64,000 bases of DNA from Halobacterium jilantaiense (GTDB lineage Archaea; Halobacteriota; Halobacteria; Halobacteriales; Halobacteriaceae): assembly GCF_900110535.1 (NCBI RefSeq), contig NZ_FOJA01000001.1:1957393-2021392 (forward strand), written 5' to 3'. Below the pieces are notes generated by a model that ran no database searches, was not told the DNA's origin, and saw only the letters and a list, made by a program, of their open reading frames with translations. Every line of letters starts with the position of its first letter. The first letter of the stretch is position 1. Of this stretch, positions 1 through 64,000 are shown piece after piece. A program made the position numbers and the translations under genes.

Positions 1-2
1 TC

Positions 3-479
3 CCGGTCGTCGTCGAGGGCGCGACGCTCGTCGGCCTCGTGGAGTCGTGGCTGTTCGGCGACGGCGAGGGCGACGACGCGGCGGCGTCGACGACCACGGC
101 ATCCGAGCCGGCGACGGTCGTCGGCGACGACCTGCTGCCGACGACCGACCGCGCCGAGACGCTCGCGGACGCGACCGTCTACGCCCGGGACGACGGCTGG
201 CGGTTCGAACTCGCCGTCGACGTCGAGAACTCCGGCGACCGGCCGTACGAACTCCGACTGGGCACCGTCACGACGCAGGACGGCGCGCGCGTCGACGGCG
301 ACGCGGCGACCGACCGGCTCGCCGTCGGCGAGTCCGCGACGCTGTCGGCGAGCTACGACCTGCCGGACGGCGAGACGCCCGCGACGATGGCCGTCGTCGG
401 CGTCGAGTACGTGGACGGCGGCGGCGAGCGGTTCTTCCAGCAGACCGTCCGATTCGGCAACATCCCCGTACGGGGGTAG
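3..479 (+). CDS. C-terminal part of an unknown membrane or exported protein (5' truncated by the window)
   Basis: The frame is open from the first bases of the window, so the gene starts upstream; 158 codons are visible. The visible N-terminus has a short hydrophobic stretch (VVVEGATLVGLV), followed by a Thr/Ala/Asp-rich linker and about 100 residues with alternating polar and hydrophobic residues resembling a beta-sandwich. This would fit an extracytoplasmic domain anchored by a transmembrane helix. An internal GTG at 39 is an unlikely start because the frame runs through it. I do not recognise the family. The role is unknown. Confidence 0.6.
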   Translation, partial: PVVVEGATLVGLVESWLFGDGEGDDAAASTTTASEPATVVGDDLLPTTDRAETLADATVYARDDGWRFELAVDVENSGDRPYELRLGTVTTQDGARVDGDAATDRLAVGESATLSASYDLPDGETPATMAVVGVEYVDGGGERFFQQTVRFGNIPVRG

Positions 480-512
480 GCGACCTGTCGGCGGTCCCGT
501 AGCTCTCTGTCG

Positions 513-743
513 TCACGCTGCCTGTCGCCGCCCCGCTCGCCACCCTTCCGCGAACAGCGCTGCGACCAGCGCGACGGCGACGGCGGCGGCCGCGGCCGCC
601 GCGAACGTCAGCGCGTAGCGACCGTCGGGGAGCGCGCGAACCGCGACGCCGTAGCTCTGCAGCCCCAGAAACGCGAGCAGTACCCCGAGCACGACCCGCT
701 GGAGGGTTCGGAGAGCCGACTCGAGCGTCGACACTGCGGACAT
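513..743 (-). CDS. small two-helix membrane protein, unknown function
   Basis: A 76-residue protein starting at ATG 743. A helix at about residues 16-36 and a very Ala/Val-rich helix at about 45-64 make it a probable two-pass membrane protein with a basic C-terminus (GWRAGRRQAA). A longer open frame upstream is out of frame with anything real and is antisense to ileS. It is convergent with the truncated gene before it and is transcribed in the same direction as ileS, but its start is 87 bp after the ileS stop. No family recognised. Confidence 0.65.
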   Translation of the reverse strand: MSAVSTLESALRTLQRVVLGVLLAFLGLQSYGVAVRALPDGRYALTFAAAAAAAVAVALVAALFAEGWRAGRRQAA

Positions 744-829
744 ACGTCCAGTGCGGCCGGCGATAATAAAGAATGCCCGTAGCGCTCGCAGGCGCTGCGA
801 AGTCTCAGCGAGCCGGCGGCGAGCCGGCC

Positions 830-3800
830 TTACAGCTCCTCGATTTCGAGGGCGACCGTGGTGCCCTCGACATCCCACTCCTCGCGGTAGCCGTCCTCGA
901 CCTCGCCGAGGTCTCGGGCGCGAGTCTCCTCCTTGACGAGGTCCTCGTGGCGCGCGACGAGTTCGCCGACGCGCTCGTCGAACACGAGCACGTCCAGCCG
1001 AATCTCGGCGTCCATCTCGAGGTCCATGTCCTTGCGCATCTCCTGAACGCGGCGCACGACCTCGCGGGCGTACCCCTCGCTCTCCACGTCCTCGTTCAGT
1101 TCGGTGTCGACGTACACCGTCCCGGACTCGAAGTCCGCGCCGGCGACGTGCTCGGGGGTCTCCTCGACGAACTCGACCATCTCGTCGGTGAGTTCGACGT
1201 CCATTCCGAGGTCCTCGGAGACCTGGTCGGCGAGCGCGTCGAGGTCCGTGTCGGTGACGTGGGCGTCGTTGAGCGCGTTCATCACCGCGCCGGCGTCGTC
1301 GCCGAACGCGGGGCCGAGTTCGCTCATGTCGGCGCGGGCGCTGTACGCGAGTTCGCCCCAGGACTCGCCGGGGTCGACGACCTCGACACTGCGGGTGTTG
1401 AGGCGGTCGGCGAGCAGGTCGCCGTGGGCGTCGAGTGCGTCGACGACCGCGTCGTCGTCGGCGTCGACGACGATTCGCGTGACCGGCCACCGGAGCTTCC
1501 GGCCGGCCTGCTGGCGGGCGTGGCTGCCCGCCTCCTCGGCGGCGCGCAGCACGGCGACGTGGGCCTCCAGTCCGGGCTGCCGCAGGGACTCCTCGACCTC
1601 GGGCCAGTCACACATGTGGACGGTGTCGTGGCCGGTGTCGCCCGTGAGGTGGGCGTACAGCTCCTCCGTGACGAAGGGCGCGAACGGCGCGAGCAGCGCG
1701 GTGACTTCGAGGAGGACGCGCTGCATCGTGGCGTAGGCCGCCGTCTTGGACGCCGATTCGCCGTCCTCCCACATGCGCTCGCGGACGACCTGCACGTAGT
1801 ACCGGGAGAGGTCCTCGACGACGAACTCGAGGACCGCGTCGAGCGCGCGGTGCTGCTCGTAGTCCTCCCAGTGCTCGGTGGCGTCGGCCTTCACGGACTG
1901 GAGCGTGGACAGCAGCCACTCGTCGACAGCCTCCAGGTCGACGTCCTCGACGGCGACGCCGCTGCCCTCGCCGCCGAAGGCCTCGGGGACGTTCGCGTCG
2001 AAGTCGTCGAGGGCCATGTACGGCCGCGGGAACCGGAAGACGTTCCAGAGGATGTTCAGGTCGGCCTGCATGTTCCCGGTCTCGTCCCAGGAGAAGCTCA
2101 TGTCCTCGCCCTGCGGCGTGACCGACAGCAGGAACAGCCGCATCGGGTCCGCGCCGTACTCGTCGATGACCTCGTGGGGCTCGATGGTGATGCCCTTCGA
2201 CTTCGACATGCCGCGGCCGTCGGGCATGTTCGCGTAGCCGTGCATCAGGACCTCCCGGTACGGCACCTCGCCGAGCGCCGCGGTCCCCATCCCGAGCTGG
2301 CTCCAGAACCAGCCGCGGGTCTGGTCGTGGGCCTCCATGATGAGGTCGGCCGGCCACAGCTCCTCGAAGTCGTCCTCCTGCTCGGGGTAGTTCAGGGTGC
2401 CCCAGGACGCCACGGAGGAGTCCAGCCAGACGTCGAAGACGTCCGGCACGCGCGTGTACTCGGTGCCGTCGACGGTGATGGTGATGTCGTCGACGGTCGG
2501 CTTGTGGATGTCGACGGACTCGGGGTCGACGTCCTGGTCGGCGAGCTCCGCGAGCTCCTCGCGGGTGCCGACCACCAGCACGTCCTCGACGTCGCCGCTC
2601 CAGTCCTCGGGCGTCCAGATGGGGACGGGGATGCCCCAGTAGCGCTGCCGGCTGACGTTCCAGTCCGGCGCGTTCTCCACGAAGTCCCGGAAGCGGTTGT
2701 CCCGCGCCCACTGCGGGTGCCACTCGGACTCGTCCATGTTCGACAGCAGCTCGTCTTTGACGTCCGTGATGGTGATGAACCACTGGTCGGTGACAATCTG
2801 GACGATGCCGGTATCACACCGCCAGCAGTGCCCGTAGCTGTGGTCGACGGTCTCGCTGGCGAGCAGCGCGCCGTGCCCCTCCAGGTCCGAGATGATGCCG
2901 TCGTTCGCGTCCCGGACGAACTCGCCCTCGTACTCGCCGGCCTCCTCGGTGTAGACGCCGTCGCCGCCGACCGGGCAGAACACGGGCAGCCCGAGTTCCT
3001 CGCCGCGCTCGAAGTCCTCCTCGCCGTGCCCGGGCGCGGAGTGCACGAGGCCGGTGCGGTCGGCCTCCACCCAGTCGCCGTGGTAGACCTCGTGGGTGCC
3101 GTCGGCGTCCGTCGGGTTCGCGGGCACCTCCTCGGTCAGCGGCGGCGTGTACGACCAGCCGACGAGGTCCGAGCCGGTGAGGTCGGCCTCGACCTCGTAG
3201 TCGTCGTAGCGGCCCGCCGACAGCACGCCGTCGACGCACTCGCTGGCGACGTACAGGACCTCTTCCTCGCCGTCCTCCGTGGTGGCGCGGACCTGCTGGT
3301 AGTCGCCGTCCTCGTCGACCGCGACGAACTCGTTCGCGGGAATCGTCCACGGGGTCGTCGTCCAGACGACGAGACTGCCCTCGCGGTCGTCGAGGTCGAA
3401 CTTGACGTAGATGGACGGGTCGCTGACGTCCTCGTACTCGACCTCGTTGTTCGCGATGGCGGTCTCACAGCGCGGACACTGGCTGATGGAGCGCTTCCCG
3501 CGCTCCACGAGCCCGTTGTCGTGGACCTCGCTGAACGCCCACCACGCCGCCTCCATGTACGACGGGTCGACGGTCTTGTAGGGGTTGTCCCAGTCCATCC
3601 AGACGCCGAAGCTCTGGAAGTCCGACTGGAGGCCGTCGAGGTTGTCGTCGGCGAACCGCTTGCACTCCTCGATGAAGGCGTCCTCGCCGAACTCCTGGAT
3701 GTCCTTCTTGGACTCGAAGCCGAGTTCCTCCTCGACTTTCGTCTCGATGGGGAGCCCGTGCATGTCGTAGCCCGGGCGGTCCGTGACGTCGTAGCCCTGC

Positions 3801-4027
3801 ATCCGGAGGTAGCGGATGTAGGCGTCTTTGAGCGTCTTGTTCCACGTCGTCCCCATGTGGGCCGCGCCGCTCGTGTACGGCGGGCCGTCGACGAAGAAGA
3901 AGTCCTCGCCGTCGGCCCGGTGCTCGACCGTCTGCTCGTAGGCGTCGACGTCGTCCCAGTACGAGAACACCCGGTCCTCGACGTCCTCGGGGTCGTACTG
4001 GTCGGGCACGTCGCCGAATCCACTCAT
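830..4027 (-). CDS. ileS: isoleucyl-tRNA synthetase
   Basis: A 1065-residue class I aminoacyl-tRNA synthetase that charges tRNA-Ile in the cytoplasm. The HIGH-type motif appears as HMGT near residue 44 (context TSGAAHMGTTW) and the KMSKS loop as MSKSKG in the second half. Between them lies the large CP1 editing insertion with the ValRS/IleRS threonine-rich WTTTPWT motif, which hydrolyses Val-tRNA-Ile. The C-terminus is the anticodon-binding and archaeal/eukaryal-type extension. Length is normal for an archaeal IleRS. ATG 4027 was preferred over the upstream start at 4054 because family members begin shortly before the FxDVPxQYDPxxVE region and a TATA-like AT run (4055-4063) lies about 30 bp upstream, as for a leaderless mRNA. 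Confidence 0.97.
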   Translation of the reverse strand: MSGFGDVPDQYDPEDVEDRVFSYWDDVDAYEQTVEHRADGEDFFFVDGPPYTSGAAHMGTTWNKTLKDAYIRYLRMQGYDVTDRPGYDMHGLPIETKVEEELGFESKKDIQEFGEDAFIEECKRFADDNLDGLQSDFQSFGVWMDWDNPYKTVDPSYMEAAWWAFSEVHDNGLVERGKRSISQCPRCETAIANNEVEYEDVSDPSIYVKFDLDDREGSLVVWTTTPWTIPANEFVAVDEDGDYQQVRATTEDGEEEVLYVASECVDGVLSAGRYDDYEVEADLTGSDLVGWSYTPPLTEEVPANPTDADGTHEVYHGDWVEADRTGLVHSAPGHGEEDFERGEELGLPVFCPVGGDGVYTEEAGEYEGEFVRDANDGIISDLEGHGALLASETVDHSYGHCWRCDTGIVQIVTDQWFITITDVKDELLSNMDESEWHPQWARDNRFRDFVENAPDWNVSRQRYWGIPVPIWTPEDWSGDVEDVLVVGTREELAELADQDVDPESVDIHKPTVDDITITVDGTEYTRVPDVFDVWLDSSVASWGTLNYPEQEDDFEELWPADLIMEAHDQTRGWFWSQLGMGTAALGEVPYREVLMHGYANMPDGRGMSKSKGITIEPHEVIDEYGADPMRLFLLSVTPQGEDMSFSWDETGNMQADLNILWNVFRFPRPYMALDDFDANVPEAFGGEGSGVAVEDVDLEAVDEWLLSTLQSVKADATEHWEDYEQHRALDAVLEFVVEDLSRYYVQVVRERMWEDGESASKTAAYATMQRVLLEVTALLAPFAPFVTEELYAHLTGDTGHDTVHMCDWPEVEESLRQPGLEAHVAVLRAAEEAGSHARQQAGRKLRWPVTRIVVDADDDAVVDALDAHGDLLADRLNTRSVEVVDPGESWGELAYSARADMSELGPAFGDDAGAVMNALNDAHVTDTDLDALADQVSEDLGMDVELTDEMVEFVEETPEHVAGADFESGTVYVDTELNEDVESEGYAREVVRRVQEMRKDMDLEMDAEIRLDVLVFDERVGELVARHEDLVKEETRARDLGEVEDGYREEWDVEGTTVALEIEEL

Positions 4028-4085
4028 ACGGGTACCGTCCCGCTCACACCTCAAAGGATAATCGGTTGTACAGCCGGCGACCGGG

Positions 4086-4313
4086 CTACGCTAGCCGTCC
4101 GGCGAGCGCGTCGGTGAACACCTTCACGCCCATCGCCACCGCTGCCGCGCCCATCACGGCCAGCCACACGCCCCAGACGAGGTCGCCGCCGCCGCCGAGC
4201 GACGAGTAGCTCTGCAGCTCGGCGAACAGGCCGCCGCCGACGAGCGTCGCGCCGACGACCGCCAGCAGCGGCGTCAGTAGGGCGTCGAACAGTTCCGGCA
4301 GGGATTCGAGCAT
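4086..4313 (-). CDS. small membrane protein, unknown
   Basis: 75 residues from ATG 4313. Two hydrophobic segments (about residues 10-33 and 43-62), Gly/Ala rich, with a short soluble loop (AELQSYSSLGGGGD) between them. It ends 58 bp before the ileS start in the same orientation. An in-frame upstream start at 4358 would add 15 residues without hydrophobic character; it was not chosen because the ATG at 4313 directly precedes an amphipathic start typical of small membrane proteins. No family recognised. Confidence 0.6.
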   Translation of the reverse strand: MLESLPELFDALLTPLLAVVGATLVGGGLFAELQSYSSLGGGGDLVWGVWLAVMGAAAVAMGVKVFTDALAGRLA

Positions 4314-4404
4314 ACACCCCGTCAGTCTCCTCTCCGTTGTAGGCTTTGCGTTCGCCACGGTCTCGACACAGAAGATTTACGACGAGGCACGGGCCACCGC
4401 CGGT

Positions 4405-4623
4405 ATGGCACGCGCCGCGAACCTCGACTACCCAGACCTCGCGAAGTACGGGACGCTCGCCAGCCTCGCGCTCCTCCTCGTCGGTGCCGCCGGCACGACC
4501 CTCGGGTCCGGCCGGCTGCCGGGCTGGGAGCTGACGGTGCTGCTCGACCTCGAAATCATCGGCGTCCTCGGCATCGTCGTCTGTCCGTTCCTCTTCGGTA
4601 TCGCGCTCCCACTCGTCGAGTGA
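4405..4623 (+). CDS. small two-helix membrane protein, unknown
   Basis: 72 residues starting at ATG 4405. Two transmembrane segments (about residues 17-33 and 46-70). The stop TGA at 4621-4623 is followed one base later by the ATG of the next gene, so the two are probably co-transcribed and translationally coupled. It is divergent from the small membrane gene before it. No family recognised; the pairing suggests a small membrane complex but no function can be given. Confidence 0.65.
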   Translation: MARAANLDYPDLAKYGTLASLALLLVGAAGTTLGSGRLPGWELTVLLDLEIIGVLGIVVCPFLFGIALPLVE

Positions 4624-4624
4624 G

Positions 4625-4924
4625 ATGCCCTGCGGCTCCGCTGCCGCGCTCATGATGCTCCTGGTCGGCGTCTCCGTCGCCGCGACCGGCGTCTACGTCA
4701 GGCTCCGTGCGGACCCGTCGCTGCTCGCGAACTACACCGGAGCCACCGACCCCGAGTACGCAGCAGAACACGGCGGGAACGCCGCCGCAGCCACCGGCCT
4801 CGTGGTCGCCGTCTACGGCGCTGCCGACCTCGTCTGGTCGCTCCCGGCGTGGACCGTCGCCGCCGTCGTCGGCGCTGGCACCGTCGGCGCGTTCTGGGCG
4901 GCGGTCAGGGCGCAGGGCGTGTGA
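4625..4924 (+). CDS. small membrane protein, unknown
   Basis: 99 residues. Three hydrophobic stretches (about residues 4-24, 56-71 and 76-93) separated by a polar loop (LRADPSLLANYTGATDPEYAAEHGG). Its ATG follows the preceding stop after one base, and the thioesterase gene starts 40 bp downstream on the same strand, so these three genes may form one transcript. I do not recognise the family. Confidence 0.65.
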   Translation: MPCGSAAALMMLLVGVSVAATGVYVRLRADPSLLANYTGATDPEYAAEHGGNAAAATGLVVAVYGAADLVWSLPAWTVAAVVGAGTVGAFWAAVRAQGV

Positions 4925-4964
4925 CGCCGACAGGACTAACTCGCGGTCCACCGTCTCCCCGTCC

Positions 4965-5420
4965 ATGCCCGAGGACGCCTTCGAGGCGCTCGCGGACGCC
5001 GACGTGCGCAACGACGCGACGTTCACGCTCGACGCCGAACACGCCACGCCCGTGTTCGGCCGGCAGGAGGACCCGCCCAGTGCCCCCGCTGCGACCGACG
5101 TCGACCCCGGCGAGACCGTCGACGTGCTCGGCACCTCCCACCTGCTCGCGCAGTTCGGTGCCGTCGCCCGCGAGGCGCTCCGCGGCCACCTCCCCGAGGG
5201 GTACGGAGCCGTCGAACGCGGAGCCTCCATCTCCCACCTCGCTCCGGTCGGCGTCGACGGCGACGTGACGGTGTCTGCGACGCTCGTTCGCGTCAGCCGA
5301 CCGGACGTCCGGTTCGCCGTCCGCGCCGAGCGCGAGTCCGACGGTGCGGCGGTCGCCACCGGTGACCTGACCTTCCGCGTCGTCGACCGCGACCGCTTCC
5401 GGGGCTCGGTCCCCGAGTAG
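4965..5420 (+). CDS. hotdog-fold thioesterase, fluoroacetyl-CoA thioesterase (FlK) type
   Basis: 151 residues from ATG 4965. The pattern of a Thr-Ser-His (residues about 62-64) opening a central helix, followed by VERGASISHLAPVGVDGDV and a strand ending in VVDRDRF, matches the FlK-like branch of hotdog thioesterases. That branch hydrolyses acyl-CoA thioesters or acts as an acyl-binding module. The true substrate cannot be read from sequence. It is cytoplasmic and single-domain. It lies between the small membrane genes and the HIT gene on the same strand, with a TATA-like run (5420-5428) after its stop marking a separate promoter for the HIT gene. Confidence 0.7.
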   Translation: MPEDAFEALADADVRNDATFTLDAEHATPVFGRQEDPPSAPAATDVDPGETVDVLGTSHLLAQFGAVAREALRGHLPEGYGAVERGASISHLAPVGVDGDVTVSATLVRVSRPDVRFAVRAERESDGAAVATGDLTFRVVDRDRFRGSVPE

Positions 5421-5451
5421 GCTTAAGGGCGCGCCGTGCGTCCCCTTACCC

Positions 5452-5880
5452 ATGAGCGAGGACTGCATCTTCTGCCAGATTGTCGACGGCGAGATTCCCG
5501 GCCGCGTCGTCTACGAGGACGACGACGTGCTCGCGTTCCTCGACGCGAACCCGATGGCACCCGGCCACACGCTCGTCGTTCCGAAAGCCCACCACGAGAC
5601 GCTCGGCGACCTCCCGGAGGCCGACGGTAGCGCCGTGTTCGCGGCGCTCCACCGGCTCGCCCCGCTCGTCGAGGACGCCGTCGACGCCGACGCCAGCACC
5701 GTCGCGTTCAACAACGGCGAGGCCGCCGGCCAGGAGATTCCCCACGTCCACGGTCACGTCATCCCGCGCTTCGAGGGCGACGGCGGCGGCCCCATCCACG
5801 TCGTCGCGGGCAGCCGCCCCGACCTCTCCGACGACGAGCTCGACGCCATCGCCGAGGACGTCGCGAACCGAGTGGAGTGA
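5452..5880 (+). CDS. HIT family hydrolase (histidine triad nucleotide-binding protein)
   Basis: 142 residues. The HIT signature HVHGHVIPR (His-x-His-x-His) is at about residues 99-107, and the N-terminus CIFCQIVDGEIP is typical of HINT/HIT proteins, with Cys residues that can hold zinc. Members bind purine nucleotides and hydrolyse AMP-lysine, AMP-amino-acid or dinucleoside polyphosphate substrates in the cytoplasm. A TATA-like GGCTTAAGGG at 5420-5429 about 28 bp before ATG 5452 suggests a leaderless transcript. The C-terminal tail is acidic, as expected for a haloarchaeon. No obvious functional link to the neighbours. Confidence 0.92.
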   Translation: MSEDCIFCQIVDGEIPGRVVYEDDDVLAFLDANPMAPGHTLVVPKAHHETLGDLPEADGSAVFAALHRLAPLVEDAVDADASTVAFNNGEAAGQEIPHVHGHVIPRFEGDGGGPIHVVAGSRPDLSDDELDAIAEDVANRVE

Positions 5881-5914
5881 CCGAGTCGGCGGCGGCTCGC
5901 TCGGGTGAGCGCGC

Positions 5915-7549
5915 GTGGCCGTAGACCCCGTACTCGCCGCTTACGTCGCCGCGTTCTCGCTCGCGGCGGCGGGCTGCTTCGTCAGCCTCTGGCGCGTCGA
6001 CCGCATCGACAGCGCGGACACCCGCCGCGGGCTCGCCGCGCTGCTCGTCACCAGCGGCATCTGGGCGGCCGCCGGCGTCGGCTTCCTGCTCGCGCCGACT
6101 GCCGAGTGGGCCCACGCCTTCCACATCGCGGGCCTCGTCGCCGGGTTCAGCACGCCCGGTGCCTGGCTGTACTTCTGTTCGGCGTACACCGGCCGCACGT
6201 TCCACCAGGACCCGCGGTACCGGCGGTTCGCGCTCGCCGTCTTCGTCATCGTCGTCGCCGTGAAAGTCACGAACCCCGTCCACGGCGTCTACTTCACGAT
6301 GGTCGCCGAACCCACGCCGTTCCCTCACCTCGCCGTCCAGAGCGGGGCGCTGCACTGGGTCATCGCGGGCGTCGCGTACGCGGTTTCCGCCGTCGGCTAC
6401 TTCATGCTGCTCGAACTGTTCGACCAGACCAGCCTCGACACCCGGCCGCTCGTCGTGCTGGCGTCGCTCACCGCGCTCCCCGTCGCCGCCACCGTCGCCG
6501 GCGCTCGCGTGCCGTGGCTCGTCGACATGTCCTACGAGCCGCTCGGGGTCGCGACGTTCGCGGTCGGCGCGCTCTCGCTGTTCACGGGGACCTTCGAGCG
6601 CGTCCGCGTCACCGGCCAAATCGACAACCCGGTGGTGTTCGTCAGCGGCGAGGGCGACCTCCGGGACTTCAACGACGCGGCCCGCCAGCTGTTCCCCGAA
6701 CTCGACGGCGCGACCGGCCGGCCGTTCGCCGACGTGCTGCCCGGGGTCGCAGACGCCGTCGCGGACGAGGGGACCGTGCTGGAGCGCGAGGTCGACGGGG
6801 AGACGCGGTCGCTGCTCGTGAGCGCCAACCAGTTCGCGGTCGGCCGCACCGAAATCGGCCGGCTGCTGCTGTTCTCGGACGTCACGGAGAGCGAGCGCCA
6901 CCGCCGCGAACTCGAACGCCAGAACGAACGGCTCGAACAGTTCGCGAGCGTCGTCAGCCACGACCTCCGGAACCCACTGAACGTCGCGCAGGGCCGCCTC
7001 GACATCGCGCGGGACGGCCGCGAGGGCGACGGGAACCTCGCCACGGTCGCCGGCGCACTCGACCGCATGGAGGCGCTCGTCGACGACCTGCTCGCGCTCG
7101 CGCGCCAGGGCGAAGTCATCGGCGACACCGAGCCCTGTGACCTGCGCGCCGTCTCCGAGGCGGCGTGGGAGAACGTCGACACCGATAGCGCCACCCTCCG
7201 GGTCGCCGGTGACCGGACGCTCGCCGCCGACCGCACCCGCCTCGTCCAGCTGTTCGAGAACGTCTTCCGGAATGCAGTCGAACACGTGGGCCCGGACGTG
7301 ACCGTCACCGTCGGTGCGACCGGGGACGGCTTCTTCGTGGCGGACGACGGTCCCGGCATCCCCGACGGCGAGCGCGCCGAGGTCTTCGAGCCCGGCGTGA
7401 CGACGACCGACACCGGCACGGGGTTCGGGCTCGCTATCGTCGCGAGCATCGCCAGCGCACACGACTGGTCGATTCGCGCCACGGACGGCGAGGACGGCGG
7501 CGCGCGCTTCGAAGTCAGCGGCGTCGAGCCGGCCGAACACCACGACTGA
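5915..7549 (+). CDS. sensor histidine kinase with N-terminal 7TM region
   Basis: 544 residues from GTG 5915. About seven hydrophobic helices occupy residues 5-225, including WLYFCSAYTGR, a hallmark of the His-kinase N-terminal 7TM region. A PAS-like segment (about 230-330) follows, then HisKA with phosphoacceptor H349 in VVSHDLRNP, then an intact HATPase domain: N-box FRNAVEH, G1 DDGPGIP, G2 GTGFGLAIV. It senses an unknown membrane or extracellular signal and autophosphorylates. No response regulator is adjacent, so the partner lies elsewhere. It is a paralogue of the kinase at 20553-22226, whose ATPase part is eroded. Confidence 0.92.
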   Translation: MAVDPVLAAYVAAFSLAAAGCFVSLWRVDRIDSADTRRGLAALLVTSGIWAAAGVGFLLAPTAEWAHAFHIAGLVAGFSTPGAWLYFCSAYTGRTFHQDPRYRRFALAVFVIVVAVKVTNPVHGVYFTMVAEPTPFPHLAVQSGALHWVIAGVAYAVSAVGYFMLLELFDQTSLDTRPLVVLASLTALPVAATVAGARVPWLVDMSYEPLGVATFAVGALSLFTGTFERVRVTGQIDNPVVFVSGEGDLRDFNDAARQLFPELDGATGRPFADVLPGVADAVADEGTVLEREVDGETRSLLVSANQFAVGRTEIGRLLLFSDVTESERHRRELERQNERLEQFASVVSHDLRNPLNVAQGRLDIARDGREGDGNLATVAGALDRMEALVDDLLALARQGEVIGDTEPCDLRAVSEAAWENVDTDSATLRVAGDRTLAADRTRLVQLFENVFRNAVEHVGPDVTVTVGATGDGFFVADDGPGIPDGERAEVFEPGVTTTDTGTGFGLAIVASIASAHDWSIRATDGEDGGARFEVSGVEPAEHHD

Positions 7550-7555
7550 AACGCC

Positions 7556-7567
7556 TAAATTTTAGTA
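7556..7567 (+). promoter_or_regulatory. TATA-like box for the MinD-like gene at 7591
   Basis: AT-only run TAAATTTTAGTA centred about 29 bp before ATG 7591, the spacing expected for a leaderless haloarchaeal transcript. It sits directly behind the histidine kinase stop, so the MinD-like gene has its own promoter. Confidence 0.55.
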
Positions 7568-7590
7568 TCAGAACGAGCCGAATCTGTGGT

Positions 7591-8331
7591 ATGGAGACGA
7601 CCACAGCCGCGCTCGTCGGCGTCGCCGGCGGCGCGGGCGCTACCCGGCTCGCTACCGAGACTGCTGCCGTCCTCGCGCGCGACGGAGCCAGCGTCGGCGT
7701 GTTCGACGCCGCGTTCGCGACGCAGGGGCTCTCTCAGCACGTCGCTGGCCGCATCGACCCGGACGCCACCGCGGTCCTTGCCGGGGACACCAACCCCAGT
7801 GCGTCTCGCCACGACCTCGCGTCCGACGCGGCCGGCGATCTCGCCGTCTACCCGGCGTTTGCGCCCTTCACGCGTCTCGCCGAGGCGAAGACGACCGGTG
7901 CGGCCCGGCGCTTCGAGACGGTCCTCGACGACCTCGCTGCCGAACACGACTACGTGCTCGTGGACACGCCACCGGTCGCAGCCAACCAGGCCGTCGCCGC
8001 GGTCACCGCCAGCGACGCCGTCGCCGCAGTCGTCCCGCCGGGCGACCGCGGCGTCGACAGCCTCCAGCGCGTCCGCGGCCGCCTCGCGGACGTCGGCGCG
8101 GACTGCGACCTCGTCGTCGCCAACCGCCACTCCGAGACGCCACCGGACGCCGACCTCGCCGTCCCCGCCCACGACGAGACCGGAATCCCGGACGCGCCGG
8201 TCGCACTCGACGGCACCGGCGCGTTCACCGAGGCGGTCGCGGCGCTCGCCGAGTCGCTGTTCGACGAGTCCATCGGCGTCGACTTCGATGACGATTCGGT
8301 GCTCGACGCCGCCCGCGAGAAACTAGCCTGA
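7591..8331 (+). CDS. ParA/MinD-like protein with degenerate P-loop
   Basis: 246 residues with the overall ParA/MinD layout. The P-loop region near residue 9 reads GVAGGAGATRLA, where family members have KGGxGKTT: both the signature Lys and the catalytic P-loop Lys are missing. The second strand motif is kept as VLVDTPPV (about residues 130-137). The fold is probably retained but ATP hydrolysis is doubtful. The C-terminus (FDDDSVLDAAREKL) overlaps the convergent HTH gene by 9 bp. A canonical MinD paralogue lies 2 kb away (9845-10561), so a pseudo-ATPase partner or regulator role is possible. Inference only. Confidence 0.75.
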   Translation: METTTAALVGVAGGAGATRLATETAAVLARDGASVGVFDAAFATQGLSQHVAGRIDPDATAVLAGDTNPSASRHDLASDAAGDLAVYPAFAPFTRLAEAKTTGAARRFETVLDDLAAEHDYVLVDTPPVAANQAVAAVTASDAVAAVVPPGDRGVDSLQRVRGRLADVGADCDLVVANRHSETPPDADLAVPAHDETGIPDAPVALDGTGAFTEAVAALAESLFDESIGVDFDDDSVLDAAREKLA

Positions 8332-8829
8332 CTCCGGCAGCGTCGCCGCCAGCGCGTCCCGCTTCGCGACCATCGCGTCCTCGCCGTTCGACAGCGCGCT
8401 CTCGACCGCTTCGGCCGCTTCGGGCAGCCGGTCGTGGGTCGCGACGTACGCCGCGAGCGCGAACTCGCGCTCGCTCACGGCCGTCAACTCCAGGGCCTCC
8501 GTCCGGGAGAGCCGCGCGTCCAGCCAGTCCGCCAGAATATCGCGCTGCAGGGGCGAGAGCGGCGTCAGCCCCTCGAAGCCGAGGCGGTGCAGGCACTTCG
8601 CGGCGGTCGTCGGCGCAACTCCGACTGCCTCGGCGGCGTCGCCGACGCTCCCGCCGCTCGCGTACGCCTCCGCCAGCTCGGCCGCTGTCCCCGGCCCGCA
8701 GGGGAGGTCGTCGGCGTGCGCCGCCAGCCGGTCGGCGAGCGGCGCGGCGGTGCGGTCGACGCTCGCCACCCCGCGCTCGCGCTGGCGTGTCGTGACCTCC
8801 ACCCCCGCTGCGATGTCTGACAACCCCAT
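8323..8829 (-). CDS. HTH protein, probable DNA-binding regulator
   Basis: 168 residues from ATG 8829. A helix-turn-helix is visible at about residues 63-88 (SVGDAAEAVGVAPTTAAKCL), followed by an LSPLQRDILADWLDARLSRTEAL segment and an all-helical C-terminus. The longer open frame reaching 9174 was rejected because a TATA-like TTTTAA (8851-8862 region, reverse strand) lies about 28 bp before ATG 8829, giving a leaderless mRNA. It is divergent from tfb (174 bp apart) and convergent with the degenerate MinD gene. Conserved in haloarchaea to my memory, but the regulated genes are unknown; tfb is a candidate target. Confidence 0.7.
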   Translation of the reverse strand: MGLSDIAAGVEVTTRQRERGVASVDRTAAPLADRLAAHADDLPCGPGTAAELAEAYASGGSVGDAAEAVGVAPTTAAKCLHRLGFEGLTPLSPLQRDILADWLDARLSRTEALELTAVSEREFALAAYVATHDRLPEAAEAVESALSNGEDAMVAKRDALAATLPESG

Positions 8830-8850
8830 GCTCGGGACTTGCTCCCGGCG

Positions 8851-8863
8851 AGACTTAAAATTA
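8851..8863 (-). promoter_or_regulatory. TATA-like box for the HTH gene at 8829
   Basis: Read on the minus strand, an AT-rich run (AATTTTAAG) is centred about 28 bp before ATG 8829. It decides the start choice for that gene. Confidence 0.5.
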
Positions 8864-8967
8864 CACTGATTAGAGGCGAACTGAACGGCGGTACCGCCCG
8901 CGAACCGACCGGTCACCGGTAGGTTCTCACGGGCCGAAGCGGCCGATATCCGGCGATTCGTCCTCCG

Positions 8968-8975
8968 TTTAAATA
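8968..8975 (+). promoter_or_regulatory. TATA box of the tfb gene
   Basis: TTTAAATA, a near-perfect archaeal TATA box, ends 28 bp before ATG 9003. It implies a leaderless tfb transcript. The upstream 100 bp separating it from the divergent HTH gene contains a GGTACCGCCCGCG / ACCGGTCACCGGT region with short palindromes that could be regulator sites. Confidence 0.7.
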
Positions 8976-9002
8976 CTGCTTCGGGGCCTACGTTCAGGTA
9001 GG

Positions 9003-9863
9003 ATGAGTCAGACACACTGCTGCCCCGAGTGCGAGGGCACCGTCCGCGACCGAGACACCGAACGCGTCTGTACTGAGTGCGGCCTCGTCGTCGATGAAGA
9101 CCGCATCGACCGCGGCCCCGAGTGGCGCACCTTCGGCAGCGACTCCGAGCGCAGCCCAGAACGAACGGGCGCACCGCTCACGCGCTCCCGCCACGACCGC
9201 GGCCTCTCCACGGAAATCGGTCGCTCGACGCGGCTGAAGGGCCGCAAGCGCCGGAAGTTCGCGCGACTCCGCCGCCAGCACAAGCGCGCCAACATCTCCT
9301 CGAAAGCCGACCGCAACCAGGTGTACGGCTTCACCGAGATTCGGCGGCTCGTCAGCACGCTCGGTCTCCCGCGGAGCGTCCGCGACCAGGCCTGCGCGCT
9401 GTTCGACTCCGCGCAGAGCGAGGGCCTGCTGCAGGGCCGGACCATCGAGGGCTTCGCCGCCGCCGGCGTCTACGCCGTCTGCCGGACGAACGGCGTCACC
9501 CGAACGCTCGGCGAGGTCGCGGCGGCCGCCCGCGCCGACGAGAACGAACTCACCGCCGCCTACGACGCGATGAACCGCGACCTCGGTTTACCGACGGGCC
9601 CCATCGACCCCCGGGACTACCTCCCGCGGTACGCCGACAGGCTCGACCTCCCGAGCGGCGTCGAACGCCGCGCCCGCGAGTTCGTCGACGACCTCGAAGC
9701 CGACGGCGGTGTCAGCGGCCGCAACCCCAGCGGGGTCGCCGCCGCGTGTCTGTACACGGCCGCCGCGGACACCGAGCACGCAGTCACGCAGGCCGACGCC
9801 GCCGACGTCGCGGACGTGACGCCCGTCACGCTCCGGACGACCCACTACGAGCTACAGGACTGA
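9003..9863 (+). CDS. tfb: transcription initiation factor TFB (TFIIB homologue)
   Basis: 286 residues, slightly shorter than the usual 310-330. The N-terminal zinc ribbon has CxxC pairs at residues 7/10 and 23/26. It is followed by the B-reader region (GPEWRTFGSD, then a basic LKGRKRRKFARLRRQHK stretch) and two cyclin-like repeats (about 105-190 and 200-285) that bind TBP-TATA and BRE. It recruits RNA polymerase to promoters. Haloarchaea carry several TFBs that partition the regulon; the short, unusually basic linker suggests one of the specialised ones. It is convergent with the MinD operon, overlapping its last gene by 19 bp. Confidence 0.93.
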   Translation: MSQTHCCPECEGTVRDRDTERVCTECGLVVDEDRIDRGPEWRTFGSDSERSPERTGAPLTRSRHDRGLSTEIGRSTRLKGRKRRKFARLRRQHKRANISSKADRNQVYGFTEIRRLVSTLGLPRSVRDQACALFDSAQSEGLLQGRTIEGFAAAGVYAVCRTNGVTRTLGEVAAAARADENELTAAYDAMNRDLGLPTGPIDPRDYLPRYADRLDLPSGVERRAREFVDDLEADGGVSGRNPSGVAAACLYTAAADTEHAVTQADAADVADVTPVTLRTTHYELQD

Positions 9864-10561
9864 ACCAGCGCCCCGAGGTCTGCGAACCGCGCCGCAGCCG
9901 TCGACTCCGCCGCCACTGCTCGCACCGGCAGCCCCGCCGCCAGCGCGCGCTCGACTCCCTCGGCGTCCGGCACCGCGACCGTCGGCGCGCCGAGCGCGTC
10001 GGCCACCCGCTCGCTGCCCGAGTCCGCCCTGTTGTACGCGACGGCTGCGAGCCCGGCGTCGAGTTCCCGGGCGAGCGACCGCACGCGCACGGCGTCCGCA
10101 ACCGCAGCGCGGTCCGGCGTCGTCACCACGACGGCCGCGTCAGCCGCGAGCAGCGGCACTCCGACGTCCGCCTGCAGGCCCGCTGGACAGTCCACGACGA
10201 CCGTCCCGAACTCGCGCTCGACCGCTTCCAGCACGCTCGCCAGCTCCCGCGGGTCGCCCTCGCGGGCACCGGCGAGCGTCCGGCCGCAGGGCAGCACCGA
10301 CACGGGACCGTCTCCCTGAACGGCTTCACAGGGCGCGGCACGGCCGGCGAGTACGTCGTGGAGGTCTGGCCCCCTTCCGGCCGGCACGTCCGCCATCCCG
10401 AGGTCGGCGTCCACGAGGACGGCGTCCTCAGACCGCGCTGCGTTCTGATGGGTTGCGGAAGACGACTGTGTCGTCTTCCGAGCTCCGAGTTCGGCCGCGA
10501 GGTTCAGCGCGACGGTCGTCTTCCCCACGCCGCCCTTCCCGCCGGCGACGGCGAGAATCAC
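9845..10561 (-). CDS. MinD/ParA family ATPase with an in-frame insertion
   Basis: 238 residues from GTG 10561, overlapping the upstream stop as GTGA. The deviant Walker A KGGVGKTT is intact at residues 9-16, the Walker A' strand appears as AVLVDADLG, and switch II as VVVDCPAGLQ. These define a membrane- or surface-associated partitioning/positioning ATPase. Between Walker A helix 1 and strand 2 there is an extra segment of about 20 residues (ARKTTQSSSATHQNAARSED) that MinD proteins lack. Its DNA contains a perfect 11-bp inverted repeat (10456-10480). It is the last gene of a four-gene minus-strand operon (12243 to 9845). Confidence 0.85.
   Translation of the reverse strand: MILAVAGGKGGVGKTTVALNLAAELGARKTTQSSSATHQNAARSEDAVLVDADLGMADVPAGRGPDLHDVLAGRAAPCEAVQGDGPVSVLPCGRTLAGAREGDPRELASVLEAVEREFGTVVVDCPAGLQADVGVPLLAADAAVVVTTPDRAAVADAVRVRSLARELDAGLAAVAYNRADSGSERVADALGAPTVAVPDAEGVERALAAGLPVRAVAAESTAAARFADLGALVQSCSS
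10456..10480. repeat. perfect 11-bp hairpin with triloop inside minD-like coding sequence
   Basis: Arms 10456-10466 and 10470-10480 (CGGAAGACGAC / GTCGTCTTCCG) are exact inverted complements separated by 3 bases. It encodes the Ser/Thr/Lys-rich extra segment of the MinD-like protein. It resembles the triloop hairpins of the intergenic elements at 50732-50901 and 56714-56956; the string GTCTTCCGAG also occurs in the second one. Confidence 0.75.
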
Positions 10562-11058
10562 TCGTCCACCCGCTCTCGGAGCACACTCGCGCGCGCCGCC
10601 AGCGCCGACACCGCTTCCCGGTCCTCCGGCGTCTCTCCGTCCTCGCTCGCCCGCGACGAAACGTCACCGAGCCAGTCACGGACGGCGTCGGGGAGCGCGG
10701 TGTCGGGCTCCGGCACAGCGTCGCGGGGCGGCCGCGGGTCGCCGAACTCCGCGACCGCCGCGCTGGCGTCGGGCGGCCCCGCTGCCGCGCGCTCGGTCCA
10801 CGCCACCGACACCGGCGGGTCCCGCGGCTCGCCCGGTGTGGCGTACCCGAGCGGCGTCCGATCGCCCGGGTCGAGGACGCCCTCCCAGCCGCCGTCGTCC
10901 CAGCCCGGAGCCGGCAGTCCGTTCTCGCGGGGCGGCCACACCGGGCCCGCGCACTCGTTCGCCAGTCGGACGCGCTGGCGCTGCTCGCCGTCGTGTTCGA
11001 CGCGCACCGCCACCAGCGTGACGCCGTTCCGGCGGTGTGTCTCGGTCGCTACGCGCAT
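10558..11058 (-). CDS. conserved haloarchaeal protein of unknown function
   Basis: 166 residues from ATG 11058. The N-terminal 70 residues look like a compact beta domain (MRVATETHRRNGVTLVAVRV, then RVRLANECAGPVWPPRENGLP); the middle is Pro/Gly rich; the C-terminal 50 residues are helical and charged. The stop overlaps the GTG of the MinD gene, so the two are translationally coupled. The long upstream extension of the frame (to 11889) is antisense-like noise over the coiled-coil gene. The persistent coupling with MinD suggests it is a partner, but no function is known to me. Confidence 0.7.
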   Translation of the reverse strand: MRVATETHRRNGVTLVAVRVEHDGEQRQRVRLANECAGPVWPPRENGLPAPGWDDGGWEGVLDPGDRTPLGYATPGEPRDPPVSVAWTERAAAGPPDASAAVAEFGDPRPPRDAVPEPDTALPDAVRDWLGDVSSRASEDGETPEDREAVSALAARASVLRERVDE

Positions 11059-11083
11059 GCCGGCGGTGGCCCCGCTCCCGGCC

Positions 11084-11908
11084 TTAAACTTCGACCAGCA
11101 CCACCGGCGCGCCCAGCGCGGCGCTCGCTCTCGTCGCATTCGCGAACAGGTCGTCGGCCACCACGAGTGGCGCGCCGGGAGCGGCGAGTCGGGCGGCCGC
11201 ACAGCCGGCCGTCCACGCCGGGCCGTCGAACTCGCTGGGCGGCGCAGGGTCGCCGCGGAACGGGAGCGCGTCGACCGCGCGCTCGAAGCGCGCACTCCAG
11301 CGCTCGGCCAGTGCGCCCCTGGCGTCCCGGCGCAGATTCGCCAGCCGGTCCTCGACTTCGAGGCGTCGCTCCCGGGCGTCGCGGGCCTCGCGCGCTCGCC
11401 GCCTGGCTCGCTCCAGAGACTCCCGGGCGGCGTGGTGTTCGGTCTCGGCCGCCGCCAGCTCCCGGGTCGCCTCGCCGAGCGCGGCCTCGGCCGACTCGGC
11501 GTCCCCGTCCTCGCGGCGCGCCTCGACGCGCCCGCTCGCTCGCGCCACCCGCTCGCGCAGCCGCTCGACGTCCGCGGCCGTCGTCGAGACGCGCTCCCGT
11601 GCCCCTTCCAGATCGACGTCCGGTGCGTCGAGGTCCGCGAGCGCCGTCCGGCACGCCCTGAGGTCGTCGTCGTGGCGCGTGCCCGCACCCCGGCTTCGGG
11701 CCGCCGCGGCGACGGCCGCCCGCAGCGAGACCGACACGCGCCGGTGGAGCACACCGACGCGCTCGTGGACGCGCCGGGGCGGCTGGCAGCGGACGCACTC
11801 GTCCTCGGGGTCGCGAATCGCGTCGACGACCGCGCCCGACTCGACATCGGCGTCTCGAAGGTCGAGCGCCCGCCCGCGGCGCTCGACACCAGCGAGTGAG
11901 ACTCTCAT
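11084..11908 (-). CDS. coiled-coil protein with CxxC motif, unknown
   Basis: 274 residues from ATG 11908. An N-terminal domain of about 55 residues contains CVRC near residue 38 (context DECVRCQPP). A long Arg/Glu/Ala-rich coiled coil (about 85-205) follows, and then a small globular tail (about 225-274: AWTAGCAAARLAAPGAPLVVADDLF). The layout recalls structural-maintenance or Rad50-like helpers but lacks any Walker motif. Its ATG overlaps the preceding stop by 4 bases (ATGA), tying it to the operon that ends in the MinD ATPase 25 bp further on plus one gene. Function unknown. Confidence 0.7.
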   Translation of the reverse strand: MRVSLAGVERRGRALDLRDADVESGAVVDAIRDPEDECVRCQPPRRVHERVGVLHRRVSVSLRAAVAAAARSRGAGTRHDDDLRACRTALADLDAPDVDLEGARERVSTTAADVERLRERVARASGRVEARREDGDAESAEAALGEATRELAAAETEHHAARESLERARRRAREARDARERRLEVEDRLANLRRDARGALAERWSARFERAVDALPFRGDPAPPSEFDGPAWTAGCAAARLAAPGAPLVVADDLFANATRASAALGAPVVLVEV

Positions 11909-12243
11909 AGCTCGCTGTCGCGCATCGTCTCCGGAGCAGGGTGCTCCCGGCCGGCCGCGAACTTCGCGTACGGCGTGCTCGCTGCCTCCCGGTCCTCGTA
12001 GGCCTGGGCCGCCTCCCGGACGCGGTCGGGGGCGTCCGCGAACTCGTTGAACGCCGCCGTGCGCTCCACCTGGACGTCGCCGCCGTGTTTCTCCCGCAGG
12101 CGGAGCGCCTGGAACGCCCCGAACTCCGTCTCCCGAAGCAGCGCGGCGCGGCCGAACCGCCGGACGACGCAGTCCTCGTGCGCGTCACAGACGTTCCGCA
12201 GGCTCTGTCTCGCGGCCCGCGCGTACGTCACCACCAGTAGCAC
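11905..12243 (-). CDS. small conserved protein, unknown, first gene of the MinD operon
   Basis: 112 residues from ATG 12243. Two Cys (NVCDAHEDCVVRRFG, about residues 18-26) and a helical remainder with a Tyr/Glu/Arg-rich segment. An AT run at 12266-12274 lies 27 bp upstream, so a leaderless operon mRNA starts here and continues through three coupled genes to 9845. No homologue recognised. Confidence 0.65.
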   Translation of the reverse strand: MLLVVTYARAARQSLRNVCDAHEDCVVRRFGRAALLRETEFGAFQALRLREKHGGDVQVERTAAFNEFADAPDRVREAAQAYEDREAASTPYAKFAAGREHPAPETMRDSEL

Positions 12244-12265
12244 TACCCGAGCGTTCGCAGCGACG

Positions 12266-12275
12266 AAAATATTAG
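12266..12275 (-). promoter_or_regulatory. TATA-like box of the MinD operon
   Basis: AAAATATTAG (plus-strand reading) is centred about 27 bp before ATG 12243 on the minus strand. This is the only AT-rich stretch in this neighbourhood. Confidence 0.55.
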
Positions 12276-12291
12276 TTTCGAACTACCCGAA

Positions 12292-12570
12292 TCAAACGAC
12301 TTCTGCGACCTCGAACTCGGGGACGCGACCGTCGACTCGGGCCGCGACCCGCTCCCGGGCGGTCTCGGCGTCCGGTGCGACGACGACCGTCCCCTCGACG
12401 ACCGGGTCGCCCGTGGCGCGGTACGCGGTCACGCCCGCCTCGTCGAACTCGGTCGCGTACGTCCGCAGTACGCCCAGCACGCGGTCCTCGACATCGCCGA
12501 GGCTCGCGTCCCCGTCCTCGAAGTCCGCCAGGGCCTCCTCGACGTTCCGGAGCGCGCTGATTCGGTCCAT
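12292..12570 (-). CDS. small protein co-translated with MCM, unknown
   Basis: 92 residues from ATG 12570. The start codon shares its A with the mcm stop (TGATG), so translation is coupled to mcm. The N-terminal half is acidic and helical (ISALRNVEEALADFEDGD), with a beta-rich second half (TVVVAPDAETARERVAARV). The coupling suggests a replication-associated role. No named family is recognised, so this remains inference. Confidence 0.7.
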   Translation of the reverse strand: MDRISALRNVEEALADFEDGDASLGDVEDRVLGVLRTYATEFDEAGVTAYRATGDPVVEGTVVVAPDAETARERVAARVDGRVPEFEVAEVV

Positions 12571-15500
12571 CAGATGGAGCGCAAGTGGTCCTTGTTCGGC
12601 TGGTAGAGCTCCCCTTTCTCTTTGAGCTTCTCGATCTCGTGTTCGGCCTTCCCGGCGTCCATCCCGATCTCCTCCGCGCGGTCCAGGACCTCCTCGACCG
12701 GCGCGCCCTCGTCGAACTCGTCCTCGATTTCGCCGATGAGCGCCTTCACGTTCTTCACGCGGTCGCGCTGGGTCTTCGACTGGCCGGTCTCCACCACGTC
12801 GGCGTCGAACTCCCCGGTCTCCGGGTCGACGCCGATGTCCTGCAGGCAAGACTGGACGATGGCGATGACGCGGTCGGCGTCCTCCTGCTCGACCGTGTCG
12901 GAGAGCCGCAGCCGCGCCGACGCCTCCGCCAGCCGCACGATGGCTTCGAGCTGACGGGCCGTCACCGGAACGGGGGCGTCCTCGTCCGCGCCCTTCGACC
13001 GCAGGTCCACGTAGAAGTCCTCGATGGCTTGCTTCGCCTCCGCGGTCATCGTCGGGAAACACGTCCGCCGGGCGTACGCGATGTACTTCCGGAGCAACTC
13101 GGGCTCGATGGCGGGTGCCACCTCCTCGGTCTGGCTGTCGATTTCCTCCTCCGTGTAGTTCGCGTTCGCGAGCTGCTCGTTCTGCGTGTTCAGCTCGCCC
13201 GCGTAGTTCGTCTGGAGGATGTGCTCCGCGAGCGCCGCGTCCTCCTCGGGGTCCGGCGAGTCCGTCACCGTGAAGATCAAATCGAACCGCGAAATCAGGG
13301 CGGGCTCCAGGTCGATCTGCTCGCCGATCGGCTCGTACTGGTCGAAGCGGCCGTACTTCGGGTTCGCCGCGCCCAGCAGCGAACACCGCGCCTTCAGCGT
13401 CGCGTTGATGCCCGCCTTCGAGATACTGATCTTCTGCTGTTCGAGCGCCTCGTGCATCGCCGACCGGTCGTCGTCGGCCATCTTGTCCAGTTCGTCGACC
13501 GCGGCCACGCCGTTGTCCGCGAGCACGAGCGCGCCCGCCTCCAGCGTCCACTGCTGGCCATCACCGAAGTCGTCCCGGACGGCGGCGGCCGTCAGCCCGG
13601 CCGCGGACGACCCCTTCCCGGAGGTGTAGACGGAGCGAGGCGCGATGTTCTGGACGTACGAAATCATCTGGGAGTTGTGCGAGACCACACCGTCGGTGAG
13701 GTAGCTGTGCGTCCCCTCGACTTCGAGGTCGTACACCCAGTCCTCGTCTGTCTCGACTTCCTCGATGGTGTCGATGCGGTCCCAGGCGATGTCGTCCGTC
13801 GCTGCAGCTTCCACGGCACCGACTCTCGCTGTCACGTCGGTTCCACCGTCAGCGGCGACAGTCTCGTCGACCGCATTGGAGAATGCCGTCGCGACCGCCG
13901 AGAGACTCTCCCGACTCGGGTTCCGGCTGCCGCGCTCGTAGTGCTGGTACGTCGAGCGAGGAATCCCGCAATCGGCCTGCGTCAGCCCGAGCTCGTTCCT
14001 GAGCGACCGGAGTTCGTCGCCGCCGACCGGGACAACGTCCGTGTTCGTGTTCCCGTCTGTCTCCTCGAACGCCGCTGCAGCGTCGGACTTCCGGTCGGTG
14101 ACGAACCCGACCTCGGTGACGTATCGCTTGAACATGCCGCCGCTGATGCGAAGCCGATAGCTCCCGTTCTCTCGGGGATGGAGCTGGCTGGTGATACCGA
14201 GTGAGAGCAGCAGCGACCGCACGTCATCGAGTAGTTCGCGGCTCGTCGAGGCGACGGAAATCTCGCGCTCCGTAGCGGACACGTGCCCCTCACCTTCCAC
14301 GAATGCAGCGAGGAATGCGCGCTTGGTTCCGTCGGACGCTCGTTTCACGGCGTTCGGGACGCGCTTCTTGGCCGAGCCGTCGAGCAGGCCCGCGTCGAGT
14401 TCGGCGAGGAAACTCACAAACTCTCCCGACCCACAGATGACCTCGCGAGCGGACTTTCCCTCGTGTGGCTCGCGCTGGTGGTGGTTCGCGCCAATTGCGT
14501 CGAGTGCCCCCTTCACTTCGTCTAGCACAGCCTCGTCGTTGTTGGTCACCGAGACGTAGCCCGTGTTGTCGTCGCGCTGCTCGACGTACCCCTCTGCGAC
14601 GACGTACCCGATGAGCCGCGCGAGAGTAGGGGACCACTCGTCCGGCAGGTCGATGTGGACGGCGTTGTACGACCGGGACTCGCGGTAAGAAACGTCGAGC
14701 GTGTCGTCTCCGTTCGTCTCCAGCTGTCTCGGTGTAGCCACGAACTGCCCAGAATCGAGGTCTTCGGCCCGTACAGCTTCTGGGCCCTGCAAGCCCGGAA
14801 CGAACAGCGGGTGGCTCGGCGTGACGGTGACCTCGTGGCCGTTCGCAGTCCGGACGCGGTACATCGTCTCCGGTGCTTCGCGCTTCCAGACTTTCGTCGC
14901 GCGGCGCTGCACGAGCGTGCCGTCTGGTGCGAGCGACGGGACCGCTATGTCTGCGTCGTCCCAGACGCCGTCGTCGACTGGCTTCGGGTCGTCGAGGTTC
15001 GACTCCACGAGCTCTCGAATCTCGTGCTCGCTGCCGTCGGCGAGGGTCACGGTGGTGTCGCCGCGCACGCACTTCCCCGTACCCGGGTCCCCTATCAGCA
15101 GCATGTGGAGGTCGCCGCGGATGCGGGACTCGTCGGGGAGGTGCTTGGTGACGCCGGAGAACAGCTGGAGCATCATCGCGAGCTTGGCCTGGCGGTGGCC
15201 GTAGATAGCGGGGGCCATGGAGTCGACCATCTCTTCGTAGATGTCCTCGTGGTCGGAGAGCTCGATGATCTCCTGTTTGTCCTCCTCCGTGATGTTCATC
15301 TCCTCGAACTCGGCGTCCTCGACGACGACCGAGGACCCCTCCATGTAGTGGTCGAAGACGGGGGAGTCGGTGGAGTCCTCGCTCTGGTCGAGTCTGAGGA
15401 CGCCCGTGACGGTGACGTGGTCGCCGGGCGTGACTTCGCCGGTGGCGTCGTCCTCGATGTGGATGTCGATGGCTTGCGGGGTTTCGCCGCCCGCGAGGCC

Positions 15501-16061
15501 CTCGGGAGACTCCTGCACGCGGAGCTTCTGGGAGTCCACGAACTCCGAGCGGTCGGGGTCGAGCTTGAACGGGCCCTGGCGCTCACAGGACTCGCACTGG
15601 TAGGGCTCCTGAAAGCCGGCGTCGCCCTGCGGGACTTCGGTCTCGGCACCGCAGCGCTGGCAGACGAACACCGCGCGCTCGATTTTCGGCATCACGTCGG
15701 TCGCTTTCCGAACCATCCCCTGGACGGAGACGAGCGTGTTGAGGTGTTCCGCCCGAATCGCCCGGATTTCGGTGTGTTCGGTGAGGCCCTGCACGCGGAC
15801 GTGGGCCTGCCCGAGGCTGACGTCGACGGGGAGGTCGTAGAGCCGCAGGGCCTCCTCGGCGGCCTCCTGGAGCTGGTCGGGGTGGTTGATGTAGTCGTCG
15901 GCCAGGTCGGGGTCCATCTGGTAGAGGTCCCGCCAGTCCAGTTCGAGGGACTTCGACTCGCGCGGGTACTCGCGGGCGAGCTCCGCGACGTCGTCGCTGT
16001 AGTATCGGCGGTAGAACTCCTCGAATCGGTCGACGAGCTCCTGGTTGGCGGCCTGGGCCAT
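12570..16061 (-). CDS. mcm: MCM replicative DNA helicase with intein
   Basis: 1163 codons from ATG 16061; after removal of the intein (residues 331-796) a 697-residue MCM remains, the normal archaeal size. The N-terminal domain has a zinc finger (CQRCG ... CESC, about residues 137-165) and the OB fold. The AAA+ domain has Walker A GDPGTGK interrupted by the intein and then S, Walker B as VAAVDELDKM, and the arginine finger region SRFDLIF. The C-terminus is a winged helix. It forms the hexameric helicase that unwinds DNA at replication forks. A TATA-like run sits near 16090-16096. The open frame extends to 16784 but overlaps the Mrp gene and is not used. Confidence 0.97.
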   Translation of the reverse strand: MAQAANQELVDRFEEFYRRYYSDDVAELAREYPRESKSLELDWRDLYQMDPDLADDYINHPDQLQEAAEEALRLYDLPVDVSLGQAHVRVQGLTEHTEIRAIRAEHLNTLVSVQGMVRKATDVMPKIERAVFVCQRCGAETEVPQGDAGFQEPYQCESCERQGPFKLDPDRSEFVDSQKLRVQESPEGLAGGETPQAIDIHIEDDATGEVTPGDHVTVTGVLRLDQSEDSTDSPVFDHYMEGSSVVVEDAEFEEMNITEEDKQEIIELSDHEDIYEEMVDSMAPAIYGHRQAKLAMMLQLFSGVTKHLPDESRIRGDLHMLLIGDPGTGKCVRGDTTVTLADGSEHEIRELVESNLDDPKPVDDGVWDDADIAVPSLAPDGTLVQRRATKVWKREAPETMYRVRTANGHEVTVTPSHPLFVPGLQGPEAVRAEDLDSGQFVATPRQLETNGDDTLDVSYRESRSYNAVHIDLPDEWSPTLARLIGYVVAEGYVEQRDDNTGYVSVTNNDEAVLDEVKGALDAIGANHHQREPHEGKSAREVICGSGEFVSFLAELDAGLLDGSAKKRVPNAVKRASDGTKRAFLAAFVEGEGHVSATEREISVASTSRELLDDVRSLLLSLGITSQLHPRENGSYRLRISGGMFKRYVTEVGFVTDRKSDAAAAFEETDGNTNTDVVPVGGDELRSLRNELGLTQADCGIPRSTYQHYERGSRNPSRESLSAVATAFSNAVDETVAADGGTDVTARVGAVEAAATDDIAWDRIDTIEEVETDEDWVYDLEVEGTHSYLTDGVVSHNSQMISYVQNIAPRSVYTSGKGSSAAGLTAAAVRDDFGDGQQWTLEAGALVLADNGVAAVDELDKMADDDRSAMHEALEQQKISISKAGINATLKARCSLLGAANPKYGRFDQYEPIGEQIDLEPALISRFDLIFTVTDSPDPEEDAALAEHILQTNYAGELNTQNEQLANANYTEEEIDSQTEEVAPAIEPELLRKYIAYARRTCFPTMTAEAKQAIEDFYVDLRSKGADEDAPVPVTARQLEAIVRLAEASARLRLSDTVEQEDADRVIAIVQSCLQDIGVDPETGEFDADVVETGQSKTQRDRVKNVKALIGEIEDEFDEGAPVEEVLDRAEEIGMDAGKAEHEIEKLKEKGELYQPNKDHLRSI
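13674..15071 (-). other. intein within MCM, inserted in the Walker A motif
   Basis: 466 residues, from the Cys codon at 15071-15069 (after GTGK) to the Asn codon at 13676-13674, followed by extein Ser. Block A is CVRGDTTVTLADG; block B contains TVTPSHPLFVP; the C-terminal splice blocks are VYDLEVEGTHSYLTDG and VVSHN. A LAGLIDADG-type homing endonuclease is visible (LIGYVVAEGYVE and FLAAFVEGEGHV). A helix-turn-helix stretch (LGLTQADCGIPRSTYQHYERG) lies near the C-terminal part, as in endonuclease-inteins that use an extra DNA-recognition region. Codon use is slightly less GC-biased than in the exteins, fitting horizontal homing. Its splicing should be required for helicase activity because it splits GKS. 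Confidence 0.95.
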
Positions 16062-16195
16062 TCTGTCCTTCCGGGATAGTGCTCGCTCGCGTAAGAAGGT
16101 TCGCAAACGGGGGTGAACGTGGACGGCTGCCGGCCCGTCAAGTGGCCGTGCACCCGAGTGGAGCGTGCCTCCGTCCGGTGGTCGTTCCGGCCCGG

Positions 16196-17377
16196 TTAGT
16201 CCGCAGTGGGGTCTGGCGTCTCGGCCGCAGCGTCGTCTCCGGCCGGCTCGGTGTCGTCGCCGGTCGAGTCGGTGTCCGCGGTCTCGCCGTCGGTGTCGCC
16301 GCCGGGGACGGACTCCTGCCCGTCGAGCCCGACTTCCTCGGCGACCGTCGCGCGGTTCACCTCGCCGATGCGGTCGGCGGTGGCGTCCACGAACTCGAAG
16401 AGGTCCTCGCGGACGTCGCTGTCCTCCTCGCGGATGGTTGGCCCCGCCATGTCGCCGCTGTCGAAGTCCGGATGGACGGGGAGTTCGGCGAGCACGGGGA
16501 CGCCGTAGTCCTCGCGAATCTCGTCGCCGCCGCCCTCGCCGAACACGCGGTGGGTGTCCCCGCAGTCCGGACACTGGAACGCGGCCATGTTCTCGACGAC
16601 GCCGAGGATGGGAGCGTCGTGCTTCTCGAAGAGCTTGAGGCCCTTCCGGGCGTCCGCGACCGCCATCTCCTGTGGCGTGGTGACGACCACGACGCCCGCC
16701 AGCGGGAGCGTCTGCAGGAGGTTCAGCGAGGCGTCGCCGGTGCCCGGCGGCAGGTCCACGACGAGGTAGTCCAGCCGCCCCCACTCGACCTCGTTGATGA
16801 ACTTCATCATCACGTTGTTCACCATCGGGCCGCGCAGGACGGCGGGGTCGTCGCCGTCTGGCATCATGTGGTCGGTGCTCATCACGCGCACGCCGTCGCT
16901 CGCCGGCGGCACGATTTCCTCGTTCGGGGTGACGCCGGGCTCGTTCTCCGTCGGCAGCAGCCGGGGAACGTTCGGTCCGTGGACGTCGGCGTCGAGGATG
17001 CCGACGCGCGCCCCGCGGTCGTTCAGGCCGGCGGCGAGGTTCGCGGCGACGGTCGTCTTCCCGACGCCGCCTTTCCCGGACGCGACGGCGACGACGTTCT
17101 TCACGCCGGGCAGCACCTCCTCGTCGAAGCCCTGGTCTTCGCCGACGCTCGCCCGCAGGTCCGGCTCCAGGCCGGCGTCCGCGACGACATCCCGAATCTC
17201 GTTGCCGATGTCCATCTCGGTCGGCGAGTACGGCGCGTTGAACGCCAGGCTCACCCTGGCCTCGTCCTCGCCGACGGAGACGTCGTTCACGAGCCCCATC
17301 GAGACGATGTCGTCGCCGTTGTCGGGGTCCTCTACGCTCCTGAGTCGCTCCTCCAGTTCGGATGCAGTGAGTGTCAT
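16196..17377 (-). CDS. apbC: Mrp/ApbC/NBP35-type iron-sulfur cluster carrier ATPase
   Basis: 393 residues from ATG 17377. The N-terminal 75 residues are the MIP18/DUF59-type domain. The P-loop SGKGGVGKTT lies at residues 100-109 and switch motifs DADVHGPNVPR and VVDLPPGTGD follow. CPDC (context AFQCPDCGDTH) in the second half is the Fe-S cluster-holding CxxC of this family. The last 45 residues form a Gly/Asp/Thr low-complexity acidic tail. It is a cytoplasmic scaffold/carrier that loads Fe-S clusters onto apoproteins. A neighbouring operon (17470-20284) encodes a four-cluster Fe-S protein, a plausible client. The longer frame to 17521 lacks homology-like sequence. Confidence 0.92.
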   Translation of the reverse strand: MTLTASELEERLRSVEDPDNGDDIVSMGLVNDVSVGEDEARVSLAFNAPYSPTEMDIGNEIRDVVADAGLEPDLRASVGEDQGFDEEVLPGVKNVVAVASGKGGVGKTTVAANLAAGLNDRGARVGILDADVHGPNVPRLLPTENEPGVTPNEEIVPPASDGVRVMSTDHMMPDGDDPAVLRGPMVNNVMMKFINEVEWGRLDYLVVDLPPGTGDASLNLLQTLPLAGVVVVTTPQEMAVADARKGLKLFEKHDAPILGVVENMAAFQCPDCGDTHRVFGEGGGDEIREDYGVPVLAELPVHPDFDSGDMAGPTIREEDSDVREDLFEFVDATADRIGEVNRATVAEEVGLDGQESVPGGDTDGETADTDSTGDDTEPAGDDAAAETPDPTAD

Positions 17378-17389
17378 GGTGTGGTGCCG

Positions 17390-17430
17390 GGGTCGAGTCG
17401 CGTGCCGAGTCGAGTCGAGTCGAGGTCGAT
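17390..17430. repeat. short GTCGA tandem repeat ahead of the Mrp gene
   Basis: Several GTCGA units, including three perfect ones in a row, fall within the 92 bp between the Mrp start (17377) and the end of the membrane-protein operon (17470). It may be a slippage tract or a leader feature. No promoter box is obvious in it. Confidence 0.5.
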
Positions 17431-17469
17431 TCGGTCGCCTGTGCAGTCGAGGGTCGTTGGGAGCCGTGC

Positions 17470-17706
17470 TCAGAAGAACACGACGTCGATGACCATCGTG
17501 GCGACGAACAGGCTCCCCCACAGCGTCGTCGTCAGGCCGACGAGGTAGCCGACGCCGAGCGCGACGCGTTTGGCGTCACTCGGCCGGCCGAGCACCCACG
17601 CCGCCAGCATCAGGTAGACGGGCAGCAACACGATGCCGAAGATGAGGTACGTGCCCGGCCCGACGAACGGGTTCATGAACGGCGGGAGCGAGAGCGGGAG
17701 CGTCAT
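17470..17706 (-). CDS. small membrane subunit following NrfD
   Basis: 78 residues. Two transmembrane segments (about 18-40 and 52-76). Its ATG overlaps the nrfD stop (TGATG at 17706), so it is the third, coupled gene of the Fe-S/NrfD operon and probably an accessory subunit of that quinone-linked complex. No family recognised. Confidence 0.7.
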   Translation of the reverse strand: MTLPLSLPPFMNPFVGPGTYLIFGIVLLPVYLMLAAWVLGRPSDAKRVALGVGYLVGLTTTLWGSLFVATMVIDVVFF

Positions 17707-19037
17707 CAGTCACTCACCTCCGTTGGCTCCGCGTCGTCGTGGTGGTCCTGAATGGCGTGCAGTTCGACGACCGGGATGACTTTCGAGACGACGAGGAAGA
17801 ACGCCACCACGATGCCGACCGCGCCGAGGATGGACGACAGCTCCACCGGCGACGGGACGTAGTTGCCCGGGACGCCGTCGTAGAGCTGGAAGTGCGCGTG
17901 CTGGAGGCCCTCGACGACGAACAGCGTCTTCTCGACGAGCGTCCCGCCGAGGATGGCGAACGACACCGCGACGATGCGCGGAATCGAGAACAGCGACGCC
18001 TTCAGCGCCGACGCGAAGATGTACGCCAGCCCGAGGCCGACGAGCCCGATGGCGACCCAGTAGGCGGGCGTCGAGAGCTTCACTTCGGTGGCGTGCTGGA
18101 GCGTCGTCGGCGCGGCGAAGATGCCCGTCATCACCTGCTGGAGCTGCAGCCAGAGGAAGATGAGGGCGAAGAAGCCCAGCCACTTCGACAGCCCGTAGAA
18201 CACCTGGTCGGGGATGAGTTCCTCCCAGTCGTACGTGTAGCGGAACGCGGCGGCGATGATGATGATGCCGCTGACCGCGGACGTGAGCGCGATGGAGAGG
18301 AACGACGGTCCCTGAACGCCGCCGTGCCAGCCCGCCATCGACGGCAGCAGCGAGAACAGCCACGGGATGACGCCGCCGTGGAGCAGCAGGGGTGCCATGA
18401 TGATGATGGCGAACGCGAGCCACCACACCATGCGCTCGACGATTTTGTCCTCCTTCTCGCTGTAGCCGACCATCAGCGCCTTGTACAGCGGCTCGAAGGT
18501 GTCCGGCAGCCGGTCGCGCAGCCGGTGGATGTCGTACCGAATGGTGAGCAGGAGGTACGTCGCCGTCAGCACGAAGTACGCCGTGATGACGGTCACGTCC
18601 CAGACGAGCGGCGACCACTGGACGCGCCACGGCCACGCGGGCAGCACGCTCGTCACGAGGCGGTCCGGCCGACCGACGTGAATCAGGATGTAGAGGCCGG
18701 CACAGCTCAGCGCGGCGATGGTGAGCAGTTCGGCCATCCGCGCGACCGGCTGGTAGGTGTCCATGCCGAGCAGCCGGACCGCGGCGGAGAGGATGATGCC
18801 GCCGTGGGCGATGCCGACCCACCAGATGAACGCCCCGATGTACATCCCCCACGGGACGCCGCCGGCGGACCCCCAGTCAGCGAGGTGCGTGACGATGAGG
18901 CCGTTCGAGAGCTGCCGGTAGTAGAAGAACAGCCAGACGGCGATGCCTGCGAGCGCGGCGAGCAGCGCGCCGACGTAGCGTTTCGACGGCGACCGAATCG
19001 GTCGTGTCAGGGTTTCACGCCCGACGTCGGTGCTCAT
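17706..19037 (-). CDS. nrfD: NrfD/PsrC-type quinone-interacting membrane subunit
   Basis: 443 residues with about ten hydrophobic helices. The sequence PWGMYIGAFIWWVGIAHGG and the later VQGPSFLSIAL / FRYTYDWEELIPD region match NrfD/PsrC/HybB integral membrane subunits that exchange electrons with menaquinone. The ATG overlaps the Fe-S gene stop by 4 bases (ATGA). Together with the Fe-S subunit it should form the membrane-arm pair of a polysulfide-reductase-like or alternative-complex-III-like enzyme. No molybdopterin or cytochrome subunit is encoded beside it. Confidence 0.92.
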   Translation of the reverse strand: MSTDVGRETLTRPIRSPSKRYVGALLAALAGIAVWLFFYYRQLSNGLIVTHLADWGSAGGVPWGMYIGAFIWWVGIAHGGIILSAAVRLLGMDTYQPVARMAELLTIAALSCAGLYILIHVGRPDRLVTSVLPAWPWRVQWSPLVWDVTVITAYFVLTATYLLLTIRYDIHRLRDRLPDTFEPLYKALMVGYSEKEDKIVERMVWWLAFAIIIMAPLLLHGGVIPWLFSLLPSMAGWHGGVQGPSFLSIALTSAVSGIIIIAAAFRYTYDWEELIPDQVFYGLSKWLGFFALIFLWLQLQQVMTGIFAAPTTLQHATEVKLSTPAYWVAIGLVGLGLAYIFASALKASLFSIPRIVAVSFAILGGTLVEKTLFVVEGLQHAHFQLYDGVPGNYVPSPVELSSILGAVGIVVAFFLVVSKVIPVVELHAIQDHHDDAEPTEVSD

Positions 19038-20284
19038 GCCTCTTCACCCCCGTCTTGGTTGGCCATCGCGCCGTTGTCGAGGACTTCCTCCTTGCGGTTG
19101 TCGACGAGCCCGACGTCCTCGTAGGAGACGGGGCCCTCGACCTGTTCGGCGTGCGGCGACGGCTCGTTGCCGACGTACCGGACGTTCGGCTTCGTGCCGC
19201 GCTCCTCCATGAGGTTGAAGGTGGACACCGTGTGCTCCTTGCGGTCCTTGAACTTCGACAGGTCGTTGCTCTGCTCGTCTCTGTACTGTTCGAGGTGCGT
19301 GTTCGGGTCGCTTTCGGGGTCGTTGAGGTCGCCGAAGTGGATGGCGTCCATCGCGCACGCCTCCTCGCAGGCGGTCGTGCCGATTTTCTCTTCGCCCATC
19401 TCGCCGTCCTGCCGGTCGACGCAGAACGTGCACTTCCCCATCACGCCCTCGGGCGGTCGAGCGCCGACCCAGCGCCCGCGGTCGTCGTGGGCCTGACTCT
19501 CGGGAATCTCGGACTGCGGGTGGTCGGGTTCGCCCCACTGGAAGTAGTTGACGCCGTACGGACACGAGACCTCGCAGTACCGGCAGCCGATGCAGATCTC
19601 GTAGTCCGTGAGCACGAGGCCGTCCTGTTCGCGGGTGTGGCGAGCGCCCACCGGACACACCTTCGTACACGGCGACTCCGTGCAGTGCTGGCACGGCCGC
19701 ACGAGGAAGTTCTCGTCGTCCTGGTGGTCGTCCTCGTACGTGAAGACGTACATCCAGTTCGCGCCGCCCGAGAGCTTGTGCTCCTGGTCGCAGGCGACCA
19801 TGCACGCCAGACACCCGTCGCAGTTGTTGAGGTTGATTGTCATCCCCCACCGGGTGCCGTCGTACTCGTCGCCGCCCTCCTCCCCCTCGGCGGCGGCAGC
19901 GCGGTTCTCGCCGGCGCTCGCGAAGATGCTGAGCGCGGCGACGGCCGCACCGCCTTTCTTCATCACTTCGCGCCGCGACACGTCTTTCTCCTCGGCGAGC
20001 GCCTGGAGTTTATCCGCGACGCCCTCGCCGTCGCCCGCGTCGACGTTGCCGACGTCGTCGAGCAGCCCGGTGAGTTCGCGGTCGTCCTCGCCGAATTCCT
20101 CGAGGATGTCCTCGTGGTACCGGCGGTAGAACTCCGCCTCTTCGAGTTCGCCGGCCGCGACGCGCTGGGCGTCTTTGGCCATCTCGACGCCGAGTTCGGT
20201 GTCGTACTCGGTGTCGTCGAGTACGCGTTCCATGCGCCTCGTTTCGTCTTCGTCGAAGTCTGGTGACTCGTCCTCGTCGTGCAT
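19034..20284 (-). CDS. four-cluster Fe-S electron transfer subunit (DmsB/PsrB type) with Tat signal
   Basis: 416 residues from ATG 20284. Residues 1-100 are an acidic, helical N-terminal extension. A twin-arginine motif (SRREVMK, Arg 104-105) and a hydrophobic stretch (AAVAALSIFASAG) follow. Four Cys clusters come next: CDGCLACMVAC, CQHCTESPCTKVCP, CIGCRYCEVSCPYG and CTFC with CEEACAMDA, the classic four [4Fe-4S] arrangement. It transfers electrons between NrfD and a missing catalytic partner on the outer face. The in-frame extension to 20392 lacks conservation-like features. Having 100 residues before the Tat motif is unusual; translation might start later, or the extension may be a redox-enzyme chaperone-like region. 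Confidence 0.9.
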   Translation of the reverse strand: MHDEDESPDFDEDETRRMERVLDDTEYDTELGVEMAKDAQRVAAGELEEAEFYRRYHEDILEEFGEDDRELTGLLDDVGNVDAGDGEGVADKLQALAEEKDVSRREVMKKGGAAVAALSIFASAGENRAAAAEGEEGGDEYDGTRWGMTINLNNCDGCLACMVACDQEHKLSGGANWMYVFTYEDDHQDDENFLVRPCQHCTESPCTKVCPVGARHTREQDGLVLTDYEICIGCRYCEVSCPYGVNYFQWGEPDHPQSEIPESQAHDDRGRWVGARPPEGVMGKCTFCVDRQDGEMGEEKIGTTACEEACAMDAIHFGDLNDPESDPNTHLEQYRDEQSNDLSKFKDRKEHTVSTFNLMEERGTKPNVRYVGNEPSPHAEQVEGPVSYEDVGLVDNRKEEVLDNGAMANQDGGEEA

Positions 20285-20400
20285 TCGTATCTCCTCCGGG
20301 CGGGGAGCGACCCGGCGGCCCAGCCAGCCGCCGGCACAGTCGCCGCTCCACCGATACCCGCCTGTATCCGGCCGTTGCGACAGCGCAGCCAAGAACAGTC

Positions 20401-20452
20401 CACCCCGTTTTCACGAACTGGGCACCAGCCCGAATATGTTAGAAACGGGGTG
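20401..20452. promoter_or_regulatory. 10-bp inverted repeat around the candidate promoter of the Fe-S/NrfD operon
   Basis: CACCCCGTTT at 20401-20410 and its exact inverse complement AAACGGGGTG at 20443-20452 are separated by 32 bp. The only AT-rich box in the 268-bp intergenic region (AATATGTT, 20433-20440) lies between the arms. Read on the minus strand this would give a TATA box with a leader of about 120 nt to ATG 20284. The symmetry looks like a regulator operator. Confidence 0.5.
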
Positions 20453-20552
20453 CGCGGGGGGTGGTCGTCGGCCGAGCAGCGGAGTAACTGGCGACGAAGC
20501 CAACGCTTAGTACTCTCCGGCCCTCTGTGAGGCACGTGACGGAGGACCAGCA

Positions 20553-22226
20553 GTGACGAGTTCGCCGCTCGGAATCGCGGCAATCGACCTCGCGTACGCC
20601 GGGCTGTTCGCGCTGGCTGCCGTCGTGTCGGCGGCCAGCACCTGGCGAGCCAGACGCGTCGAGGACCGAGAGACCCGCCACGGACTCCTCGTGTTGCTCG
20701 GTACAGCCAGTGGCTGGTCCGCCACGCACGTCGTTACGCTGCTCGCGCCGTCCGAACTGGTCGCCGATTCCGCGTACCTCGTCGGCCTCGTTCTCGGCTT
20801 CTCCACCGTGTGGGCGTGGCTGTACTTCTGTTCGGCGTACACCGGCCGCGTCCTCCACCGCGACACCTGGGTGGTCACGGGGAGCATTGTCACCTATCTG
20901 GCTGTCGTCGCGGTGAAACTCACGAACTCGTTTCACCACCTCTACTACCGCGCGACCTACCAGCCTGACGAGTTCCCCTTCTTCGTGGTCGAACACGGCG
21001 TCTTCCACTGGGGCATCACCGGCCTGTCGTACGCCCTGGCGGCCATCGGGATGTTCATGCTGTTCGAGATGTTCCGCGAGGCGGACTACGGCACGCGCCC
21101 GCTGGCCGTCCTCGTCGGCATCATGGCGGTGCCGGCGGTGCTCGACGTCTACAGCTTCGCCAGCCCGGCGCTCATCGACATCATCCACTCGCCGCTCGGC
21201 GTCGCCGTCTTCGCCGTCGGCGTCCTGTTCCTCCACGAGGACCGCTTTCTCGCCGTCCAGCTCACCGGCGACATCGACGACCCCGTCGTGTTGCTCGACG
21301 ACGACGGCCGCGTCCGAGCGGTCAACGACAACGCCCGCGAGCGGTTCCCCGGGCTCGACGGCAACACGGGCACCGCCCTCTCCGAGATCGCGCCGGACGT
21401 CGCCGCCCACCTCGACGGCGGCGACGACGTCCTCGCGGTGCGCCGCGACGGCGACACCGAGTACTACCTCGTCGCCGACTCGTCGTTCTCGCTGGGGGCC
21501 AGCAGCCTCGGCCGCGTCCTCGTGTTCACCGAAATCACGGAGACCGAACGCCACCGCCGCGAGGTCGAACGACACAACGCCCAGCTAGAGGGGTTCGCGG
21601 CCGGCGTCAATCACGAACTCCGGAACGCCATTCAGGTCGCCACCGGCTTCGCGTCCCAGGCCGCGAGCGCCCTCGAAGACGAGGATGTCACCGAAGCCCG
21701 CCAGTCGCTGGAGCGCGTCTCCGACGCCGTCGACCGCATGGAGGACCGCGTCAGCGACCTCTCGACGCTCGCCCGCCACGGCCGCACGCTCCGCGACACC
21801 GACCAGGTCGACGTCCGCGAGGCGGCGCAGGCCGGCTGGCGGGCCGCGGACACGGGCGACCTCGCCCTCACCGTCGACGGCGATGGCACTCTCGACGCGG
21901 ACCGCGTCCGCCTCGAGGACCTCTTCGAGGCGGCGTTCGCGTTCGCGCTGGACAACGGCGCGAGCCGGGTCGTCGTCGACATCCACGAGGGCGGTTTCGC
22001 CATCGAGGACGACGGTGCGGCTCCGAGCGTCGGCGACACCGAACGCTTCTTCGACTACGGGGACGCGGCTCCGACGACAGAAGCCGGGATGCACCTCCCG
22101 AACGTCCGCACGCTCGCGCGCGTCCACGGCTGGACGGCGACCGTCGACACGGAGTACCAGAACGGCGTCCGCATCGAGGTCACTGTCGACCCCACGCCGC
22201 TCGCGTTCACCGGCCCCGACGAGTGA
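20553..22226 (+). CDS. 7TM histidine-kinase-like protein with eroded ATPase domain
   Basis: 557 residues from GTG 20553. Same layout as the kinase at 5915: seven helices with the identical WLYFCSAYTGR string, a PAS-like part, and HisKA with H354 in GVNHELRNA. The HATPase end is unusual: the N-box position reads FALDNGASR instead of an Asn-x-x-x-His core, G1 is DDGAAPS instead of DxGxGI, and G2 is reduced to GMHLPNV. ATP binding is doubtful, so it may be phosphorylated by another kinase or act as a signalling adaptor. It is divergent from the Fe-S/NrfD operon, with the 20401-20452 inverted repeat between them, so it might sense the redox state for that operon. Confidence 0.85.
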   Translation: MTSSPLGIAAIDLAYAGLFALAAVVSAASTWRARRVEDRETRHGLLVLLGTASGWSATHVVTLLAPSELVADSAYLVGLVLGFSTVWAWLYFCSAYTGRVLHRDTWVVTGSIVTYLAVVAVKLTNSFHHLYYRATYQPDEFPFFVVEHGVFHWGITGLSYALAAIGMFMLFEMFREADYGTRPLAVLVGIMAVPAVLDVYSFASPALIDIIHSPLGVAVFAVGVLFLHEDRFLAVQLTGDIDDPVVLLDDDGRVRAVNDNARERFPGLDGNTGTALSEIAPDVAAHLDGGDDVLAVRRDGDTEYYLVADSSFSLGASSLGRVLVFTEITETERHRREVERHNAQLEGFAAGVNHELRNAIQVATGFASQAASALEDEDVTEARQSLERVSDAVDRMEDRVSDLSTLARHGRTLRDTDQVDVREAAQAGWRAADTGDLALTVDGDGTLDADRVRLEDLFEAAFAFALDNGASRVVVDIHEGGFAIEDDGAAPSVGDTERFFDYGDAAPTTEAGMHLPNVRTLARVHGWTATVDTEYQNGVRIEVTVDPTPLAFTGPDE

Positions 22227-22283
22227 CTGACCGCTAGCGGGCCGCCGCTCGTCTCGTGGGCCGACCCGACGCGGCCGGGTGCG

Positions 22284-22655
22284 TCACTCCAGTTCGACTT
22301 CCTGCTCCTCGATGACGCGGTCGGTCTCGTTGTTCACGGCGCGCACGATGAGCATCGTCTCCCCGCTGCGGCCGACGTCCCGCGGGAGTTCGACCGTCCC
22401 CTCGACCTCCTCGATGGTAGCGTTGCCGAGCGAGTTGCTGGTCGTCACCTCGATGTACTCTGCGTTCCCCGCCTCGGTCCACAGCACGGTCGCTTCGCCG
22501 TTCGACGCCGCGATCTGGACGCCGGCGGTCACGGTCTCGTCGTTCAGGAACACGCCGACACCGACCGCCCCCGCCACCAGCACTGCGATGACGAACAGCA
22601 ACGCGACCCCGATTGCGGGGGAGGTCGCGCGCTCGTCCGACGGAGCCGGAATCAT
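22284..22655 (-). CDS. archaeal type IV pilin-like protein
   Basis: 123 residues from ATG 22655. The N-terminus has a short positive leader (DERATSPAIGVALLFVIAVL) typical of haloarchaeal pilins processed by PibD, with cleavage expected just before the hydrophobic helix. A mainly beta C-terminal domain of about 85 residues follows, with acidic surface residues. It is expected to assemble into surface pili or sit in the membrane. A TATA-like GTATATGT lies at 22679-22686, 27 bp upstream, consistent with a leaderless mRNA. No pilus assembly genes (PilB/PilC) are adjacent. Confidence 0.85.
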   Translation of the reverse strand: MIPAPSDERATSPAIGVALLFVIAVLVAGAVGVGVFLNDETVTAGVQIAASNGEATVLWTEAGNAEYIEVTTSNSLGNATIEEVEGTVELPRDVGRSGETMLIVRAVNNETDRVIEEQEVELE

Positions 22656-22678
22656 GCCCACCTGTATCCACGTCCCAC

Positions 22679-22686
22679 GTATATGT
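22679..22686 (-). promoter_or_regulatory. TATA-like box for the pilin gene
   Basis: A GTATATGT run in an otherwise GC-rich region is centred 27 bp before ATG 22655, supporting that start over upstream in-frame codons. Confidence 0.55.
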
Positions 22687-22770
22687 GTACTCCCCCGAGC
22701 ATCGGAGCCGAGACCGACTGGTTCGCCGGCCGACGCAACACTCAACTCCGGGGCGGCCGGACTCACGGGC

Positions 22771-23079
22771 GTGCCCGAGACGCTGACTGCCGACGTCGTC
22801 CACGCCCTCGCGCCCGACGAACTCGAGGAGGCCGACCTCCAGCCCGAACTCGAAACGCTCGCCGCGGGCCGCCACGTGCTCGTCTGCCGGAAGGGCGGGA
22901 CGCCGTCGTGGCCCGAGCGGATTCTGGCGTTCCTCCGACGCAGCCCCATCGAGGCCGTCACCGTCGTGACGGACGAGGGCGTCCCGGAGGGCGAGGAGTT
23001 CACCGCACAGGTCGCCGAGACCGACCTCGCCGGCGTGTACGAGGTCGTCAGCGGTGGTGACGCAGTCGACCGCTCGTAG
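22771..23079 (+). CDS. small conserved protein, unknown
   Basis: 102 residues if started at GTG 22771; the frame is open for 160 further codons upstream, but that part is antisense to the pilin gene. Pattern: a helical N-terminus (ADVVHALAPDELEEADLQPELE), then ETLAAGRHVLVCRKGG and VTVVTDEGVPEGEEF, suggesting a small alpha/beta fold. It is followed 48 bp later by the PAP2 gene on the same strand. Family not recognised; the start is uncertain. Confidence 0.6.
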   Translation: MPETLTADVVHALAPDELEEADLQPELETLAAGRHVLVCRKGGTPSWPERILAFLRRSPIEAVTVVTDEGVPEGEEFTAQVAETDLAGVYEVVSGGDAVDRS

Positions 23080-23127
23080 CCGCAGGCGGCGCGGGGATTT
23101 ACAACGCGACGCGTCCCCAGGCCGAAC

Positions 23128-24027
23128 GTGACACCGAACGGCCGCGGCGTCGGCATCACCGAGTGGCTCCACGGCGGCGCGGAGTGGCCGGTCGTCGTGC
23201 TGTTCGCGCTCGTGACGCAGCTCGGCGACGTCTGGTTCCTCTTTCTGGCGGGCACTGCGCTGTACGTCGCTGGCGACCGGCTCCCGCATCTCGGCGTCGA
23301 CCGCCGGCGCGGGCTGTTCGTGCTCGCGCTCGCGCTCGCCTACGTCGCGCTCGTCGGCGCGCTCAAGACCGCGTTCGTGCTGCCGCGCCCGCCCGGCGCG
23401 GCCCAGGCACCCGTCGTCCCGGGGCTGCCCGCGGCGGTCGAACCCCTGTACACCGACATCGCCACCGGCCACGGGCCGGGGTTCCCGAGCGGGCACGCGC
23501 TCGGCACGACGATGGTCTGGGGTGGTGCCGCCCTCGTCCTCGACGCGAGCGAGCGCCGAACTCGACTCGCTGCCGCGGGCGGGGTCGTCGCCCTCGTCTC
23601 GCTCTCCCGGCTCGTGCTCGGCGTCCACTACGCCGTCGACGTGGTCGTCGGGGCCGCCGTTGGCGTCGTCGTCGTCGCCGCGCTCTCCCGGGTCAGCGAC
23701 GCCGGCACGCGCCCGGAGCCGGTGTTCTGGTTCGCGGCTGCGGCCGGCGTCGCCGGCGTCCTCCAGGCAGTCACGTTCGACAGCGTGACGGCCCTCGGCG
23801 CTGCGCTCGGCGGCTGGCTCGCGTGGCGCGCCGTCGCCGAGCGGACGACGCCTCGGCCGTCCAGCAGGCGTGCCGCGACCGCCGCCGTCGCCGCCGTCGC
23901 CGCGGCGGCCGTCCTCTTCGGCGCTGCCTACGCGGCCACACCGCCGCTCGCCGTCTCCTTCCTCGCGGCGGCCACCGCCACCGCCATCGTCGTCGCCGCG
24001 CCGGCTCTCGCCGAGGCGTCCGCCTGA
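23128..24027 (+). CDS. PAP2 family membrane phosphatase
   Basis: 299 residues from GTG 23128. About seven hydrophobic segments. The three PAP2 motifs are present: KTAFVLPRPPG (about 80-90), PSGHALGTTM (about 121-130) and SRLVLGVHYAVDVVVG (about 158-173), with catalytic His in motifs 2 and 3. Members dephosphorylate lipid phosphates such as phosphatidic acid or polyprenyl diphosphate at the membrane face. An Ala-rich extra helical region (about 235-299) continues past the core. The next gene, a YdjM-like membrane hydrolase, is 78 bp downstream on the same strand. Confidence 0.9.
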   Translation: MTPNGRGVGITEWLHGGAEWPVVVLFALVTQLGDVWFLFLAGTALYVAGDRLPHLGVDRRRGLFVLALALAYVALVGALKTAFVLPRPPGAAQAPVVPGLPAAVEPLYTDIATGHGPGFPSGHALGTTMVWGGAALVLDASERRTRLAAAGGVVALVSLSRLVLGVHYAVDVVVGAAVGVVVVAALSRVSDAGTRPEPVFWFAAAAGVAGVLQAVTFDSVTALGAALGGWLAWRAVAERTTPRPSSRRAATAAVAAVAAAAVLFGAAYAATPPLAVSFLAAATATAIVVAAPALAEASA

Positions 24028-24105
24028 CCGCAGCGCCGCGCTCGTGGAAACCGGTATGCAGGTGCCAGCACGCAGCCTTTCCGACTGAGTGCCGTCCCAG
24101 TCCGC

Positions 24106-24666
24106 ATGGTAGACGTCCTCGGCCACCTCGGGATGGCGCTGCTGTGGCTCGCACCCGTCTGGTACTTCGTCGACCACCGCGAGACGGGGCTCTTCGTCCT
24201 CCTCGGTGGCTTCTGGTTCGGGATGCTGCCGGACGTCGACCTCGTCCTCTCGAACTGGCTCTCCGGCGTCCACCACCACGGCGTCGTCCACACCGTCCTC
24301 GCCGTCACGGCGTTCGCGGCCGTCCTCGGGCCGCTGGTCGGGTGGGCGTTCGCGCGCATCGGCCGGGCGACGGGCTGGTTCGACGCGCGAGCGCGAGCCC
24401 ACGCGACGGCCGTCGGCGTCATCGTCGTCTGGGTCACGGGCGTCTCGCACCTCTTCGCCGACGTCCTGTCGGCTCCCGACGCGTCGACGCGAATCGAACC
24501 GCTCTGGCCGCTCGTCAAAGGTCCGGTGGTCATGCTGGACGTGCTCTGGTACCAGTCGTTCTGGGCGACCTGGGGGCTGTTCATCCTCGGCGTCGCGGCC
24601 AATCTGGTGGCGTGGTACCTGACACGCGGCCGGCGACAGCCCACCGAATCGCACGCCGCGGCGTAA
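24106..24666 (+). CDS. YdjM-like (DUF457 type) membrane-bound metal-dependent hydrolase
   Basis: 186 residues. The opening MVDVLGHLGMALLWLAP and the GMLPDVDLVLSN segment, together with HHHGVVHTVL and HLFADVLS, give the His/Asp pattern of the YdjM/LexA-regulated membrane hydrolase family. Four or five transmembrane helices. The substrate is unknown. It probably belongs with the PAP2 gene upstream in one envelope or lipid-related transcript. Confidence 0.8.
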   Translation: MVDVLGHLGMALLWLAPVWYFVDHRETGLFVLLGGFWFGMLPDVDLVLSNWLSGVHHHGVVHTVLAVTAFAAVLGPLVGWAFARIGRATGWFDARARAHATAVGVIVVWVTGVSHLFADVLSAPDASTRIEPLWPLVKGPVVMLDVLWYQSFWATWGLFILGVAANLVAWYLTRGRRQPTESHAAA

Positions 24667-24764
24667 CTGTCCGCGCTGTCGAACGCTTGTCAGCCCCCGG
24701 CTCCGTCGACCACCCCTAATTACTAAGGCAGTTAACCTATCAATGGGACTGAAGTACGGGGAGT

Positions 24765-25124
24765 ATGAACGACTCGCACTCGAAATCGCAAGAGGCCCAC
24801 GCCCTCGACGAGAGCGCGCTCCACGACCTCCTCTCCAGTGAGCGCCGCCGCCACGCGCTCGACTGCCTGACCGAGCACGGGCCGATGGCGCTTCCGGACC
24901 TCGCCGACGAGGTTGCGGACCGCGAACACGACGAACCACTCCCTCAGGTCCCCGAAGACGCAGTGCTGACTATCTACCTCTCCCTGTACCACACCCACGT
25001 CCCGAAACTCCAGACCGCAGGCGTCGTCGACTACGACCAGGACCGCGACCTCGTCGCGCTCGCGGACGACGCCGGCACGCTCGACGCGTACGCTGCCCGG
25101 GACAGCGTCGTCGGGGCCGACTAG
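24765..25124 (+). CDS. small winged-helix protein, haloarchaeal HTH family (DUF7344 type)
   Basis: 119 residues. The pattern LLSSERRRHALDCLTEHGPMALPDLADEVADREH and later LYHTHVPKLQTAGVVDYDQDRDLVAL is the winged-helix signature of the many small haloarchaeal regulators that carry this domain. It probably binds DNA. TATA-like AT runs (TAATTACTAAGG, 24717-24728; TTAACC) lie 37-45 bp upstream. A 43-codon open frame begins one base after its TAG stop, suggesting a two-gene unit. Confidence 0.8.
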   Translation: MNDSHSKSQEAHALDESALHDLLSSERRRHALDCLTEHGPMALPDLADEVADREHDEPLPQVPEDAVLTIYLSLYHTHVPKLQTAGVVDYDQDRDLVALADDAGTLDAYAARDSVVGAD

Positions 25125-25256
25125 ATGTCCGGCTCTCAGCAGCCCGCGACCGACGACCACGGCATCACGGACGCCGACCGCGCCCGGATCGCGGCCTACC
25201 TCCGGACGCCCGCCCACCGCCGGAGCGTCGACGACCTCCGACGCCAGTCCGAATGA
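25125..25256 (+). CDS. 43-residue small protein coupled to the HTH gene
   Basis: ATG 25125 immediately follows the HTH gene stop (TAG at 25122-25124). It encodes a polar protein (MSGSQQPATDDHGITDADRA at the start, then YLRTPAHRRSVDDLRRQSE) rich in Asp and Arg, ending at TGA 25254-25256. The zero-gap junction and haloarchaeal amino-acid bias support it as real. It may be a small partner or regulator of the HTH protein; no family recognised. Confidence 0.5.
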   Translation: MSGSQQPATDDHGITDADRARIAAYLRTPAHRRSVDDLRRQSE

Positions 25257-25466
25257 TGGCTCCCGAGCCGTAGCCGCCGTCGGACCGACCCGTCCACCGC
25301 CCGACCGCTCGGGTGCTCACGTCGACGAGCGGCCGGCACGGAGCGGTCGGCGTTCCGCCAGCGGGCCGAACCCGCCGTATCGCTTTGAGCGGAGTTTCCG
25401 CCTACCCGAAGCGACTGGCTGGCGCTGGAGCGAAGCAGTTTTTCGCACCCCGAGTACAGATGTGCC

Positions 25467-25928
25467 ATGGTCTCTCGTCGTCGCGTCCTCCAGACGGGCG
25501 GAGCGGCTCTCCTCAGTTGCGTCGCCGGCTGTTCTGCGCTTCCGGGCAGCGAGTCGTCCACGGAAATCGGAGAAGTGCAAGTGGTGAACCACGTGACCGA
25601 ACCCACGACGGTCCAGGTACTCGTCCGCGACAGCGGCGACCCCGTCTACTGGTCGGCAAAACGCGTCACAGCCGCCGAGAACGACCAGGAGGTCGGTGGT
25701 GCGTCCTTCGAGGGACCCGCTGGCGAGTCAGGCCAGTACACGCTCCACGCGAAGACCACCGCGCAGTCGTCCGACGAGTGGACAACTGCCGACCTCAGCT
25801 CAGAGGACGCCGCGTGCTCTACATACATGGTCGTGATCGGTTCCCACGTATCGGACAGCGGGCTCGACGAAGTCTCGATCATGGTCTCGCACGACAATTC
25901 GTACTGCGAACAGGAGGCGGAGAACTGA
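25467..25928 (+). CDS. Tat lipoprotein, unknown
   Basis: 153 residues. The N-terminus MVSRRRVLQTGGAALLSCVAGC has the twin-arginine motif and a lipobox ending in C22, so it is exported folded and lipid-anchored. The mature part is a beta-rich domain with paired Cys near 118 and 147. Codon use is less GC-rich than the neighbours (for example CAGTACACG and ATC/GTA use), a mild sign of recent acquisition. The 210 bp before it and 198 bp after it contain no gene that I can support. Confidence 0.75.
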   Translation: MVSRRRVLQTGGAALLSCVAGCSALPGSESSTEIGEVQVVNHVTEPTTVQVLVRDSGDPVYWSAKRVTAAENDQEVGGASFEGPAGESGQYTLHAKTTAQSSDEWTTADLSSEDAACSTYMVVIGSHVSDSGLDEVSIMVSHDNSYCEQEAEN

Positions 25929-26126
25929 ACGACCTCCCGCACGTGGCTGCGTGGCCGACTCATCGGATTGCCAGTCCGCTGGGACTTCAGTACTGACAGA
26001 TTGCTCGCTCGTCGGTGGAGTCGGCGGGTACACTCATACCGACCACTCCCGTCGAGAGTCGGCGCTACTCGGGTTCGCGGAACGGCCGAGAACCGGCAAC
26101 AAAAGCCGGCTCTGTGTTAAATAGTA

Positions 26127-26199
26127 TGGGACCGCCCGAATTTGAATCGGGGTCACGGGCACCCAAGGCCCGAAGGATACCAAGCTACCCTACGGTCCC
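26127..26199 (-). tRNA. tRNA-Pro (anticodon TGG)
   Basis: 73 nt read on the minus strand. The acceptor GGGACCG pairs with CGGTCCC; the anticodon stem CGGGC/GCCCG encloses loop CTTGGGT, giving anticodon TGG; the T arm CCCGA/TCGGG encloses TTCAAAT. The discriminator is A and no CCA is encoded, as in archaea. No intron. A promoter-like CGCTTAGGC (reverse reading near 26225-26234) lies upstream, and an AT-rich run (TTAAATAG, 26118-26125) directly follows the 3' end as a possible terminator. Confidence 0.95.
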
Positions 26200-26285
26200 A
26201 CACCCCTCCGTACCGCGGCCTCACGCCTAAGCGTTTCGTTCGGGACGCCCCAAGGGTTTTCGCGGTCGGGTGTTTCGACTGCGCT

Positions 26286-26570
26286 ATGGCTGCCCTCGAA
26301 CTCGCGCTGGTCGCGCTGGTGCTCGCGGCGGTGTTCGGCGCGTATTGGGTGATTCGGGCCGTGAAGCCGTTCGTCGTGAACGCCGTCGTGGGGCTGGTGG
26401 TGATACTGCTCGCGCAGGCGCTGGGCGCGGAGGTGGCGGTGACGCCGCTGGCGCTGCTCGCGGTCGCCGTCGCGGGGTTCCCGGGCGCGCTGCTCGTGAT
26501 ACTGCTGGCGTACGCGGGCGTGGCGTTCGCACCGGCCGTCGTGACGCTGCCGCTGGTCGTCCCGCTGTAG
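26286..26570 (+). CDS. BofA-like membrane protein (pro-sigma-K processing inhibitor family)
   Basis: 94 residues, three hydrophobic helices. The stretch FVVNAVVGLVVILLAQALG followed by VAVAGFPGALLVILLAYAG matches the BofA fold, in which an Asn-x-x-x-Gly and a GxPG are typical. Bacterial BofA inhibits an intramembrane protease in sporulation; archaea have homologues of unknown role. A site-2 protease is encoded 7 kb away, but a link would be speculation. ATG 26286 was chosen over the in-frame upstream codons, which lie in the tRNA region. Confidence 0.75.
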   Translation: MAALELALVALVLAAVFGAYWVIRAVKPFVVNAVVGLVVILLAQALGAEVAVTPLALLAVAVAGFPGALLVILLAYAGVAFAPAVVTLPLVVPL

Positions 26571-26593
26571 TCAGAGAACCGCTCTCACGCCCG

Positions 26594-28645
26594 TTACTCG
26601 TCGTCCTGCAGTTCGAGGTCGGCGATAATGCCGTAGGGGTCTCGGCCCTTCCGGACGCCGTCGAGGATGCGGAACGCGGAGTCGGGGTCGAGGAAGTGCG
26701 TGGTGACCGCGCGCCCGAGGTCCGTCGGCTGGAGGCCGTCGACGAACTCGTACTCCAGAAGCTTGCCGAGGGCGTGCTTGGTCGGAACGTCCCCGACCAT
26801 GCGGTCGTTGAGGCGCTTGGCGGCCTTCCCGCCGACGGTGACGTTCGCGAGCGTCTCCTCGACGGCGGCGTCCTCGTCGTAGTGCGTGACGACGTCCTCC
26901 ATGTCGCCTTTGAGGAGCGTGAACGCGATCTCCTCCTCGGTGCCCTCCATCGAGGAGTGGTAGGAGGCGTCGGGTTCGACGAGGACGTACACCTTCCCGC
27001 GGTCGTGGTAGTCCGGCCGCCCCGCGCGGCCGAGCATCTGCTCGAACTCCTGGACGGAGAGCCACTCGATGCCCATCGCGAGCGTGTCGAAGATGACCTG
27101 ATTCGCGGGGAAGTCGACACCCGCCGCGAGCGCCGCGGTCGTCACCACGGCCGCGAGGTCCTGGTCGCCGAACTGGCGCTCGACGGACTTGCGCTCGCCG
27201 TAGTCGAGGCCGGCGTGGTACGGCCGGGAGGGGTAGTCGAGCTTTCTCGATATCTCGTTGCAGCGCCGCCGGGAGTTCGTGAAGATGATGGTCTGGCCGC
27301 GGTACCCCATCGAGGACTCCTGGTCGAACTCCCGGCGGACGAGCTTGTTCTCGATGTCGGGTTTCTCGGAGCCGTCGGCGAACGTGACGTGGCGCTCGAT
27401 GGGGACGGGGCGCTCCTCGAACTCGACGAGGTTCGCGCGCAGCTTCTTGGCGAGTTCGCCGGGGTTGCCGACGGTCGCGGAGAGGTACACCCACTGCGCG
27501 CCGTCGTAGCCCGACCGCTCCTGCTGGCGCTGCTCGCAGTAGTACTTCAACCGCGAAATGAGGCCGTCGAGGCGGTGGCCGCGCTCGTCCTCTTTCAGCG
27601 TGTGCACCTCGTCGATGACGACGGTCCCGATGTCGCCGAGGTTCCGGCCCGTCCGGAGCGCGTGGTCGATGCCCTCGTAGGTGCCGACGATGATGTCCGC
27701 CGACGGGTCGAAGGCGTGGCCGTCGTCCCGAATCCGAGACGAGCCCACCCGGATGGTGACGTTCGCGAGGTCGCCGTACTCGTCTTCGAAGTCCTCGTGT
27801 TTCTGGTTCGCGAGCGCCACCAGCGGGACGAGGAACAGCATCTTGCCGTTCCCAGACTGTAGCCGGTGGAGCCCCGCAATCTCGCCGACGAGCGTCTTCC
27901 CGGTCGCCGTCGCGGACACCACCATCTGGTCGTCGCCCTCCACGAGCCCGTTCTCGACGGCGAGGCTCTGGACGGGCAGCAGCTCCTCGAAGCGGTCCTC
28001 GAAGAGGCCCTGGACGTCCGGGTGGAGGTCGAGTTCGGAGACCTTCACGGGGTCGACCTCGTCCGTGGTCGCGGACACCTCGTCGTACTTCGTCAGGTCG
28101 GGGTCGAGGTTCCCGCTCAACAGTCCCGTAACCTTCGCGAGGTCCTGTTCCTCGAACAGCAGTTCTTCGAGGCGGTCCTGTGCCGCGCCCGACACCGACC
28201 CCGAGAACGAGAGTTCGCGCTCAAGTTCGCGCACCGCGCAGTCCCGGCAGATGTGCTCGCCGTCGGCCTCGATGGCCGTCTCCGACGTGAGCGGCGAGTA
28301 TCGCCCCTTCCCCGCGCAGTACCGGCAGGTCCGCACGACCTTCGCGTCGAGCTGGTAGGCCGAGAGCATGTCCCGGAGCTCGTCGCGCCCCGTTTGGCTG
28401 GTCTGCTGGCTGATGCGGATGCGGCCGGCTCGTCGCGCGATGGCGACGAACTCGTCGGGGTTCCGCGGCTCTTCGCCCCCGCTCGTCTTCCGGCGGAACC
28501 GGCCGGGTCGGGGCCCCGCGCTCTTCTCCGCGACCTCCAGTTTCGCGCGGAACAGCCGGTCGCCGTCGCGGTTGGCGACGGCGAGGTAGTCGTCCCCCGT
28601 CTCGTGGAGGAACAGCGTGTCCACGCGCTGGACCTGCTCAGACAC
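26594..28645 (-). CDS. Ski2-like DEAD/DEAH-box helicase with N-terminal zinc finger
   Basis: 683 residues from ATG 28645. Residues 100-140 carry a zinc knuckle with CxxC pairs at 107/110 and 133/136. The helicase core follows: Walker A SATATGKTL, Walker B DEVH in VVIDEVHTL, motif III LSATVG, a C-terminal domain with GRAGRPDYHDRGKVY, and a Ski2-type tail to DPYGIIADLEL. It unwinds nucleic acids using ATP and is likely a repair or RNA-processing enzyme. It is convergent with the BofA-like gene, whose stop lies 24 bp away. The 136 bp before it separate it from the divergent phosphotransferase. Confidence 0.9.
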   Translation of the reverse strand: MSEQVQRVDTLFLHETGDDYLAVANRDGDRLFRAKLEVAEKSAGPRPGRFRRKTSGGEEPRNPDEFVAIARRAGRIRISQQTSQTGRDELRDMLSAYQLDAKVVRTCRYCAGKGRYSPLTSETAIEADGEHICRDCAVRELERELSFSGSVSGAAQDRLEELLFEEQDLAKVTGLLSGNLDPDLTKYDEVSATTDEVDPVKVSELDLHPDVQGLFEDRFEELLPVQSLAVENGLVEGDDQMVVSATATGKTLVGEIAGLHRLQSGNGKMLFLVPLVALANQKHEDFEDEYGDLANVTIRVGSSRIRDDGHAFDPSADIIVGTYEGIDHALRTGRNLGDIGTVVIDEVHTLKEDERGHRLDGLISRLKYYCEQRQQERSGYDGAQWVYLSATVGNPGELAKKLRANLVEFEERPVPIERHVTFADGSEKPDIENKLVRREFDQESSMGYRGQTIIFTNSRRRCNEISRKLDYPSRPYHAGLDYGERKSVERQFGDQDLAAVVTTAALAAGVDFPANQVIFDTLAMGIEWLSVQEFEQMLGRAGRPDYHDRGKVYVLVEPDASYHSSMEGTEEEIAFTLLKGDMEDVVTHYDEDAAVEETLANVTVGGKAAKRLNDRMVGDVPTKHALGKLLEYEFVDGLQPTDLGRAVTTHFLDPDSAFRILDGVRKGRDPYGIIADLELQDDE

Positions 28646-28781
28646 GCCCAGTCATACAGGACGCCGGTATTTCAGCGGTTCGCTTGGCTGGCAGTCGTTC
28701 TCGTGGCCGCCACCAGCGCGCCGTGGTACATCCCCGCACGCCACCGGGAATGGTTTCATGACGGCCTCCCACTCCCCGACG

Positions 28782-29876
28782 ATGACCGCCGACGCCCTCC
28801 CGCTCGCCGACCTCGAAACGTACTTCGCCGACGAACTCGGCGAGCGCGTGACCGACACCGAGGTGCTGGACGGCGCGCTGAACACGATGGTCGCCGTTTC
28901 CACCGAGTCCACGGAGCACGCCTACGTGGTTCGCCGGGCCAGCGAGATGCGGGACAGCGACCTGTTCGTGGGCCTCGACCGCGAGTACCGCGTGCTGTCG
29001 GCGCTGGCGGACACCGACGTCCCCGCCCCCGAGCCGGTCGCGTACTGCGAGGACGCGTCCGTCCTCGGCGACCCGTTCGCTGTGACGACGTACCGCGAGG
29101 GCGAACCGGTGCCGGTCGGGTCGCCGCTCCCCGAGCGCTTCCAGACGCCGGCCAACCGGCGGGCCGTCGGCGAGGCGCTCGTCGACACCCTCGCCGACGT
29201 GCACTCGGTCCCTACCGAGCCCTTCGAGGGCGTCTGCGAGCGCTACGAGCCACTGGAGCAGGTCGAGCGGTTCGCCGACCGCCTCGACCGCGCGACCGAC
29301 GCTAGCGGCCGCGACGTGCCCGAACTCCGGCGCGCCGCCGACTGGCTCCGCGAGCACGCTCCGCCCGAGCACGAAACCCGGCTCACGCACGGCGACTTCA
29401 AGTCCGGGAACGTCTGCTTCGGCCCGGGCACGCCGCCCGAGATAACGGGTGTCCTCGACTGGGAGACGGCGACCCTCGCCGAGCCGCGGACGGAACTCGG
29501 CTACCTGCTGTTCTACTGGCGGGACGACGGCGACCCCACGCCGGGTCTCGACGCAATCCGCGACCGCTACGGTGACGACTACCCAGAGGCCGTCGCAGAA
29601 GTGGCGGAGGCGGCCGAACACGGGTTCTACCGGTACGCGAACCGGCCCGGCAGCCCCAGCCGCCGCGAATTGGTCGAGCGCTACGAAGCACAGACGGACC
29701 TCTCGTTCGACCACGAGCGCTTCTACCGGACGCACGCCGCGCTCGGCCTCGCGACCGTCTGGGAGGACATCCACGCCCGCCGGGTCGCGGCCGGTGAGGA
29801 CTCGGACTGGGAGCCGCTGCTGGACTACACGGCCGCGGTCACGAGAAGCATCGTCGACGGCGAGTTCGCGCTCTGA
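28782..29876 (+). CDS. APH-family phosphotransferase (ACAD10-like)
   Basis: 364 residues from ATG 28782; an alternative in-frame ATG is at 28758. The kinase-like fold is shown by the catalytic loop LTHGDFKSGNVCFG (about residues 203-216) and the DFG-like LDWETATLAEPRTELGYL. Members phosphorylate small molecules such as aminoglycosides, choline or hydroxyacyl intermediates; this branch resembles the hydroxy-acid kinase region of ACAD10. The upstream region is divergent from the helicase. It is convergent with the cupin gene 4 bp downstream. Confidence 0.82.
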   Translation: MTADALPLADLETYFADELGERVTDTEVLDGALNTMVAVSTESTEHAYVVRRASEMRDSDLFVGLDREYRVLSALADTDVPAPEPVAYCEDASVLGDPFAVTTYREGEPVPVGSPLPERFQTPANRRAVGEALVDTLADVHSVPTEPFEGVCERYEPLEQVERFADRLDRATDASGRDVPELRRAADWLREHAPPEHETRLTHGDFKSGNVCFGPGTPPEITGVLDWETATLAEPRTELGYLLFYWRDDGDPTPGLDAIRDRYGDDYPEAVAEVAEAAEHGFYRYANRPGSPSRRELVERYEAQTDLSFDHERFYRTHAALGLATVWEDIHARRVAAGEDSDWEPLLDYTAAVTRSIVDGEFAL

Positions 29877-29880
29877 CTCC

Positions 29881-30255
29881 CTACTCGTCGACCAGCTGGA
29901 TGTCGTCGTCACCGTTCGGCACGACACAGATGAACGCGCCCGTCTCGTCGCTGTCGTTCTCGTACCAGTGGACGGCACCGGCCGGAATCAGGAGGCTGTC
30001 GCCCGCCTCCACCTCGTAGGTGTCGCCCTCGATGCCGACGGTGTAGCTGCCGGCGAGGACGTACTGCTCGTGTTCGACCTCGTTCGTGTGCTCGGGGACG
30101 CTCGCGCCCGCCGCGAGTTCGAACCGGCGCATCGCGAAGTTCGGCGCGCCGTCCGATTCGTCCAGCAGGACGCCCTTCTGCATCCCGTCGGCCGCTCCGA
30201 CGGCCTCGTACTCGGCGTCCTCTGCGTGCTTCACGACGTGTGTGGGCTCGCTCAT
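29881..30255 (-). CDS. single-domain cupin
   Basis: 124 residues from ATG 30255. The cupin motifs are readable: motif 1 as VPEHTNEVEHEQYVLAG (His, His-equivalent and Glu metal ligands) and motif 2 as PAGAVHWYEN. A beta-barrel protein that usually binds Fe/Mn and acts as an isomerase, dioxygenase or small-molecule sensor. The substrate is unknown. The next minus-strand gene (BKACE, ending at 30300) lies 44 bp upstream in the same direction, so co-transcription is possible. Confidence 0.88.
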   Translation of the reverse strand: MSEPTHVVKHAEDAEYEAVGAADGMQKGVLLDESDGAPNFAMRRFELAAGASVPEHTNEVEHEQYVLAGSYTVGIEGDTYEVEAGDSLLIPAGAVHWYENDSDETGAFICVVPNGDDDIQLVDE

Positions 30256-30299
30256 GGTCGACCGTTCGCAGGCCCGGGACTTATGGGTAGCCGTCCCGG

Positions 30300-31157
30300 T
30301 CACTCGGGGCGTCCGCCCAGCCCGAGAATTTCGCGGGCCTCGTCGGGCGTCGCCACGGGCCGGCCGAGTTCCCGCGCCAGCCCCGCGACGCGCTCGACGA
30401 GCTGGGCGTTGCTCTCGGCGAGTTCGCCCGCCTCGTAGTAGACGTTGTCCTCCAAGCCGACGCGCACGTGCCCGCCGAACAGTACGCCCATCGCGGCGAA
30501 CGGGAGCTGGTGGCGGCCGAACCCGAGCGTGTTGAACGCCGCGCCGTCGGGGAGGTTCGAAATCAGGTTCAGGAAGTTCCGGGGCCGAGGACGGGTGAGC
30601 GTGCCGGGGCCGCAGATGAGCGTGGCGTACACCGGGTCGGCGAGGTCGCGGCGGTCGAGGAGGCCGTGGACCTCGTTCACGTGGCCGTCGTTGAACACTT
30701 CGAGTTCGGGCTTGATGCCGCGCTCGACCATCTCGGCGTGCAGCGAGTCGACGAGCCCGCGGGTGTTCTCGCTGGTGAGGTGGTCGTAGCGGTTCAGTGG
30801 CCCCATGTCGAGGCTCGCCATCTCGGGCGCGGGGTCCGTCCTGAGGGGCTGGTGGCGCAGGTCGTCGGGCGCGCCAGTCCCGCCCGTCGAGTGCTGGATG
30901 ACGACGTCATCGGCGTGCTCGCGGATGGCGTCGTCGATGGCCTGGAAGCGCTCGGTGGCGAACGAGCGTTCGCCGCTGTCCTCGCGGGCGTGAACGTGGA
31001 CGACCGCCGCGCCCGCGTCCTCCGCTGCGGCCGCCGCGCACCCAATCTCCTCGGGGGTCTCCGGGAGGTTCGGGTTCGCTTCCTTGCCGTGGACGCCGCC
31101 GGTCAGCGCCGCGGTGAGAATCACGGGCTCGCCGGCGAGGTAGTCCGCGTACGTCAC
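30300..31157 (-). CDS. BKACE family enzyme (3-keto-5-aminohexanoate cleavage type)
   Basis: 285 residues from GTG 31157. The pattern PVILTAALTGGVHGKEANPNLP at the start, VVHVHARED (His-x-His zinc ligands) near residue 50, and EVFNDGHVNEV is that of beta-keto acid cleavage enzymes, zinc-dependent Claisen-type condensation enzymes using acetyl-CoA. The exact beta-keto acid is not predictable. Start GTG overlaps the stop of the small Cys protein gene (GTGA, 31154-31157), so they are coupled. Confidence 0.88.
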   Translation of the reverse strand: MTYADYLAGEPVILTAALTGGVHGKEANPNLPETPEEIGCAAAAAEDAGAAVVHVHAREDSGERSFATERFQAIDDAIREHADDVVIQHSTGGTGAPDDLRHQPLRTDPAPEMASLDMGPLNRYDHLTSENTRGLVDSLHAEMVERGIKPELEVFNDGHVNEVHGLLDRRDLADPVYATLICGPGTLTRPRPRNFLNLISNLPDGAAFNTLGFGRHQLPFAAMGVLFGGHVRVGLEDNVYYEAGELAESNAQLVERVAGLARELGRPVATPDEAREILGLGGRPE

Positions 31158-31369
31158 GACTCTCCACCCGCCGCGTCCTCGGCTGGAGTCGCGCCCTCTC
31201 CCTCGTGGGCCAGGAATATCTCGCAGTCCGTCGCGTGGTCGAGGTCGTAGCGGTCGTTGCAGACGTCGGCGCGCATCGCCTGCACGAACTGGTCGGCCGC
31301 CCCGCAGTAGGCTCGCGGCGCGTCGAAGCGGCCGTCGTCGTCGCGGTACTCCAGGTGGGGACAGGTCAT
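31154..31369 (-). CDS. small Cys-containing protein coupled to BKACE, probable metal binder
   Basis: 71 residues from ATG 31369. Four Cys (positions 3, 22, 37, 49) and several His/Asp: CPHLEYRDDDG, AYCGAADQ, DVCNDRYDLDHATDCEIF. The spacing resembles small zinc or Fe-S proteins. The stop overlaps the BKACE start by 4 bases. A TATA-like TTAACGATT (around 31395-31403) lies 30 bp upstream on the minus strand. Family not recognised. Confidence 0.7.
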   Translation of the reverse strand: MTCPHLEYRDDDGRFDAPRAYCGAADQFVQAMRADVCNDRYDLDHATDCEIFLAHEGEGATPAEDAAGGES

Positions 31370-31493
31370 GGCTGTGCTTCGCCGGCTGGTGTGTTAACGA
31401 TTCGCTGGCCCCGGCGTCCGGTGGTAACCCGGCTGTCACCCGGTAACCCACCCGTCCGGGAGGACATAGGAGGCTGGGGTTCCTACGTCGAGT

Positions 31494-32450
31494 ATGCCGA
31501 CTACTGCCGGACTCCACCACGTCACGGCCATCGCGGGCGACCCACAGGCCAACGCCGACTTCTACGTCGAGACCCTCGGCCTGCGGTTCGTCAAGCGCAC
31601 CGTGAACCACGACGACACGGGCACCTACCACTTCTACTTCGGCGACCACGAGGGAACGCCGGGCACCAACATCACGTTCTTCCCGTGGGGCGAGCGCGGC
31701 CGCGACGGCGAGTTCGGGGCGGGCCAGACCAGCCACACCGCGTACCTGATTCGCCCGGACTCGCTGGGCTTCTGGCGGGACCGCCTCGACGAGGCGGGCG
31801 TCGCGGTCGAGGAGACCGAGCGGTTCGGCGAGCCCGTCCTCCAGTTCAGTGACCCGGACGGCATCGGGCTCGAACTCGTCGCGAGCGAGTCCGCCGCCGA
31901 CGCCGACACCGTGGCGTGGCAGGACGGCCCGGTGCCCGCCGAGCACCGGCTTCGGGGCTTCCACAGCGTCACGCTCGCGGTCGCCGAGTTCGGGCCGACC
32001 GCGGAGATTCTCACGGACGTCCTCGGCTACGAGCACGTCGGCGACGAGGACGGCCGCCGGCGCTTCCGCGCGCCCGGCGAGGGCCCGCACTCCCGACTCG
32101 ACCTCGTGGAGACCGACCAGCCCCGCGGCCAGATGGGCATCGGGACCGTCCACCACGTCGCGTTCCAGGCCGCGGACACCGACGAGGAGGAGCAGTACCG
32201 CGAGGCCTACCGGGCCCACGGCCTCCAGCCCAGCGGCGTCATCGACCGGACGTACTTCCAGTCGGTCTACACCCGGGAGCCCGGCGGCGTGCTGTTCGAG
32301 ATTGCGACCAACGGGCCCGGGTTCGACGCGGACGAGGCCGTCGAGGACCTCGGCTCCAGTCTGGTCCTCCCCGACTGGCTGGAGGACGAGCGGGCGCGCA
32401 TCGAGGTCGAACTGCCCGCGTTCGACGCGCCGAGCCACGGAGACGACTGA
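31494..32450 (+). CDS. VOC-family ring-cleavage dioxygenase-like protein
   Basis: 318 residues. Two glyoxalase/extradiol repeats: one begins LHHVTAIAGDPQANADFYVETLGLRFVKRTVN, the second begins FHSVTLAVAEFGPTAEILTDVLG. Metal ligands are visible as HHV (near 8), H in FGAGQTSHTAYL, VHHVAF, and FEIAT (Glu). Bacterial MhqO/LinE-type enzymes open hydroquinone rings or detoxify quinones. Its TGA stop shares an A with the ATG of the next gene, an ADH homologue, implying a two-step oxidative pathway. Confidence 0.88.
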   Translation: MPTTAGLHHVTAIAGDPQANADFYVETLGLRFVKRTVNHDDTGTYHFYFGDHEGTPGTNITFFPWGERGRDGEFGAGQTSHTAYLIRPDSLGFWRDRLDEAGVAVEETERFGEPVLQFSDPDGIGLELVASESAADADTVAWQDGPVPAEHRLRGFHSVTLAVAEFGPTAEILTDVLGYEHVGDEDGRRRFRAPGEGPHSRLDLVETDQPRGQMGIGTVHHVAFQAADTDEEEQYREAYRAHGLQPSGVIDRTYFQSVYTREPGGVLFEIATNGPGFDADEAVEDLGSSLVLPDWLEDERARIEVELPAFDAPSHGDD

Positions 32451-33670
32451 TGGACGCGACCGCAGACGACCGTGCCGGGGACCCGTTCCGCTTCGACTAC
32501 GAGTCGCCGGTCCTCCGCTTCGGCGCGGGGAGCACGCGGGACCTCGGCGACGAACTCGCCGCCCACGGCCTCGACAGCGCGCTCGTCGTCACCGGTTCGA
32601 CGGTCGGCAGCACGGCCGCCGTGATGGACCCCGTCCGGGAGGGCTTGGGCGACCGGCTCGCTGGCGTGTTCGCCGAGACCACGCCCGACAAACGGCTCGC
32701 TACGGCGTTCGACGCCGCCGACAGACTCGCCGAGACCGGTGCCGACGCGCTCGTCGCCGTGGGCGGCGGCAGCAGCATCGACGTGGCGAAGGTCGCCAGC
32801 GCCCTCGCCGCCTCCGAAGAGCCGAGAGAATCCGTCTTCCGGGCGTTCGACGACACGGGAACGATTCCGGTCCCGGACGGCGACCTGCCGCCCGTCGTGG
32901 CGGTCCCGACGACGCTCGCGGGGGCCGACGTCTCGCAGGTCGCGGGCATCACCGCCGGCCCCGGCTCCGGCTTCGTCGACGAGGAATCGGGGGGCGGCGT
33001 CGGCGACCGCCGCCTGCTGCCGGCCGCCGTCGTCGCCGACCCCGAACTCGCCGCGACAACTCCGGAGTCCGTACTCGCCGGCTCCGCGATGAACGGCTTC
33101 GACAAGGGCATCGAGACGCTGTACGCCGCGAACGCCACCCCGGTCACGGACGCCACGGCGAGCCGGGGGCTCGGGCTGCTCGCCGACGGCCTCCGGGAAC
33201 TCGGTGCGACCGGTCCGACTCCCGAGACCATGGAACCAGTGCTGGAGGGGCTGTTGCTCGTCCAGTACGGCATCTCCCGGCCCGACGGCTCCACGCTCTC
33301 CCTGATTCACGCCTTCGGCCACGGTCTCACGCGAACGGGCACCCTACAGCAGGGCGTCGCGCACGCAATCGTCGCCCCGCACGTCCTCGACTACCTCTTC
33401 GGCGAGGTGGACGGCCGCCGAGACCTGCTCGCGGAGGCGCTCGGTGTAGGCGACACCGACGACCCCGCGGCGGCCGTCGTTGAGGAAGTCGAAGCCGTCC
33501 GCGATTCGCTTGGATTGCCGAGCCGGCTCCGGGACGTCGACGGCCCCGAGCCCACAGACTTCCGGGCCATCGCCGAAGCGACGGTCGCCGACGCCTTCGT
33601 CGCGAACGCGCCGACCGACCTCGACGTCACCACCGAGGACGCCGAAGCCGTCCTCGACGCCGCCTGGTAG
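32450..33670 (+). CDS. iron-containing alcohol dehydrogenase family protein with altered metal site
   Basis: 406 residues from ATG 32450 (TGATG overlap with the dioxygenase gene). The NAD-binding GGGSSIDVAK motif (about 100-109) and the overall group III fold are kept. In the metal site, the aligned motif usually reading D-x-L-x-H-x-I-E here reads NGFDKGIE, so Asp and His ligands appear replaced by Asn and Lys; HAFGHGL retains one His, and the PHG His is replaced by Gln in LQQGVAHAI. It probably acts with NAD(P) but with different or no metal. Substrate unknown. Confidence 0.85.
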   Translation: MDATADDRAGDPFRFDYESPVLRFGAGSTRDLGDELAAHGLDSALVVTGSTVGSTAAVMDPVREGLGDRLAGVFAETTPDKRLATAFDAADRLAETGADALVAVGGGSSIDVAKVASALAASEEPRESVFRAFDDTGTIPVPDGDLPPVVAVPTTLAGADVSQVAGITAGPGSGFVDEESGGGVGDRRLLPAAVVADPELAATTPESVLAGSAMNGFDKGIETLYAANATPVTDATASRGLGLLADGLRELGATGPTPETMEPVLEGLLLVQYGISRPDGSTLSLIHAFGHGLTRTGTLQQGVAHAIVAPHVLDYLFGEVDGRRDLLAEALGVGDTDDPAAAVVEEVEAVRDSLGLPSRLRDVDGPEPTDFRAIAEATVADAFVANAPTDLDVTTEDAEAVLDAAW

Positions 33671-33709
33671 CGGTTCCGGGGACGCACCCGGCTCGCCGAC
33701 GCCCCCGGA

Positions 33710-33716
33710 GTTAAGA
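33710..33716 (+). promoter_or_regulatory. TATA-like box for the site-2 protease gene
   Basis: GTTAAGA lies 24-30 bp before ATG 33740, giving a leaderless mRNA separate from the upstream VOC/ADH operon. Confidence 0.45.
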
Positions 33717-33739
33717 CGGGTCGACCGATAGCTACCGGC

Positions 33740-34909
33740 ATGCGCAGCTTCCGCATCGGGAGCGCCTTCGGGATTCCCATCAAGCTCGACGCCACGTTCC
33801 TGCTCGTGCTGCCGGTGTTCGCCTACCTCATCGGCACCCAGGTCGACATGTGGATATCGCTGCTGAACGACGCGCCGTTCGACGCCGCGCTGAACGGCGA
33901 CGCACTGACCGCCGGCAACGGTCAGTGGCTGCTCGGCGCTGTCGCCGCCGTTGGACTGTTCGCAGGCGTCGTCCTCCACGAACTCGGACACTCCGTCGTC
34001 GCGATGCGGTATGGGTTCACCATCGACTCCATCACGCTGTGGATTCTCGGCGGCATCGCCAGCCTCAGCGACCAGCCCGAGGAGTGGAACCAGGAGTTCT
34101 ACATCGCGCTCGCCGGCCCCGCAGTGAGCGTCGCGCTCGCCGCGGGCAGCTACGTCGCGCTCCAGGTGCTGCCCTCGTCGCTGGACTTCGCGCGGTTCGT
34201 CTTCGGCTACCTCGCGCTCATGAACCTCGCGCTCGCCGCGTTCAACCTCCTGCCGGGCTTCCCGATGGACGGCGGCCGAGTCCTCCGCGCGCTGCTCGCC
34301 CGGAACCGCCCGTACGCCCGCGCCACCCAGCTCGCCGCCGAAGTCGGGAAGCTGTTCGCGCTCGTCATGGGTCTCGTCGGCATCCTCACGCTGAACCTCC
34401 TGCTCATCGGCGTCGCGTTCTTCATCTACGTCGGCGCGTCCGGCGAAGCCCAGCGCACCGTGATGAACGCGGCCTTCGAGGGCGTCACCGTCGCGGACGT
34501 GATGACGCACGGCGACGACGTCCACACCGTCGACGCCGGGGACTCCATCGCCACCCTCATGGACCGCATGTTCCAGGAGCGCCACACCGGCTACCCCGTG
34601 ATGCGTCACGGCGAGGTCGTCGGCATGGTCACGCTGGACGACGCCCGCAGCGTCAAGGCCGTCGAGCGCGACGCCATGCGCGTCGAGGACGTGATGACCG
34701 ACGAGGTGTACACCGTCCCGATCTACGCGAACGCCACGGACGCCCTCGACGCCCTCCAGCGCCACGGCGTCGGCCGCCTCGTGGTCGTCGACGCCGACGG
34801 CGAGATGACGGGGCTCATCACGCGCACCGACCTCGTCAACGCCTTCGACATCATCCAGTCCACCGACTTCCAGGCGACGCGGCAGGACCTCGACCTCTCC
34901 GGGCGCTGA
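33740..34909 (+). CDS. site-2 protease family membrane metalloprotease with CBS pair
   Basis: 389 residues. Six hydrophobic segments in the first 235 residues, zinc ligands HELGH (H80, E81, H84) and the third ligand region GFPMDGGR (D177). Two CBS domains occupy about 245-300 and 312-365 (ADVMTHGDDVHTV, EDVMTDEVYTV). It cleaves substrates within the membrane; CBS pairs usually bind adenosyl nucleotides and gate activity. Substrates are not encoded next door. The cytosolic tail ends in a helical stretch. Confidence 0.93.
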   Translation: MRSFRIGSAFGIPIKLDATFLLVLPVFAYLIGTQVDMWISLLNDAPFDAALNGDALTAGNGQWLLGAVAAVGLFAGVVLHELGHSVVAMRYGFTIDSITLWILGGIASLSDQPEEWNQEFYIALAGPAVSVALAAGSYVALQVLPSSLDFARFVFGYLALMNLALAAFNLLPGFPMDGGRVLRALLARNRPYARATQLAAEVGKLFALVMGLVGILTLNLLLIGVAFFIYVGASGEAQRTVMNAAFEGVTVADVMTHGDDVHTVDAGDSIATLMDRMFQERHTGYPVMRHGEVVGMVTLDDARSVKAVERDAMRVEDVMTDEVYTVPIYANATDALDALQRHGVGRLVVVDADGEMTGLITRTDLVNAFDIIQSTDFQATRQDLDLSGR

Positions 34910-34957
34910 GCCGGGACCGGCACCCTCTTTTCGGTCCGCGGGCTACCTCGTCGTCCG

Positions 34958-37207
34958 ATGACCGACGGCGACACTCCGGACGTCACGCCCCTCTACGAGG
35001 AGTGGTCGCTGCACGGGGCCGGCCGGTACGCGACGGACGACCTCCGGGCGCTCAGCCGCTACCTCGGCCTCGAACACGACGACCTCCGCGCGTGCCTGAC
35101 GAACGCGGCCGGCGTGGTCGACGTGCCCGACGAGGACGGCCGGGGACAGGTGGTCCCGCTGCACGCCGCGGACGGCCCCGAGCCCACCGACGAGTACGTC
35201 GTCTGGGACGCGGACAGCGACGCCGTCGGCTACTTCGACGAGAGCTTCGGTATCAGCGGCGCGGACAGCCGCGCCCCCCTCGACGACGTGGTCGCCACCG
35301 AAATCGCCCACCGGGTGCGGTTCTGGCACCCAGACCACGCACCCGACGCGGGCGACGACGGCGACGCGCTCGCGGACGTCGACGTTCCGTCCGCCGTCGC
35401 CGCCGAGGCCCCGCTCGCGGGCGAGCAGCGCCGCGCGTTCTTCGACGACCTCCGGGAGACGGTCCGGGGCGAGCGGGCGGCCGAGCGCGAGGGGACCCGC
35501 GAGGCCCACGCCGACGCCGACCTCGGACAGCTAATCGGCGAGCGCGCGGTCGACGGGCCGTTCGTGCTCGTCGGCACGACCGCGCACTCGGACCGGCCGG
35601 CGGACGTGCGCGTCCAGTACGCGCCCGAGGACGGCGTGCCGGCGGACATCGACTTGGTGTCGGCGTTCGACCTCTACCCGGACAACCACGTCCTGCTGGA
35701 CGCCTTCGAGGACGCGCTGCCGCTCCCCGCGAGGGTCGCGAGCGTCGACGGCCCGGTCGTCACGCTGCGGCCGGCCTGGGAGCGCACCGACGACCCCGAG
35801 CGCGCCGCAGCGGCCCTGGAGGACGCCGACCCGTTCTGGCTGCGCGGCCTGCTCAACCCCGTCCCCTACGCCCGCCGGCTCGACGCCCTCGACGCAGTCT
35901 GGGAGACGCCCGAGAAGCGCCGGCTGCTCACGGGCGAGCGCGACCTCTCGGTCTCCCGGCCGCCCAGCCGCCGGCGCGCCGACCTCGCGCTCGACGACCA
36001 CCAGTCACGCGCGCTCGCGCTCGCCGTCGCCGCCGACGACGTGCTCTGCATCCACGGACCGCCGGGAACCGGGAAGACGCGCACCCTCGCGGCCGTCGTC
36101 GCCGAGTCCGTCGCCCGGGGCGAGCGCGTCCTCGTCACCGCCCACTCGAACCAGGCCGTCGACAACCTCCTCGTCGGCGACAGCACGCCCGACGACCCCG
36201 ACGAGGCGTCCCTGCACGGCGTACTCGGTGACGACCAGAGCGTCGACGTCGCGCGGTACGGCCGGCACTCCCGGAACCGCGTCGTCGACGAGCACTACCG
36301 GCAGCGCGGCGTCGCGACCGCGGACGTGGTCGCGGCGACGACGAACGGCGCTGCCACCTTCGACCAGGACGCCTTCGACGTCGCCGTCGTCGACGAGGCG
36401 ACCCAGGCGTCTCGGGCGGCCACCGCCATCGCCGTGAACGCCGCGGAGAAGCTCGTGCTCGCCGGCGACCACCGACAGCTCCCGCCGTACGGCGTCCGCG
36501 AGGGCGGCGCGGGAGAGATGCGACCGTCGCTGTTCGAGACCATCCTGGACCGCTACGGCGACGACGTGGCCGTGTTGCTCGCGCGCCAGTACCGGATGCA
36601 CGACGCCATCGCCGCCTTCCCGAACGAGGCGTTCTACGGCGGCCGACTGGAGACCGCCGACGAGGCCGCCGACCGCACCGTCGACGGCCTCCCGGCGGTC
36701 GAACTGTTCGACGTGGCCGGCGCGGAGCGCCGGGAGGAGCGCGGCGCGAGCGTCCGGAACGCCGCCGAAGCCGGCGTCGCGGCCGAGCGCGCCGCGGCGA
36801 TTCTGGACGCCGGCGTCGACCCGGGCGACGTGGGCGTCATCGCGGCCTACAGCGGGCAGGTCTCGGAGATACGGCGCGCGCTCGCCGACCGCGGCCTCGA
36901 CCGCTCCGCCCTCACCGTCGACACCGTCGACTCGTTTCAGGGCGGCGAGCGCGAGGCCGTCGTCGTCTCGTTCGCGCGCAGCAACGACGCCCACGACGCC
37001 GGATTCCTCGAACACCCCGAGGAGGGCCCGCGCCGCCTGAACGTCGCGCTCACCCGCGCCCGCCGACACCTCTCGCTGGTCGGCGACTGGGAGACCCTTA
37101 CCAAGCCGGCCGGCCACCGCGACTCCGAGGACTCCTGTGCCGGCGTCTACGCCGCCCTCTACGACGCGCTCGCGGACCTCGACGCGGCCCGGCTCACCAG
37201 CCGATAG
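34958..37207 (+). CDS. UPF1-like superfamily 1 helicase/ATPase
   Basis: 749 residues. Walker A GPPGTGKTR (Lys373), Walker B VVDEATQ, motif III GDHRQLPP, motif IV/V region QYRMHDAI, motif VI VALTRARRHLSLVGD. This is the UPF1/DNA2 type SF1B helicase. The N-terminal 350 residues are acidic and Asp-rich and probably bind nucleic acid or a partner. Role likely in DNA repair or RNA surveillance. The next gene starts 78 bp downstream on the same strand. Confidence 0.9.
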   Translation: MTDGDTPDVTPLYEEWSLHGAGRYATDDLRALSRYLGLEHDDLRACLTNAAGVVDVPDEDGRGQVVPLHAADGPEPTDEYVVWDADSDAVGYFDESFGISGADSRAPLDDVVATEIAHRVRFWHPDHAPDAGDDGDALADVDVPSAVAAEAPLAGEQRRAFFDDLRETVRGERAAEREGTREAHADADLGQLIGERAVDGPFVLVGTTAHSDRPADVRVQYAPEDGVPADIDLVSAFDLYPDNHVLLDAFEDALPLPARVASVDGPVVTLRPAWERTDDPERAAAALEDADPFWLRGLLNPVPYARRLDALDAVWETPEKRRLLTGERDLSVSRPPSRRRADLALDDHQSRALALAVAADDVLCIHGPPGTGKTRTLAAVVAESVARGERVLVTAHSNQAVDNLLVGDSTPDDPDEASLHGVLGDDQSVDVARYGRHSRNRVVDEHYRQRGVATADVVAATTNGAATFDQDAFDVAVVDEATQASRAATAIAVNAAEKLVLAGDHRQLPPYGVREGGAGEMRPSLFETILDRYGDDVAVLLARQYRMHDAIAAFPNEAFYGGRLETADEAADRTVDGLPAVELFDVAGAERREERGASVRNAAEAGVAAERAAAILDAGVDPGDVGVIAAYSGQVSEIRRALADRGLDRSALTVDTVDSFQGGEREAVVVSFARSNDAHDAGFLEHPEEGPRRLNVALTRARRHLSLVGDWETLTKPAGHRDSEDSCAGVYAALYDALADLDAARLTSR

Positions 37208-37285
37208 CGCCTGGCAGGCCGCCCCGAGGCCGCAACACTCCCTGCCACACCCACAGCCAAGACCCCGGGCGGCCTACCGACGCAC

Positions 37286-38329
37286 GTGACTCTGCTCGTC
37301 TACGGTGCCTACGGCTACACCGGCGAACTCGTCGCCGAGGAACTCGCCGACCGCGGCCGCGACCCCGTGCTCGCCGGCCGGAACGACGTGAAACTCGGCC
37401 GAATCGGCACCCGGCTCGGCTGCGAGACCCGGGCACTCCCCGTCGGGGACGCCGACGCCCACCTCGACGATGTCGATGTCGTCCTGAACTGTGCGGGCCC
37501 GTTCGTCGAGACGGCCGAACCGCTGGTCGAGGCCTGCCTCGCCGCCGGCGTCGACTACCTCGACGTCACGGGCGAGATTCCCGTCTTCGAGACGCTCGCC
37601 CGCCGCGACGACGACGCCGCGGACGCGGGCGTGACCCTCCTCCCCGGCGTCGGCTTCGACGTCGTGCCGACGGACTGCCTCGCCGCCCACCTCGCCGACC
37701 GGCTGCCAGACGCCACCCACCTCTCGCTCGGCTTCGAGCCCCACGGCGGGCTCTCGCCCGGCACCGCCGCCACCGCGCTCGGCCAGTTCGCCGACGACGG
37801 CGCGGTGCGGCGGGACGGCCGACTCGTCGCAGTGCCCCCCGGCCACCGGGAGCGCCGCATCGACTTCGGGAACGGTGTCCGGACCGGCGTCACCATCCCC
37901 TGGGGCGACGTGTCGACGGCGTACCACTCCACGGGCATCCCGAACGTCGACGTCTACGTCCCGATGCCGAAGGCCGCCCGCCGCCTGCTCTCAGCCTCCC
38001 GCCACCTCCGCCCCGTGCTCGGCGCGGAGCCGGTCAGCGACGCGCTCCAGTCGCTCGCCCGGCGGTTCGTCGACGGCCCCGACGAGACCGAACGCGAGTC
38101 CGGCCGCGCCTACGTCTGGGGCGAAGCCCGGAACGAGGCGACCGGTGAGACAGCCGTCTCGCGGCTCGTCACGCCAGAAACCTACGCGCTCACGGTCGAT
38201 GCCGCCAGCACCGCCGCCGAGCGCGCGCTCGACGGCGACGCCCCCGACGGCTATCAGACGCCGTCGACGGCCTACGGTCCGGACTTCGTCACCGACCTCG
38301 ACGGCGTCACCCGGACCGACGACGCCTAG
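37286..38329 (+). CDS. saccharopine dehydrogenase-like reductase (trans-acting enoyl reductase type)
   Basis: 347 residues from GTG 37286. Rossmann fold start LLVYGAYGYTGELVAEELADRGRDPVLAGRN and the GVDYLDVTGEIPVFETL / GVGFDVVPTDCLA motifs match the family of saccharopine-dehydrogenase-like proteins that include trans-acting enoyl reductases. It binds NAD(P)H; the substrate may be an isoprenoid or quinone precursor but cannot be read. Its stop overlaps the convergent DUF4097-like lipoprotein gene by 4 bp. Confidence 0.85.
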   Translation: MTLLVYGAYGYTGELVAEELADRGRDPVLAGRNDVKLGRIGTRLGCETRALPVGDADAHLDDVDVVLNCAGPFVETAEPLVEACLAAGVDYLDVTGEIPVFETLARRDDDAADAGVTLLPGVGFDVVPTDCLAAHLADRLPDATHLSLGFEPHGGLSPGTAATALGQFADDGAVRRDGRLVAVPPGHRERRIDFGNGVRTGVTIPWGDVSTAYHSTGIPNVDVYVPMPKAARRLLSASRHLRPVLGAEPVSDALQSLARRFVDGPDETERESGRAYVWGEARNEATGETAVSRLVTPETYALTVDAASTAAERALDGDAPDGYQTPSTAYGPDFVTDLDGVTRTDDA

Positions 38330-39075
38330 AGCGCGTCGAACTCGACGTCTCCGTTGTCCGACTCCGCCACCACCTCGTGCGTGCCGTCGCCGAGCACGCC
38401 ACGCACCGTCCCGTCGTCGGAGCGCAGGTCCGACAGTTCGAGGCCGTCGATGCTCGCCTCGCCGTTGTCCGTCCGCGCCACCACCTCGGCGTCGACGTCC
38501 GGAGACAGTGACACGCCCACGTCGCCGTTGTCCGACGCGACGGTCACGTCGCCCGGCAGCGTCGCTGGCAGGTCGACGCCGACCTCGCCGTTGTTGGTCT
38601 CCGCCGTCGACACCGGGCCGGCCGACCGCACCGTCACGTCGCCGTTCTCGGAGACCGCGGACTCGACGCCCGCCACGTCCCGCACTTCCACGTCGCCGTT
38701 GTCCGTCTCGAGTTCGCCGACCGCGGTCCCGGCCGGCACCTGCACGTCGAAGCCGGCGCTCACCCGGTCGGTGGTCCCTTCGAGCGCGACCGACACGTCG
38801 CCGTCCCCGGTCGGCCCGGCGACCTCGACGCCGTCGACGCGCTCCTCGCTCGGCCCCGACAGCCGCGCGGTCACCGCCACCCGCTCGCCGTCGTGGGTCG
38901 AGACGTCCACGTCGCCGTTCTCGCTGTGCACGCTCACCACTGCGTCCTCGCCGGGCAGGTCGAACTCGACCTCTCTCGTCTCCTCGTACTGGTCGCCGAA
39001 CAGACCGCTCACACAGCCAGTCAGTGACGCTGCCGCTGCGGCTGCGACGCCGCCGAGGAGGGCTCGTCGTTGCAT
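38326..39075 (-). CDS. Tat lipoprotein with DUF4097-type beta-repeat domain
   Basis: 249 residues from ATG 39075. The N-terminus RRALLGGVAAAAAASLTGC gives a Tat signal and lipobox (C20-21). The mature part contains about eight short units with the motif (S/T)-x-NG-(D/E)-V (SENGDVDV, TDNGDVEV, SENGDVTV, TNNGEVGV, SDNGDVGV, TDNGEASI, SDNGDVEF), typical of a parallel beta-solenoid. Role at the cell surface unknown. It is convergent with the reductase gene. Confidence 0.87.
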   Translation of the reverse strand: MQRRALLGGVAAAAAASLTGCVSGLFGDQYEETREVEFDLPGEDAVVSVHSENGDVDVSTHDGERVAVTARLSGPSEERVDGVEVAGPTGDGDVSVALEGTTDRVSAGFDVQVPAGTAVGELETDNGDVEVRDVAGVESAVSENGDVTVRSAGPVSTAETNNGEVGVDLPATLPGDVTVASDNGDVGVSLSPDVDAEVVARTDNGEASIDGLELSDLRSDDGTVRGVLGDGTHEVVAESDNGDVEFDAL

Positions 39076-39198
39076 ACGCCATGCTCTCGCCCGGCGTTCC
39101 TAATCACTTACTGCGTGTTGCTCGCGGTGAAACAGTGCCCAGCGACCGGACGAGCGACACAGCAAGCTGGTCGCTCGCGGTTCGAGTGTGTTGAGAAG

Positions 39199-39272
39199 GT
39201 CCAGGGGCGAGAATCGAACCCGCGTCTCAGCCTCCACAAGGCTGAAGGATAGTCCACTACCCTACCCCGGAC
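39199..39272 (-). tRNA. tRNA-His (anticodon GTG)
   Basis: 74 nt on the minus strand including the encoded extra 5' G (base at 39272) that pairs with the C73 discriminator (39199), the identity element of tRNA-His. The anticodon stem CAGCC/GGCTG encloses TTGTGGA, giving GTG; the T arm GCGGG/CTCGC encloses TTCGATT. No CCA encoded. A promoter-like GTATTTGTC (reverse reading, 39300-39308) lies about 30 bp upstream. Confidence 0.95.
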
Positions 39273-39330
39273 ACTGCACTCGGTCGTAGCGCGCTCGCAG
39301 ACAAATACGTTACGACCTCGGGCAGACGAT

Positions 39331-39340
39331 ACGCTTTTCC
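39331..39340 (+). promoter_or_regulatory. TATA-like box for the Cys-rich protein gene at 39368
   Basis: ACGCTTTTCC is centred about 30 bp before the GTG starts at 39362/39368. It is flanked by short GATACG / CGTATC arms (39328-39333 and 39351-39356). Confidence 0.45.
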
Positions 39341-39367
39341 ACGAACCGGGCGTATCGAGGGGTGACT

Positions 39368-39820
39368 GTGGCCGTCACGGACAAAATCTACGTGAAGAAC
39401 CACCGGCAGATCGCGTCCCAGCTCGACACCCGGTTCCCGAAGTCGGCGTTCAGCGGCGCGACCCTCGACATCCTGTTCACCGGGGACCTCTCCGAGTTGA
39501 ACGACGCGACCCGGGACTCAGTTCTGGAGTTCGCCGAGGACTTCCTAGACTGCGACTGCGACTCGAACCCCTACTGCGGGCACCCCGAGGAGAAGTTCGT
39601 CGAGTACCTGCTGGACCTCCGCGCGCAGGGCCTCGACCCCGAGTCGATGGTGGACGTGATGACCGACGACTACATGGTGTACGCGTACCCCGGCGACCTC
39701 TACTCGTTCCTCGACGACGCCATCCGCACGCTGGAGGCCGTCGAGGAGCTCGCCGACGTGGACGGCCGTCCAGAGGAGGCCGACCGCGCCAGCCGGAAGA
39801 AACGCGAACTCAGCCGATAG
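39368..39820 (+). CDS. small Cys-rich haloarchaeal protein (DUF5814-like)
   Basis: 150 residues from GTG 39368 (MAVTDKIYVKNHRQ); a second GTG at 39362 would add two residues. A Cys cluster, CDCDSNPYCGHPEEKF (about 58-73), suggests metal binding. The rest is helical with YMVYAYPGDLYSFLDDAIRTLEAV. I recall this sequence type as the haloarchaeal DUF5814 family, but that is from memory. The stop overlaps the end of the prolyl-tRNA synthetase gene by 11 bp (convergent). Confidence 0.75.
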   Translation: MAVTDKIYVKNHRQIASQLDTRFPKSAFSGATLDILFTGDLSELNDATRDSVLEFAEDFLDCDCDSNPYCGHPEEKFVEYLLDLRAQGLDPESMVDVMTDDYMVYAYPGDLYSFLDDAIRTLEAVEELADVDGRPEEADRASRKKRELSR

Positions 39821-41123
39821 CGCCGCTCCCGCATCCGCTCTCCTCCTCCTCCTCCTCACCGGCGGCGAAACGCTCGACGCACTCGGCGACCGCCTCGACG
39901 GCCAGCTCCTCCGTTCCCGTTTCGGTCTCCACGTCGACGACACCGTCCTCGCGATACGTGTTCCCGACCACGACCGTGGCGGGGATACCGAGCAGGTCGC
40001 TCTCGGCGAAGCGCTCCCCGACGCTCAGGTCGTCGTACAGCAACACGTCGTCGCGGCCGCAGTCGTCGTGGATGCGCTCGGCGACATTCAGTACCTCGCC
40101 CTCGCCAACGGGAATCACGGCGGCGCGGTAGGGCGCGGCGCTCCCCCAGTCTGTGACGGGCCACGCGAGACTGTCGCTGTCGCCGTGCTGCTGGGCGAGC
40201 GTCTGGAGCAGGCGGTCGACGCCCAGCCCGTAGCTCCCCATCTCGACGCGGCGCTCGCTGCCGTCGTCGGTGTCGACGGTGAAATCCATCGCTTCGGAGT
40301 ACCGGGTACCGAGTTTGAACACGTGGGCGACCTCGATGCCGTCGCTCGCCGCGAGGTCGCCACCGCACTCGGGGCAGGCGTCTCCGGTCGCGTGCGCGTC
40401 GGAGCCGTCGTGTTCGTCGGTGACGCCGAACCGACAGCCGTCGGCCGTGCAGTAGACGAGCCGGTCGCTGTCGCCGCCGGCGTCTGAGACGGGCGCGACG
40501 AACTCCTCGGAGGCCGCGCCGCCAATCACGCCCGCGTCGGCCTCGACGATAGCGTACTCCAGACCGACGTCGTCGAGGACGCGCTCGTAGGCCGCCCGGA
40601 CCTCGCGGTAGGTCTCTCGGAGCCCAGGTTCGTCGACGTGGACGCTGTACGCGTCCTGCATCGTGAACTCTTTCGTGCGCACGAGCCCGTTCCTCGCGTG
40701 GTCGTCGCGGAACTTCGACTCGACCTGATAGACGAGCAGCGGGAGGTCGGCGTGGCTGCGCACCCGGCCGTCGAGCAGGTGGACGACACCCTCCTCGTGG
40801 CTGGGTGCGAGACACATCGCCTGCCCGTCGCGGTTCTCCAGCGTGAACATCTCGTCCTCGAAGCCACCCCAGCGCCCGCTCTCGCGCCAGCGGTCGGCGT
40901 ACTGGAGGCCGGGCAGTCGGACGCGCTGCCCGCCGATGGCGTCCATCGCCGCGACCACGCGCTCGGTGAGCTTCTCCCGGACCCGCTGGCCGGCGGGTGT
41001 CACCGCCCACAGCCCGCTGCCGAAGTTCCGAATCAGGCCCGTGCGGACCAGGAGCTTCGCCGCATCGGACCCCGCACCGGGCGTCTCCCGGGTCGCGGGC
41101 AGGAACAGGTCGCTACGCCGCAC
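39810..41123 (-). CDS. bacterial-type prolyl-tRNA synthetase homologue lacking the editing domain
   Basis: 437 residues from GTG 41123 (MRRSDLFLPATRETP); GTG 41132 is an alternative. The start, GLIRNFGSGLW, LAPSHEEGVVHL and VRTKEFTMQDAYS match bacterial ProRS class II core motifs, but the INS editing domain of about 180 residues that bacterial enzymes insert here is replaced by a short linker with two Cys pairs (YCTADGC, CPECGG). The C-terminal anticodon-binding domain is present, with an acidic tail. Archaea normally use an archaeal/eukaryal ProRS, so this is either a second enzyme or a specialised amino-acid activator. Not near its tRNA. Confidence 0.85.
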   Translation of the reverse strand: MRRSDLFLPATRETPGAGSDAAKLLVRTGLIRNFGSGLWAVTPAGQRVREKLTERVVAAMDAIGGQRVRLPGLQYADRWRESGRWGGFEDEMFTLENRDGQAMCLAPSHEEGVVHLLDGRVRSHADLPLLVYQVESKFRDDHARNGLVRTKEFTMQDAYSVHVDEPGLRETYREVRAAYERVLDDVGLEYAIVEADAGVIGGAASEEFVAPVSDAGGDSDRLVYCTADGCRFGVTDEHDGSDAHATGDACPECGGDLAASDGIEVAHVFKLGTRYSEAMDFTVDTDDGSERRVEMGSYGLGVDRLLQTLAQQHGDSDSLAWPVTDWGSAAPYRAAVIPVGEGEVLNVAERIHDDCGRDDVLLYDDLSVGERFAESDLLGIPATVVVGNTYREDGVVDVETETGTEELAVEAVAECVERFAAGEEEEEESGCGSGAIG

Positions 41124-41313
41124 GCCGACCACCTCCGTTCGCGGCGTCGCGGTCGCTGGTGGTCGTCGTCGCTCGCATCTGCTGCGAGAATCCGCTATGC
41201 GCCTGCCGGAACGCGTCCACGGGCCCGACCGGACCCCTGGCGTGACTCGATTATCACAGCTGGTCGTTCACGACCCGCCACAAAAAGGCTACCCCGGCCG
41301 TGGGAACGACTCG

Positions 41314-41709
41314 CTATCCGAGCTGGTAGGGTTCGTCGTCGTCGTCGAGCTCTTCGAGGTGGACGACCTCCTCGATGTCGTCCTCGCCCTCCAGCCGGTT
41401 CCGCAGGTGGTCGATGTACGCCTTGTGCTCGTCGAGCTGCTCGCGCAGGTGCTCGGCCTCCAGTTCGAGGCGTTCGTGTTCGCGCACGAAGCTCTTCGAC
41501 ACCTCGACGCTCGGCGGGAACTCGTCGTCGTCGTCCGCGGTGTTGTCCTCGGGGACGAGTCGGACCTGGCCGTCGTGGGCGACCAGCGAGTCGACGTAGT
41601 CCCGGAACACCGCGGACAGCGAGAGGTCGCGCTCCTCGGCGATGTCGCGGAGCGCGTCGAACGTGTCCTCGTTCACGCGGAACGAGATGGTCTTGTTCTT
41701 GTTCCCCAT
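41314..41709 (-). CDS. ribbon-helix-helix regulator with coiled-coil tail
   Basis: 131 residues from ATG 41709. The N-terminus (KTISFRVNEDTFDALRDIAE, then DLSLSAVFRDYVDSLV) is a classic RHH DNA-binding domain. The C-terminus is an acidic coiled coil (EHERLELEAEHLREQLDEH) that could dimerise. Candidate targets include the adjacent rpa operon. A TATA-like GCTTAAGGG at 41735-41743 lies 30 bp upstream, so it is leaderless and separate from rpa. Confidence 0.85.
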   Translation of the reverse strand: MGNKNKTISFRVNEDTFDALRDIAEERDLSLSAVFRDYVDSLVAHDGQVRLVPEDNTADDDDEFPPSVEVSKSFVREHERLELEAEHLREQLDEHKAYIDHLRNRLEGEDDIEEVVHLEELDDDDEPYQLG

Positions 41710-41755
41710 TTGGCAGAGACTGTCGGCCGGAACTGCTTAAGGGTTTGTCAGACGG

Positions 41756-42346
41756 TCACGCGTCGGCCGGAACGTCGGCCTCCGCGTCGAAGTCCTCGAG
41801 CGCGTCGAGGACCGCCTGCCGGTACGCCGAGAGGTCTTCGCCGTACTCGGCGCGGGCGCGCTCGGCGTACTCGTTGCCCTCCTCGTCGAACGCCTCGACG
41901 CGGTCGAGCGTGCGCTCGGCCGCCTCCACGACCCAGCGGTCGCGGACGGCCTCGTCGACCATCGTGATGGACTCCGGCCGCAGGGAGACGTTCACGGACC
42001 CGTCGTCGGTCTCGAAGGTCCGCGGCTTCCCGACCACGGCGACGTACGTCGGTGTCTCGGCGTCGCGGAGCGTGGACGCCGCTTCCGGCTGGTACTGGCC
42101 GGCGTAGACGAAGAACGTTCCCGTCGGGTCGACGACGCGGCCGCGCCAGTACTCCGAGTCCTCGCCGATGTCCTCGGTCTCGGTGAGTGTCCCCGAGACG
42201 AACACGCGGTTCGCGCGCTCGCCGGTCGGGAGCAGCGCGTACAGCGGCGCGCGCTCGTCGTCGGACTCCTTGAAGGTGAACGTTGCATCGTTGAACTCGG
42301 CTGCGAAGACGCGTCGCGCGACCTCGCGGGTAGGTGCTCCACTCAT
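41756..42346 (-). CDS. RPA-associated protein (rpap)
   Basis: 196 residues from ATG 42346, which lies directly against the rpa stop codon (42349-42347). The central OB-fold pattern (RVFVSGTLTETEDIG, then YWRGRVVDPTGTFFVYAGQYQP) and the location behind an RPA gene match the conserved haloarchaeal RPA-associated proteins, which bind single-stranded DNA complexes with RPA. Involved in replication and repair. Confidence 0.9.
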   Translation of the reverse strand: MSGAPTREVARRVFAAEFNDATFTFKESDDERAPLYALLPTGERANRVFVSGTLTETEDIGEDSEYWRGRVVDPTGTFFVYAGQYQPEAASTLRDAETPTYVAVVGKPRTFETDDGSVNVSLRPESITMVDEAVRDRWVVEAAERTLDRVEAFDEEGNEYAERARAEYGEDLSAYRQAVLDALEDFDAEADVPADA

Positions 42347-43279
42347 CTACATCGACCTCGCTCGAATCAGCACGGATTCAGGGTCTGGCTGGTCGTCCAG
42401 CAGCTCCGTCTCGTTCGCGAGCACGTAGCGGCCGAACGTCGGCCCCGTGACCCGGTAGTACTTCCCGAGAATCTTCGCCTTCATCTCGTCGGCGACGACG
42501 GTCGTGTCGAGGGCGTCCTTGGCCATCTGCTTGGCCTCCTCCAGGCCGATGCCCGTGAGGGCTTCCGTGGCCTCCTCGTCGAAGATGACCTCGTGGACGT
42601 CGGTGCCGTCGTCGAGCACGCCCTTGATGCGGAGGTCGAACTCGCCCTCGACCTCGCCGTGCTCGTTGCAGCGGCCGTTCTGGAGGACGCGCGTGCAGTC
42701 CTCCTCCGGGCAGCGCTTGATGAGGCCGCTCCCGGACTGGACGTCCACGAGCGCGCCCTCGACTTCGTCTTCGTTGTCGCCGACTTCGAACTCCTCGTCG
42801 ACCTCCTCGATGGTCGTCGTCTTGTTCAGTTTCACCGAGTACCGGCCCTGGTACTCGTCGGTGACGACGTTCCCGAGGCGGTAGGTCTTCCCTTCTTCGA
42901 GGTTCGCGAGGTCGGATTTGGCCCACTTGGTGAACTTGATGGTGCCGGTCGGGTCGCCGAGCAGGCCGACCTGCCCGACGGAGTCCGAGCGGGGCTCCCA
43001 GAGCTCCACGACTTTCGCCGTGATGTCCACCCACTGCTCGGCCTCGTCGACGTCCTCGACTTCGACGGTGTCGTTGCCGCCCCCGCCGGCGAGGTCGTCG
43101 CGGTCGAGGCCGGCCTCGTCGAGGTAGTGGTTCTCGACGCTGCGGCGGGCCTCGTCTACCGGGACCTTGTACTCCGTAACCAGTTTCTCCAGCCGTGCTT
43201 CCACGTCGTCGACGGTGGCGTCGACGTGCTCCGAGAGGTCGTCGTGAACCTCCTGAGCAGTGTCTGAAAGGTCGCTCAT
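42347..43279 (-). CDS. rpa: replication protein A (single-stranded DNA-binding protein)
   Basis: 310 residues from ATG 43279. The N-terminal helical domain is followed by an OB fold (VVELWEPRSDSVGQVGLLGDPTGTIKF) and a second OB with an embedded zinc finger, CPEEDCTRVLQNGRCNEH (C-x4-C-x8-C-x2-H). It coats single-stranded DNA in replication and repair. It is transcribed with the rpap gene, with no gap between stop and start. TATA-like TTTAAA at 43344-43349 lies 65 bp before the start, so a short 5' leader is likely. Confidence 0.95.
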   Translation of the reverse strand: MSDLSDTAQEVHDDLSEHVDATVDDVEARLEKLVTEYKVPVDEARRSVENHYLDEAGLDRDDLAGGGGNDTVEVEDVDEAEQWVDITAKVVELWEPRSDSVGQVGLLGDPTGTIKFTKWAKSDLANLEEGKTYRLGNVVTDEYQGRYSVKLNKTTTIEEVDEEFEVGDNEDEVEGALVDVQSGSGLIKRCPEEDCTRVLQNGRCNEHGEVEGEFDLRIKGVLDDGTDVHEVIFDEEATEALTGIGLEEAKQMAKDALDTTVVADEMKAKILGKYYRVTGPTFGRYVLANETELLDDQPDPESVLIRARSM

Positions 43280-43343
43280 GGTCGTGTGTCCGTCTCCGCG
43301 TGTGTTTCGATGGGAGACGTATCGGGATTGGCTCCCGACTACC

Positions 43344-43349
43344 TTTAAA
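43344..43349 (-). promoter_or_regulatory. TATA-like box of the rpa operon
   Basis: TTTAAA, the only such run in the 174 bp between rpa and the divergent nucleotidyltransferase gene. It gives a predicted leader of about 38 nt for rpa. Confidence 0.55.
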
Positions 43350-43453
43350 CTCTCGGCACCGGGGTGAAAGTGATATGTACTCGGCCGGAGACAGGCATTT
43401 GGGACGCCGCGCCGAAGCGCGCCTATGCAGCACTCTTCGCGGGTGAGCGCGCC

Positions 43454-44452
43454 GTGACGCGCACCGTCGCCGTCCTGCTCGCGGGCGGCACCGGCACCCG
43501 GCTCTACCCGGCGAGCCGGAGCCACCGCCCGAAGCAGTTCCTCGCGCTCGGCGACGACGACCGCAGCCTCCTCCGCCGCACCGCCGACCGCGCGGAGTTC
43601 GCTGACGACCTCCTCGCTGTCACTCGCGGCGAGTACGCCGACCGCGTCCGCGAGGAAGTGCCGGAGGCCACCGTCCTCGTCGAGCCGGCGGGGAAAGACA
43701 CGGGGCCGGCGCTCGCGTACGCCGCCAGCGAAGTGCGGGAGCGCTTCGGGGGCGACGCGGCGATGCTCTGCCTGCCGAGCGACCACGTCGTCGGTGACGG
43801 CTTCCGGGACACGGCCGAGACGGCCGTGGATGTCGCCGTACGCACCGACGCGCTGGTCACGCTCGGAATCGAGCCGGACCGCCCTGCGACTGGCTACGGC
43901 TACATCGAGCCGGGCGCGGACCGCGGCGACCACAGCGAGGTGGCGGTCTTCCGGGAGAAGCCGGACGCCGAGACGGCCCAGCGGCTCGTCGACCGTAGCT
44001 GTCTCTGGAACGCCGGGATGTTCGCGTGGACGCCCGCGGCGTTCCTCGACGCCGCCAGCGACGGACCGCTCGGTCCGCTCGCGGACGCACTCGAATTCGG
44101 AGCCGACCCCGCCGCTGCCTTCGAGCGCGTCGACCCCGTGAGCGTCGACTACGCAGTCCTCGAACGCGCCGCCGACGTCCGGGTCGTGCCGGCGGCCTTC
44201 GACTGGGACGATGTCGGCGCGTGGGACGCGCTCGGCCGCCTACTGGACGGCGAGAACGCTGTCCTCGGCGACGCCACGGTCGTCGATGCGAGCGGGAACG
44301 TCATCGCCAGTGACGACAAACACGTCTCGGTGGTCGGCGTCGACGACCTCGTGGTCGCCGCCTACGACGACCGCGTCCTCGTCGTCCCCCGGGAGGACGC
44401 CCAGCGCGTCCGCGAGGCCGTCGCGGCACTGGACGAGGACGGCCTGTTTTAG
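43454..44452 (+). CDS. mannose-1-phosphate guanylyltransferase-type sugar nucleotidyltransferase
   Basis: 332 residues from GTG 43454. The signature LLAGGTGTRLYPASR and HRPKQFLAL at the start, EPAGKDTGPALAYAA and PSDHVV, mark the GDP-mannose pyrophosphorylase (ManC) family. It makes GDP-mannose, used for surface glycans. No phosphomannose isomerase domain is fused. The frame extends upstream to 43364, but the N-terminal 30 residues there lack any family pattern. Convergent with the unknown gene ending at 44454. Confidence 0.88.
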   Translation: MTRTVAVLLAGGTGTRLYPASRSHRPKQFLALGDDDRSLLRRTADRAEFADDLLAVTRGEYADRVREEVPEATVLVEPAGKDTGPALAYAASEVRERFGGDAAMLCLPSDHVVGDGFRDTAETAVDVAVRTDALVTLGIEPDRPATGYGYIEPGADRGDHSEVAVFREKPDAETAQRLVDRSCLWNAGMFAWTPAAFLDAASDGPLGPLADALEFGADPAAAFERVDPVSVDYAVLERAADVRVVPAAFDWDDVGAWDALGRLLDGENAVLGDATVVDASGNVIASDDKHVSVVGVDDLVVAAYDDRVLVVPREDAQRVREAVAALDEDGLF

Positions 44453-44453
44453 G

Positions 44454-44846
44454 TCAGGTCGCCGTTCCGCGCCTGTCCCCGACGATGTCCCGGCACGCCT
44501 CGACGAACTCGATGAGGTCACGACCCGCCTCCCGCGAGACGCTGATGAGAATCGTCTCCGACGCCGAGTACGGGAACTGTATCACGCACGCGTTCTCGTG
44601 GTAGTCGATGAGCGCGCGCCGCTCCCCGACCGGCGAGTCGGCGAGTTCCTCCGAGAGAAACGGACTCTCGAGGCGGAACGTGTCCACGACTTCGTCGTAG
44701 GTCTCGTTGGTGTACTCCCGCCGCAGTTCGTCACTGAGGTAGTGGATCGCGTAGTCGCCGTCTCTGACGATGACTACCGTCCGGAGCCCGTCACCGACCT
44801 GGCTGTACAGGTACTCGGTGAGGCGCTCAGCCGTCTCTTCGACCAT
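44454..44846 (-). CDS. unknown haloarchaeal protein, profilin-like fold suspected
   Basis: 130 residues from ATG 44846. Alternating beta and helix pattern (YLYSQVGDGLRTVVIVRDGDYAIHYLS, then YSASETILISVSREAGRD) resembles Roadblock/LC7 or profilin-like dimer domains, but this is only a visual impression. It is small, acidic and cytoplasmic. It lies 1 bp from the convergent nucleotidyltransferase gene. No named family recognised. Confidence 0.65.
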   Translation of the reverse strand: MVEETAERLTEYLYSQVGDGLRTVVIVRDGDYAIHYLSDELRREYTNETYDEVVDTFRLESPFLSEELADSPVGERRALIDYHENACVIQFPYSASETILISVSREAGRDLIEFVEACRDIVGDRRGTAT

Positions 44847-44947
44847 ATCGGTGTGTACACCACCGAGGGAGATAAGCGCAGCCCAGCGGTGTCACGCCCC
44901 CGTAACTCGAGTCCGAGCCCGACCTCGGGGCTGTCACAGGCCACCCA

Positions 44948-45730
44948 CTAGCCGCGCAGGCGGCCGCCGTCGACGGGGAGGCTGACACCGTTCACGAAGC
45001 TCGCGCGGTCGCTCGCGAGGAACGCGACGACGTCCCCGAACTCCGCGGGGTCGCCGACGCGGCCCAGCGGGATGTCGTCGCTCCACGCCGCCAGCCCCTC
45101 CTCGTAGCTGTCGTACTCGCCGCGCGCCACCGAAGCGTCGACGAGTTCCTCGATTCGCGGCGTCTCGTGGGCACCGGGCTGGACGACGTTCGCCCGGACC
45201 TCGGGAGCCCACTCGCGGGCGACGGTCTTCGCGAGGCCGACGACGCCCCGCCGGACGGCGTTCGACAGCACGAGCCCCTCGAGGGGCTCGCTGACGCTCG
45301 TCGACGTGACGCAGGTGACGGTGCCGCCGCCGTCCACGAGGTGCTCGTGGGCCGCGTCGAGGGTGCGCACGACGCTCATCACGAGCAGGTCGTAGGCGTC
45401 GTACCAGTCTCGGTCGCTCGTGTCGAGGAACGGCCCGCTTGGCACGCCGCCCGCCGACGTGACGACGTGGTCGAGGCGGCCGAACTCGTCGACGGTCGCG
45501 TCCACGACTGCCTCCACGTCGTCGGGGTCGGTGATGTCCGTCGGGACGGTCAGGACGTCGCCGGCCGCGTCCGACCGCACGTCCTCGGCCGCGGCGTCGA
45601 GGCGGTCCTCGCTGCGGGAGCAGAGCATGACGTCGGCACCCTCGCGGGCGAGCGCCGCCGCACTCGCCTTCCCGAGGCCGCTGGACGATGCCGTCACGAG
45701 CGCCGCGTCGCCGTCGAGTGCCAGGTCCAT
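44948..45730 (-). CDS. short-chain dehydrogenase/reductase with altered active site
   Basis: 260 residues from ATG 45730. The dinucleotide-binding TASSSGLGKASA (TGxxxGxG variant), NAG-equivalent TSAGG, and C-terminal LASDRASFVNGVSLPVDGG are present. The catalytic YxxxK position reads SNAVR (Ser and Arg in place of Tyr and Lys, within LVLSNAVRRGVVGLAKTVA), as in a divergent SDR branch that I remember from other genomes. Activity is therefore uncertain; Ser143-region residues may help. The TATA-less upstream region is shared with the CHAT gene promoter 140 bp away (divergent). Confidence 0.85.
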   Translation of the reverse strand: MDLALDGDAALVTASSSGLGKASAAALAREGADVMLCSRSEDRLDAAAEDVRSDAAGDVLTVPTDITDPDDVEAVVDATVDEFGRLDHVVTSAGGVPSGPFLDTSDRDWYDAYDLLVMSVVRTLDAAHEHLVDGGGTVTCVTSTSVSEPLEGLVLSNAVRRGVVGLAKTVAREWAPEVRANVVQPGAHETPRIEELVDASVARGEYDSYEEGLAAWSDDIPLGRVGDPAEFGDVVAFLASDRASFVNGVSLPVDGGRLRG

Positions 45731-45807
45731 GCGACTGACTGGTCCGGCCAGGGGTTAAGTCGCTTCGCAGCCGGCAACCGCGCCAGCCGAGCGCGCTCCG
45801 AGTACTG

Positions 45808-45817
45808 AAACGCTTAT
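45808..45817 (+). promoter_or_regulatory. TATA-like box of the first CHAT gene
   Basis: AAACGCTTAT about 54 bp before GTG 45871. The same string pattern (AACGCTTAT) is found ahead of the second CHAT gene and the PCNA gene. Confidence 0.5.
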
Positions 45818-45870
45818 CAGCGGTGCGTCCTGAGGGGGGAGCAATCGGCTGACCGGCCGACAAGGGCACT

Positions 45871-47916
45871 GTGACGATTCAGTTCGATGTCGAGGACGAG
45901 GGGCACACGCTTCGGGTGCGAGACACCGCGGAGAGCGAGCGCTTCGACCTCCGGTTCGACAGCCGAATCGACCCCGAGGAGGCGTCCGTCGACGAGTTCA
46001 CGAACCCGGTCGACGCCGCCGTGGCGTTCGAGACGGCCGAACTCCACTACCCGCTCCGCAGACCCGCGGTGTTCTTCCGGGACGGCGAGATGGCCCACCG
46101 AACGGAGGACGCCGCGTCGAGCGAATGGCTCGACGCTGGAACGTACGAGATAGACGCGTCGCCGCCGGGGGCGAAGACGTACGTGAAAGTGTGTGGCGCG
46201 GCCGTCCGGGCGCGGTTCGAGGACAACCACACCGTGCTGGACGCCGACCCGGTGGCTCGCGTCGTCGTCGGCGTGCGCTCCCACCACGAGCAGCCCGCGG
46301 GCACCGTGACGACGACGGAGGACCCGCGGGACGTGATGGCGGCGGTGTCGACGTTCGGGTCGGCGCTGAAGACGGAGTTGCCGGACCGGTCGTGGCCGTC
46401 CCTCCGCGGCCACCCGCCAGCCGTCGAACTCGGGACGAGTCTGGACGTTCCGAGCCACGTCGAGCCGCCGGAGACCGGAATCACCGTCGAGGTGCCGCCG
46501 GACTACGGCGCGATTTTCACGGTGGCGCCGCTGGCGTACTACCTCGGCGCCACCGTCGAACCGGGGAACGAGTCGGCGCTGCACGCCGCCGGACGGACGG
46601 TACACTTCGACCGGGACGCCCTCGCGGCCGACGTCCGGGACTGCCTGGAGCACTGCCTCGTGCTGGACGGGGCCGTCCGGACGGTCGGCGCGTTCCCGTT
46701 CTGGACCGAGCAGACAGACGCCGTCGACGACCGCGTGGACCTGGACTACGAAGCGCTGTTCGACCTCCCACTGGACGAGCGCACCGCGGCCTACCTGGAG
46801 GTGCCGCGGTCGGCGACGACGGGACTGGTGGACTGGCACCTCACCGCAGACGTCGCCCCCGAACCCCGGTACGCTCCGGCACTGCCGTATCTCGCGTCGG
46901 AACTCGCTGCGGTGCGGAGCCCGCCGCCCGGGCCGACGCGAGTCGATCGGTCGCCGGTGCCCGACGCGCTCGCGCGGTCGCTCGACCAGCCGTCGAGAGC
47001 GGCGTCCGGAGTCGTCCGCCCGGCACCGACTGACACACCCGGCCACGTCTGGGCCGGAGAGGGCTTCGCGGTCGACGCGGCGAACCCCACCGTGGGGTCG
47101 TTCCGTCGGGGGTTCGACTGGCCGTCCGGAGCGGGGCCGCTGGACGTCCACGTCGTCTACAACGACGAACGCCTCGCAGCGCCGGACGAACTCGCGTACG
47201 ACGTCCACGAGACCGGGGACACCGACGTTCGCGTGTCGCACTCGCTGACGACGGCGGAGTTACAGGAGGCGCTGCTGTCGGAGACGGACTTCCTGCACTT
47301 CGTGGGGCACGTCACCGAACGGGGGATGGTGTGTCCGGACGGGGAACTGGACGTCCGCACGCTCCCGATGACCGGCGTGGGCGCGTTCTTCTTGAACGGG
47401 TGTCGGTCCTACGAGCAGGGGTTCGCGCTGCTGACGGCCGGGGCGGCGGGCGGTATCGTCACCGTCGACGACGTCGAAGACGGAGTGGCGGGTACAGTCG
47501 GCCGGGACGCGGCGATGCTGCTGGACGCCGGCTTCCCGCTGTACGGCGTGCTGGACGCGCTCGGCCAGACGGGGACGGACACGAGTCGGTACACTGCCCT
47601 CGGCGACCCGACGCTCACACTTCGCCGGAGCACGTCGGGTGCGGCAGGCCTCTGGAGCGCGACGACGGCCGAGCAACCCGGCGCGAACGGCGTGCCTCGG
47701 ACGATAGCATGGTACCCGAACGGCGAGAACGGTATCGGTTCCATGGCCAGCATGAACTACGGACCGCCCGAGCGACACTTCCTGTCGGCCCAGCCGACCA
47801 CGTGCTCGCTGTCCCGAGACACGCTCGCCGACATGCTGGCCACCGAAACCGGCCCGCTGCTCGTCGACGGCCGACTCCGGCGACCAGAAACGCTCTCGCC
47901 CGACGACTTCGCGTAG
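45871..47916 (+). CDS. CHAT-domain (caspase-like) protein, first of a tandem pair
   Basis: 681 residues from GTG 45871. The C-terminal third carries the CHAT peptidase pattern: DFLHFVGHVTERG with His480 and FFLNGCRSYEQG with Cys511, followed by GAAGGIVTVDDV and a strand-rich tail. The N-terminal 400 residues form an uncharacterised region (repeated FEVPPDYG, VDWHLTADVAPEP). No signal peptide. CHAT proteases in bacteria cleave partner proteins in programmed-death or defence modules. Here no gasdermin, TPR or toxin partner is adjacent. A 682-residue paralogue follows 76 bp downstream. Confidence 0.85.
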   Translation: MTIQFDVEDEGHTLRVRDTAESERFDLRFDSRIDPEEASVDEFTNPVDAAVAFETAELHYPLRRPAVFFRDGEMAHRTEDAASSEWLDAGTYEIDASPPGAKTYVKVCGAAVRARFEDNHTVLDADPVARVVVGVRSHHEQPAGTVTTTEDPRDVMAAVSTFGSALKTELPDRSWPSLRGHPPAVELGTSLDVPSHVEPPETGITVEVPPDYGAIFTVAPLAYYLGATVEPGNESALHAAGRTVHFDRDALAADVRDCLEHCLVLDGAVRTVGAFPFWTEQTDAVDDRVDLDYEALFDLPLDERTAAYLEVPRSATTGLVDWHLTADVAPEPRYAPALPYLASELAAVRSPPPGPTRVDRSPVPDALARSLDQPSRAASGVVRPAPTDTPGHVWAGEGFAVDAANPTVGSFRRGFDWPSGAGPLDVHVVYNDERLAAPDELAYDVHETGDTDVRVSHSLTTAELQEALLSETDFLHFVGHVTERGMVCPDGELDVRTLPMTGVGAFFLNGCRSYEQGFALLTAGAAGGIVTVDDVEDGVAGTVGRDAAMLLDAGFPLYGVLDALGQTGTDTSRYTALGDPTLTLRRSTSGAAGLWSATTAEQPGANGVPRTIAWYPNGENGIGSMASMNYGPPERHFLSAQPTTCSLSRDTLADMLATETGPLLVDGRLRRPETLSPDDFA

Positions 47917-47937
47917 CCTGGCCGGGACACACCTAAC

Positions 47938-47947
47938 AACGCTTATA
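47938..47947 (+). promoter_or_regulatory. TATA-like box of the second CHAT gene
   Basis: AACGCTTATA lies 46-55 bp before GTG 47993, so the second copy has its own promoter, nearly identical to that of the first gene in sequence and spacing. Confidence 0.5.
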
Positions 47948-47992
47948 CGTTCGACGGCGACTACTCCCGAGAGAGTCGCCCACGGAGACATC

Positions 47993-50041
47993 GTGACGAT
48001 ACAGTTCGCAACAGTCGACGGCCGCAGTCTGCGCGTTCGAGATACGACCGAGAGCGAGCAGTTCACGCTGCGCGCCGACCGCGAACTCGCTCCCGAGGAG
48101 GCGTCCGTCGACGAGTTCACCAGCCCCGTCGACGCCGCCGTCGCCATCGACGCCGGCGAGCTCCATTTCCCCGTCTACCGTCCGGCCGTCTTCCTCGAAG
48201 ACGGAGAAGTCGTCCACCGAACGGAGGACGGTGGGTCGAGCGAGTGGCTCGACTCGGGGACGTACGAGATAGACGCGTCGCCGCCGGGCGCGAAGACGTA
48301 CGTGAAAGTGCACGACGCCGCTGTCCGCGGTCGATTCGAGGACGACCACACTGTGCTGGATATCGACCCCGCGGCGCGATTGGTGGTGGGCGTGCGTTCA
48401 CACCACGAGCGGCCCGCGGCGACGGTGCGGACGACGGAGGACCCGCGGGACGTGATGGCGGCGGTGTCGACGTTCGGGTCGGCGCTGAAGACGCAGTCGC
48501 CGGACCGGTCGTGGCCGACGCTCCGCGGCCATCCACCGGCAATCGAACTCGGGACGAGTCTGGCTGTGCCCGACGCAGTAGCACCACCGGAGACTGGCGT
48601 CACCATCGAGGTGCCGCCGGAGTACGGTCCGATTTTCACGGTGGCGCCGCTGGCGTACTACCTCGGTGCCACCGTCGAACCCGGAGCCGAGCCGCGGCTG
48701 CGGGCGGCCGGCGCGACCCGCGAGTTCGACCCGGACGCCCTCGCCAGCGAGGTGGCAGCGTGCCTGGAGCACTGCTTCGTCCTCGACGGCGTCGTCCGGA
48801 CAGTCGGCGTCTACCCGTTCCGCCACGAGCAGGCCGAACAGCTGGAGAAGCGCGTGGACCTGGACCACGAGGCGCTGTTCGACCGCCCGCTCGACGAGCG
48901 CACCGCGGCCTATCTGGACGTACCACGGTCGGCGACGACTGGGCTGGTGGGCTGGCACCTCACCGCAGACGTCGCGCCCGAACCCCGGTACGCCACGTCG
49001 CTCCCCTACCTCGTCGACGAACTCGCCATCGTTCGAAGTCCACCGCCGACACCCGAACCAGCCCAACGAGCGCCGGACCCGGACGCCCTCGCCCGCTCGC
49101 TCGGACAGACCACGGAAGCGACGGCGGACGTCGTCGTCCCCGACCCCGTCGACACGCCGGGGCACGCGTGGGTCGGCGAGGGGTTCGCGGTGGAGGCTGC
49201 AAACCCCACTGTGGGGTCGTTCCGGCGGGGATTCGAGTGGCCGTCTGGCGACGCGCCTCTCGACGTCCACGTCGTCTACAACGACCAGCGCATCGACGCA
49301 CCGGACGAACTCGCGTACGGGAACCACCCGACGGCCGAGACGAACGTTCGAGTGTCGCACTCGCTGACGACGGCGGAGTTACAGGAGGCGCTGCTGTCGG
49401 AGACGGACTTCCTGCACTTCGTGGGCCACGTCACGGAGCGGGGGATGGTGTGTCCGGACGGGGAACTGGACGTGCGGACGCTGCCGACGACGGGCGTGGG
49501 CGCGTTCTTCCTGAACGGGTGTCGGTCCTACGAGCAGGGGTTCGCACTGCTGACGGCCGGCGCGGCCGGAGGTATCGTCACGGTCGACGACGTCGACGAC
49601 GAGAACGCCGGCCGGATCGGACAGCAGGCGACGATGCTGCTAGACACCGGCGTCCCACTGTACGGTGTCCTCGATACGCTGGACCGAACTGGAACCGACA
49701 CTAGTCGGTACACGGTGCTCGGCGACCCAATGCTCACACTCCGCCGTTCGACCTCCAGTTTCGGACTCGTCAATTCGTTCGACGTCGACAGGGGAACAGC
49801 GAGTGTTGATTCGTTCCCGAGCACGGCGTACGCGTACCCTTCTGGCGAGAACAGTCTTGGCGGACACATGACGCTCCACCATCCAGAAACCGGAAATCAC
49901 CTGCTCTCGGCGAGAGGAGTCTCCGCCGACTTCTCGCGAGAGCAGCTCGCTCTCCACTTCGAAGAAGATACAGTGGCTACCCTACTCGACGGTAGCCTCG
50001 TTCTCAATACGGACCTCTCACTCGACGACTTCGACGCCTAG
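47993..50041 (+). CDS. CHAT-domain (caspase-like) protein, second of a tandem pair
   Basis: 682 residues from GTG 47993 (GTGACGATACAG, matching the GTGACGATTCAG of the first copy). Same architecture with His479 (LHFVGH) and Cys510 (FLNGC). Several blocks of DNA are identical to the first gene, including 74 bp at 49352-49425 versus 47233-47306, although flanks diverge at synonymous sites. The last 100 residues (from about 580) differ between copies. The stop overlaps the convergent TRAM gene by 4 bp. Possibly kept similar by gene conversion; substrates unknown. Confidence 0.85.
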   Translation: MTIQFATVDGRSLRVRDTTESEQFTLRADRELAPEEASVDEFTSPVDAAVAIDAGELHFPVYRPAVFLEDGEVVHRTEDGGSSEWLDSGTYEIDASPPGAKTYVKVHDAAVRGRFEDDHTVLDIDPAARLVVGVRSHHERPAATVRTTEDPRDVMAAVSTFGSALKTQSPDRSWPTLRGHPPAIELGTSLAVPDAVAPPETGVTIEVPPEYGPIFTVAPLAYYLGATVEPGAEPRLRAAGATREFDPDALASEVAACLEHCFVLDGVVRTVGVYPFRHEQAEQLEKRVDLDHEALFDRPLDERTAAYLDVPRSATTGLVGWHLTADVAPEPRYATSLPYLVDELAIVRSPPPTPEPAQRAPDPDALARSLGQTTEATADVVVPDPVDTPGHAWVGEGFAVEAANPTVGSFRRGFEWPSGDAPLDVHVVYNDQRIDAPDELAYGNHPTAETNVRVSHSLTTAELQEALLSETDFLHFVGHVTERGMVCPDGELDVRTLPTTGVGAFFLNGCRSYEQGFALLTAGAAGGIVTVDDVDDENAGRIGQQATMLLDTGVPLYGVLDTLDRTGTDTSRYTVLGDPMLTLRRSTSSFGLVNSFDVDRGTASVDSFPSTAYAYPSGENSLGGHMTLHHPETGNHLLSARGVSADFSREQLALHFEEDTVATLLDGSLVLNTDLSLDDFDA

Positions 50042-50502
50042 TTGCCCCAGAAGTTATCGCGGCTGCCGAGCCGCTCCATTCCGCCTTCGTCGTCCTCATC
50101 GTCCTCGTCGCTTTCCGCCTCCTCGTCCGCCTCCTCGGCGTCCTCCTCGTCTTCCTCGTCGTCCTTCTCGGGGAGTTTCTCGATGAGGTCGGCGCGGGCG
50201 TAGTTCGGCTTCACCTTCGAAATCTCGGCTTTCACGCGAGCCGGCGGCAGCACGCCGTCGACCATCACGATGAACCCGGAGTCCTCCTGCCGGCCGACGC
50301 CCGCACCGCTCTCGTGCATGTCGTCGACCTCGATGACTACCTCCTGACCGGGCACCACGGGAGCCGTCTTCAGGTCGGAGATGGGCTGGCTGTAGTGCTG
50401 GCACCACTCCATCCCACCGCGGTCGCCGTAGTGCTGGCACCCCATTCCCTCTATCTGTTCCTGGAAGCTGGGGCACTCGTCGGCGAGGGGGCAGTCGGCC
50501 AT
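50038..50502 (-). CDS. TRAM-domain protein with N-terminal Cys cluster
   Basis: 154 residues from ATG 50502. Cys at 4, 10, 22 and 34 (ADCPLADECP, GMGCQHYGDRGGMEWCQHY) form a probable metal site. Residues 46-110 are a TRAM domain (VPGQEVVIEVDDMHESGAGVGRQ), which binds RNA and occurs in tRNA-modifying enzymes and small archaeal RNA chaperones. The C-terminal 45 residues are almost all Asp/Glu, then a short GSRDNFWGN end. Convergent with the second CHAT gene. Confidence 0.85.
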   Translation of the reverse strand: MADCPLADECPSFQEQIEGMGCQHYGDRGGMEWCQHYSQPISDLKTAPVVPGQEVVIEVDDMHESGAGVGRQEDSGFIVMVDGVLPPARVKAEISKVKPNYARADLIEKLPEKDDEEDEEDAEEADEEAESDEDDEDDEGGMERLGSRDNFWGN

Positions 50503-50731
50503 ACGTCACGTTGCTGGCCACCCGTCTAAACCCTTGCGGCACGCCCACTCCCGCGGGTTCCCTGCCAGCAGCCGAGCCGGCTATCACCGTCGGTGTCGGC
50601 CGCTCACCGGAGCGACGCGGTTCACGCCGAGCGTCGCTGCCAGCGGGAACGCGACGACGGCGCGTTCCTGCGAGCCCGACTGTGGATAGCACTCAGCAGG
50701 GCACTGCCGACCGGTAGAACACGAACGCGCC

Positions 50732-50901
50732 ACGCCAGCGGCGTGCGTTCGACGACCTGACGCGTGTACCTTTTCGGGGCGCTCACTTCGTTCGCGCCGC
50801 AAAATCTACGCCGAGAGAGCTACGCTCTCCCGAGCCCTGCCTCGCGGTGCTCGGCAGGACGCTAAAAACCGCTACGCCAGCGGCGTGCGTTCGACGACCT
50901 G
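50732..50901. repeat. hairpin element flanked by a duplicate of the radical SAM gene 3' end
   Basis: A 28-bp sequence at 50732-50759 is an exact copy of 50874-50901, the last bases of the radical SAM gene; the stop triplet at 50872-50874 is not preserved in the outer copy. Weaker identity (GTAC) continues to 50769. Between the copies are CCTTTTCGG, an imperfect GC hairpin, CAAAATCTACGC, a perfect hairpin GAGAGC-TAC-GCTCTC (50814-50828), a CCTGCC/GGCAGG hairpin and GCTAAAAACCG. The minus-strand T5 tract directly behind the gene (50864-50869) could end transcription. No open frame of note. The remainder of 50503-50731 has no supported gene. A relative lies at 56714-56956. Confidence 0.8.
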
Positions 50902-51867
50902 GCCGTCGTACGTCGGGTACTGTTCGACGATCTCGCCCTCGCCGATGTCGCCGTCCTCGACCATCTCCTCGAGGAGCCACCACGCCACCTCGACGTGCTC
51001 TGACTTCACGGTGTAGAACTCCTCGGGGACGCCGAGCGCGCGGAAGCGCTCCGGTTCGACGGTGGTCTTCCCGTAGACGAGCGTACCGTCGTCCGTGATT
51101 TCGTCGAACTCCCGGCGGACGTTCCGCGCCATCCGCTTCAGCCGCGAGCGGTGCTGGGCGGCGTCCTTGAAGACGCTCGTACAGAAGTACACCTTCTCGT
51201 GGTCGGCCATTTCTTCGAGGATGGCCTCCTTCGAGCCGTCGACGGCGCTCATGTGGTCCTCCTGCAGTTCGTAGCCGGCCTCCTGCATGCGCTCGTAGTT
51301 CCCGTCGCTCATCTCGAACTCGTTGACGTTGCAGAAGTCCGCCGCGCCCTCGTCGAGGAAGTCGAGGAACTCCTGCTCGGCGCGGATGCCCGGAATCTCG
51401 AACGCCGGGGTGAGACCTTCCTCGCGTGCGATGTACAGAATTTCCTCCCACTCGGTGCCGTGCATGTCGCCCCACAGCTCGTACGGCGGGTGGAAGCGAA
51501 TCTCGTCGAGGCCGGCCTCGCTCAGCCGCCGCATGTTCTCGCGGCCGCCCGTGATGCCCGTGTAGAGATGTGTGTGGTGGTCCTCGCCGAACTCGTCTTT
51601 CAGCCTGCGGAGGTACCGACACGTCCGGTCGAGTACCTCCTGGGGCTCGCCGCCCGTGATGGAGGTCCCGAGCGCGTCCATCAGCTTCGCCTCCTTCACG
51701 ATGTCGTCCTCGGACTCGACGGGGCGCTCGTTGGCGTACACCTGGTGGACGTTCTTCCGGTTCTCGCCGAGCGGACAGTAGAAGCAGTCACGCTGGTCGC
51801 AGTACCCGTAGACGAAGAGGACCATCTTCCCCCCTTCCGCGCACTGCTCGCAGCCCTTGGAGATCAT
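50872..51867 (-). CDS. radical SAM enzyme
   Basis: 331 residues from ATG 51867. The Fe-S cluster Cys are C23, C28 and C31 in YCDQRDCFYCPLG, a CX4CX2C spacing instead of the usual CX3CX2C. The SAM-binding GGEP follows (TSITGGEPQE, about 70-79). The barrel continues with TGITGGRENMRRL and ENEFEM-type strand ends. Two more Cys (CEQCAEGG at residues 6-9) sit at the N-terminus. The reaction is unknown. The in-frame start at 51900 would add 11 residues. A TATA-like run (CTTTTTGAG, reverse, 51895-51903) precedes it. Its 3' end is duplicated in the element below. Confidence 0.88.
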   Translation of the reverse strand: MISKGCEQCAEGGKMVLFVYGYCDQRDCFYCPLGENRKNVHQVYANERPVESEDDIVKEAKLMDALGTSITGGEPQEVLDRTCRYLRRLKDEFGEDHHTHLYTGITGGRENMRRLSEAGLDEIRFHPPYELWGDMHGTEWEEILYIAREEGLTPAFEIPGIRAEQEFLDFLDEGAADFCNVNEFEMSDGNYERMQEAGYELQEDHMSAVDGSKEAILEEMADHEKVYFCTSVFKDAAQHRSRLKRMARNVRREFDEITDDGTLVYGKTTVEPERFRALGVPEEFYTVKSEHVEVAWWLLEEMVEDGDIGEGEIVEQYPTYDGQVVERTPLA

Positions 51868-51981
51868 TCGTTGAACAACTGGTACTGCTCGCAGACTCAA
51901 AAAGCGTGCGAAAGGGGTCGGCAGGCCGCCGAGCGCGCTGCTCGCGGGTCGCGACCGCGCGGAGTGCTCCGAAAGTCGGGC

Positions 51982-52245
51982 TTACTCGGCCTGCGGTCGC
52001 GCAGTCCGGTCGAAGGCATCGGCTTCCACTGTCTGCCGCCGGAACGTCGCGAGCTCCTGACGCGTCACGACGACCGAGGCCGCGAGCATCACGAGCACGA
52101 ACGCCGACCCGTACGCCAGTGAGAGGTCGTTGACGACGACGTTCACCGACTGGAAGACGGCGACCAGAACCGGGACGACCGACAGTACGAGAGTGCGCCG
52201 CGGGAACGCGCGGAACATCGCCGCGAACGACGGGGAACGAGTCAC
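51982..52245 (-). CDS. small membrane protein, unknown
   Basis: 87 residues from GTG 52245. Two hydrophobic helices (about 18-37 and 41-62) between a basic N-terminus (MFRAFPRRTL) and a polar tail. It is transcribed away from the DUF373 gene. No family recognised. Confidence 0.6.
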   Translation of the reverse strand: MTRSPSFAAMFRAFPRRTLVLSVVPVLVAVFQSVNVVVNDLSLAYGSAFVLVMLAASVVVTRQELATFRRQTVEADAFDRTARPQAE

Positions 52246-52386
52246 ACTACCCGGTAGTGGACGAGCCCCTAATGACCGTTACGGCGACCCGAGGAGCCGG
52301 TAAGCCGGTGCTACCCCGACCCCTCCCCCCCGACGACGTGCGGGCTCCCGAAAGCAAATATACCACTGTCGCCTACGTGCCGACAG

Positions 52387-53484
52387 ATGCTGCTGGTCCT
52401 CTGCGTGGACCTCGACGACGACCTCGGGCGGAAAACCGGCGTGCCGACGCCCGTGGTCGGCCGCAACGAGGTCGAACACGCTGCGGTGTCGCTGGCCGAA
52501 GCCGACCCCGAAGACAGCGACGTGAACGTCCTCTTCGAGGGCGTCCACCTCTACGACCAGTACAGCACCGAGGAGGACGTAGAGGTGGCGGCGGTGACGG
52601 GCGTCGAACGCGGCGACGTCGCCGCCAACCGCAAGGTCGGCCGGGAGGTCGACGAGGTGCTCGCCGGGCTGTCGACGGACGACCCCGTGAATGCGGTGGT
52701 CGTGACGGACGGCGCACAGGACGAGTCCGTGGTGCCCGTCATCCGCTCGCGGGTCCCAATCGAGGCGGTCAAGCGCGTCGTCGTCCGGCAGGCACAGGAC
52801 CTGGAGTCGATGTACTACACGCTCAAGCAGGTGATGAACGACCCCGAGACGCGGGGAACGATTCTGGTGCCGCTTGGCATCCTCCTGCTCATCTACCCGC
52901 TGGCGGTGCTCGCGGACGTGCTCGGACTACCCGGGGCCGTCCTCGGCGTCTCCTCCGCGGCGGTCGGGCTCTACGCGCTCTTCCGGGGACTGGGCCTGGA
53001 GCGCGTCGTCGACCAGGCCGTCGGCCGGGTGCGGGAGAGCCTCTACACGGGCCGCGTGACTCTCATCACGTACGTCGTCGCGGCCGCGCTGCTCGTCATC
53101 GGCGGCGTCGAGGGCGTCGGCCAACTGGAGGCCGTGCGCGCCCAGACCGGCGTCGACCTCGGCCCGTCGACGGTCGTGGCGGCGCTCACGTACGGCGCAG
53201 TCCGGTGGTTCGCGGCCGCCGGCCTCACCACCAGCCTCGGCCAGGTGACGGACGAGTACCTCGCCGAACGCTTCCGGTGGCGGTACCTGAACGCGCCGTT
53301 CTACGTGCTCTCCATCGCCGCAGTCCTGCACATGCTGTCGGCGTTCTTCCTCGACTACGTCACGCTCACCGAACTCGCCGCGGTGCTGACGGCCGGCACG
53401 CTGGTGAGCGTGCTGTCGACGCTCGCGTTCGCCGTCGTCGAGTCGTGGCGTGGCGGCTCAGACGCGGACGCCGACGCCGCCTGA
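52387..53484 (+). CDS. DUF373 family membrane protein
   Basis: 365 residues from ATG 52387. The start LVLCVDLDDDLGRKTGVPTPVVGRNEV and the DVNVLFEGVHLYDQ and VVVTDGAQDESVVPVIRSR motifs are the signature of DUF373, a protein family of archaea with a cytoplasmic alpha/beta domain (1-165) and about six transmembrane helices after it. Function unknown, although its Asp-rich nucleotide-fold start suggests ligand binding. It is convergent with the prenyl synthase gene (1 bp apart). Confidence 0.9.
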   Translation: MLLVLCVDLDDDLGRKTGVPTPVVGRNEVEHAAVSLAEADPEDSDVNVLFEGVHLYDQYSTEEDVEVAAVTGVERGDVAANRKVGREVDEVLAGLSTDDPVNAVVVTDGAQDESVVPVIRSRVPIEAVKRVVVRQAQDLESMYYTLKQVMNDPETRGTILVPLGILLLIYPLAVLADVLGLPGAVLGVSSAAVGLYALFRGLGLERVVDQAVGRVRESLYTGRVTLITYVVAAALLVIGGVEGVGQLEAVRAQTGVDLGPSTVVAALTYGAVRWFAAAGLTTSLGQVTDEYLAERFRWRYLNAPFYVLSIAAVLHMLSAFFLDYVTLTELAAVLTAGTLVSVLSTLAFAVVESWRGGSDADADAA

Positions 53485-53485
53485 C

Positions 53486-54385
53486 TCAGGCGTCCCGCTC
53501 GACGACGAACTCCGCGAGGTACTCCAGGTAGTCTTTGGCTTCGCCCGCCGGCAGGTCGAGGTCAGCGAGCGCAGCGAGCGCGCGGTCCGACTCTTCGCGC
53601 GCCAATCCGTTCAGTTCCTCGGGTGACCGGTCGGTGACGCGCACGATGCTCGGCCGGTCCATCTCCTCGTCGATGCCCGCCGGCTTCCCGAGCGCCTCGC
53701 TGTCGGCGGTCGCGTCCAGCACGTCGTCCCGAATCTGGAAGGCGACTCCGACGCGTTCGGCGTACTCGCCGAGGGTCTCGACGGTGCGTCCGTCGGCGTC
53801 CGCGGCGATAGCGCCGAGCTCTGCGGCCGCGCGGAACAGCGCGCCGGTCTTCCGTCGCGCGAGCTCCATGTACTCTCGCTCGTTCTCCGGCCGGTCGACG
53901 AGTTCGATGGCTTCGCCCTCGCCGAGTTCCACCAGCGAGTCCGTGACACACTCCATCGCCCGGGGGTCCCGGGAGAACAGCGCGAACGCCTCGCCGAGCA
54001 GGCCGTCGGAGGCGACCAGCCCCGGCCCGTAGCCGTACTCCGCCCACGCGCTCGCCGAGCCCCGGCGGACCTCTGACTGGTCGATGATGTCGTCGACGAC
54101 CAGCGAGGCGTTGTGGACGAGCTCGATGCCGACGGCGTAGTCCAGAGCGTCCTCGCCGTCCGCCGCCAGCACCGGCTGCTGGCTCGCGTCGGCGTCGTCG
54201 CCGCCCTCCCAGACGTCGCCCCCGGCGGCCTCGCAGACGAGGACGGTGAGCGTCGGTCGGACGCGCTTCCCGCCCGCGAGCACCACGTGTTCGAGCTGGT
54301 CGCCGAGTTCGGTCGGCTCGACGGTGCCGACCGCCTCGGCGATGCGGTCCTCGATGGCGGCCCGGCGCGCCTCGACGTACTCCAT
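53486..54385 (-). CDS. isoprenyl diphosphate synthase (geranylgeranyl/farnesyl type)
   Basis: 299 residues from ATG 54385; a GTG one codon earlier is possible. First Asp-rich motif DDIID (context LVVDDIIDQSEVRRG) and second DDVLD (FQIRDDVLDATAD), plus HNASLVVDD, give a trans-prenyl synthase. It condenses IPP onto allylic diphosphates to make C15-C25 chains for archaeal membrane lipids, carotenoids or quinones. The chain length cannot be read with certainty. The acidic composition is usual. Confidence 0.92.
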   Translation of the reverse strand: MEYVEARRAAIEDRIAEAVGTVEPTELGDQLEHVVLAGGKRVRPTLTVLVCEAAGGDVWEGGDDADASQQPVLAADGEDALDYAVGIELVHNASLVVDDIIDQSEVRRGSASAWAEYGYGPGLVASDGLLGEAFALFSRDPRAMECVTDSLVELGEGEAIELVDRPENEREYMELARRKTGALFRAAAELGAIAADADGRTVETLGEYAERVGVAFQIRDDVLDATADSEALGKPAGIDEEMDRPSIVRVTDRSPEELNGLAREESDRALAALADLDLPAGEAKDYLEYLAEFVVERDA

Positions 54386-54487
54386 CACACCCGATTCGGG
54401 GTTTCCCGGTCAAGTACCTGACGGGACACGCTGGTTCCGCCGGTGGTTGCCCTCACATTCATCGACCACGAGCACGAAGTACCGCGT

Positions 54488-55144
54488 ATGGCGAACCGTT
54501 CGACCCGCCGCTACGTGCTGTCGGTCGCCGGCAGCGCAGCCGTCGTTCTCGCCGCCGGTTGCAGCGACCTCGGCGGGTACACCGGTGGTGGCGACGGAGG
54601 CGACACCGCCCCGAAATCGACCACGAACACTGGCGAGAACTCGGACGAAGCGACCGAGGAGAACCCGGTGGTCGGCGACGCCGAGCAGGTCGGGGACCTC
54701 GCGCTGTCCAGCCCGGCGTTCGACGACGGCCAGCCCATCCCCCGGACGTACGGGCGGGACGACGCCGACGTCAATCCGCCGCTGTCAGTCTCCGGTGTGC
54801 CCGACGGCGCGGAGACGCTCGTGCTCGTCGTCGACGACCCCGACGCCGTCGAACCGGCCGGCGAGGTGTGGCTGCACTGGCTCGTCTGGAACGTGCCCGC
54901 GACGCGGACCGAGATACCCGAGGACTGGACCCCCGAGCAGGCCACAGAGGGGGTCAACGACTTCGGCGAGCGCGGGTACGGCGGGCCCGCGCCGCCGGAC
55001 GGGGAACACAAGTACCGCTTCAAACTGTACGCGCTCGACACCAGCCTCGACATCCCCACGGACGCCTCGAAGCGCGATGTCGGTGACGCCATGCGGGACC
55101 ACGTGCTCGCGTCGACCCAACTGGTGGGGATGTACGCGCCCTAG
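54488..55144 (+). CDS. PEBP/YbhB-family lipoprotein
   Basis: 218 residues from ATG 54488. Tat-type signal and lipobox (TRRYVLSVAGSAAVVLAAGC, C about 24), a Gly/Asp/Thr linker (about 28-60), then the YbhB/YbcL PEBP domain: IPRTYGRDDADVNPPLSVSGVP, LVLVVDDPDAVEP, HWLVWNVP, and KYRFKLYALDTSLD. Bacterial and archaeal members bind phospholipid-like or unknown ligands. Anchored outside the cell. Its end overlaps the convergent gene at 55141 by 4 bp. Confidence 0.9.
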   Translation: MANRSTRRYVLSVAGSAAVVLAAGCSDLGGYTGGGDGGDTAPKSTTNTGENSDEATEENPVVGDAEQVGDLALSSPAFDDGQPIPRTYGRDDADVNPPLSVSGVPDGAETLVLVVDDPDAVEPAGEVWLHWLVWNVPATRTEIPEDWTPEQATEGVNDFGERGYGGPAPPDGEHKYRFKLYALDTSLDIPTDASKRDVGDAMRDHVLASTQLVGMYAP

Positions 55145-55707
55145 AAGTCTGTGACCTCGGCCTGCACGCGGCCGTCCTCGACACCGTCGGCCCGGGACTC
55201 ACCGAGCAGGTCCGCGAGTTCGTCGCGTGTCACGTCGTCGCTCTCGTAGAGGTAGGCTATCTCGGGCAGCGACAGCGACTCCCCGGAATCGACCTTTTCC
55301 CGGAGGTGGTCGGCGTCGAGCGCGTGGAACGTCACGTCGTAGTCGATTGTGGCGGCTCGGTCGTTGCCCGCCTCCGCGAGGTTCACGCCCTCTCGGAGCA
55401 CTGTCTCGAAATCCAGGTCGGTCTCCTCGACGCCGCGGTAGAGGAACGCCAGCGTCGACACGAACGCGTCGAACGCCTCCGTGCCGTCGGCGTCGCTCGC
55501 GCGCTTCCCGAACACCAGTTCGCGGTCCCGGTCTTCGAGGTGTTCGACCAGCAGTTCGAAGTCCAGCAGGGCGTCGTAGACGCGTTCCCTGATGCGCGCT
55601 CGGGCGTTCCGTTCGGCCTGTACGCTGGACAGGTCGCGCTCGCCACGCAGGTACTCGCGGTCCGCCGGCGACAGCACGCCCCGACCGCGCTCTCCCGACC
55701 CTGGCAT
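55141..55707 (-). CDS. conserved haloarchaeal helical protein, unknown
   Basis: 188 residues from ATG 55707. N-terminal GRGVLSPADREYLRGERDL and ARARIRERVYDALLDFELLVEHL, a pattern I have seen in many haloarchaeal small proteins, followed by a long helical and acidic middle and a C-terminal LPEIAYLYESDDVTRDELADLLG that resembles a degenerate HTH. It may act as a transcription-associated regulator. Its promoter lies in the AT-rich island beyond it (55708-55775). Confidence 0.7.
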   Translation of the reverse strand: MPGSGERGRGVLSPADREYLRGERDLSSVQAERNARARIRERVYDALLDFELLVEHLEDRDRELVFGKRASDADGTEAFDAFVSTLAFLYRGVEETDLDFETVLREGVNLAEAGNDRAATIDYDVTFHALDADHLREKVDSGESLSLPEIAYLYESDDVTRDELADLLGESRADGVEDGRVQAEVTDF

Positions 55708-55797
55708 AACTAGTTCTGGATTACGATTACAAAAACAGAAATATATAGATAACTCAATTCCGATTATTTTTCCGATTCACCGGGGCAACGCTTATCG
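55708..55797. promoter_or_regulatory. AT-rich divergent promoter island
   Basis: A run of AT-rich sequence (TACAAAAACAGAAATATATAG and TTATTTTTCCG) lies between two divergently transcribed genes. The minus side has TATATATTTCTG about 30 bp before ATG 55707. The plus side has AACGCTTATCGG (55786-55797) ahead of the PCNA gene at 55858. Its composition differs sharply from the surrounding 68-72 percent GC. Confidence 0.55.
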
Positions 55798-55857
55798 GTG
55801 TGTTCCGGCTGGCGGTTGGCACGAGCGAGCCCGGCCCCGGCCGGCCGCCACCCCACC

Positions 55858-56667
55858 ATGACCCAGCAGACCACCACCGACGACACGACCCGACGTGTAC
55901 AGCCACCCCGCGACCCCGCCGTCTCGGTGGTCGCCGACCCGGACGTCCTCACGACGGCGCTCGACGCGCTCGGCGCCATCGTCGACGAGTGTGTCCTCGC
56001 CGTCGGCGAAGACGGCGTCAGCGTCGAGGCGATGGACCCCGCGACCGTCGCGATGGTCTCCCTGGACCTCGACGCCGACGCCTTCGACGCCTTCGACGTC
56101 GACACGGACCGACGCCTCGGCGTTCCACTGGAGCGCCTTCGGGACGTCGTCGGCATCGCCGACGCGGGCCAGCCGGTCGAACTCGCGTTCGACGCCGAGA
56201 CCCGCCACCTCCACGTGCAGGTCGGCGAGCTCGCCTACTCGCTCGCGCTCGTCGACCCCGAGGCCATCCGGTCGCCGCCGGACCGCGTCGATCTGGCCGA
56301 CCAGTACGCGTCGTCGGCAACACTAGACGGTGCCAGCCTCGCCCGCGCCGTCGACGCCGCCGACATGGTCGCCGACCACCTCGCGCTCGGAGCCGAGGAC
56401 GACCACCTCCACGTCCGCGCCGACGGCGACACCGACTCGGTCGAAATCGAGTTCCCGGCGGCGGACTGCGCAGCACTCGACGCCCCAGAGCCCGTCGAGT
56501 CACTGTTCTCGCTGCAGTACCTCGCGTCGGTCACCAGTGCCACGCCCGGCGACCGACCCGTCGACCTCCGGTTCGGTGACGAAGCACCCATCGAGGCCGC
56601 CTTCGACGTCGCCGACGGCGACGGCCGCGTCGCGTTCGTCGTCTCCCCGCGGATGACGCGCGCCTGA
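55858..56667 (+). CDS. pcn: divergent sliding clamp (PCNA family)
   Basis: 269 residues from ATG 55858. A PCNA pattern is clear: VVADPDVLTTALDALGAIVDECVL, VSVEAMDPATVAMVSLDLDADAFDAF, the second-domain AADMVADHLALGAEDDHLHV and LFSLQYLASV. It encircles DNA as a trimer to tether polymerase. It differs from standard haloarchaeal PCNA (which starts MFKAIV-) by an N-terminal extension of about 22 residues, and its end (SPRMTRA) lacks the usual LAPRI-type C-terminus. It could be a second clamp. A TATA-like AACGCTTAT lies about 60 bp upstream. Confidence 0.85.
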   Translation: MTQQTTTDDTTRRVQPPRDPAVSVVADPDVLTTALDALGAIVDECVLAVGEDGVSVEAMDPATVAMVSLDLDADAFDAFDVDTDRRLGVPLERLRDVVGIADAGQPVELAFDAETRHLHVQVGELAYSLALVDPEAIRSPPDRVDLADQYASSATLDGASLARAVDAADMVADHLALGAEDDHLHVRADGDTDSVEIEFPAADCAALDAPEPVESLFSLQYLASVTSATPGDRPVDLRFGDEAPIEAAFDVADGDGRVAFVVSPRMTRA

Positions 56668-56713
56668 GCAGGCGCTGCTCGGCTGGAAAAACGAGAGAAC
56701 GGTGTTCCGTACG

Positions 56714-56956
56714 CCTCAGATGCTCGGCGGTTCGCCGCCGAACTCCTGCGAGTACCTTTTTCGGCCTCGGGTGCGCTCCGCGCACCGCTCGGCGCAAAAA
56801 GCTACGCTAAAAACTCCTCGCCCTCGCAGTGCTCACGGTTTCACCGTTCGCGTCTTCCGAGGTCCTCCGGACCTCGCCGCTCGGGCGAGTGAACCGCGGC
56901 CTGCGGCCGCGGATGCAATCTTCCTCAGACGCTCGGCGGTTCGCCGCCGAACTCCT
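56714..56956. repeat. hairpin element flanked by a duplicate of the etfA 3' end
   Basis: The outer copy 56714-56747 repeats 34 bp of 56923-56956, the end of etfA, with one mismatch; the outer copy still has a stop codon. Between are AGTACCTTTTTCGG, the hairpin GGTGCGC-TCC-GCGCACC (56770-56786), GCAAAAAGCTACGCTAAAAACTC, an ACGGT-TTC-ACCGT hairpin (56835-56847), GAGGTCC-TCC-GGACCTC (56859-56875) and CCGCGGCC-TGC-GGCCGCGG (56894-56912). All four stems carry 3-base loops. The order and sequence of the GTACC-T-tract-hairpin-CAAAA-CTACGC-TAAAAA core match the element at 50732. No gene seen within. Confidence 0.8.
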
Positions 56957-57893
56957 CGATGAGCGCGGGCACGACGTCGAAGAGGTCGCCGACGATGCCG
57001 TAGTCGGCGATGTCGTAGATGGGCGCGTTCGGGTCCGTGTTGATGGCGATGATGGTGTCGGCACCCTTCATCCCGGCGACGTGCTGGACCGCGCCAGAGA
57101 TGCCGATGGCGAGGTAGACGTCCGGCGTCACCTGCTTGCCGGACTGACCGACCTGCCGGTTCTTCGGGAGCCAGCCGTTGTCCACGATGGGACGCGAGGA
57201 CGAGAGGGTCGCGCCAGTCGTCTCGGCGAGCGCCTCGACCAGTTCGAGGTTCTCCTCCTCCTCGATGCCGCGGCCGATGGAGACGAGGAAGTTCGCGTCG
57301 GCGATGTCGACGTCGCCGCCGCCGACCTCCTCGAAGCCCTTCACGGTGGAGCCGACGGCGTCTTCGTCGACGTCGACGTCGAACGTCGAGACCTCGGCGT
57401 CGCCGACGCCCTCGGCGGCCGGCCACTCGGCCCCTCGAATGGAGACGACGAACGGCCCGTCAGTGACCTCGACGGTCGTCTCGACCTTCGAGCCGTACAT
57501 CTCGCGCGTGACTTCCAGCGCGCCGTCGTACGCCAGGTCGATGGCGTCCGAGACGTACGTCCGGCCGGTCCGGGTGGCGACGGCCGGCGCGTAATCCAGG
57601 CCGTTCACGCTGTTCGGCACGAGGACGAACTCGGCGTCGAGGTCGTCTGCGAGCGCCTCGACGGCCTGCGCGTAGACGTCGTGGTTGAACTCCTCACCGT
57701 GCTCGACGGCGTGCACGTGGTCGACGCCCTCGCGGTTCAGGTCCTCGGCGAACGACTCCGTGTCCCCGGAGACAACGGCCGCGTGCAGGTCGGTGCCGGC
57801 GGCGTCCGCGAGTTCGCGGCCCGCGGTCAGCAGCTCGAAGCTCACGTCGCGGAGGTCACCGCGGCGGTGGTCGGCGACGGCGAGTACGGTCAT
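56925..57893 (-). CDS. etfA: electron transfer flavoprotein subunit alpha
   Basis: 322 residues from ATG 57893, overlapping the etfB stop by 4 bases. FAD-binding C-terminal domain motifs: SSRPIVDNGWLPKNRQVGQSGKQVTPDVYLAIGISGAVQHVAGM, then AINTDPNAPIYDIADYGIVGDLFDVVPALIEE. With etfB it forms the heterodimer that moves electrons from acyl-CoA or amine dehydrogenases to the quinone pool. No dehydrogenase is adjacent. Its last 34 bp are repeated 209 bp downstream. Confidence 0.96.
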   Translation of the reverse strand: MTVLAVADHRRGDLRDVSFELLTAGRELADAAGTDLHAAVVSGDTESFAEDLNREGVDHVHAVEHGEEFNHDVYAQAVEALADDLDAEFVLVPNSVNGLDYAPAVATRTGRTYVSDAIDLAYDGALEVTREMYGSKVETTVEVTDGPFVVSIRGAEWPAAEGVGDAEVSTFDVDVDEDAVGSTVKGFEEVGGGDVDIADANFLVSIGRGIEEEENLELVEALAETTGATLSSSRPIVDNGWLPKNRQVGQSGKQVTPDVYLAIGISGAVQHVAGMKGADTIIAINTDPNAPIYDIADYGIVGDLFDVVPALIEEFGGEPPSV

Positions 57894-58690
57894 TCGCCGA
57901 CCACCCCCTTGTCGCGGAGCACGTCAGCGAGCTGCCCGGCCTGCTCGCCGGCGTCGCCCTCGATGTACTCGGCGTCGCTCTCGGTCTCCGGCTCGTACAT
58001 CGCCGTCACGTCGAGACTGGACTCGACGACGCCCGCGTCCAGCCCGAGGTCGTCGAGGCTCTTCGGCGCAATCTCCTTCGACTGCGCCTGCCGGATGCCC
58101 CGCAGGCTCGCGTACCGGGGCTCGTTGATGCCCGTCTGGATAGTGAGCACGGCCGGGAGCTCCACGTCGGTGAGCTCCTCGACACCGCCCTCGAGTTCGC
58201 GGCGCACGGACGCGACGCCCTCGTCGAGGACCTTCTCGGTGTCCAGCGCGTTCACGACCGCCGCCCACTGGAAGTCGAGCTCCTCGGCGAGCGCCACGCC
58301 GGTCGCACCGAAGCTGTCGTCGTTTGCCTGCACCCCGGAGAGTACGATATCGGGGTCCTCCTCCTCGACGACGGCCGCCAGCAGCTGGGCCTTCGTCTCC
58401 ACATCCAGGAGTTCGACATCCTCGATGGCGTCGTCCCAGACTCGGACCGCGCGGTCGGCACCCTTCGCGAGCGCCATCCGGATGGTCTCCTCGGAGCGCT
58501 CCGGGCCGATGGTGACCGCGACGACCTCCACGTCGTCGCCGGCCTCCGCCAGCTGGACGCCCTCCTCGACGGCGTAGTCGTCCCACTCGTTGAGGTCGTA
58601 GTCGAGGTACGTGCTCTCGATCTCGGTCCCCGAGATCTCGAAGTCGTCCTCCACTGCGGCCACCTCTTTGACGGTGACGAGAACCTTCAT
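57890..58690 (-). CDS. etfB: electron transfer flavoprotein subunit beta
   Basis: 266 residues from ATG 58690. N-terminal MKVLVTVKEVAAVEDDF and LSGVQANDDSFGATGVALAEELDFQWAAVV, then the recognition-loop-like PAVLTIQTGINEPRYASLRGIRQAQSKEI, identify EtfB (FixA type). AMP-binding partner of EtfA. A TATA-like TAAACGTTTT (58718-58727) lies 30 bp upstream, so etfBA is a leaderless operon. The frame upstream to 58879 is not used. Confidence 0.96.
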   Translation of the reverse strand: MKVLVTVKEVAAVEDDFEISGTEIESTYLDYDLNEWDDYAVEEGVQLAEAGDDVEVVAVTIGPERSEETIRMALAKGADRAVRVWDDAIEDVELLDVETKAQLLAAVVEEEDPDIVLSGVQANDDSFGATGVALAEELDFQWAAVVNALDTEKVLDEGVASVRRELEGGVEELTDVELPAVLTIQTGINEPRYASLRGIRQAQSKEIAPKSLDDLGLDAGVVESSLDVTAMYEPETESDAEYIEGDAGEQAGQLADVLRDKGVVGE

Positions 58691-58717
58691 CACCCCGAAA
58701 ATCGCGCTTCCCGGGGG

Positions 58718-58727
58718 TAAACGTTTT
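58718..58727 (-). promoter_or_regulatory. TATA-like box of the etfBA operon
   Basis: TAAACGTTTT centred about 31 bp before ATG 58690 of etfB, giving a leaderless operon transcript. Confidence 0.55.
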
Positions 58728-58755
58728 CGGAACAGATGGCGGACCGCCCGGAGTT

Positions 58756-59934
58756 TTATTCGTCCTCGAAGCCCTCTCCCGGCAGCGAGATGAGATTCTC
58801 GCGGCCGATGCGGAGCTTCTCGACCCGGTCGGCCTCGTCCATCGAGGACAGCAACTGGGAGACCTTCGCCGTCGACCATCGGGTCTCCTCGACGATCTTC
58901 GACTGCTTCATCCGGCCGCCGTTCTCCGCCAGCAGGCGCTCGACGCGCTCCTCGTCGCTCAACAGCTCCGGGTCGACGCCGCCGGCCGCCGACTCAGTGT
59001 CCGAGCCATCTGCGTCCGCTCCGGCAGCCGAGCCACCGCTTGTACTGGCGGCCGACTCGTCGACGGGGTCCGTCGACGGCTTCGGCTCGCGCTCTGTTTC
59101 GCGCTCCGGGTTCGGGACCTTGCTATCGGGCTCGCCGTCACTGGCCGGTTCGCCGTCGCGCCGAAGGTACCTCCAGACTACGACCACGCCGACGACAGCC
59201 AAGAGGCCTCCCACGGCGACCACAGGGAAGTCGTCGCCACCGATGGTCGGCCCAGTGGTGAACACGAGTGACGGCTGCCCGCGCTCGAACGTCTTCGGTC
59301 CCTCCCACTGGTAGGCACCGCCGACGACGTTCGTCTCCGGGCTGACGTTCTCCGTGCCGTAGCCGTCGGGCTGCCGGATGCTCAATGTCTGGCCGTCTCG
59401 GAGGTCCCCGAACCACCCGCCGGAGAAGCCGTCCACGGCCAGCGTCTCGTTGTTCACCGCCGCGAAGTCCGTCCACGTGAACTGCAGGGAGAGTACGCCA
59501 GTAGAGTTGTTTCCGTGGTCTACCGTCGTGGCCGTCCGCCGCGCGTCAGTCACTTCCATCGACCGGTCGACACGGTCGCTCACTTCCGGCGCTGCCGCCC
59601 GGAACACGTCCACCGAGAAGTCGCCGTCCGTCTCACCGGCCTTGAACGCCGCCGCGAGGCGGTCGAAGGCAGCGGTGTCGTTCTCGGTCTCCAAGTGGTA
59701 CGTCGCAGAGACGTTCCACCTGGCGTCACCGTCCTCCTCGAGCTGGACGGCGAAGTGGACGCCCTCCTCTTCGAGCGCGCGGTCCTGGAGCTGTGGCTCC
59801 GGACTGTCCGCAACGGTAGCGGGCGTCGCGGGAGCCCCCGCGCTGGGCGCGACCGCCTGACCGACAGCGCCGGCACCGGCGAGCGGCGCGACGACCAGAC
59901 ACGCGAGGGCGACGAGGAGGGCGGCCTGCCGCAT
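58756..59934 (-). CDS. membrane-anchored HTH protein with extracytoplasmic domain
   Basis: 392 residues from ATG 59934. Signal peptide (LLVALACLVVAPLAGAGAVG), an outside domain of about 210 residues with repeated beta patterns and N-glycosylation-like NNS/NDT sites, one transmembrane helix (about 243-261: VVAVGGLLAVVGVVVVW), a Pro/Glu/Ser/Asp linker, and a C-terminal winged helix (LSDEERVERLLAENGGRMKQSKIVEETRWSTAKVSQLLSSM). It looks like a one-component transmembrane regulator: the outside domain senses and the inside HTH binds DNA. The longer frame to 60255 is antisense to the next gene. Confidence 0.85.
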   Translation of the reverse strand: MRQAALLVALACLVVAPLAGAGAVGQAVAPSAGAPATPATVADSPEPQLQDRALEEEGVHFAVQLEEDGDARWNVSATYHLETENDTAAFDRLAAAFKAGETDGDFSVDVFRAAAPEVSDRVDRSMEVTDARRTATTVDHGNNSTGVLSLQFTWTDFAAVNNETLAVDGFSGGWFGDLRDGQTLSIRQPDGYGTENVSPETNVVGGAYQWEGPKTFERGQPSLVFTTGPTIGGDDFPVVAVGGLLAVVGVVVVWRYLRRDGEPASDGEPDSKVPNPERETEREPKPSTDPVDESAASTSGGSAAGADADGSDTESAAGGVDPELLSDEERVERLLAENGGRMKQSKIVEETRWSTAKVSQLLSSMDEADRVEKLRIGRENLISLPGEGFEDE

Positions 59935-60052
59935 ACACCGTGACTGAACGACGCTCGGGCAAAGTACTTTCCATCCGAGCGACACGCCTGGCTCGAACAC
60001 GGCGAGAGAACGCTCCACATCGTTTTTGACCACCCCTCCCGAACGGTCGCCC

Positions 60053-61282
60053 ATGTCCCGCGTCCGCCCTGCCCTCGCCGCCCTCGTGCTCGTCGTCGCC
60101 ACCGCGGCGACCGGGCTCGCCGCGACGGGCGCGCTCTCCGCACCGGCCCAGCCCGGCGACGACCCGACCGTTGGCGTCTCCGAGAACACGAGCCGTGTCC
60201 TCCTCCTCACGCGCGCCGACGCCGCCGGCTTCGACAGCCCCAACCTGACCGTCACGCAGTCGGTCGACGCCGGTCACCAGGGACTGACGACCACCTACCG
60301 GCTGGAACGCCTCGAGAGCCAACTCGAGGGCGTCGACTCCGGAGCGAAGCGCAGCGCCCTCATCCAGCGGGAGGTCGAGTGGGCCACGAACCGGACGACC
60401 GCCCTCATCGAGCGCGAGCGGGAGGCCCGGAACGCGTACGCGGCCGGCGACATCACCGGGAGCGAGTACCTCACCACGGTCGGCGCGGTCCACGCAGCCG
60501 CGAGCAGCCTGGAGCGGTACCTCGGCGACAAGTCCAGCCAGCGCGCGCTGTACACGCTAGCCGACCAGAAGAGTCCCATCAGTCGAACGCGCGCCCGCCT
60601 GCAGTCCGTGCTCGGTCCGGTCCGGGAGCGCGCCACCGCAGCCGTGCAGGGCGACCGCGAGCGCGCAAGAATCCACGTGACCGTCGGCGACGGCGTGATG
60701 CTGTCGACACTGAACGGCACCACGTACGTCCGGGAGACGTACCGCCCCGACAACCTCGACGAGGAACTGGCGGCCTACGGCGACCCGATCGCCTTCATCC
60801 AGGAGACCTACCCCTGGGTGGCGAACAACTCTCAGGGGGCGTCGTACACGACGATGGGGAACTACGCGGTCCTGTTCTCCACGGGCCACAGCCACGGTGA
60901 ACTGGAGGTCTACAGCGATGTCTCGACAGACCGCGTCTACGTCGAGCGTCAACGGAAGCGCCTCGACCGGATGCCCGTGTCCTACGAGTCCTCGACGAGC
61001 GGGAACAACGCCACGCTGCTGGTCTCCCGGACGTACACTGGCGGCCCGGTGAACGTCCGCGTGGAGAACGCAACCGGCGGCGGCATCGCGGCGCCCGTCA
61101 CCCTCGCCGGGTCCGAGGTCGGTGCGACCGGCGAGGACGGCGAGCTGTGGGCCATCAGCCCCGGCGGCGAGTACGAGGTGTCCGTCGAGGTCGACGGGGA
61201 GACGCTGAACGCCACCGTCGTCGCGAACCCGCAGCCGCCCACCGAGCAGACGACCGGGAACGTGACCGTCGGCGAGACGTAA
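60053..61282 (+). CDS. secreted/anchored protein of unknown function
   Basis: 409 residues from ATG 60053. Signal peptide (PALAALVLVVATAATGLAATG), no clear C-terminal anchor. The middle is helical with a long coiled region (RLERLESQLEGVDSGAKRSALIQREVEWATNRTTALIEREREARN). The C-terminal third is a beta-sandwich-like domain (NVRVENATGGGIAAPVTLAGSEVG ... GGEYEVSVEVDG). Several N-x-S/T sites. It is divergent from the membrane HTH gene (119 bp apart), so a sensor/target pair is conceivable. Family not recognised. Confidence 0.75.
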   Translation: MSRVRPALAALVLVVATAATGLAATGALSAPAQPGDDPTVGVSENTSRVLLLTRADAAGFDSPNLTVTQSVDAGHQGLTTTYRLERLESQLEGVDSGAKRSALIQREVEWATNRTTALIEREREARNAYAAGDITGSEYLTTVGAVHAAASSLERYLGDKSSQRALYTLADQKSPISRTRARLQSVLGPVRERATAAVQGDRERARIHVTVGDGVMLSTLNGTTYVRETYRPDNLDEELAAYGDPIAFIQETYPWVANNSQGASYTTMGNYAVLFSTGHSHGELEVYSDVSTDRVYVERQRKRLDRMPVSYESSTSGNNATLLVSRTYTGGPVNVRVENATGGGIAAPVTLAGSEVGATGEDGELWAISPGGEYEVSVEVDGETLNATVVANPQPPTEQTTGNVTVGET

Positions 61283-61355
61283 CCTCGCCGCGGCCGCCTG
61301 CGACTGCCCGCCACGGTCCGAGAGTTCTTGACCGAAGCCGGAACCACAGCGGCCC

Positions 61356-61829
61356 GTGGCTCGCGCCTACGCTCCGGTCGCGGCCGTTCTGCTGGTCGCC
61401 GTCACCGTCGTCGCCGCTGCCGGCGTCTTCGCGTTCGTCCCGTCGCTGCCCGGTGAGCCGCCGGAGCGCCGCGGTGTCACAGCAACCGCGTCCAGCGACG
61501 GCACGGTCGCGCTGACGCTGCTGTCGGGGCCACCGGTCGACCCCGACTCGCTCGACGTCCGAATCGCGGTCGACGGGGAGCCACTCGCCCGCCAGCCGCC
61601 GGTGCCGTTCTTCTCCGCGTCGGGGTTCGTTAGCGGTCCGACCGGCGCGTTCAACGCCGCGAGCAGCGCGGACTGGCGGGTCGGCGAGACCGTGACCGTC
61701 CGAATCGCGGGCACGAACGACCCAGTTCCGGCCGCCGGAGAGACGGTTCGCGTCGAACTCAGAGTGCGCGGTCAGCTGCTCGGCGCGGCCGAAACGACCG
61801 TCGAAGCCGAACAGAGCACCGGCGAGTAG
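61356..61829 (+). CDS. pilin-like exported protein
   Basis: 157 residues from GTG 61356. The N-terminus MARAYAPVAAVLLVAVTVVAAAGVFAF has the short charged leader and Ala/Val-rich helix of haloarchaeal type IV pilins or pilin-like proteins, and the following domain is beta-rich. It is not adjacent to pilus assembly genes. A pilin call is reasonable but could also be a lone secreted protein. Confidence 0.7.
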   Translation: MARAYAPVAAVLLVAVTVVAAAGVFAFVPSLPGEPPERRGVTATASSDGTVALTLLSGPPVDPDSLDVRIAVDGEPLARQPPVPFFSASGFVSGPTGAFNAASSADWRVGETVTVRIAGTNDPVPAAGETVRVELRVRGQLLGAAETTVEAEQSTGE

Positions 61830-61832
61830 CGG

Positions 61833-62465
61833 TCAGCCCTCGTCGCGCTCCGGCGCTCGCGCGACCGAGACGATTGCAGGCGGACTGCTCTCGTTCTTCC
61901 GGAGCACGCGGTGCTCGATGTCCTCGAAGCCGGCCTCGCGGAACATCCGGTCGGCCTCCGCCTCGTCGTAGAACAGCATGATCGCGTCGGCGAGCTTCTG
62001 GAAGACGGTCGATGTCGGATAGTCCGGGCCGACCACGAGGACCTGGCTGCCCGGCTTCGCCACGCGCCGAATCTCCCGCAGGCCCTCGACGGGATGCGGC
62101 CAGTACTCGATGGACCCCGACGACCACACGAGGTCGAAGCTGTCGTCCTTGAACGGCAGCCGCTCGGCGTCTCCGAAGTGGAAAGCGACGGGGTCGCGTT
62201 TGCCGAGTTTCGCCCACGCTTTCTCCAGCTGGTGAGGGCTCTGGTCGAGCCCGTAGACGTGCTCGGTGTGCTGGAGTAGCCCCTCGGTCCCGAAGCCCGT
62301 GCCGCAGCCCACGTCCAGCACGCGGTCGTCGGCGTCGATGTCCAGCATCGACAGCGCCTCGGCGCGCATCTCCTCGGTCCAGATGAACGTGTTGACGCGG
62401 TCGTACACCTTCGAGAGGTACTTGTAGAACGTCCGGGCCCGCGACTTGTCTTCGAGGACTCCCAT
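61833..62465 (-). CDS. class I SAM methyltransferase, probable quinone/isoprenoid C-methyltransferase type
   Basis: 210 residues from ATG 62465 (MGVLEDKSRARTFYKYLSKV). Motif I DVGCGTGFG (about 57-65), motif II GLDQSPHQL, motif III-type SFDLVWSSGSIEYWPHP, all typical of UbiE/MenG-like and phytylquinone methyltransferases. It likely methylates a lipophilic quinone ring. An in-frame ATG at 62492 is possible; ATG 62465 was preferred because a TATA-like CATAATAG (62490-62497) lies 25-32 bp upstream and the family starts there. Divergent from the ATP synthase operon. Confidence 0.82.
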   Translation of the reverse strand: MGVLEDKSRARTFYKYLSKVYDRVNTFIWTEEMRAEALSMLDIDADDRVLDVGCGTGFGTEGLLQHTEHVYGLDQSPHQLEKAWAKLGKRDPVAFHFGDAERLPFKDDSFDLVWSSGSIEYWPHPVEGLREIRRVAKPGSQVLVVGPDYPTSTVFQKLADAIMLFYDEAEADRMFREAGFEDIEHRVLRKNESSPPAIVSVARAPERDEG

Positions 62466-62489
62466 CGGCCGAATGTTGGCCTGAACACG

Positions 62490-62497
62490 CATAATAG
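62490..62497 (-). promoter_or_regulatory. TATA-like box of the methyltransferase gene
   Basis: CATAATAG centred about 29 bp before ATG 62465; it decides the start choice. Confidence 0.5.
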
Positions 62498-62527
62498 CTT
62501 CCGATGGCCCCGGAACTTCGCAACTAC

Positions 62528-62534
62528 CATATAG
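62528..62534 (+). promoter_or_regulatory. TATA-like box of the ATP synthase operon
   Basis: CATATAG about 35 bp before ATG 62567, so the operon mRNA would have a leader of fewer than 10 nt. Confidence 0.5.
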
Positions 62535-62566
62535 CCCGTAGGCTAACTCCCGGCTGGTTAGAGCGT

Positions 62567-62899
62567 ATGCCAAGGCCAGAGGTTCTCGACGACATCAAAT
62601 CGGCAGAGTCTGACGCCGACGACATCGTGGCCGAGGCGGAGGAGGACCGCGAGCAGCGGCTCTCCGAAGCCCGGTCGCGGGCCGATGAAATCCGCAGCGA
62701 GGCGGAGCAGGAGGCCCGCGAACTGAGAGACGAACGACTCGAGACGGCTCGAGAAGACATCGAGGCCGAGCGCAGCGACCTCCTCGAGGACGGCGAGGCG
62801 GAACGCGAGGAACTCGTCGCCGAAGCCGAAGCCAGCGAGGACGAGGCGGTCGAGTTCGCGCTCGAACGGTTCACGGAGGCGGTACATGCTCAGACCTGA
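62567..62899 (+). CDS. ahaH: A-type ATP synthase subunit H (peripheral stalk)
   Basis: 110 residues from ATG 62567. Almost entirely an acidic helix and coiled coil (AESDADDIVAEAEEDREQRLSEARSRADEIRSEAEQEAREL), as in subunit H/G of the peripheral stator of archaeal A-type ATP synthases. It is the first gene of the operon, overlapping the next gene by 14 bp. Identification rests on the coiled-coil pattern plus the following subunit I. Confidence 0.9.
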   Translation: MPRPEVLDDIKSAESDADDIVAEAEEDREQRLSEARSRADEIRSEAEQEARELRDERLETAREDIEAERSDLLEDGEAEREELVAEAEASEDEAVEFALERFTEAVHAQT

Positions 62900-64000
62900 G
62901 CAGATGAGCAAGGTCTCGGTGGCGGGCTCCCAGCGCGTGCTGGGCGATGTCATCGAGGCCATCCACGACCTCGACCTCGTCCACCTCTCGGACTACGACG
63001 GCGGCATCGAGGGGTTCGACAACGGCGACCCCCTCGAGGGTGCCGACGAGGCCGCGGAGAAACTCGTCACCGTCCGCTCCCTGAAATCCATCCTCGAAGT
63101 CTCCGGAGACGACGCGGGCCCGACCCGCATCGTCACCGACGAGGCACTCGAGGAGGAACTCGAGGAGATTCGCGTCGAGGCGAACGAACTCGACGACCGG
63201 CGGGGCGACCTCGAAGACGAGCTCCGCGACGTCGAGGAGCGCATCGACGAGGTCGAGCCGTTCGCGGACCTCGGCGTCGACCTCGACCTGCTGCAGGGCT
63301 ACGAGACCCTTCAGGTCGCCGTCGGAACGGGTAACGGAGACAGCGTTCGCGCCGCTCTCGCGGAGTCCGAACGCGTCGACGCGTTCGAGGTCTTCGCGGG
63401 CGACGACACGCTCGCCGCCTTCGTCTACCCCGATGGCGACGACGACACGGCGCTCGACGACGCGCTCGTCGGCGTCGACTTCACGCGCATCGAAGTGCCC
63501 GAGGACGCCGAGGCGAGTCCGGGCGAGTACGTCGCGAAGCTCCGAGACGAACGGAACACCATCGAGACGAAACTCGACCGCGTCGAAGCCGAGCTCGCGG
63601 AGTTCCGTCAGGAGCACGCGGGCTTCCTGCTCGCTGCCGAGGAGAAACTCGCCATCGACGTCCAGAAGGCCGAGGTGCCGCTGCAGTTCGCCAGCACCGA
63701 GCGCGCGTTCGTCGCCGAGGGCTGGATTCCGTCCGACGAGTACGACGCGTTCGACGAGTCGGTGCGGGCGGCCGTCGGCGAGCACGCCGCGGTCGAGGAA
63801 CTGGAGCGAGCGGACTACGAGCCCGCGGGCCACGGCCAGCACGCGCCGGCCGAGGACCACGACGCCGAGGCCGCCACCGACGGCGGCACGAGCGCCGAGT
63901 TCGACGAGAGCGACAGTCCGCCCGTCGTTCAGGACAACCCCGGCCCGGTGACGCCGTTCGAGTCGCTCACCGAGGTCATCAACCGGCCGAAGTACACGGA
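62886..64000 (+). CDS. atpI: A-type ATP synthase subunit I (truncated by the window end)
   Basis: 371 codons are visible from ATG 62886; a second in-frame ATG is at 62904 (MSKVSVAGSQ), which matches the usual start of subunit I. The cytoplasmic domain is readable: coiled coil EEELEEIRVEANELDDRRGDLEDELRD (about 80-120), then FVAEGWIPSDEYDAF and VVQDNPGPVTPFESLTEVINRPKY, typical of the V/A-type I (a-subunit) cytoplasmic half. The membrane half lies beyond the window. Start overlaps ahaH. An acidic, Asp-rich linker precedes the last motif. Confidence 0.92.
   Translation, partial: MLRPEQMSKVSVAGSQRVLGDVIEAIHDLDLVHLSDYDGGIEGFDNGDPLEGADEAAEKLVTVRSLKSILEVSGDDAGPTRIVTDEALEEELEEIRVEANELDDRRGDLEDELRDVEERIDEVEPFADLGVDLDLLQGYETLQVAVGTGNGDSVRAALAESERVDAFEVFAGDDTLAAFVYPDGDDDTALDDALVGVDFTRIEVPEDAEASPGEYVAKLRDERNTIETKLDRVEAELAEFRQEHAGFLLAAEEKLAIDVQKAEVPLQFASTERAFVAEGWIPSDEYDAFDESVRAAVGEHAAVEELERADYEPAGHGQHAPAEDHDAEAATDGGTSAEFDESDSPPVVQDNPGPVTPFESLTEVINRPKYT

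Follow-up and report, generated by a model that had tools for sequence, protein, structure and literature searches.

A non-coding element between two copies of a gene end in Halobacterium jilantaiense and other Halobacteria

Integrative elements that insert at gene 3′ ends keep the gene intact, and the displaced original end, with functional changes, lies beyond the insert. Classical IS elements and MITEs are recognized by terminal inverted repeats and a target duplication of short, fixed length. Elements of the IS1549/IS1634 type measure 1.5-2 kb and have a DDE transposase and terminal inverted repeats; their direct duplications are long and variable, 8-514 bp (PMC2266710). Haloarchaea also harbor short, mostly non-coding, dispersed elements: MITEs and SMRs with inverted terminal repeats, and PATEs, which have near-terminal palindromes and no inverted terminal repeats. 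Insertion of PATEs and SMRs duplicates no target sequence, and none of the three groups is described there as copying gene ends (PMC3119063). As for transcript ends, a Haloferax reporter had 95% of its transcripts terminated by an oligo-T stretch (PMC7237163).

In the window analyzed here, a stretch of 64,000 nucleotides from Halobacterium jilantaiense, a radical SAM gene is followed by a short non-coding element and then by a second copy of the gene's own last bases. We refer to the gene end as E, to the element between as T, to the second copy as E′ and to the arrangement as E-T-E′. The duplication is long and variable as in IS1549/IS1634-type elements, but T is only ~40-177 bp, non-coding, devoid of terminal inverted repeats and placed at stop codons. 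It thus has neither the inverted repeats nor the fixed, short duplication of a classical IS or MITE. T is like the haloarchaeal repeats in being short, non-coding and dispersed, and perhaps like PATEs in its hairpins; as in PATEs, the inverted terminal repeats of MITEs and SMRs are lacking, and many T loci carry E/E′ duplications, unlike PATEs and IS605-derived elements or SMRs. A duplicated gene end flanks the insert, as in the integrative elements of gene 3′ ends, but T has no integrase at its ~40-177 bp, and its target ends are unrelated and have no common core; the two share a logic, not an anatomy. The T-tracts past the stop codon are placed like those of archaeal oligo-T terminators as seen in Haloferax (PMC7237163), but ordinary terminators are not dispersed sequence families between duplicated gene ends. 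In the open-access literature, to which our search, and so any claim of novelty, is limited, neither the re-copying of gene ends in this manner nor a mobile element that would fit turned up.

The radical SAM gene end and its second copy

An earlier note on this DNA had reported an exact 28-bp repeat, and 50732-50759 is indeed identical to 50874-50901 (28/28). The repeat grows to 32 bp with one mismatch (97%) at a start-to-start distance of 142 bp (Table 1). Because the radical SAM ORF is read from the minus strand and its stop falls in the right-hand copy, this copy is the true gene end. This ORF gives a weak match to the NCBIfam family variant_rSAM (E 2e-4, under the family cut-off), and an orthologue is present in 130 of 146 genomes of the order. 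The interval between the copies had been called a non-coding string of hairpins, and likewise we see no gene in it, only three hairpins and oligo-A/T tracts. Two reading frames, 50783-51622 (-) and 50847-51098 (+), were rejected as genes because they are out-of-frame runs across the radical SAM gene. An Rfam scan of the region returned no match. Compared with shuffled sequences, the stability of the whole stretch is ordinary (z = -1.1); as it is not unusually stable for its composition, our case is built on comparison rather than on folding energy.

Table 1. Features of the two E-T-E′ loci in the window; the oligo-T tracts and the ETF-alpha gene name are read from the sequence.
Feature	Position	Strand	Remarks
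Radical SAM protein gene	50872..51900	-	342 codons from TTG; stop TAG at 50872-50874; from the ORF list
E, functional 3′ end of the radical SAM gene	50870..50901	-	32 bp including the stop and 2 nt beyond
T at the radical SAM gene	50760..50869	-	110 bp, non-coding; in gene orientation GTTTTTAGCG-hairpin-hairpin-GCGTAGATTTTGCGG-hairpin-GAAAAGGTACACGCGT; more copies in the same genome
First T5 tract	50864..50868	-	candidate terminator; few nt past the stop, gene orientation
Second T4 tract	50801..50804	-	gene orientation
Opposite-strand T4 tract	50771..50774	+	A4 of the AAAAGGT right-end motif common to other copies; candidate terminator for converging transcription
E′, second copy of the radical SAM gene end	50728..50759	-	31/32 identical; TGG where E has the stop TAG
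ETF-alpha-like gene (electron-transfer-flavoprotein alpha)	56925..57893	-	second E-T-E′ target in the window, 6 kb away; putative name
E of the ETF-alpha-like gene	56923..56956	-	34 bp including the stop
T at the ETF-alpha-like gene	56748..56922	-	long type, 175 bp: 5′ hairpins, GTTTTTAGCGTAGCTTTTTGCG, hairpin, GAAAAAGGTACTCGC
E′ of the ETF-alpha-like gene	56714..56747	-	33/34 identical

The repeat is not a chance occurrence, given that E-T-E′ recurs at 22 other orthologous loci and that controls with mispaired flanks score low. In this flank-swap control, mispaired flanks reach 11-12 at the 95th percentile, and duplicated loci score 18-102; a chance origin of E/E′ repeats was dismissed on these grounds. 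In-frame read-through from E into E′ was also dismissed, because the spacing is not constant modulo 3.

Recurrence across the order and dispersal of T

We found E-T-E′ at 23 of 106 different radical SAM loci of the order, spread over eight families. At each of them, E′ consists of the species' own last 21-87 nt, placed 61-250 bp downstream of the stop. No comparable copy lies farther out at the 106 loci, for which the flank extends to 6 kb in ~60 and to ~1-1.8 kb in the rest. The full T motif accompanies 20 of the 23 duplicated loci and 6 of the 83 others (Fisher p 2e-13). On the gene tree, the presence of E-T-E′ needs 20 changes, with at least eight gains or losses forced by well-supported branches. 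This count is not clearly below that of shuffled labels (mean 21.0), indicating that E-T-E′ is gained and lost quickly. Such patchy presence does not agree with one old structure kept in all relatives, the alternative that the earlier note had set against insertion.

Single-end loci, which that note had proposed to look for, do exist in close relatives (L015, L012 and L020 against the duplicated L009; L379 against L381). In two cases, the native flank is found behind E′: at L009, E′ together with its flank aligns to L015 and L012 across their only gene end and the flank behind it, and at L381, E′ is followed by TACTGCCGA, matching the empty congener L379. The element is also absent from L003, the window's nearest relative, where the flank is too diverged for a clean join.

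T copies follow a common layout of a hairpin, two T-tracts ~10 bp apart, a further hairpin, and an A-tract with GGT. Searching with the region gave further T-like matches in the same genome and across the genus Halobacterium. The pattern TTTTTGCG-N22-52-AAAAAGGT has 51 exact matches in 12 of 13 Halobacterium genomes, and a second pattern, TTTTTGGTSCAGATTTTT, has 85 matches in 22 of 59 genomes of the order; reversed versions of both gave no match. At least 120 stretches of viral contigs matched a short T pattern, which is too unspecific for this use. The ends of 16 T elements have no terminal inverted repeats (mean score 5.8, against 5.1 for shuffled ends). The covariation test of the T core was run on an automatic alignment that put few pairs in the last hairpin. 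At the loci L209-L288 (Haloarcula, Halococcus, Natronococcus, Natrinema and others), T is of the long type, and many copies sit between converging genes with their end abutting the stop of the right-hand gene; most of these loci have no duplicated gene end. L267 has the T core in tandem copy.

T copies either follow a stop codon or lie where two genes converge, and their oligo-T tracts face both neighbors. That the T5 next to the stop provides a terminator, as suggested in the earlier note, fits the T-tracts seen beside the stop, and the window's T5 tract follows its stop as soon as an archaeal oligo-T signal would. Because oligo-T is so efficient in Haloferax, bidirectional termination is a natural reading, and we regard T as a candidate bidirectional terminator with oligo-T on both strands.

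Genes other than the radical SAM gene are also affected; their names are putative. In addition to the ETF-alpha-like gene (Table 1), ABCE1 has E-T-E′ in the H. jilantaiense genome and two other Halobacterium genomes (0 of 29 other loci examined), and an SDR gene has it in five genomes. More targets are aminopeptidase T, HMG-CoA synthase, a diphthine-ammonia-ligase-like gene, a malic-enzyme-like gene, IleRS (isoleucyl-tRNA synthetase) and others. By their sequences, all look like widely conserved core genes, several of them hit again in different families. At L022, L331, L088 and L499, T-E′ units form tandem arrays. The gene ends and T units are identical or near-identical in the arrays of L499 (the malic-enzyme-like gene, contig 94 of G070) and L088 (aminopeptidase T, G009), which suggests recent amplification.

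Only one side of the arrangement has precise junctions; the other is loose. The E/E′ match mostly stops 0-3 nt past the stop codon (7-8 nt in L485 and L504), and the gap between the A-tract-GGT end of T and E′ is 6-8 nt in 24 of 38 cases. The position within the gene at which E′ starts ranges from about -21 to -114 and clusters around -30 and -60; the duplication is accordingly variable in length, about 20-114 bp.

Differences between E and E′ and the origin of the arrangement

At the radical SAM gene, E and E′ differ by 47 synonymous and 9 nonsynonymous codons, and stops are still stops in 8 of 12 changed stop codons. Third codon positions account for 18 of the 21 changes derived in E′ (p 1e-6) and 16 of the 19 derived in E, in tests that assume independent changes, which related sequences do not fully provide. 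At discordant sites, relatives side with E 39 times and with E′ 38 times. L381 has an in-frame length difference before the stop, SSGQSGSGQSAAGD in E versus SSGTDADSGQSAAGD in E′. The bias is weaker in the other genes (22 versus 13 codon changes; third positions 25/39), and cases in which E and E′ are exactly alike, including the window's own (28/28), give no sign of allelic exchange. Mostly synonymous differences and stop-for-stop swaps indicate that E′ functions as a gene end or did so until recently. In a copy without function since insertion, changes should fall on every position, so a coding-like E′ is not a decaying target duplication, and for the radical SAM gene the codon-position tests rule out neutral decay. 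E and E′ would thus seem to have been joined from different lineages, or to have been exchanged repeatedly with single-end alleles. The earlier note had proposed a mobile element with a target duplication of 28-38 bp. An element at a gene end, with copies elsewhere, a long direct duplication and empty sites are all borne out; the length range is not, as we observe 21-114 bp, nor does the second copy, diverging mostly like coding sequence, behave as a simple target duplication.

We see an even chance that the arrangement arises in two steps, in which T inserts with a long target duplication and E-T-E′ is then spread, refreshed, lost or amplified by homologous recombination. T would be a small, non-coding, terminator-like mobile element of Halobacteria that moves as a unit. 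In a new insertion, presumably following a staggered cut, T would come to lie directly after the stop of a conserved gene whose last 20-114 bp are duplicated, giving gene-E-T-E′-native flank. E would keep the gene whole, T would supply oligo-T on both strands, and E′ would be the displaced original end. Since the gene body plus E adjoin T on one side and E′ adjoins it on the opposite side, the E-T-E′ allele could enter any lineage with the same gene by ordinary homologous recombination; haloarchaeal species often recombine with one another (PMC4500145). The recipient's own gene end would turn into E′, so that E and E′ would differ as two functional alleles do. Recombination between the 30-60 bp repeats would remove T or multiply T-E′ units, which would produce both the patchy presence and the arrays. 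Several observations count against this account: no transposase, integrase or reverse transcriptase was linked to T, no donor and recipient pair was caught for the passage of E-T-E′ by recombination, the left end of T is variable, and many T copies have no E′, especially long-type copies between converging genes.

The strongest rival, which we consider unlikely but well worth weighing, dispenses with transposition. A broken chromosome would copy the end of the same gene together with its native T from a related chromosome, copying would halt at the base of the T hairpin, and the product would be linked to the resident gene at a point 21-114 bp short of the resident stop. In that case the proximal E would be imported and E′ would be the resident end, which accounts for the likeness of the two to functional alleles, for the position of T right at the stop codon (where it natively lies), for the choice of conserved core genes as targets and for the native flank behind E′. 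T without E′ after the radical SAM stop, as at L366, L369, L384 and L403, is also in line with such copying. It would, however, require one fixed end base of T across many unrelated genes. At L002 and L021, E looks foreign in its last 7-9 nt only, and the copies of L485 and L504 share nucleotides past the stop as a target duplication would. These shared nucleotides favor target duplication, whereas the allele-like differences favor capture or exchange.

The arrays of identical or near-identical T-E′ units at L022, L088 and L499 could also stem from an old local tandem duplication of E-T that unequal crossing-over and gene conversion kept homogeneous in the absence of any mobile element, and the T/E′ junction sequence is alike in several families. 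We nevertheless find this explanation improbable, given that most structures end in E′ and other flank (native in two cases) rather than in T, that many T copies lie at unrelated places, and that Halobacterium alone has three different T sequences (in G000, in G008 and in G004/G011); numerous synonymous differences would not survive conversion from E, and the empty sites and scattered presence already speak against it. Least probable, in our view, are remnants of site-specific integration by a tyrosine integrase, in which the gene 3′ end was regenerated (attL/attR) and the element body was lost. Integrases do leave 3′-end duplications, a Haloquadratum prophage is marked by a 22-nt tRNA duplication (PMC3119063), and several tRNA genes of the H. 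jilantaiense genome have 3′ ends duplicated 106-142 bp apart. Against such remnants, genes whose ends are unrelated in sequence share one T, and its shortness and conservation are not those of a random deletion remnant; at the radical SAM loci whose flank reaches 6 kb, no larger insert separates E from E′ over that distance.

If the two-step account with recombination is correct, the duplicated end would serve as a homology arm for the host's own recombination, and no transposase would be needed for spread. We tentatively raise the possibility of a new class of archaeal mobile element, a stop-codon-specific, non-coding terminator that uses a gene-end duplication of 20-114 bp as an interspecies homology arm via host recombination. 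In Halobacteria, conserved gene 3′ ends are time and again replaced and re-copied around T, a layer of change that ordinary annotation misses. The 23 radical SAM loci and the several other genes are natural replicates, with which one can ask how a terminator spreads, why insertion at a stop codon can be so precise, and whether a duplicated gene end can act as an interspecies homology arm.

Other local repeats in the H. jilantaiense genome

Six tRNA genes of this genome (G000, contig C1), at 211335 (Thr), 1356469 (Asn), 1361699 (Arg), 1406132 (Phe), 1462735 (Ala) and 1620656 (Lys), have their last 21-25 nt, with up to 13 nt of flank, repeated downstream at the above spacing, with hairpins between (L435, L462, L463, L465, L468 and L476). 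An inverted copy of the T-arm precedes the second tRNA end in at least three of them (Ala, Lys and Thr), and a third fragment is present at the Ala and Phe genes. These repeats could be integration scars or the outcome of the same kind of event as in the protein genes. The analysis covered 1.2 Mb of this genome.

At C1 1313438, 1314413 and 1628670, stretches of non-coding DNA (19-156 bp) are duplicated locally, 117-383 bp apart; some contain a TTTAAG-like promoter motif, and they are unlike the gene-end cases. Within the window, just past a TRAM gene, two adjacent and very similar long ORFs (45871-47916 and 47993-50041; 681 and 682 aa) are apparently a tandem gene duplication.
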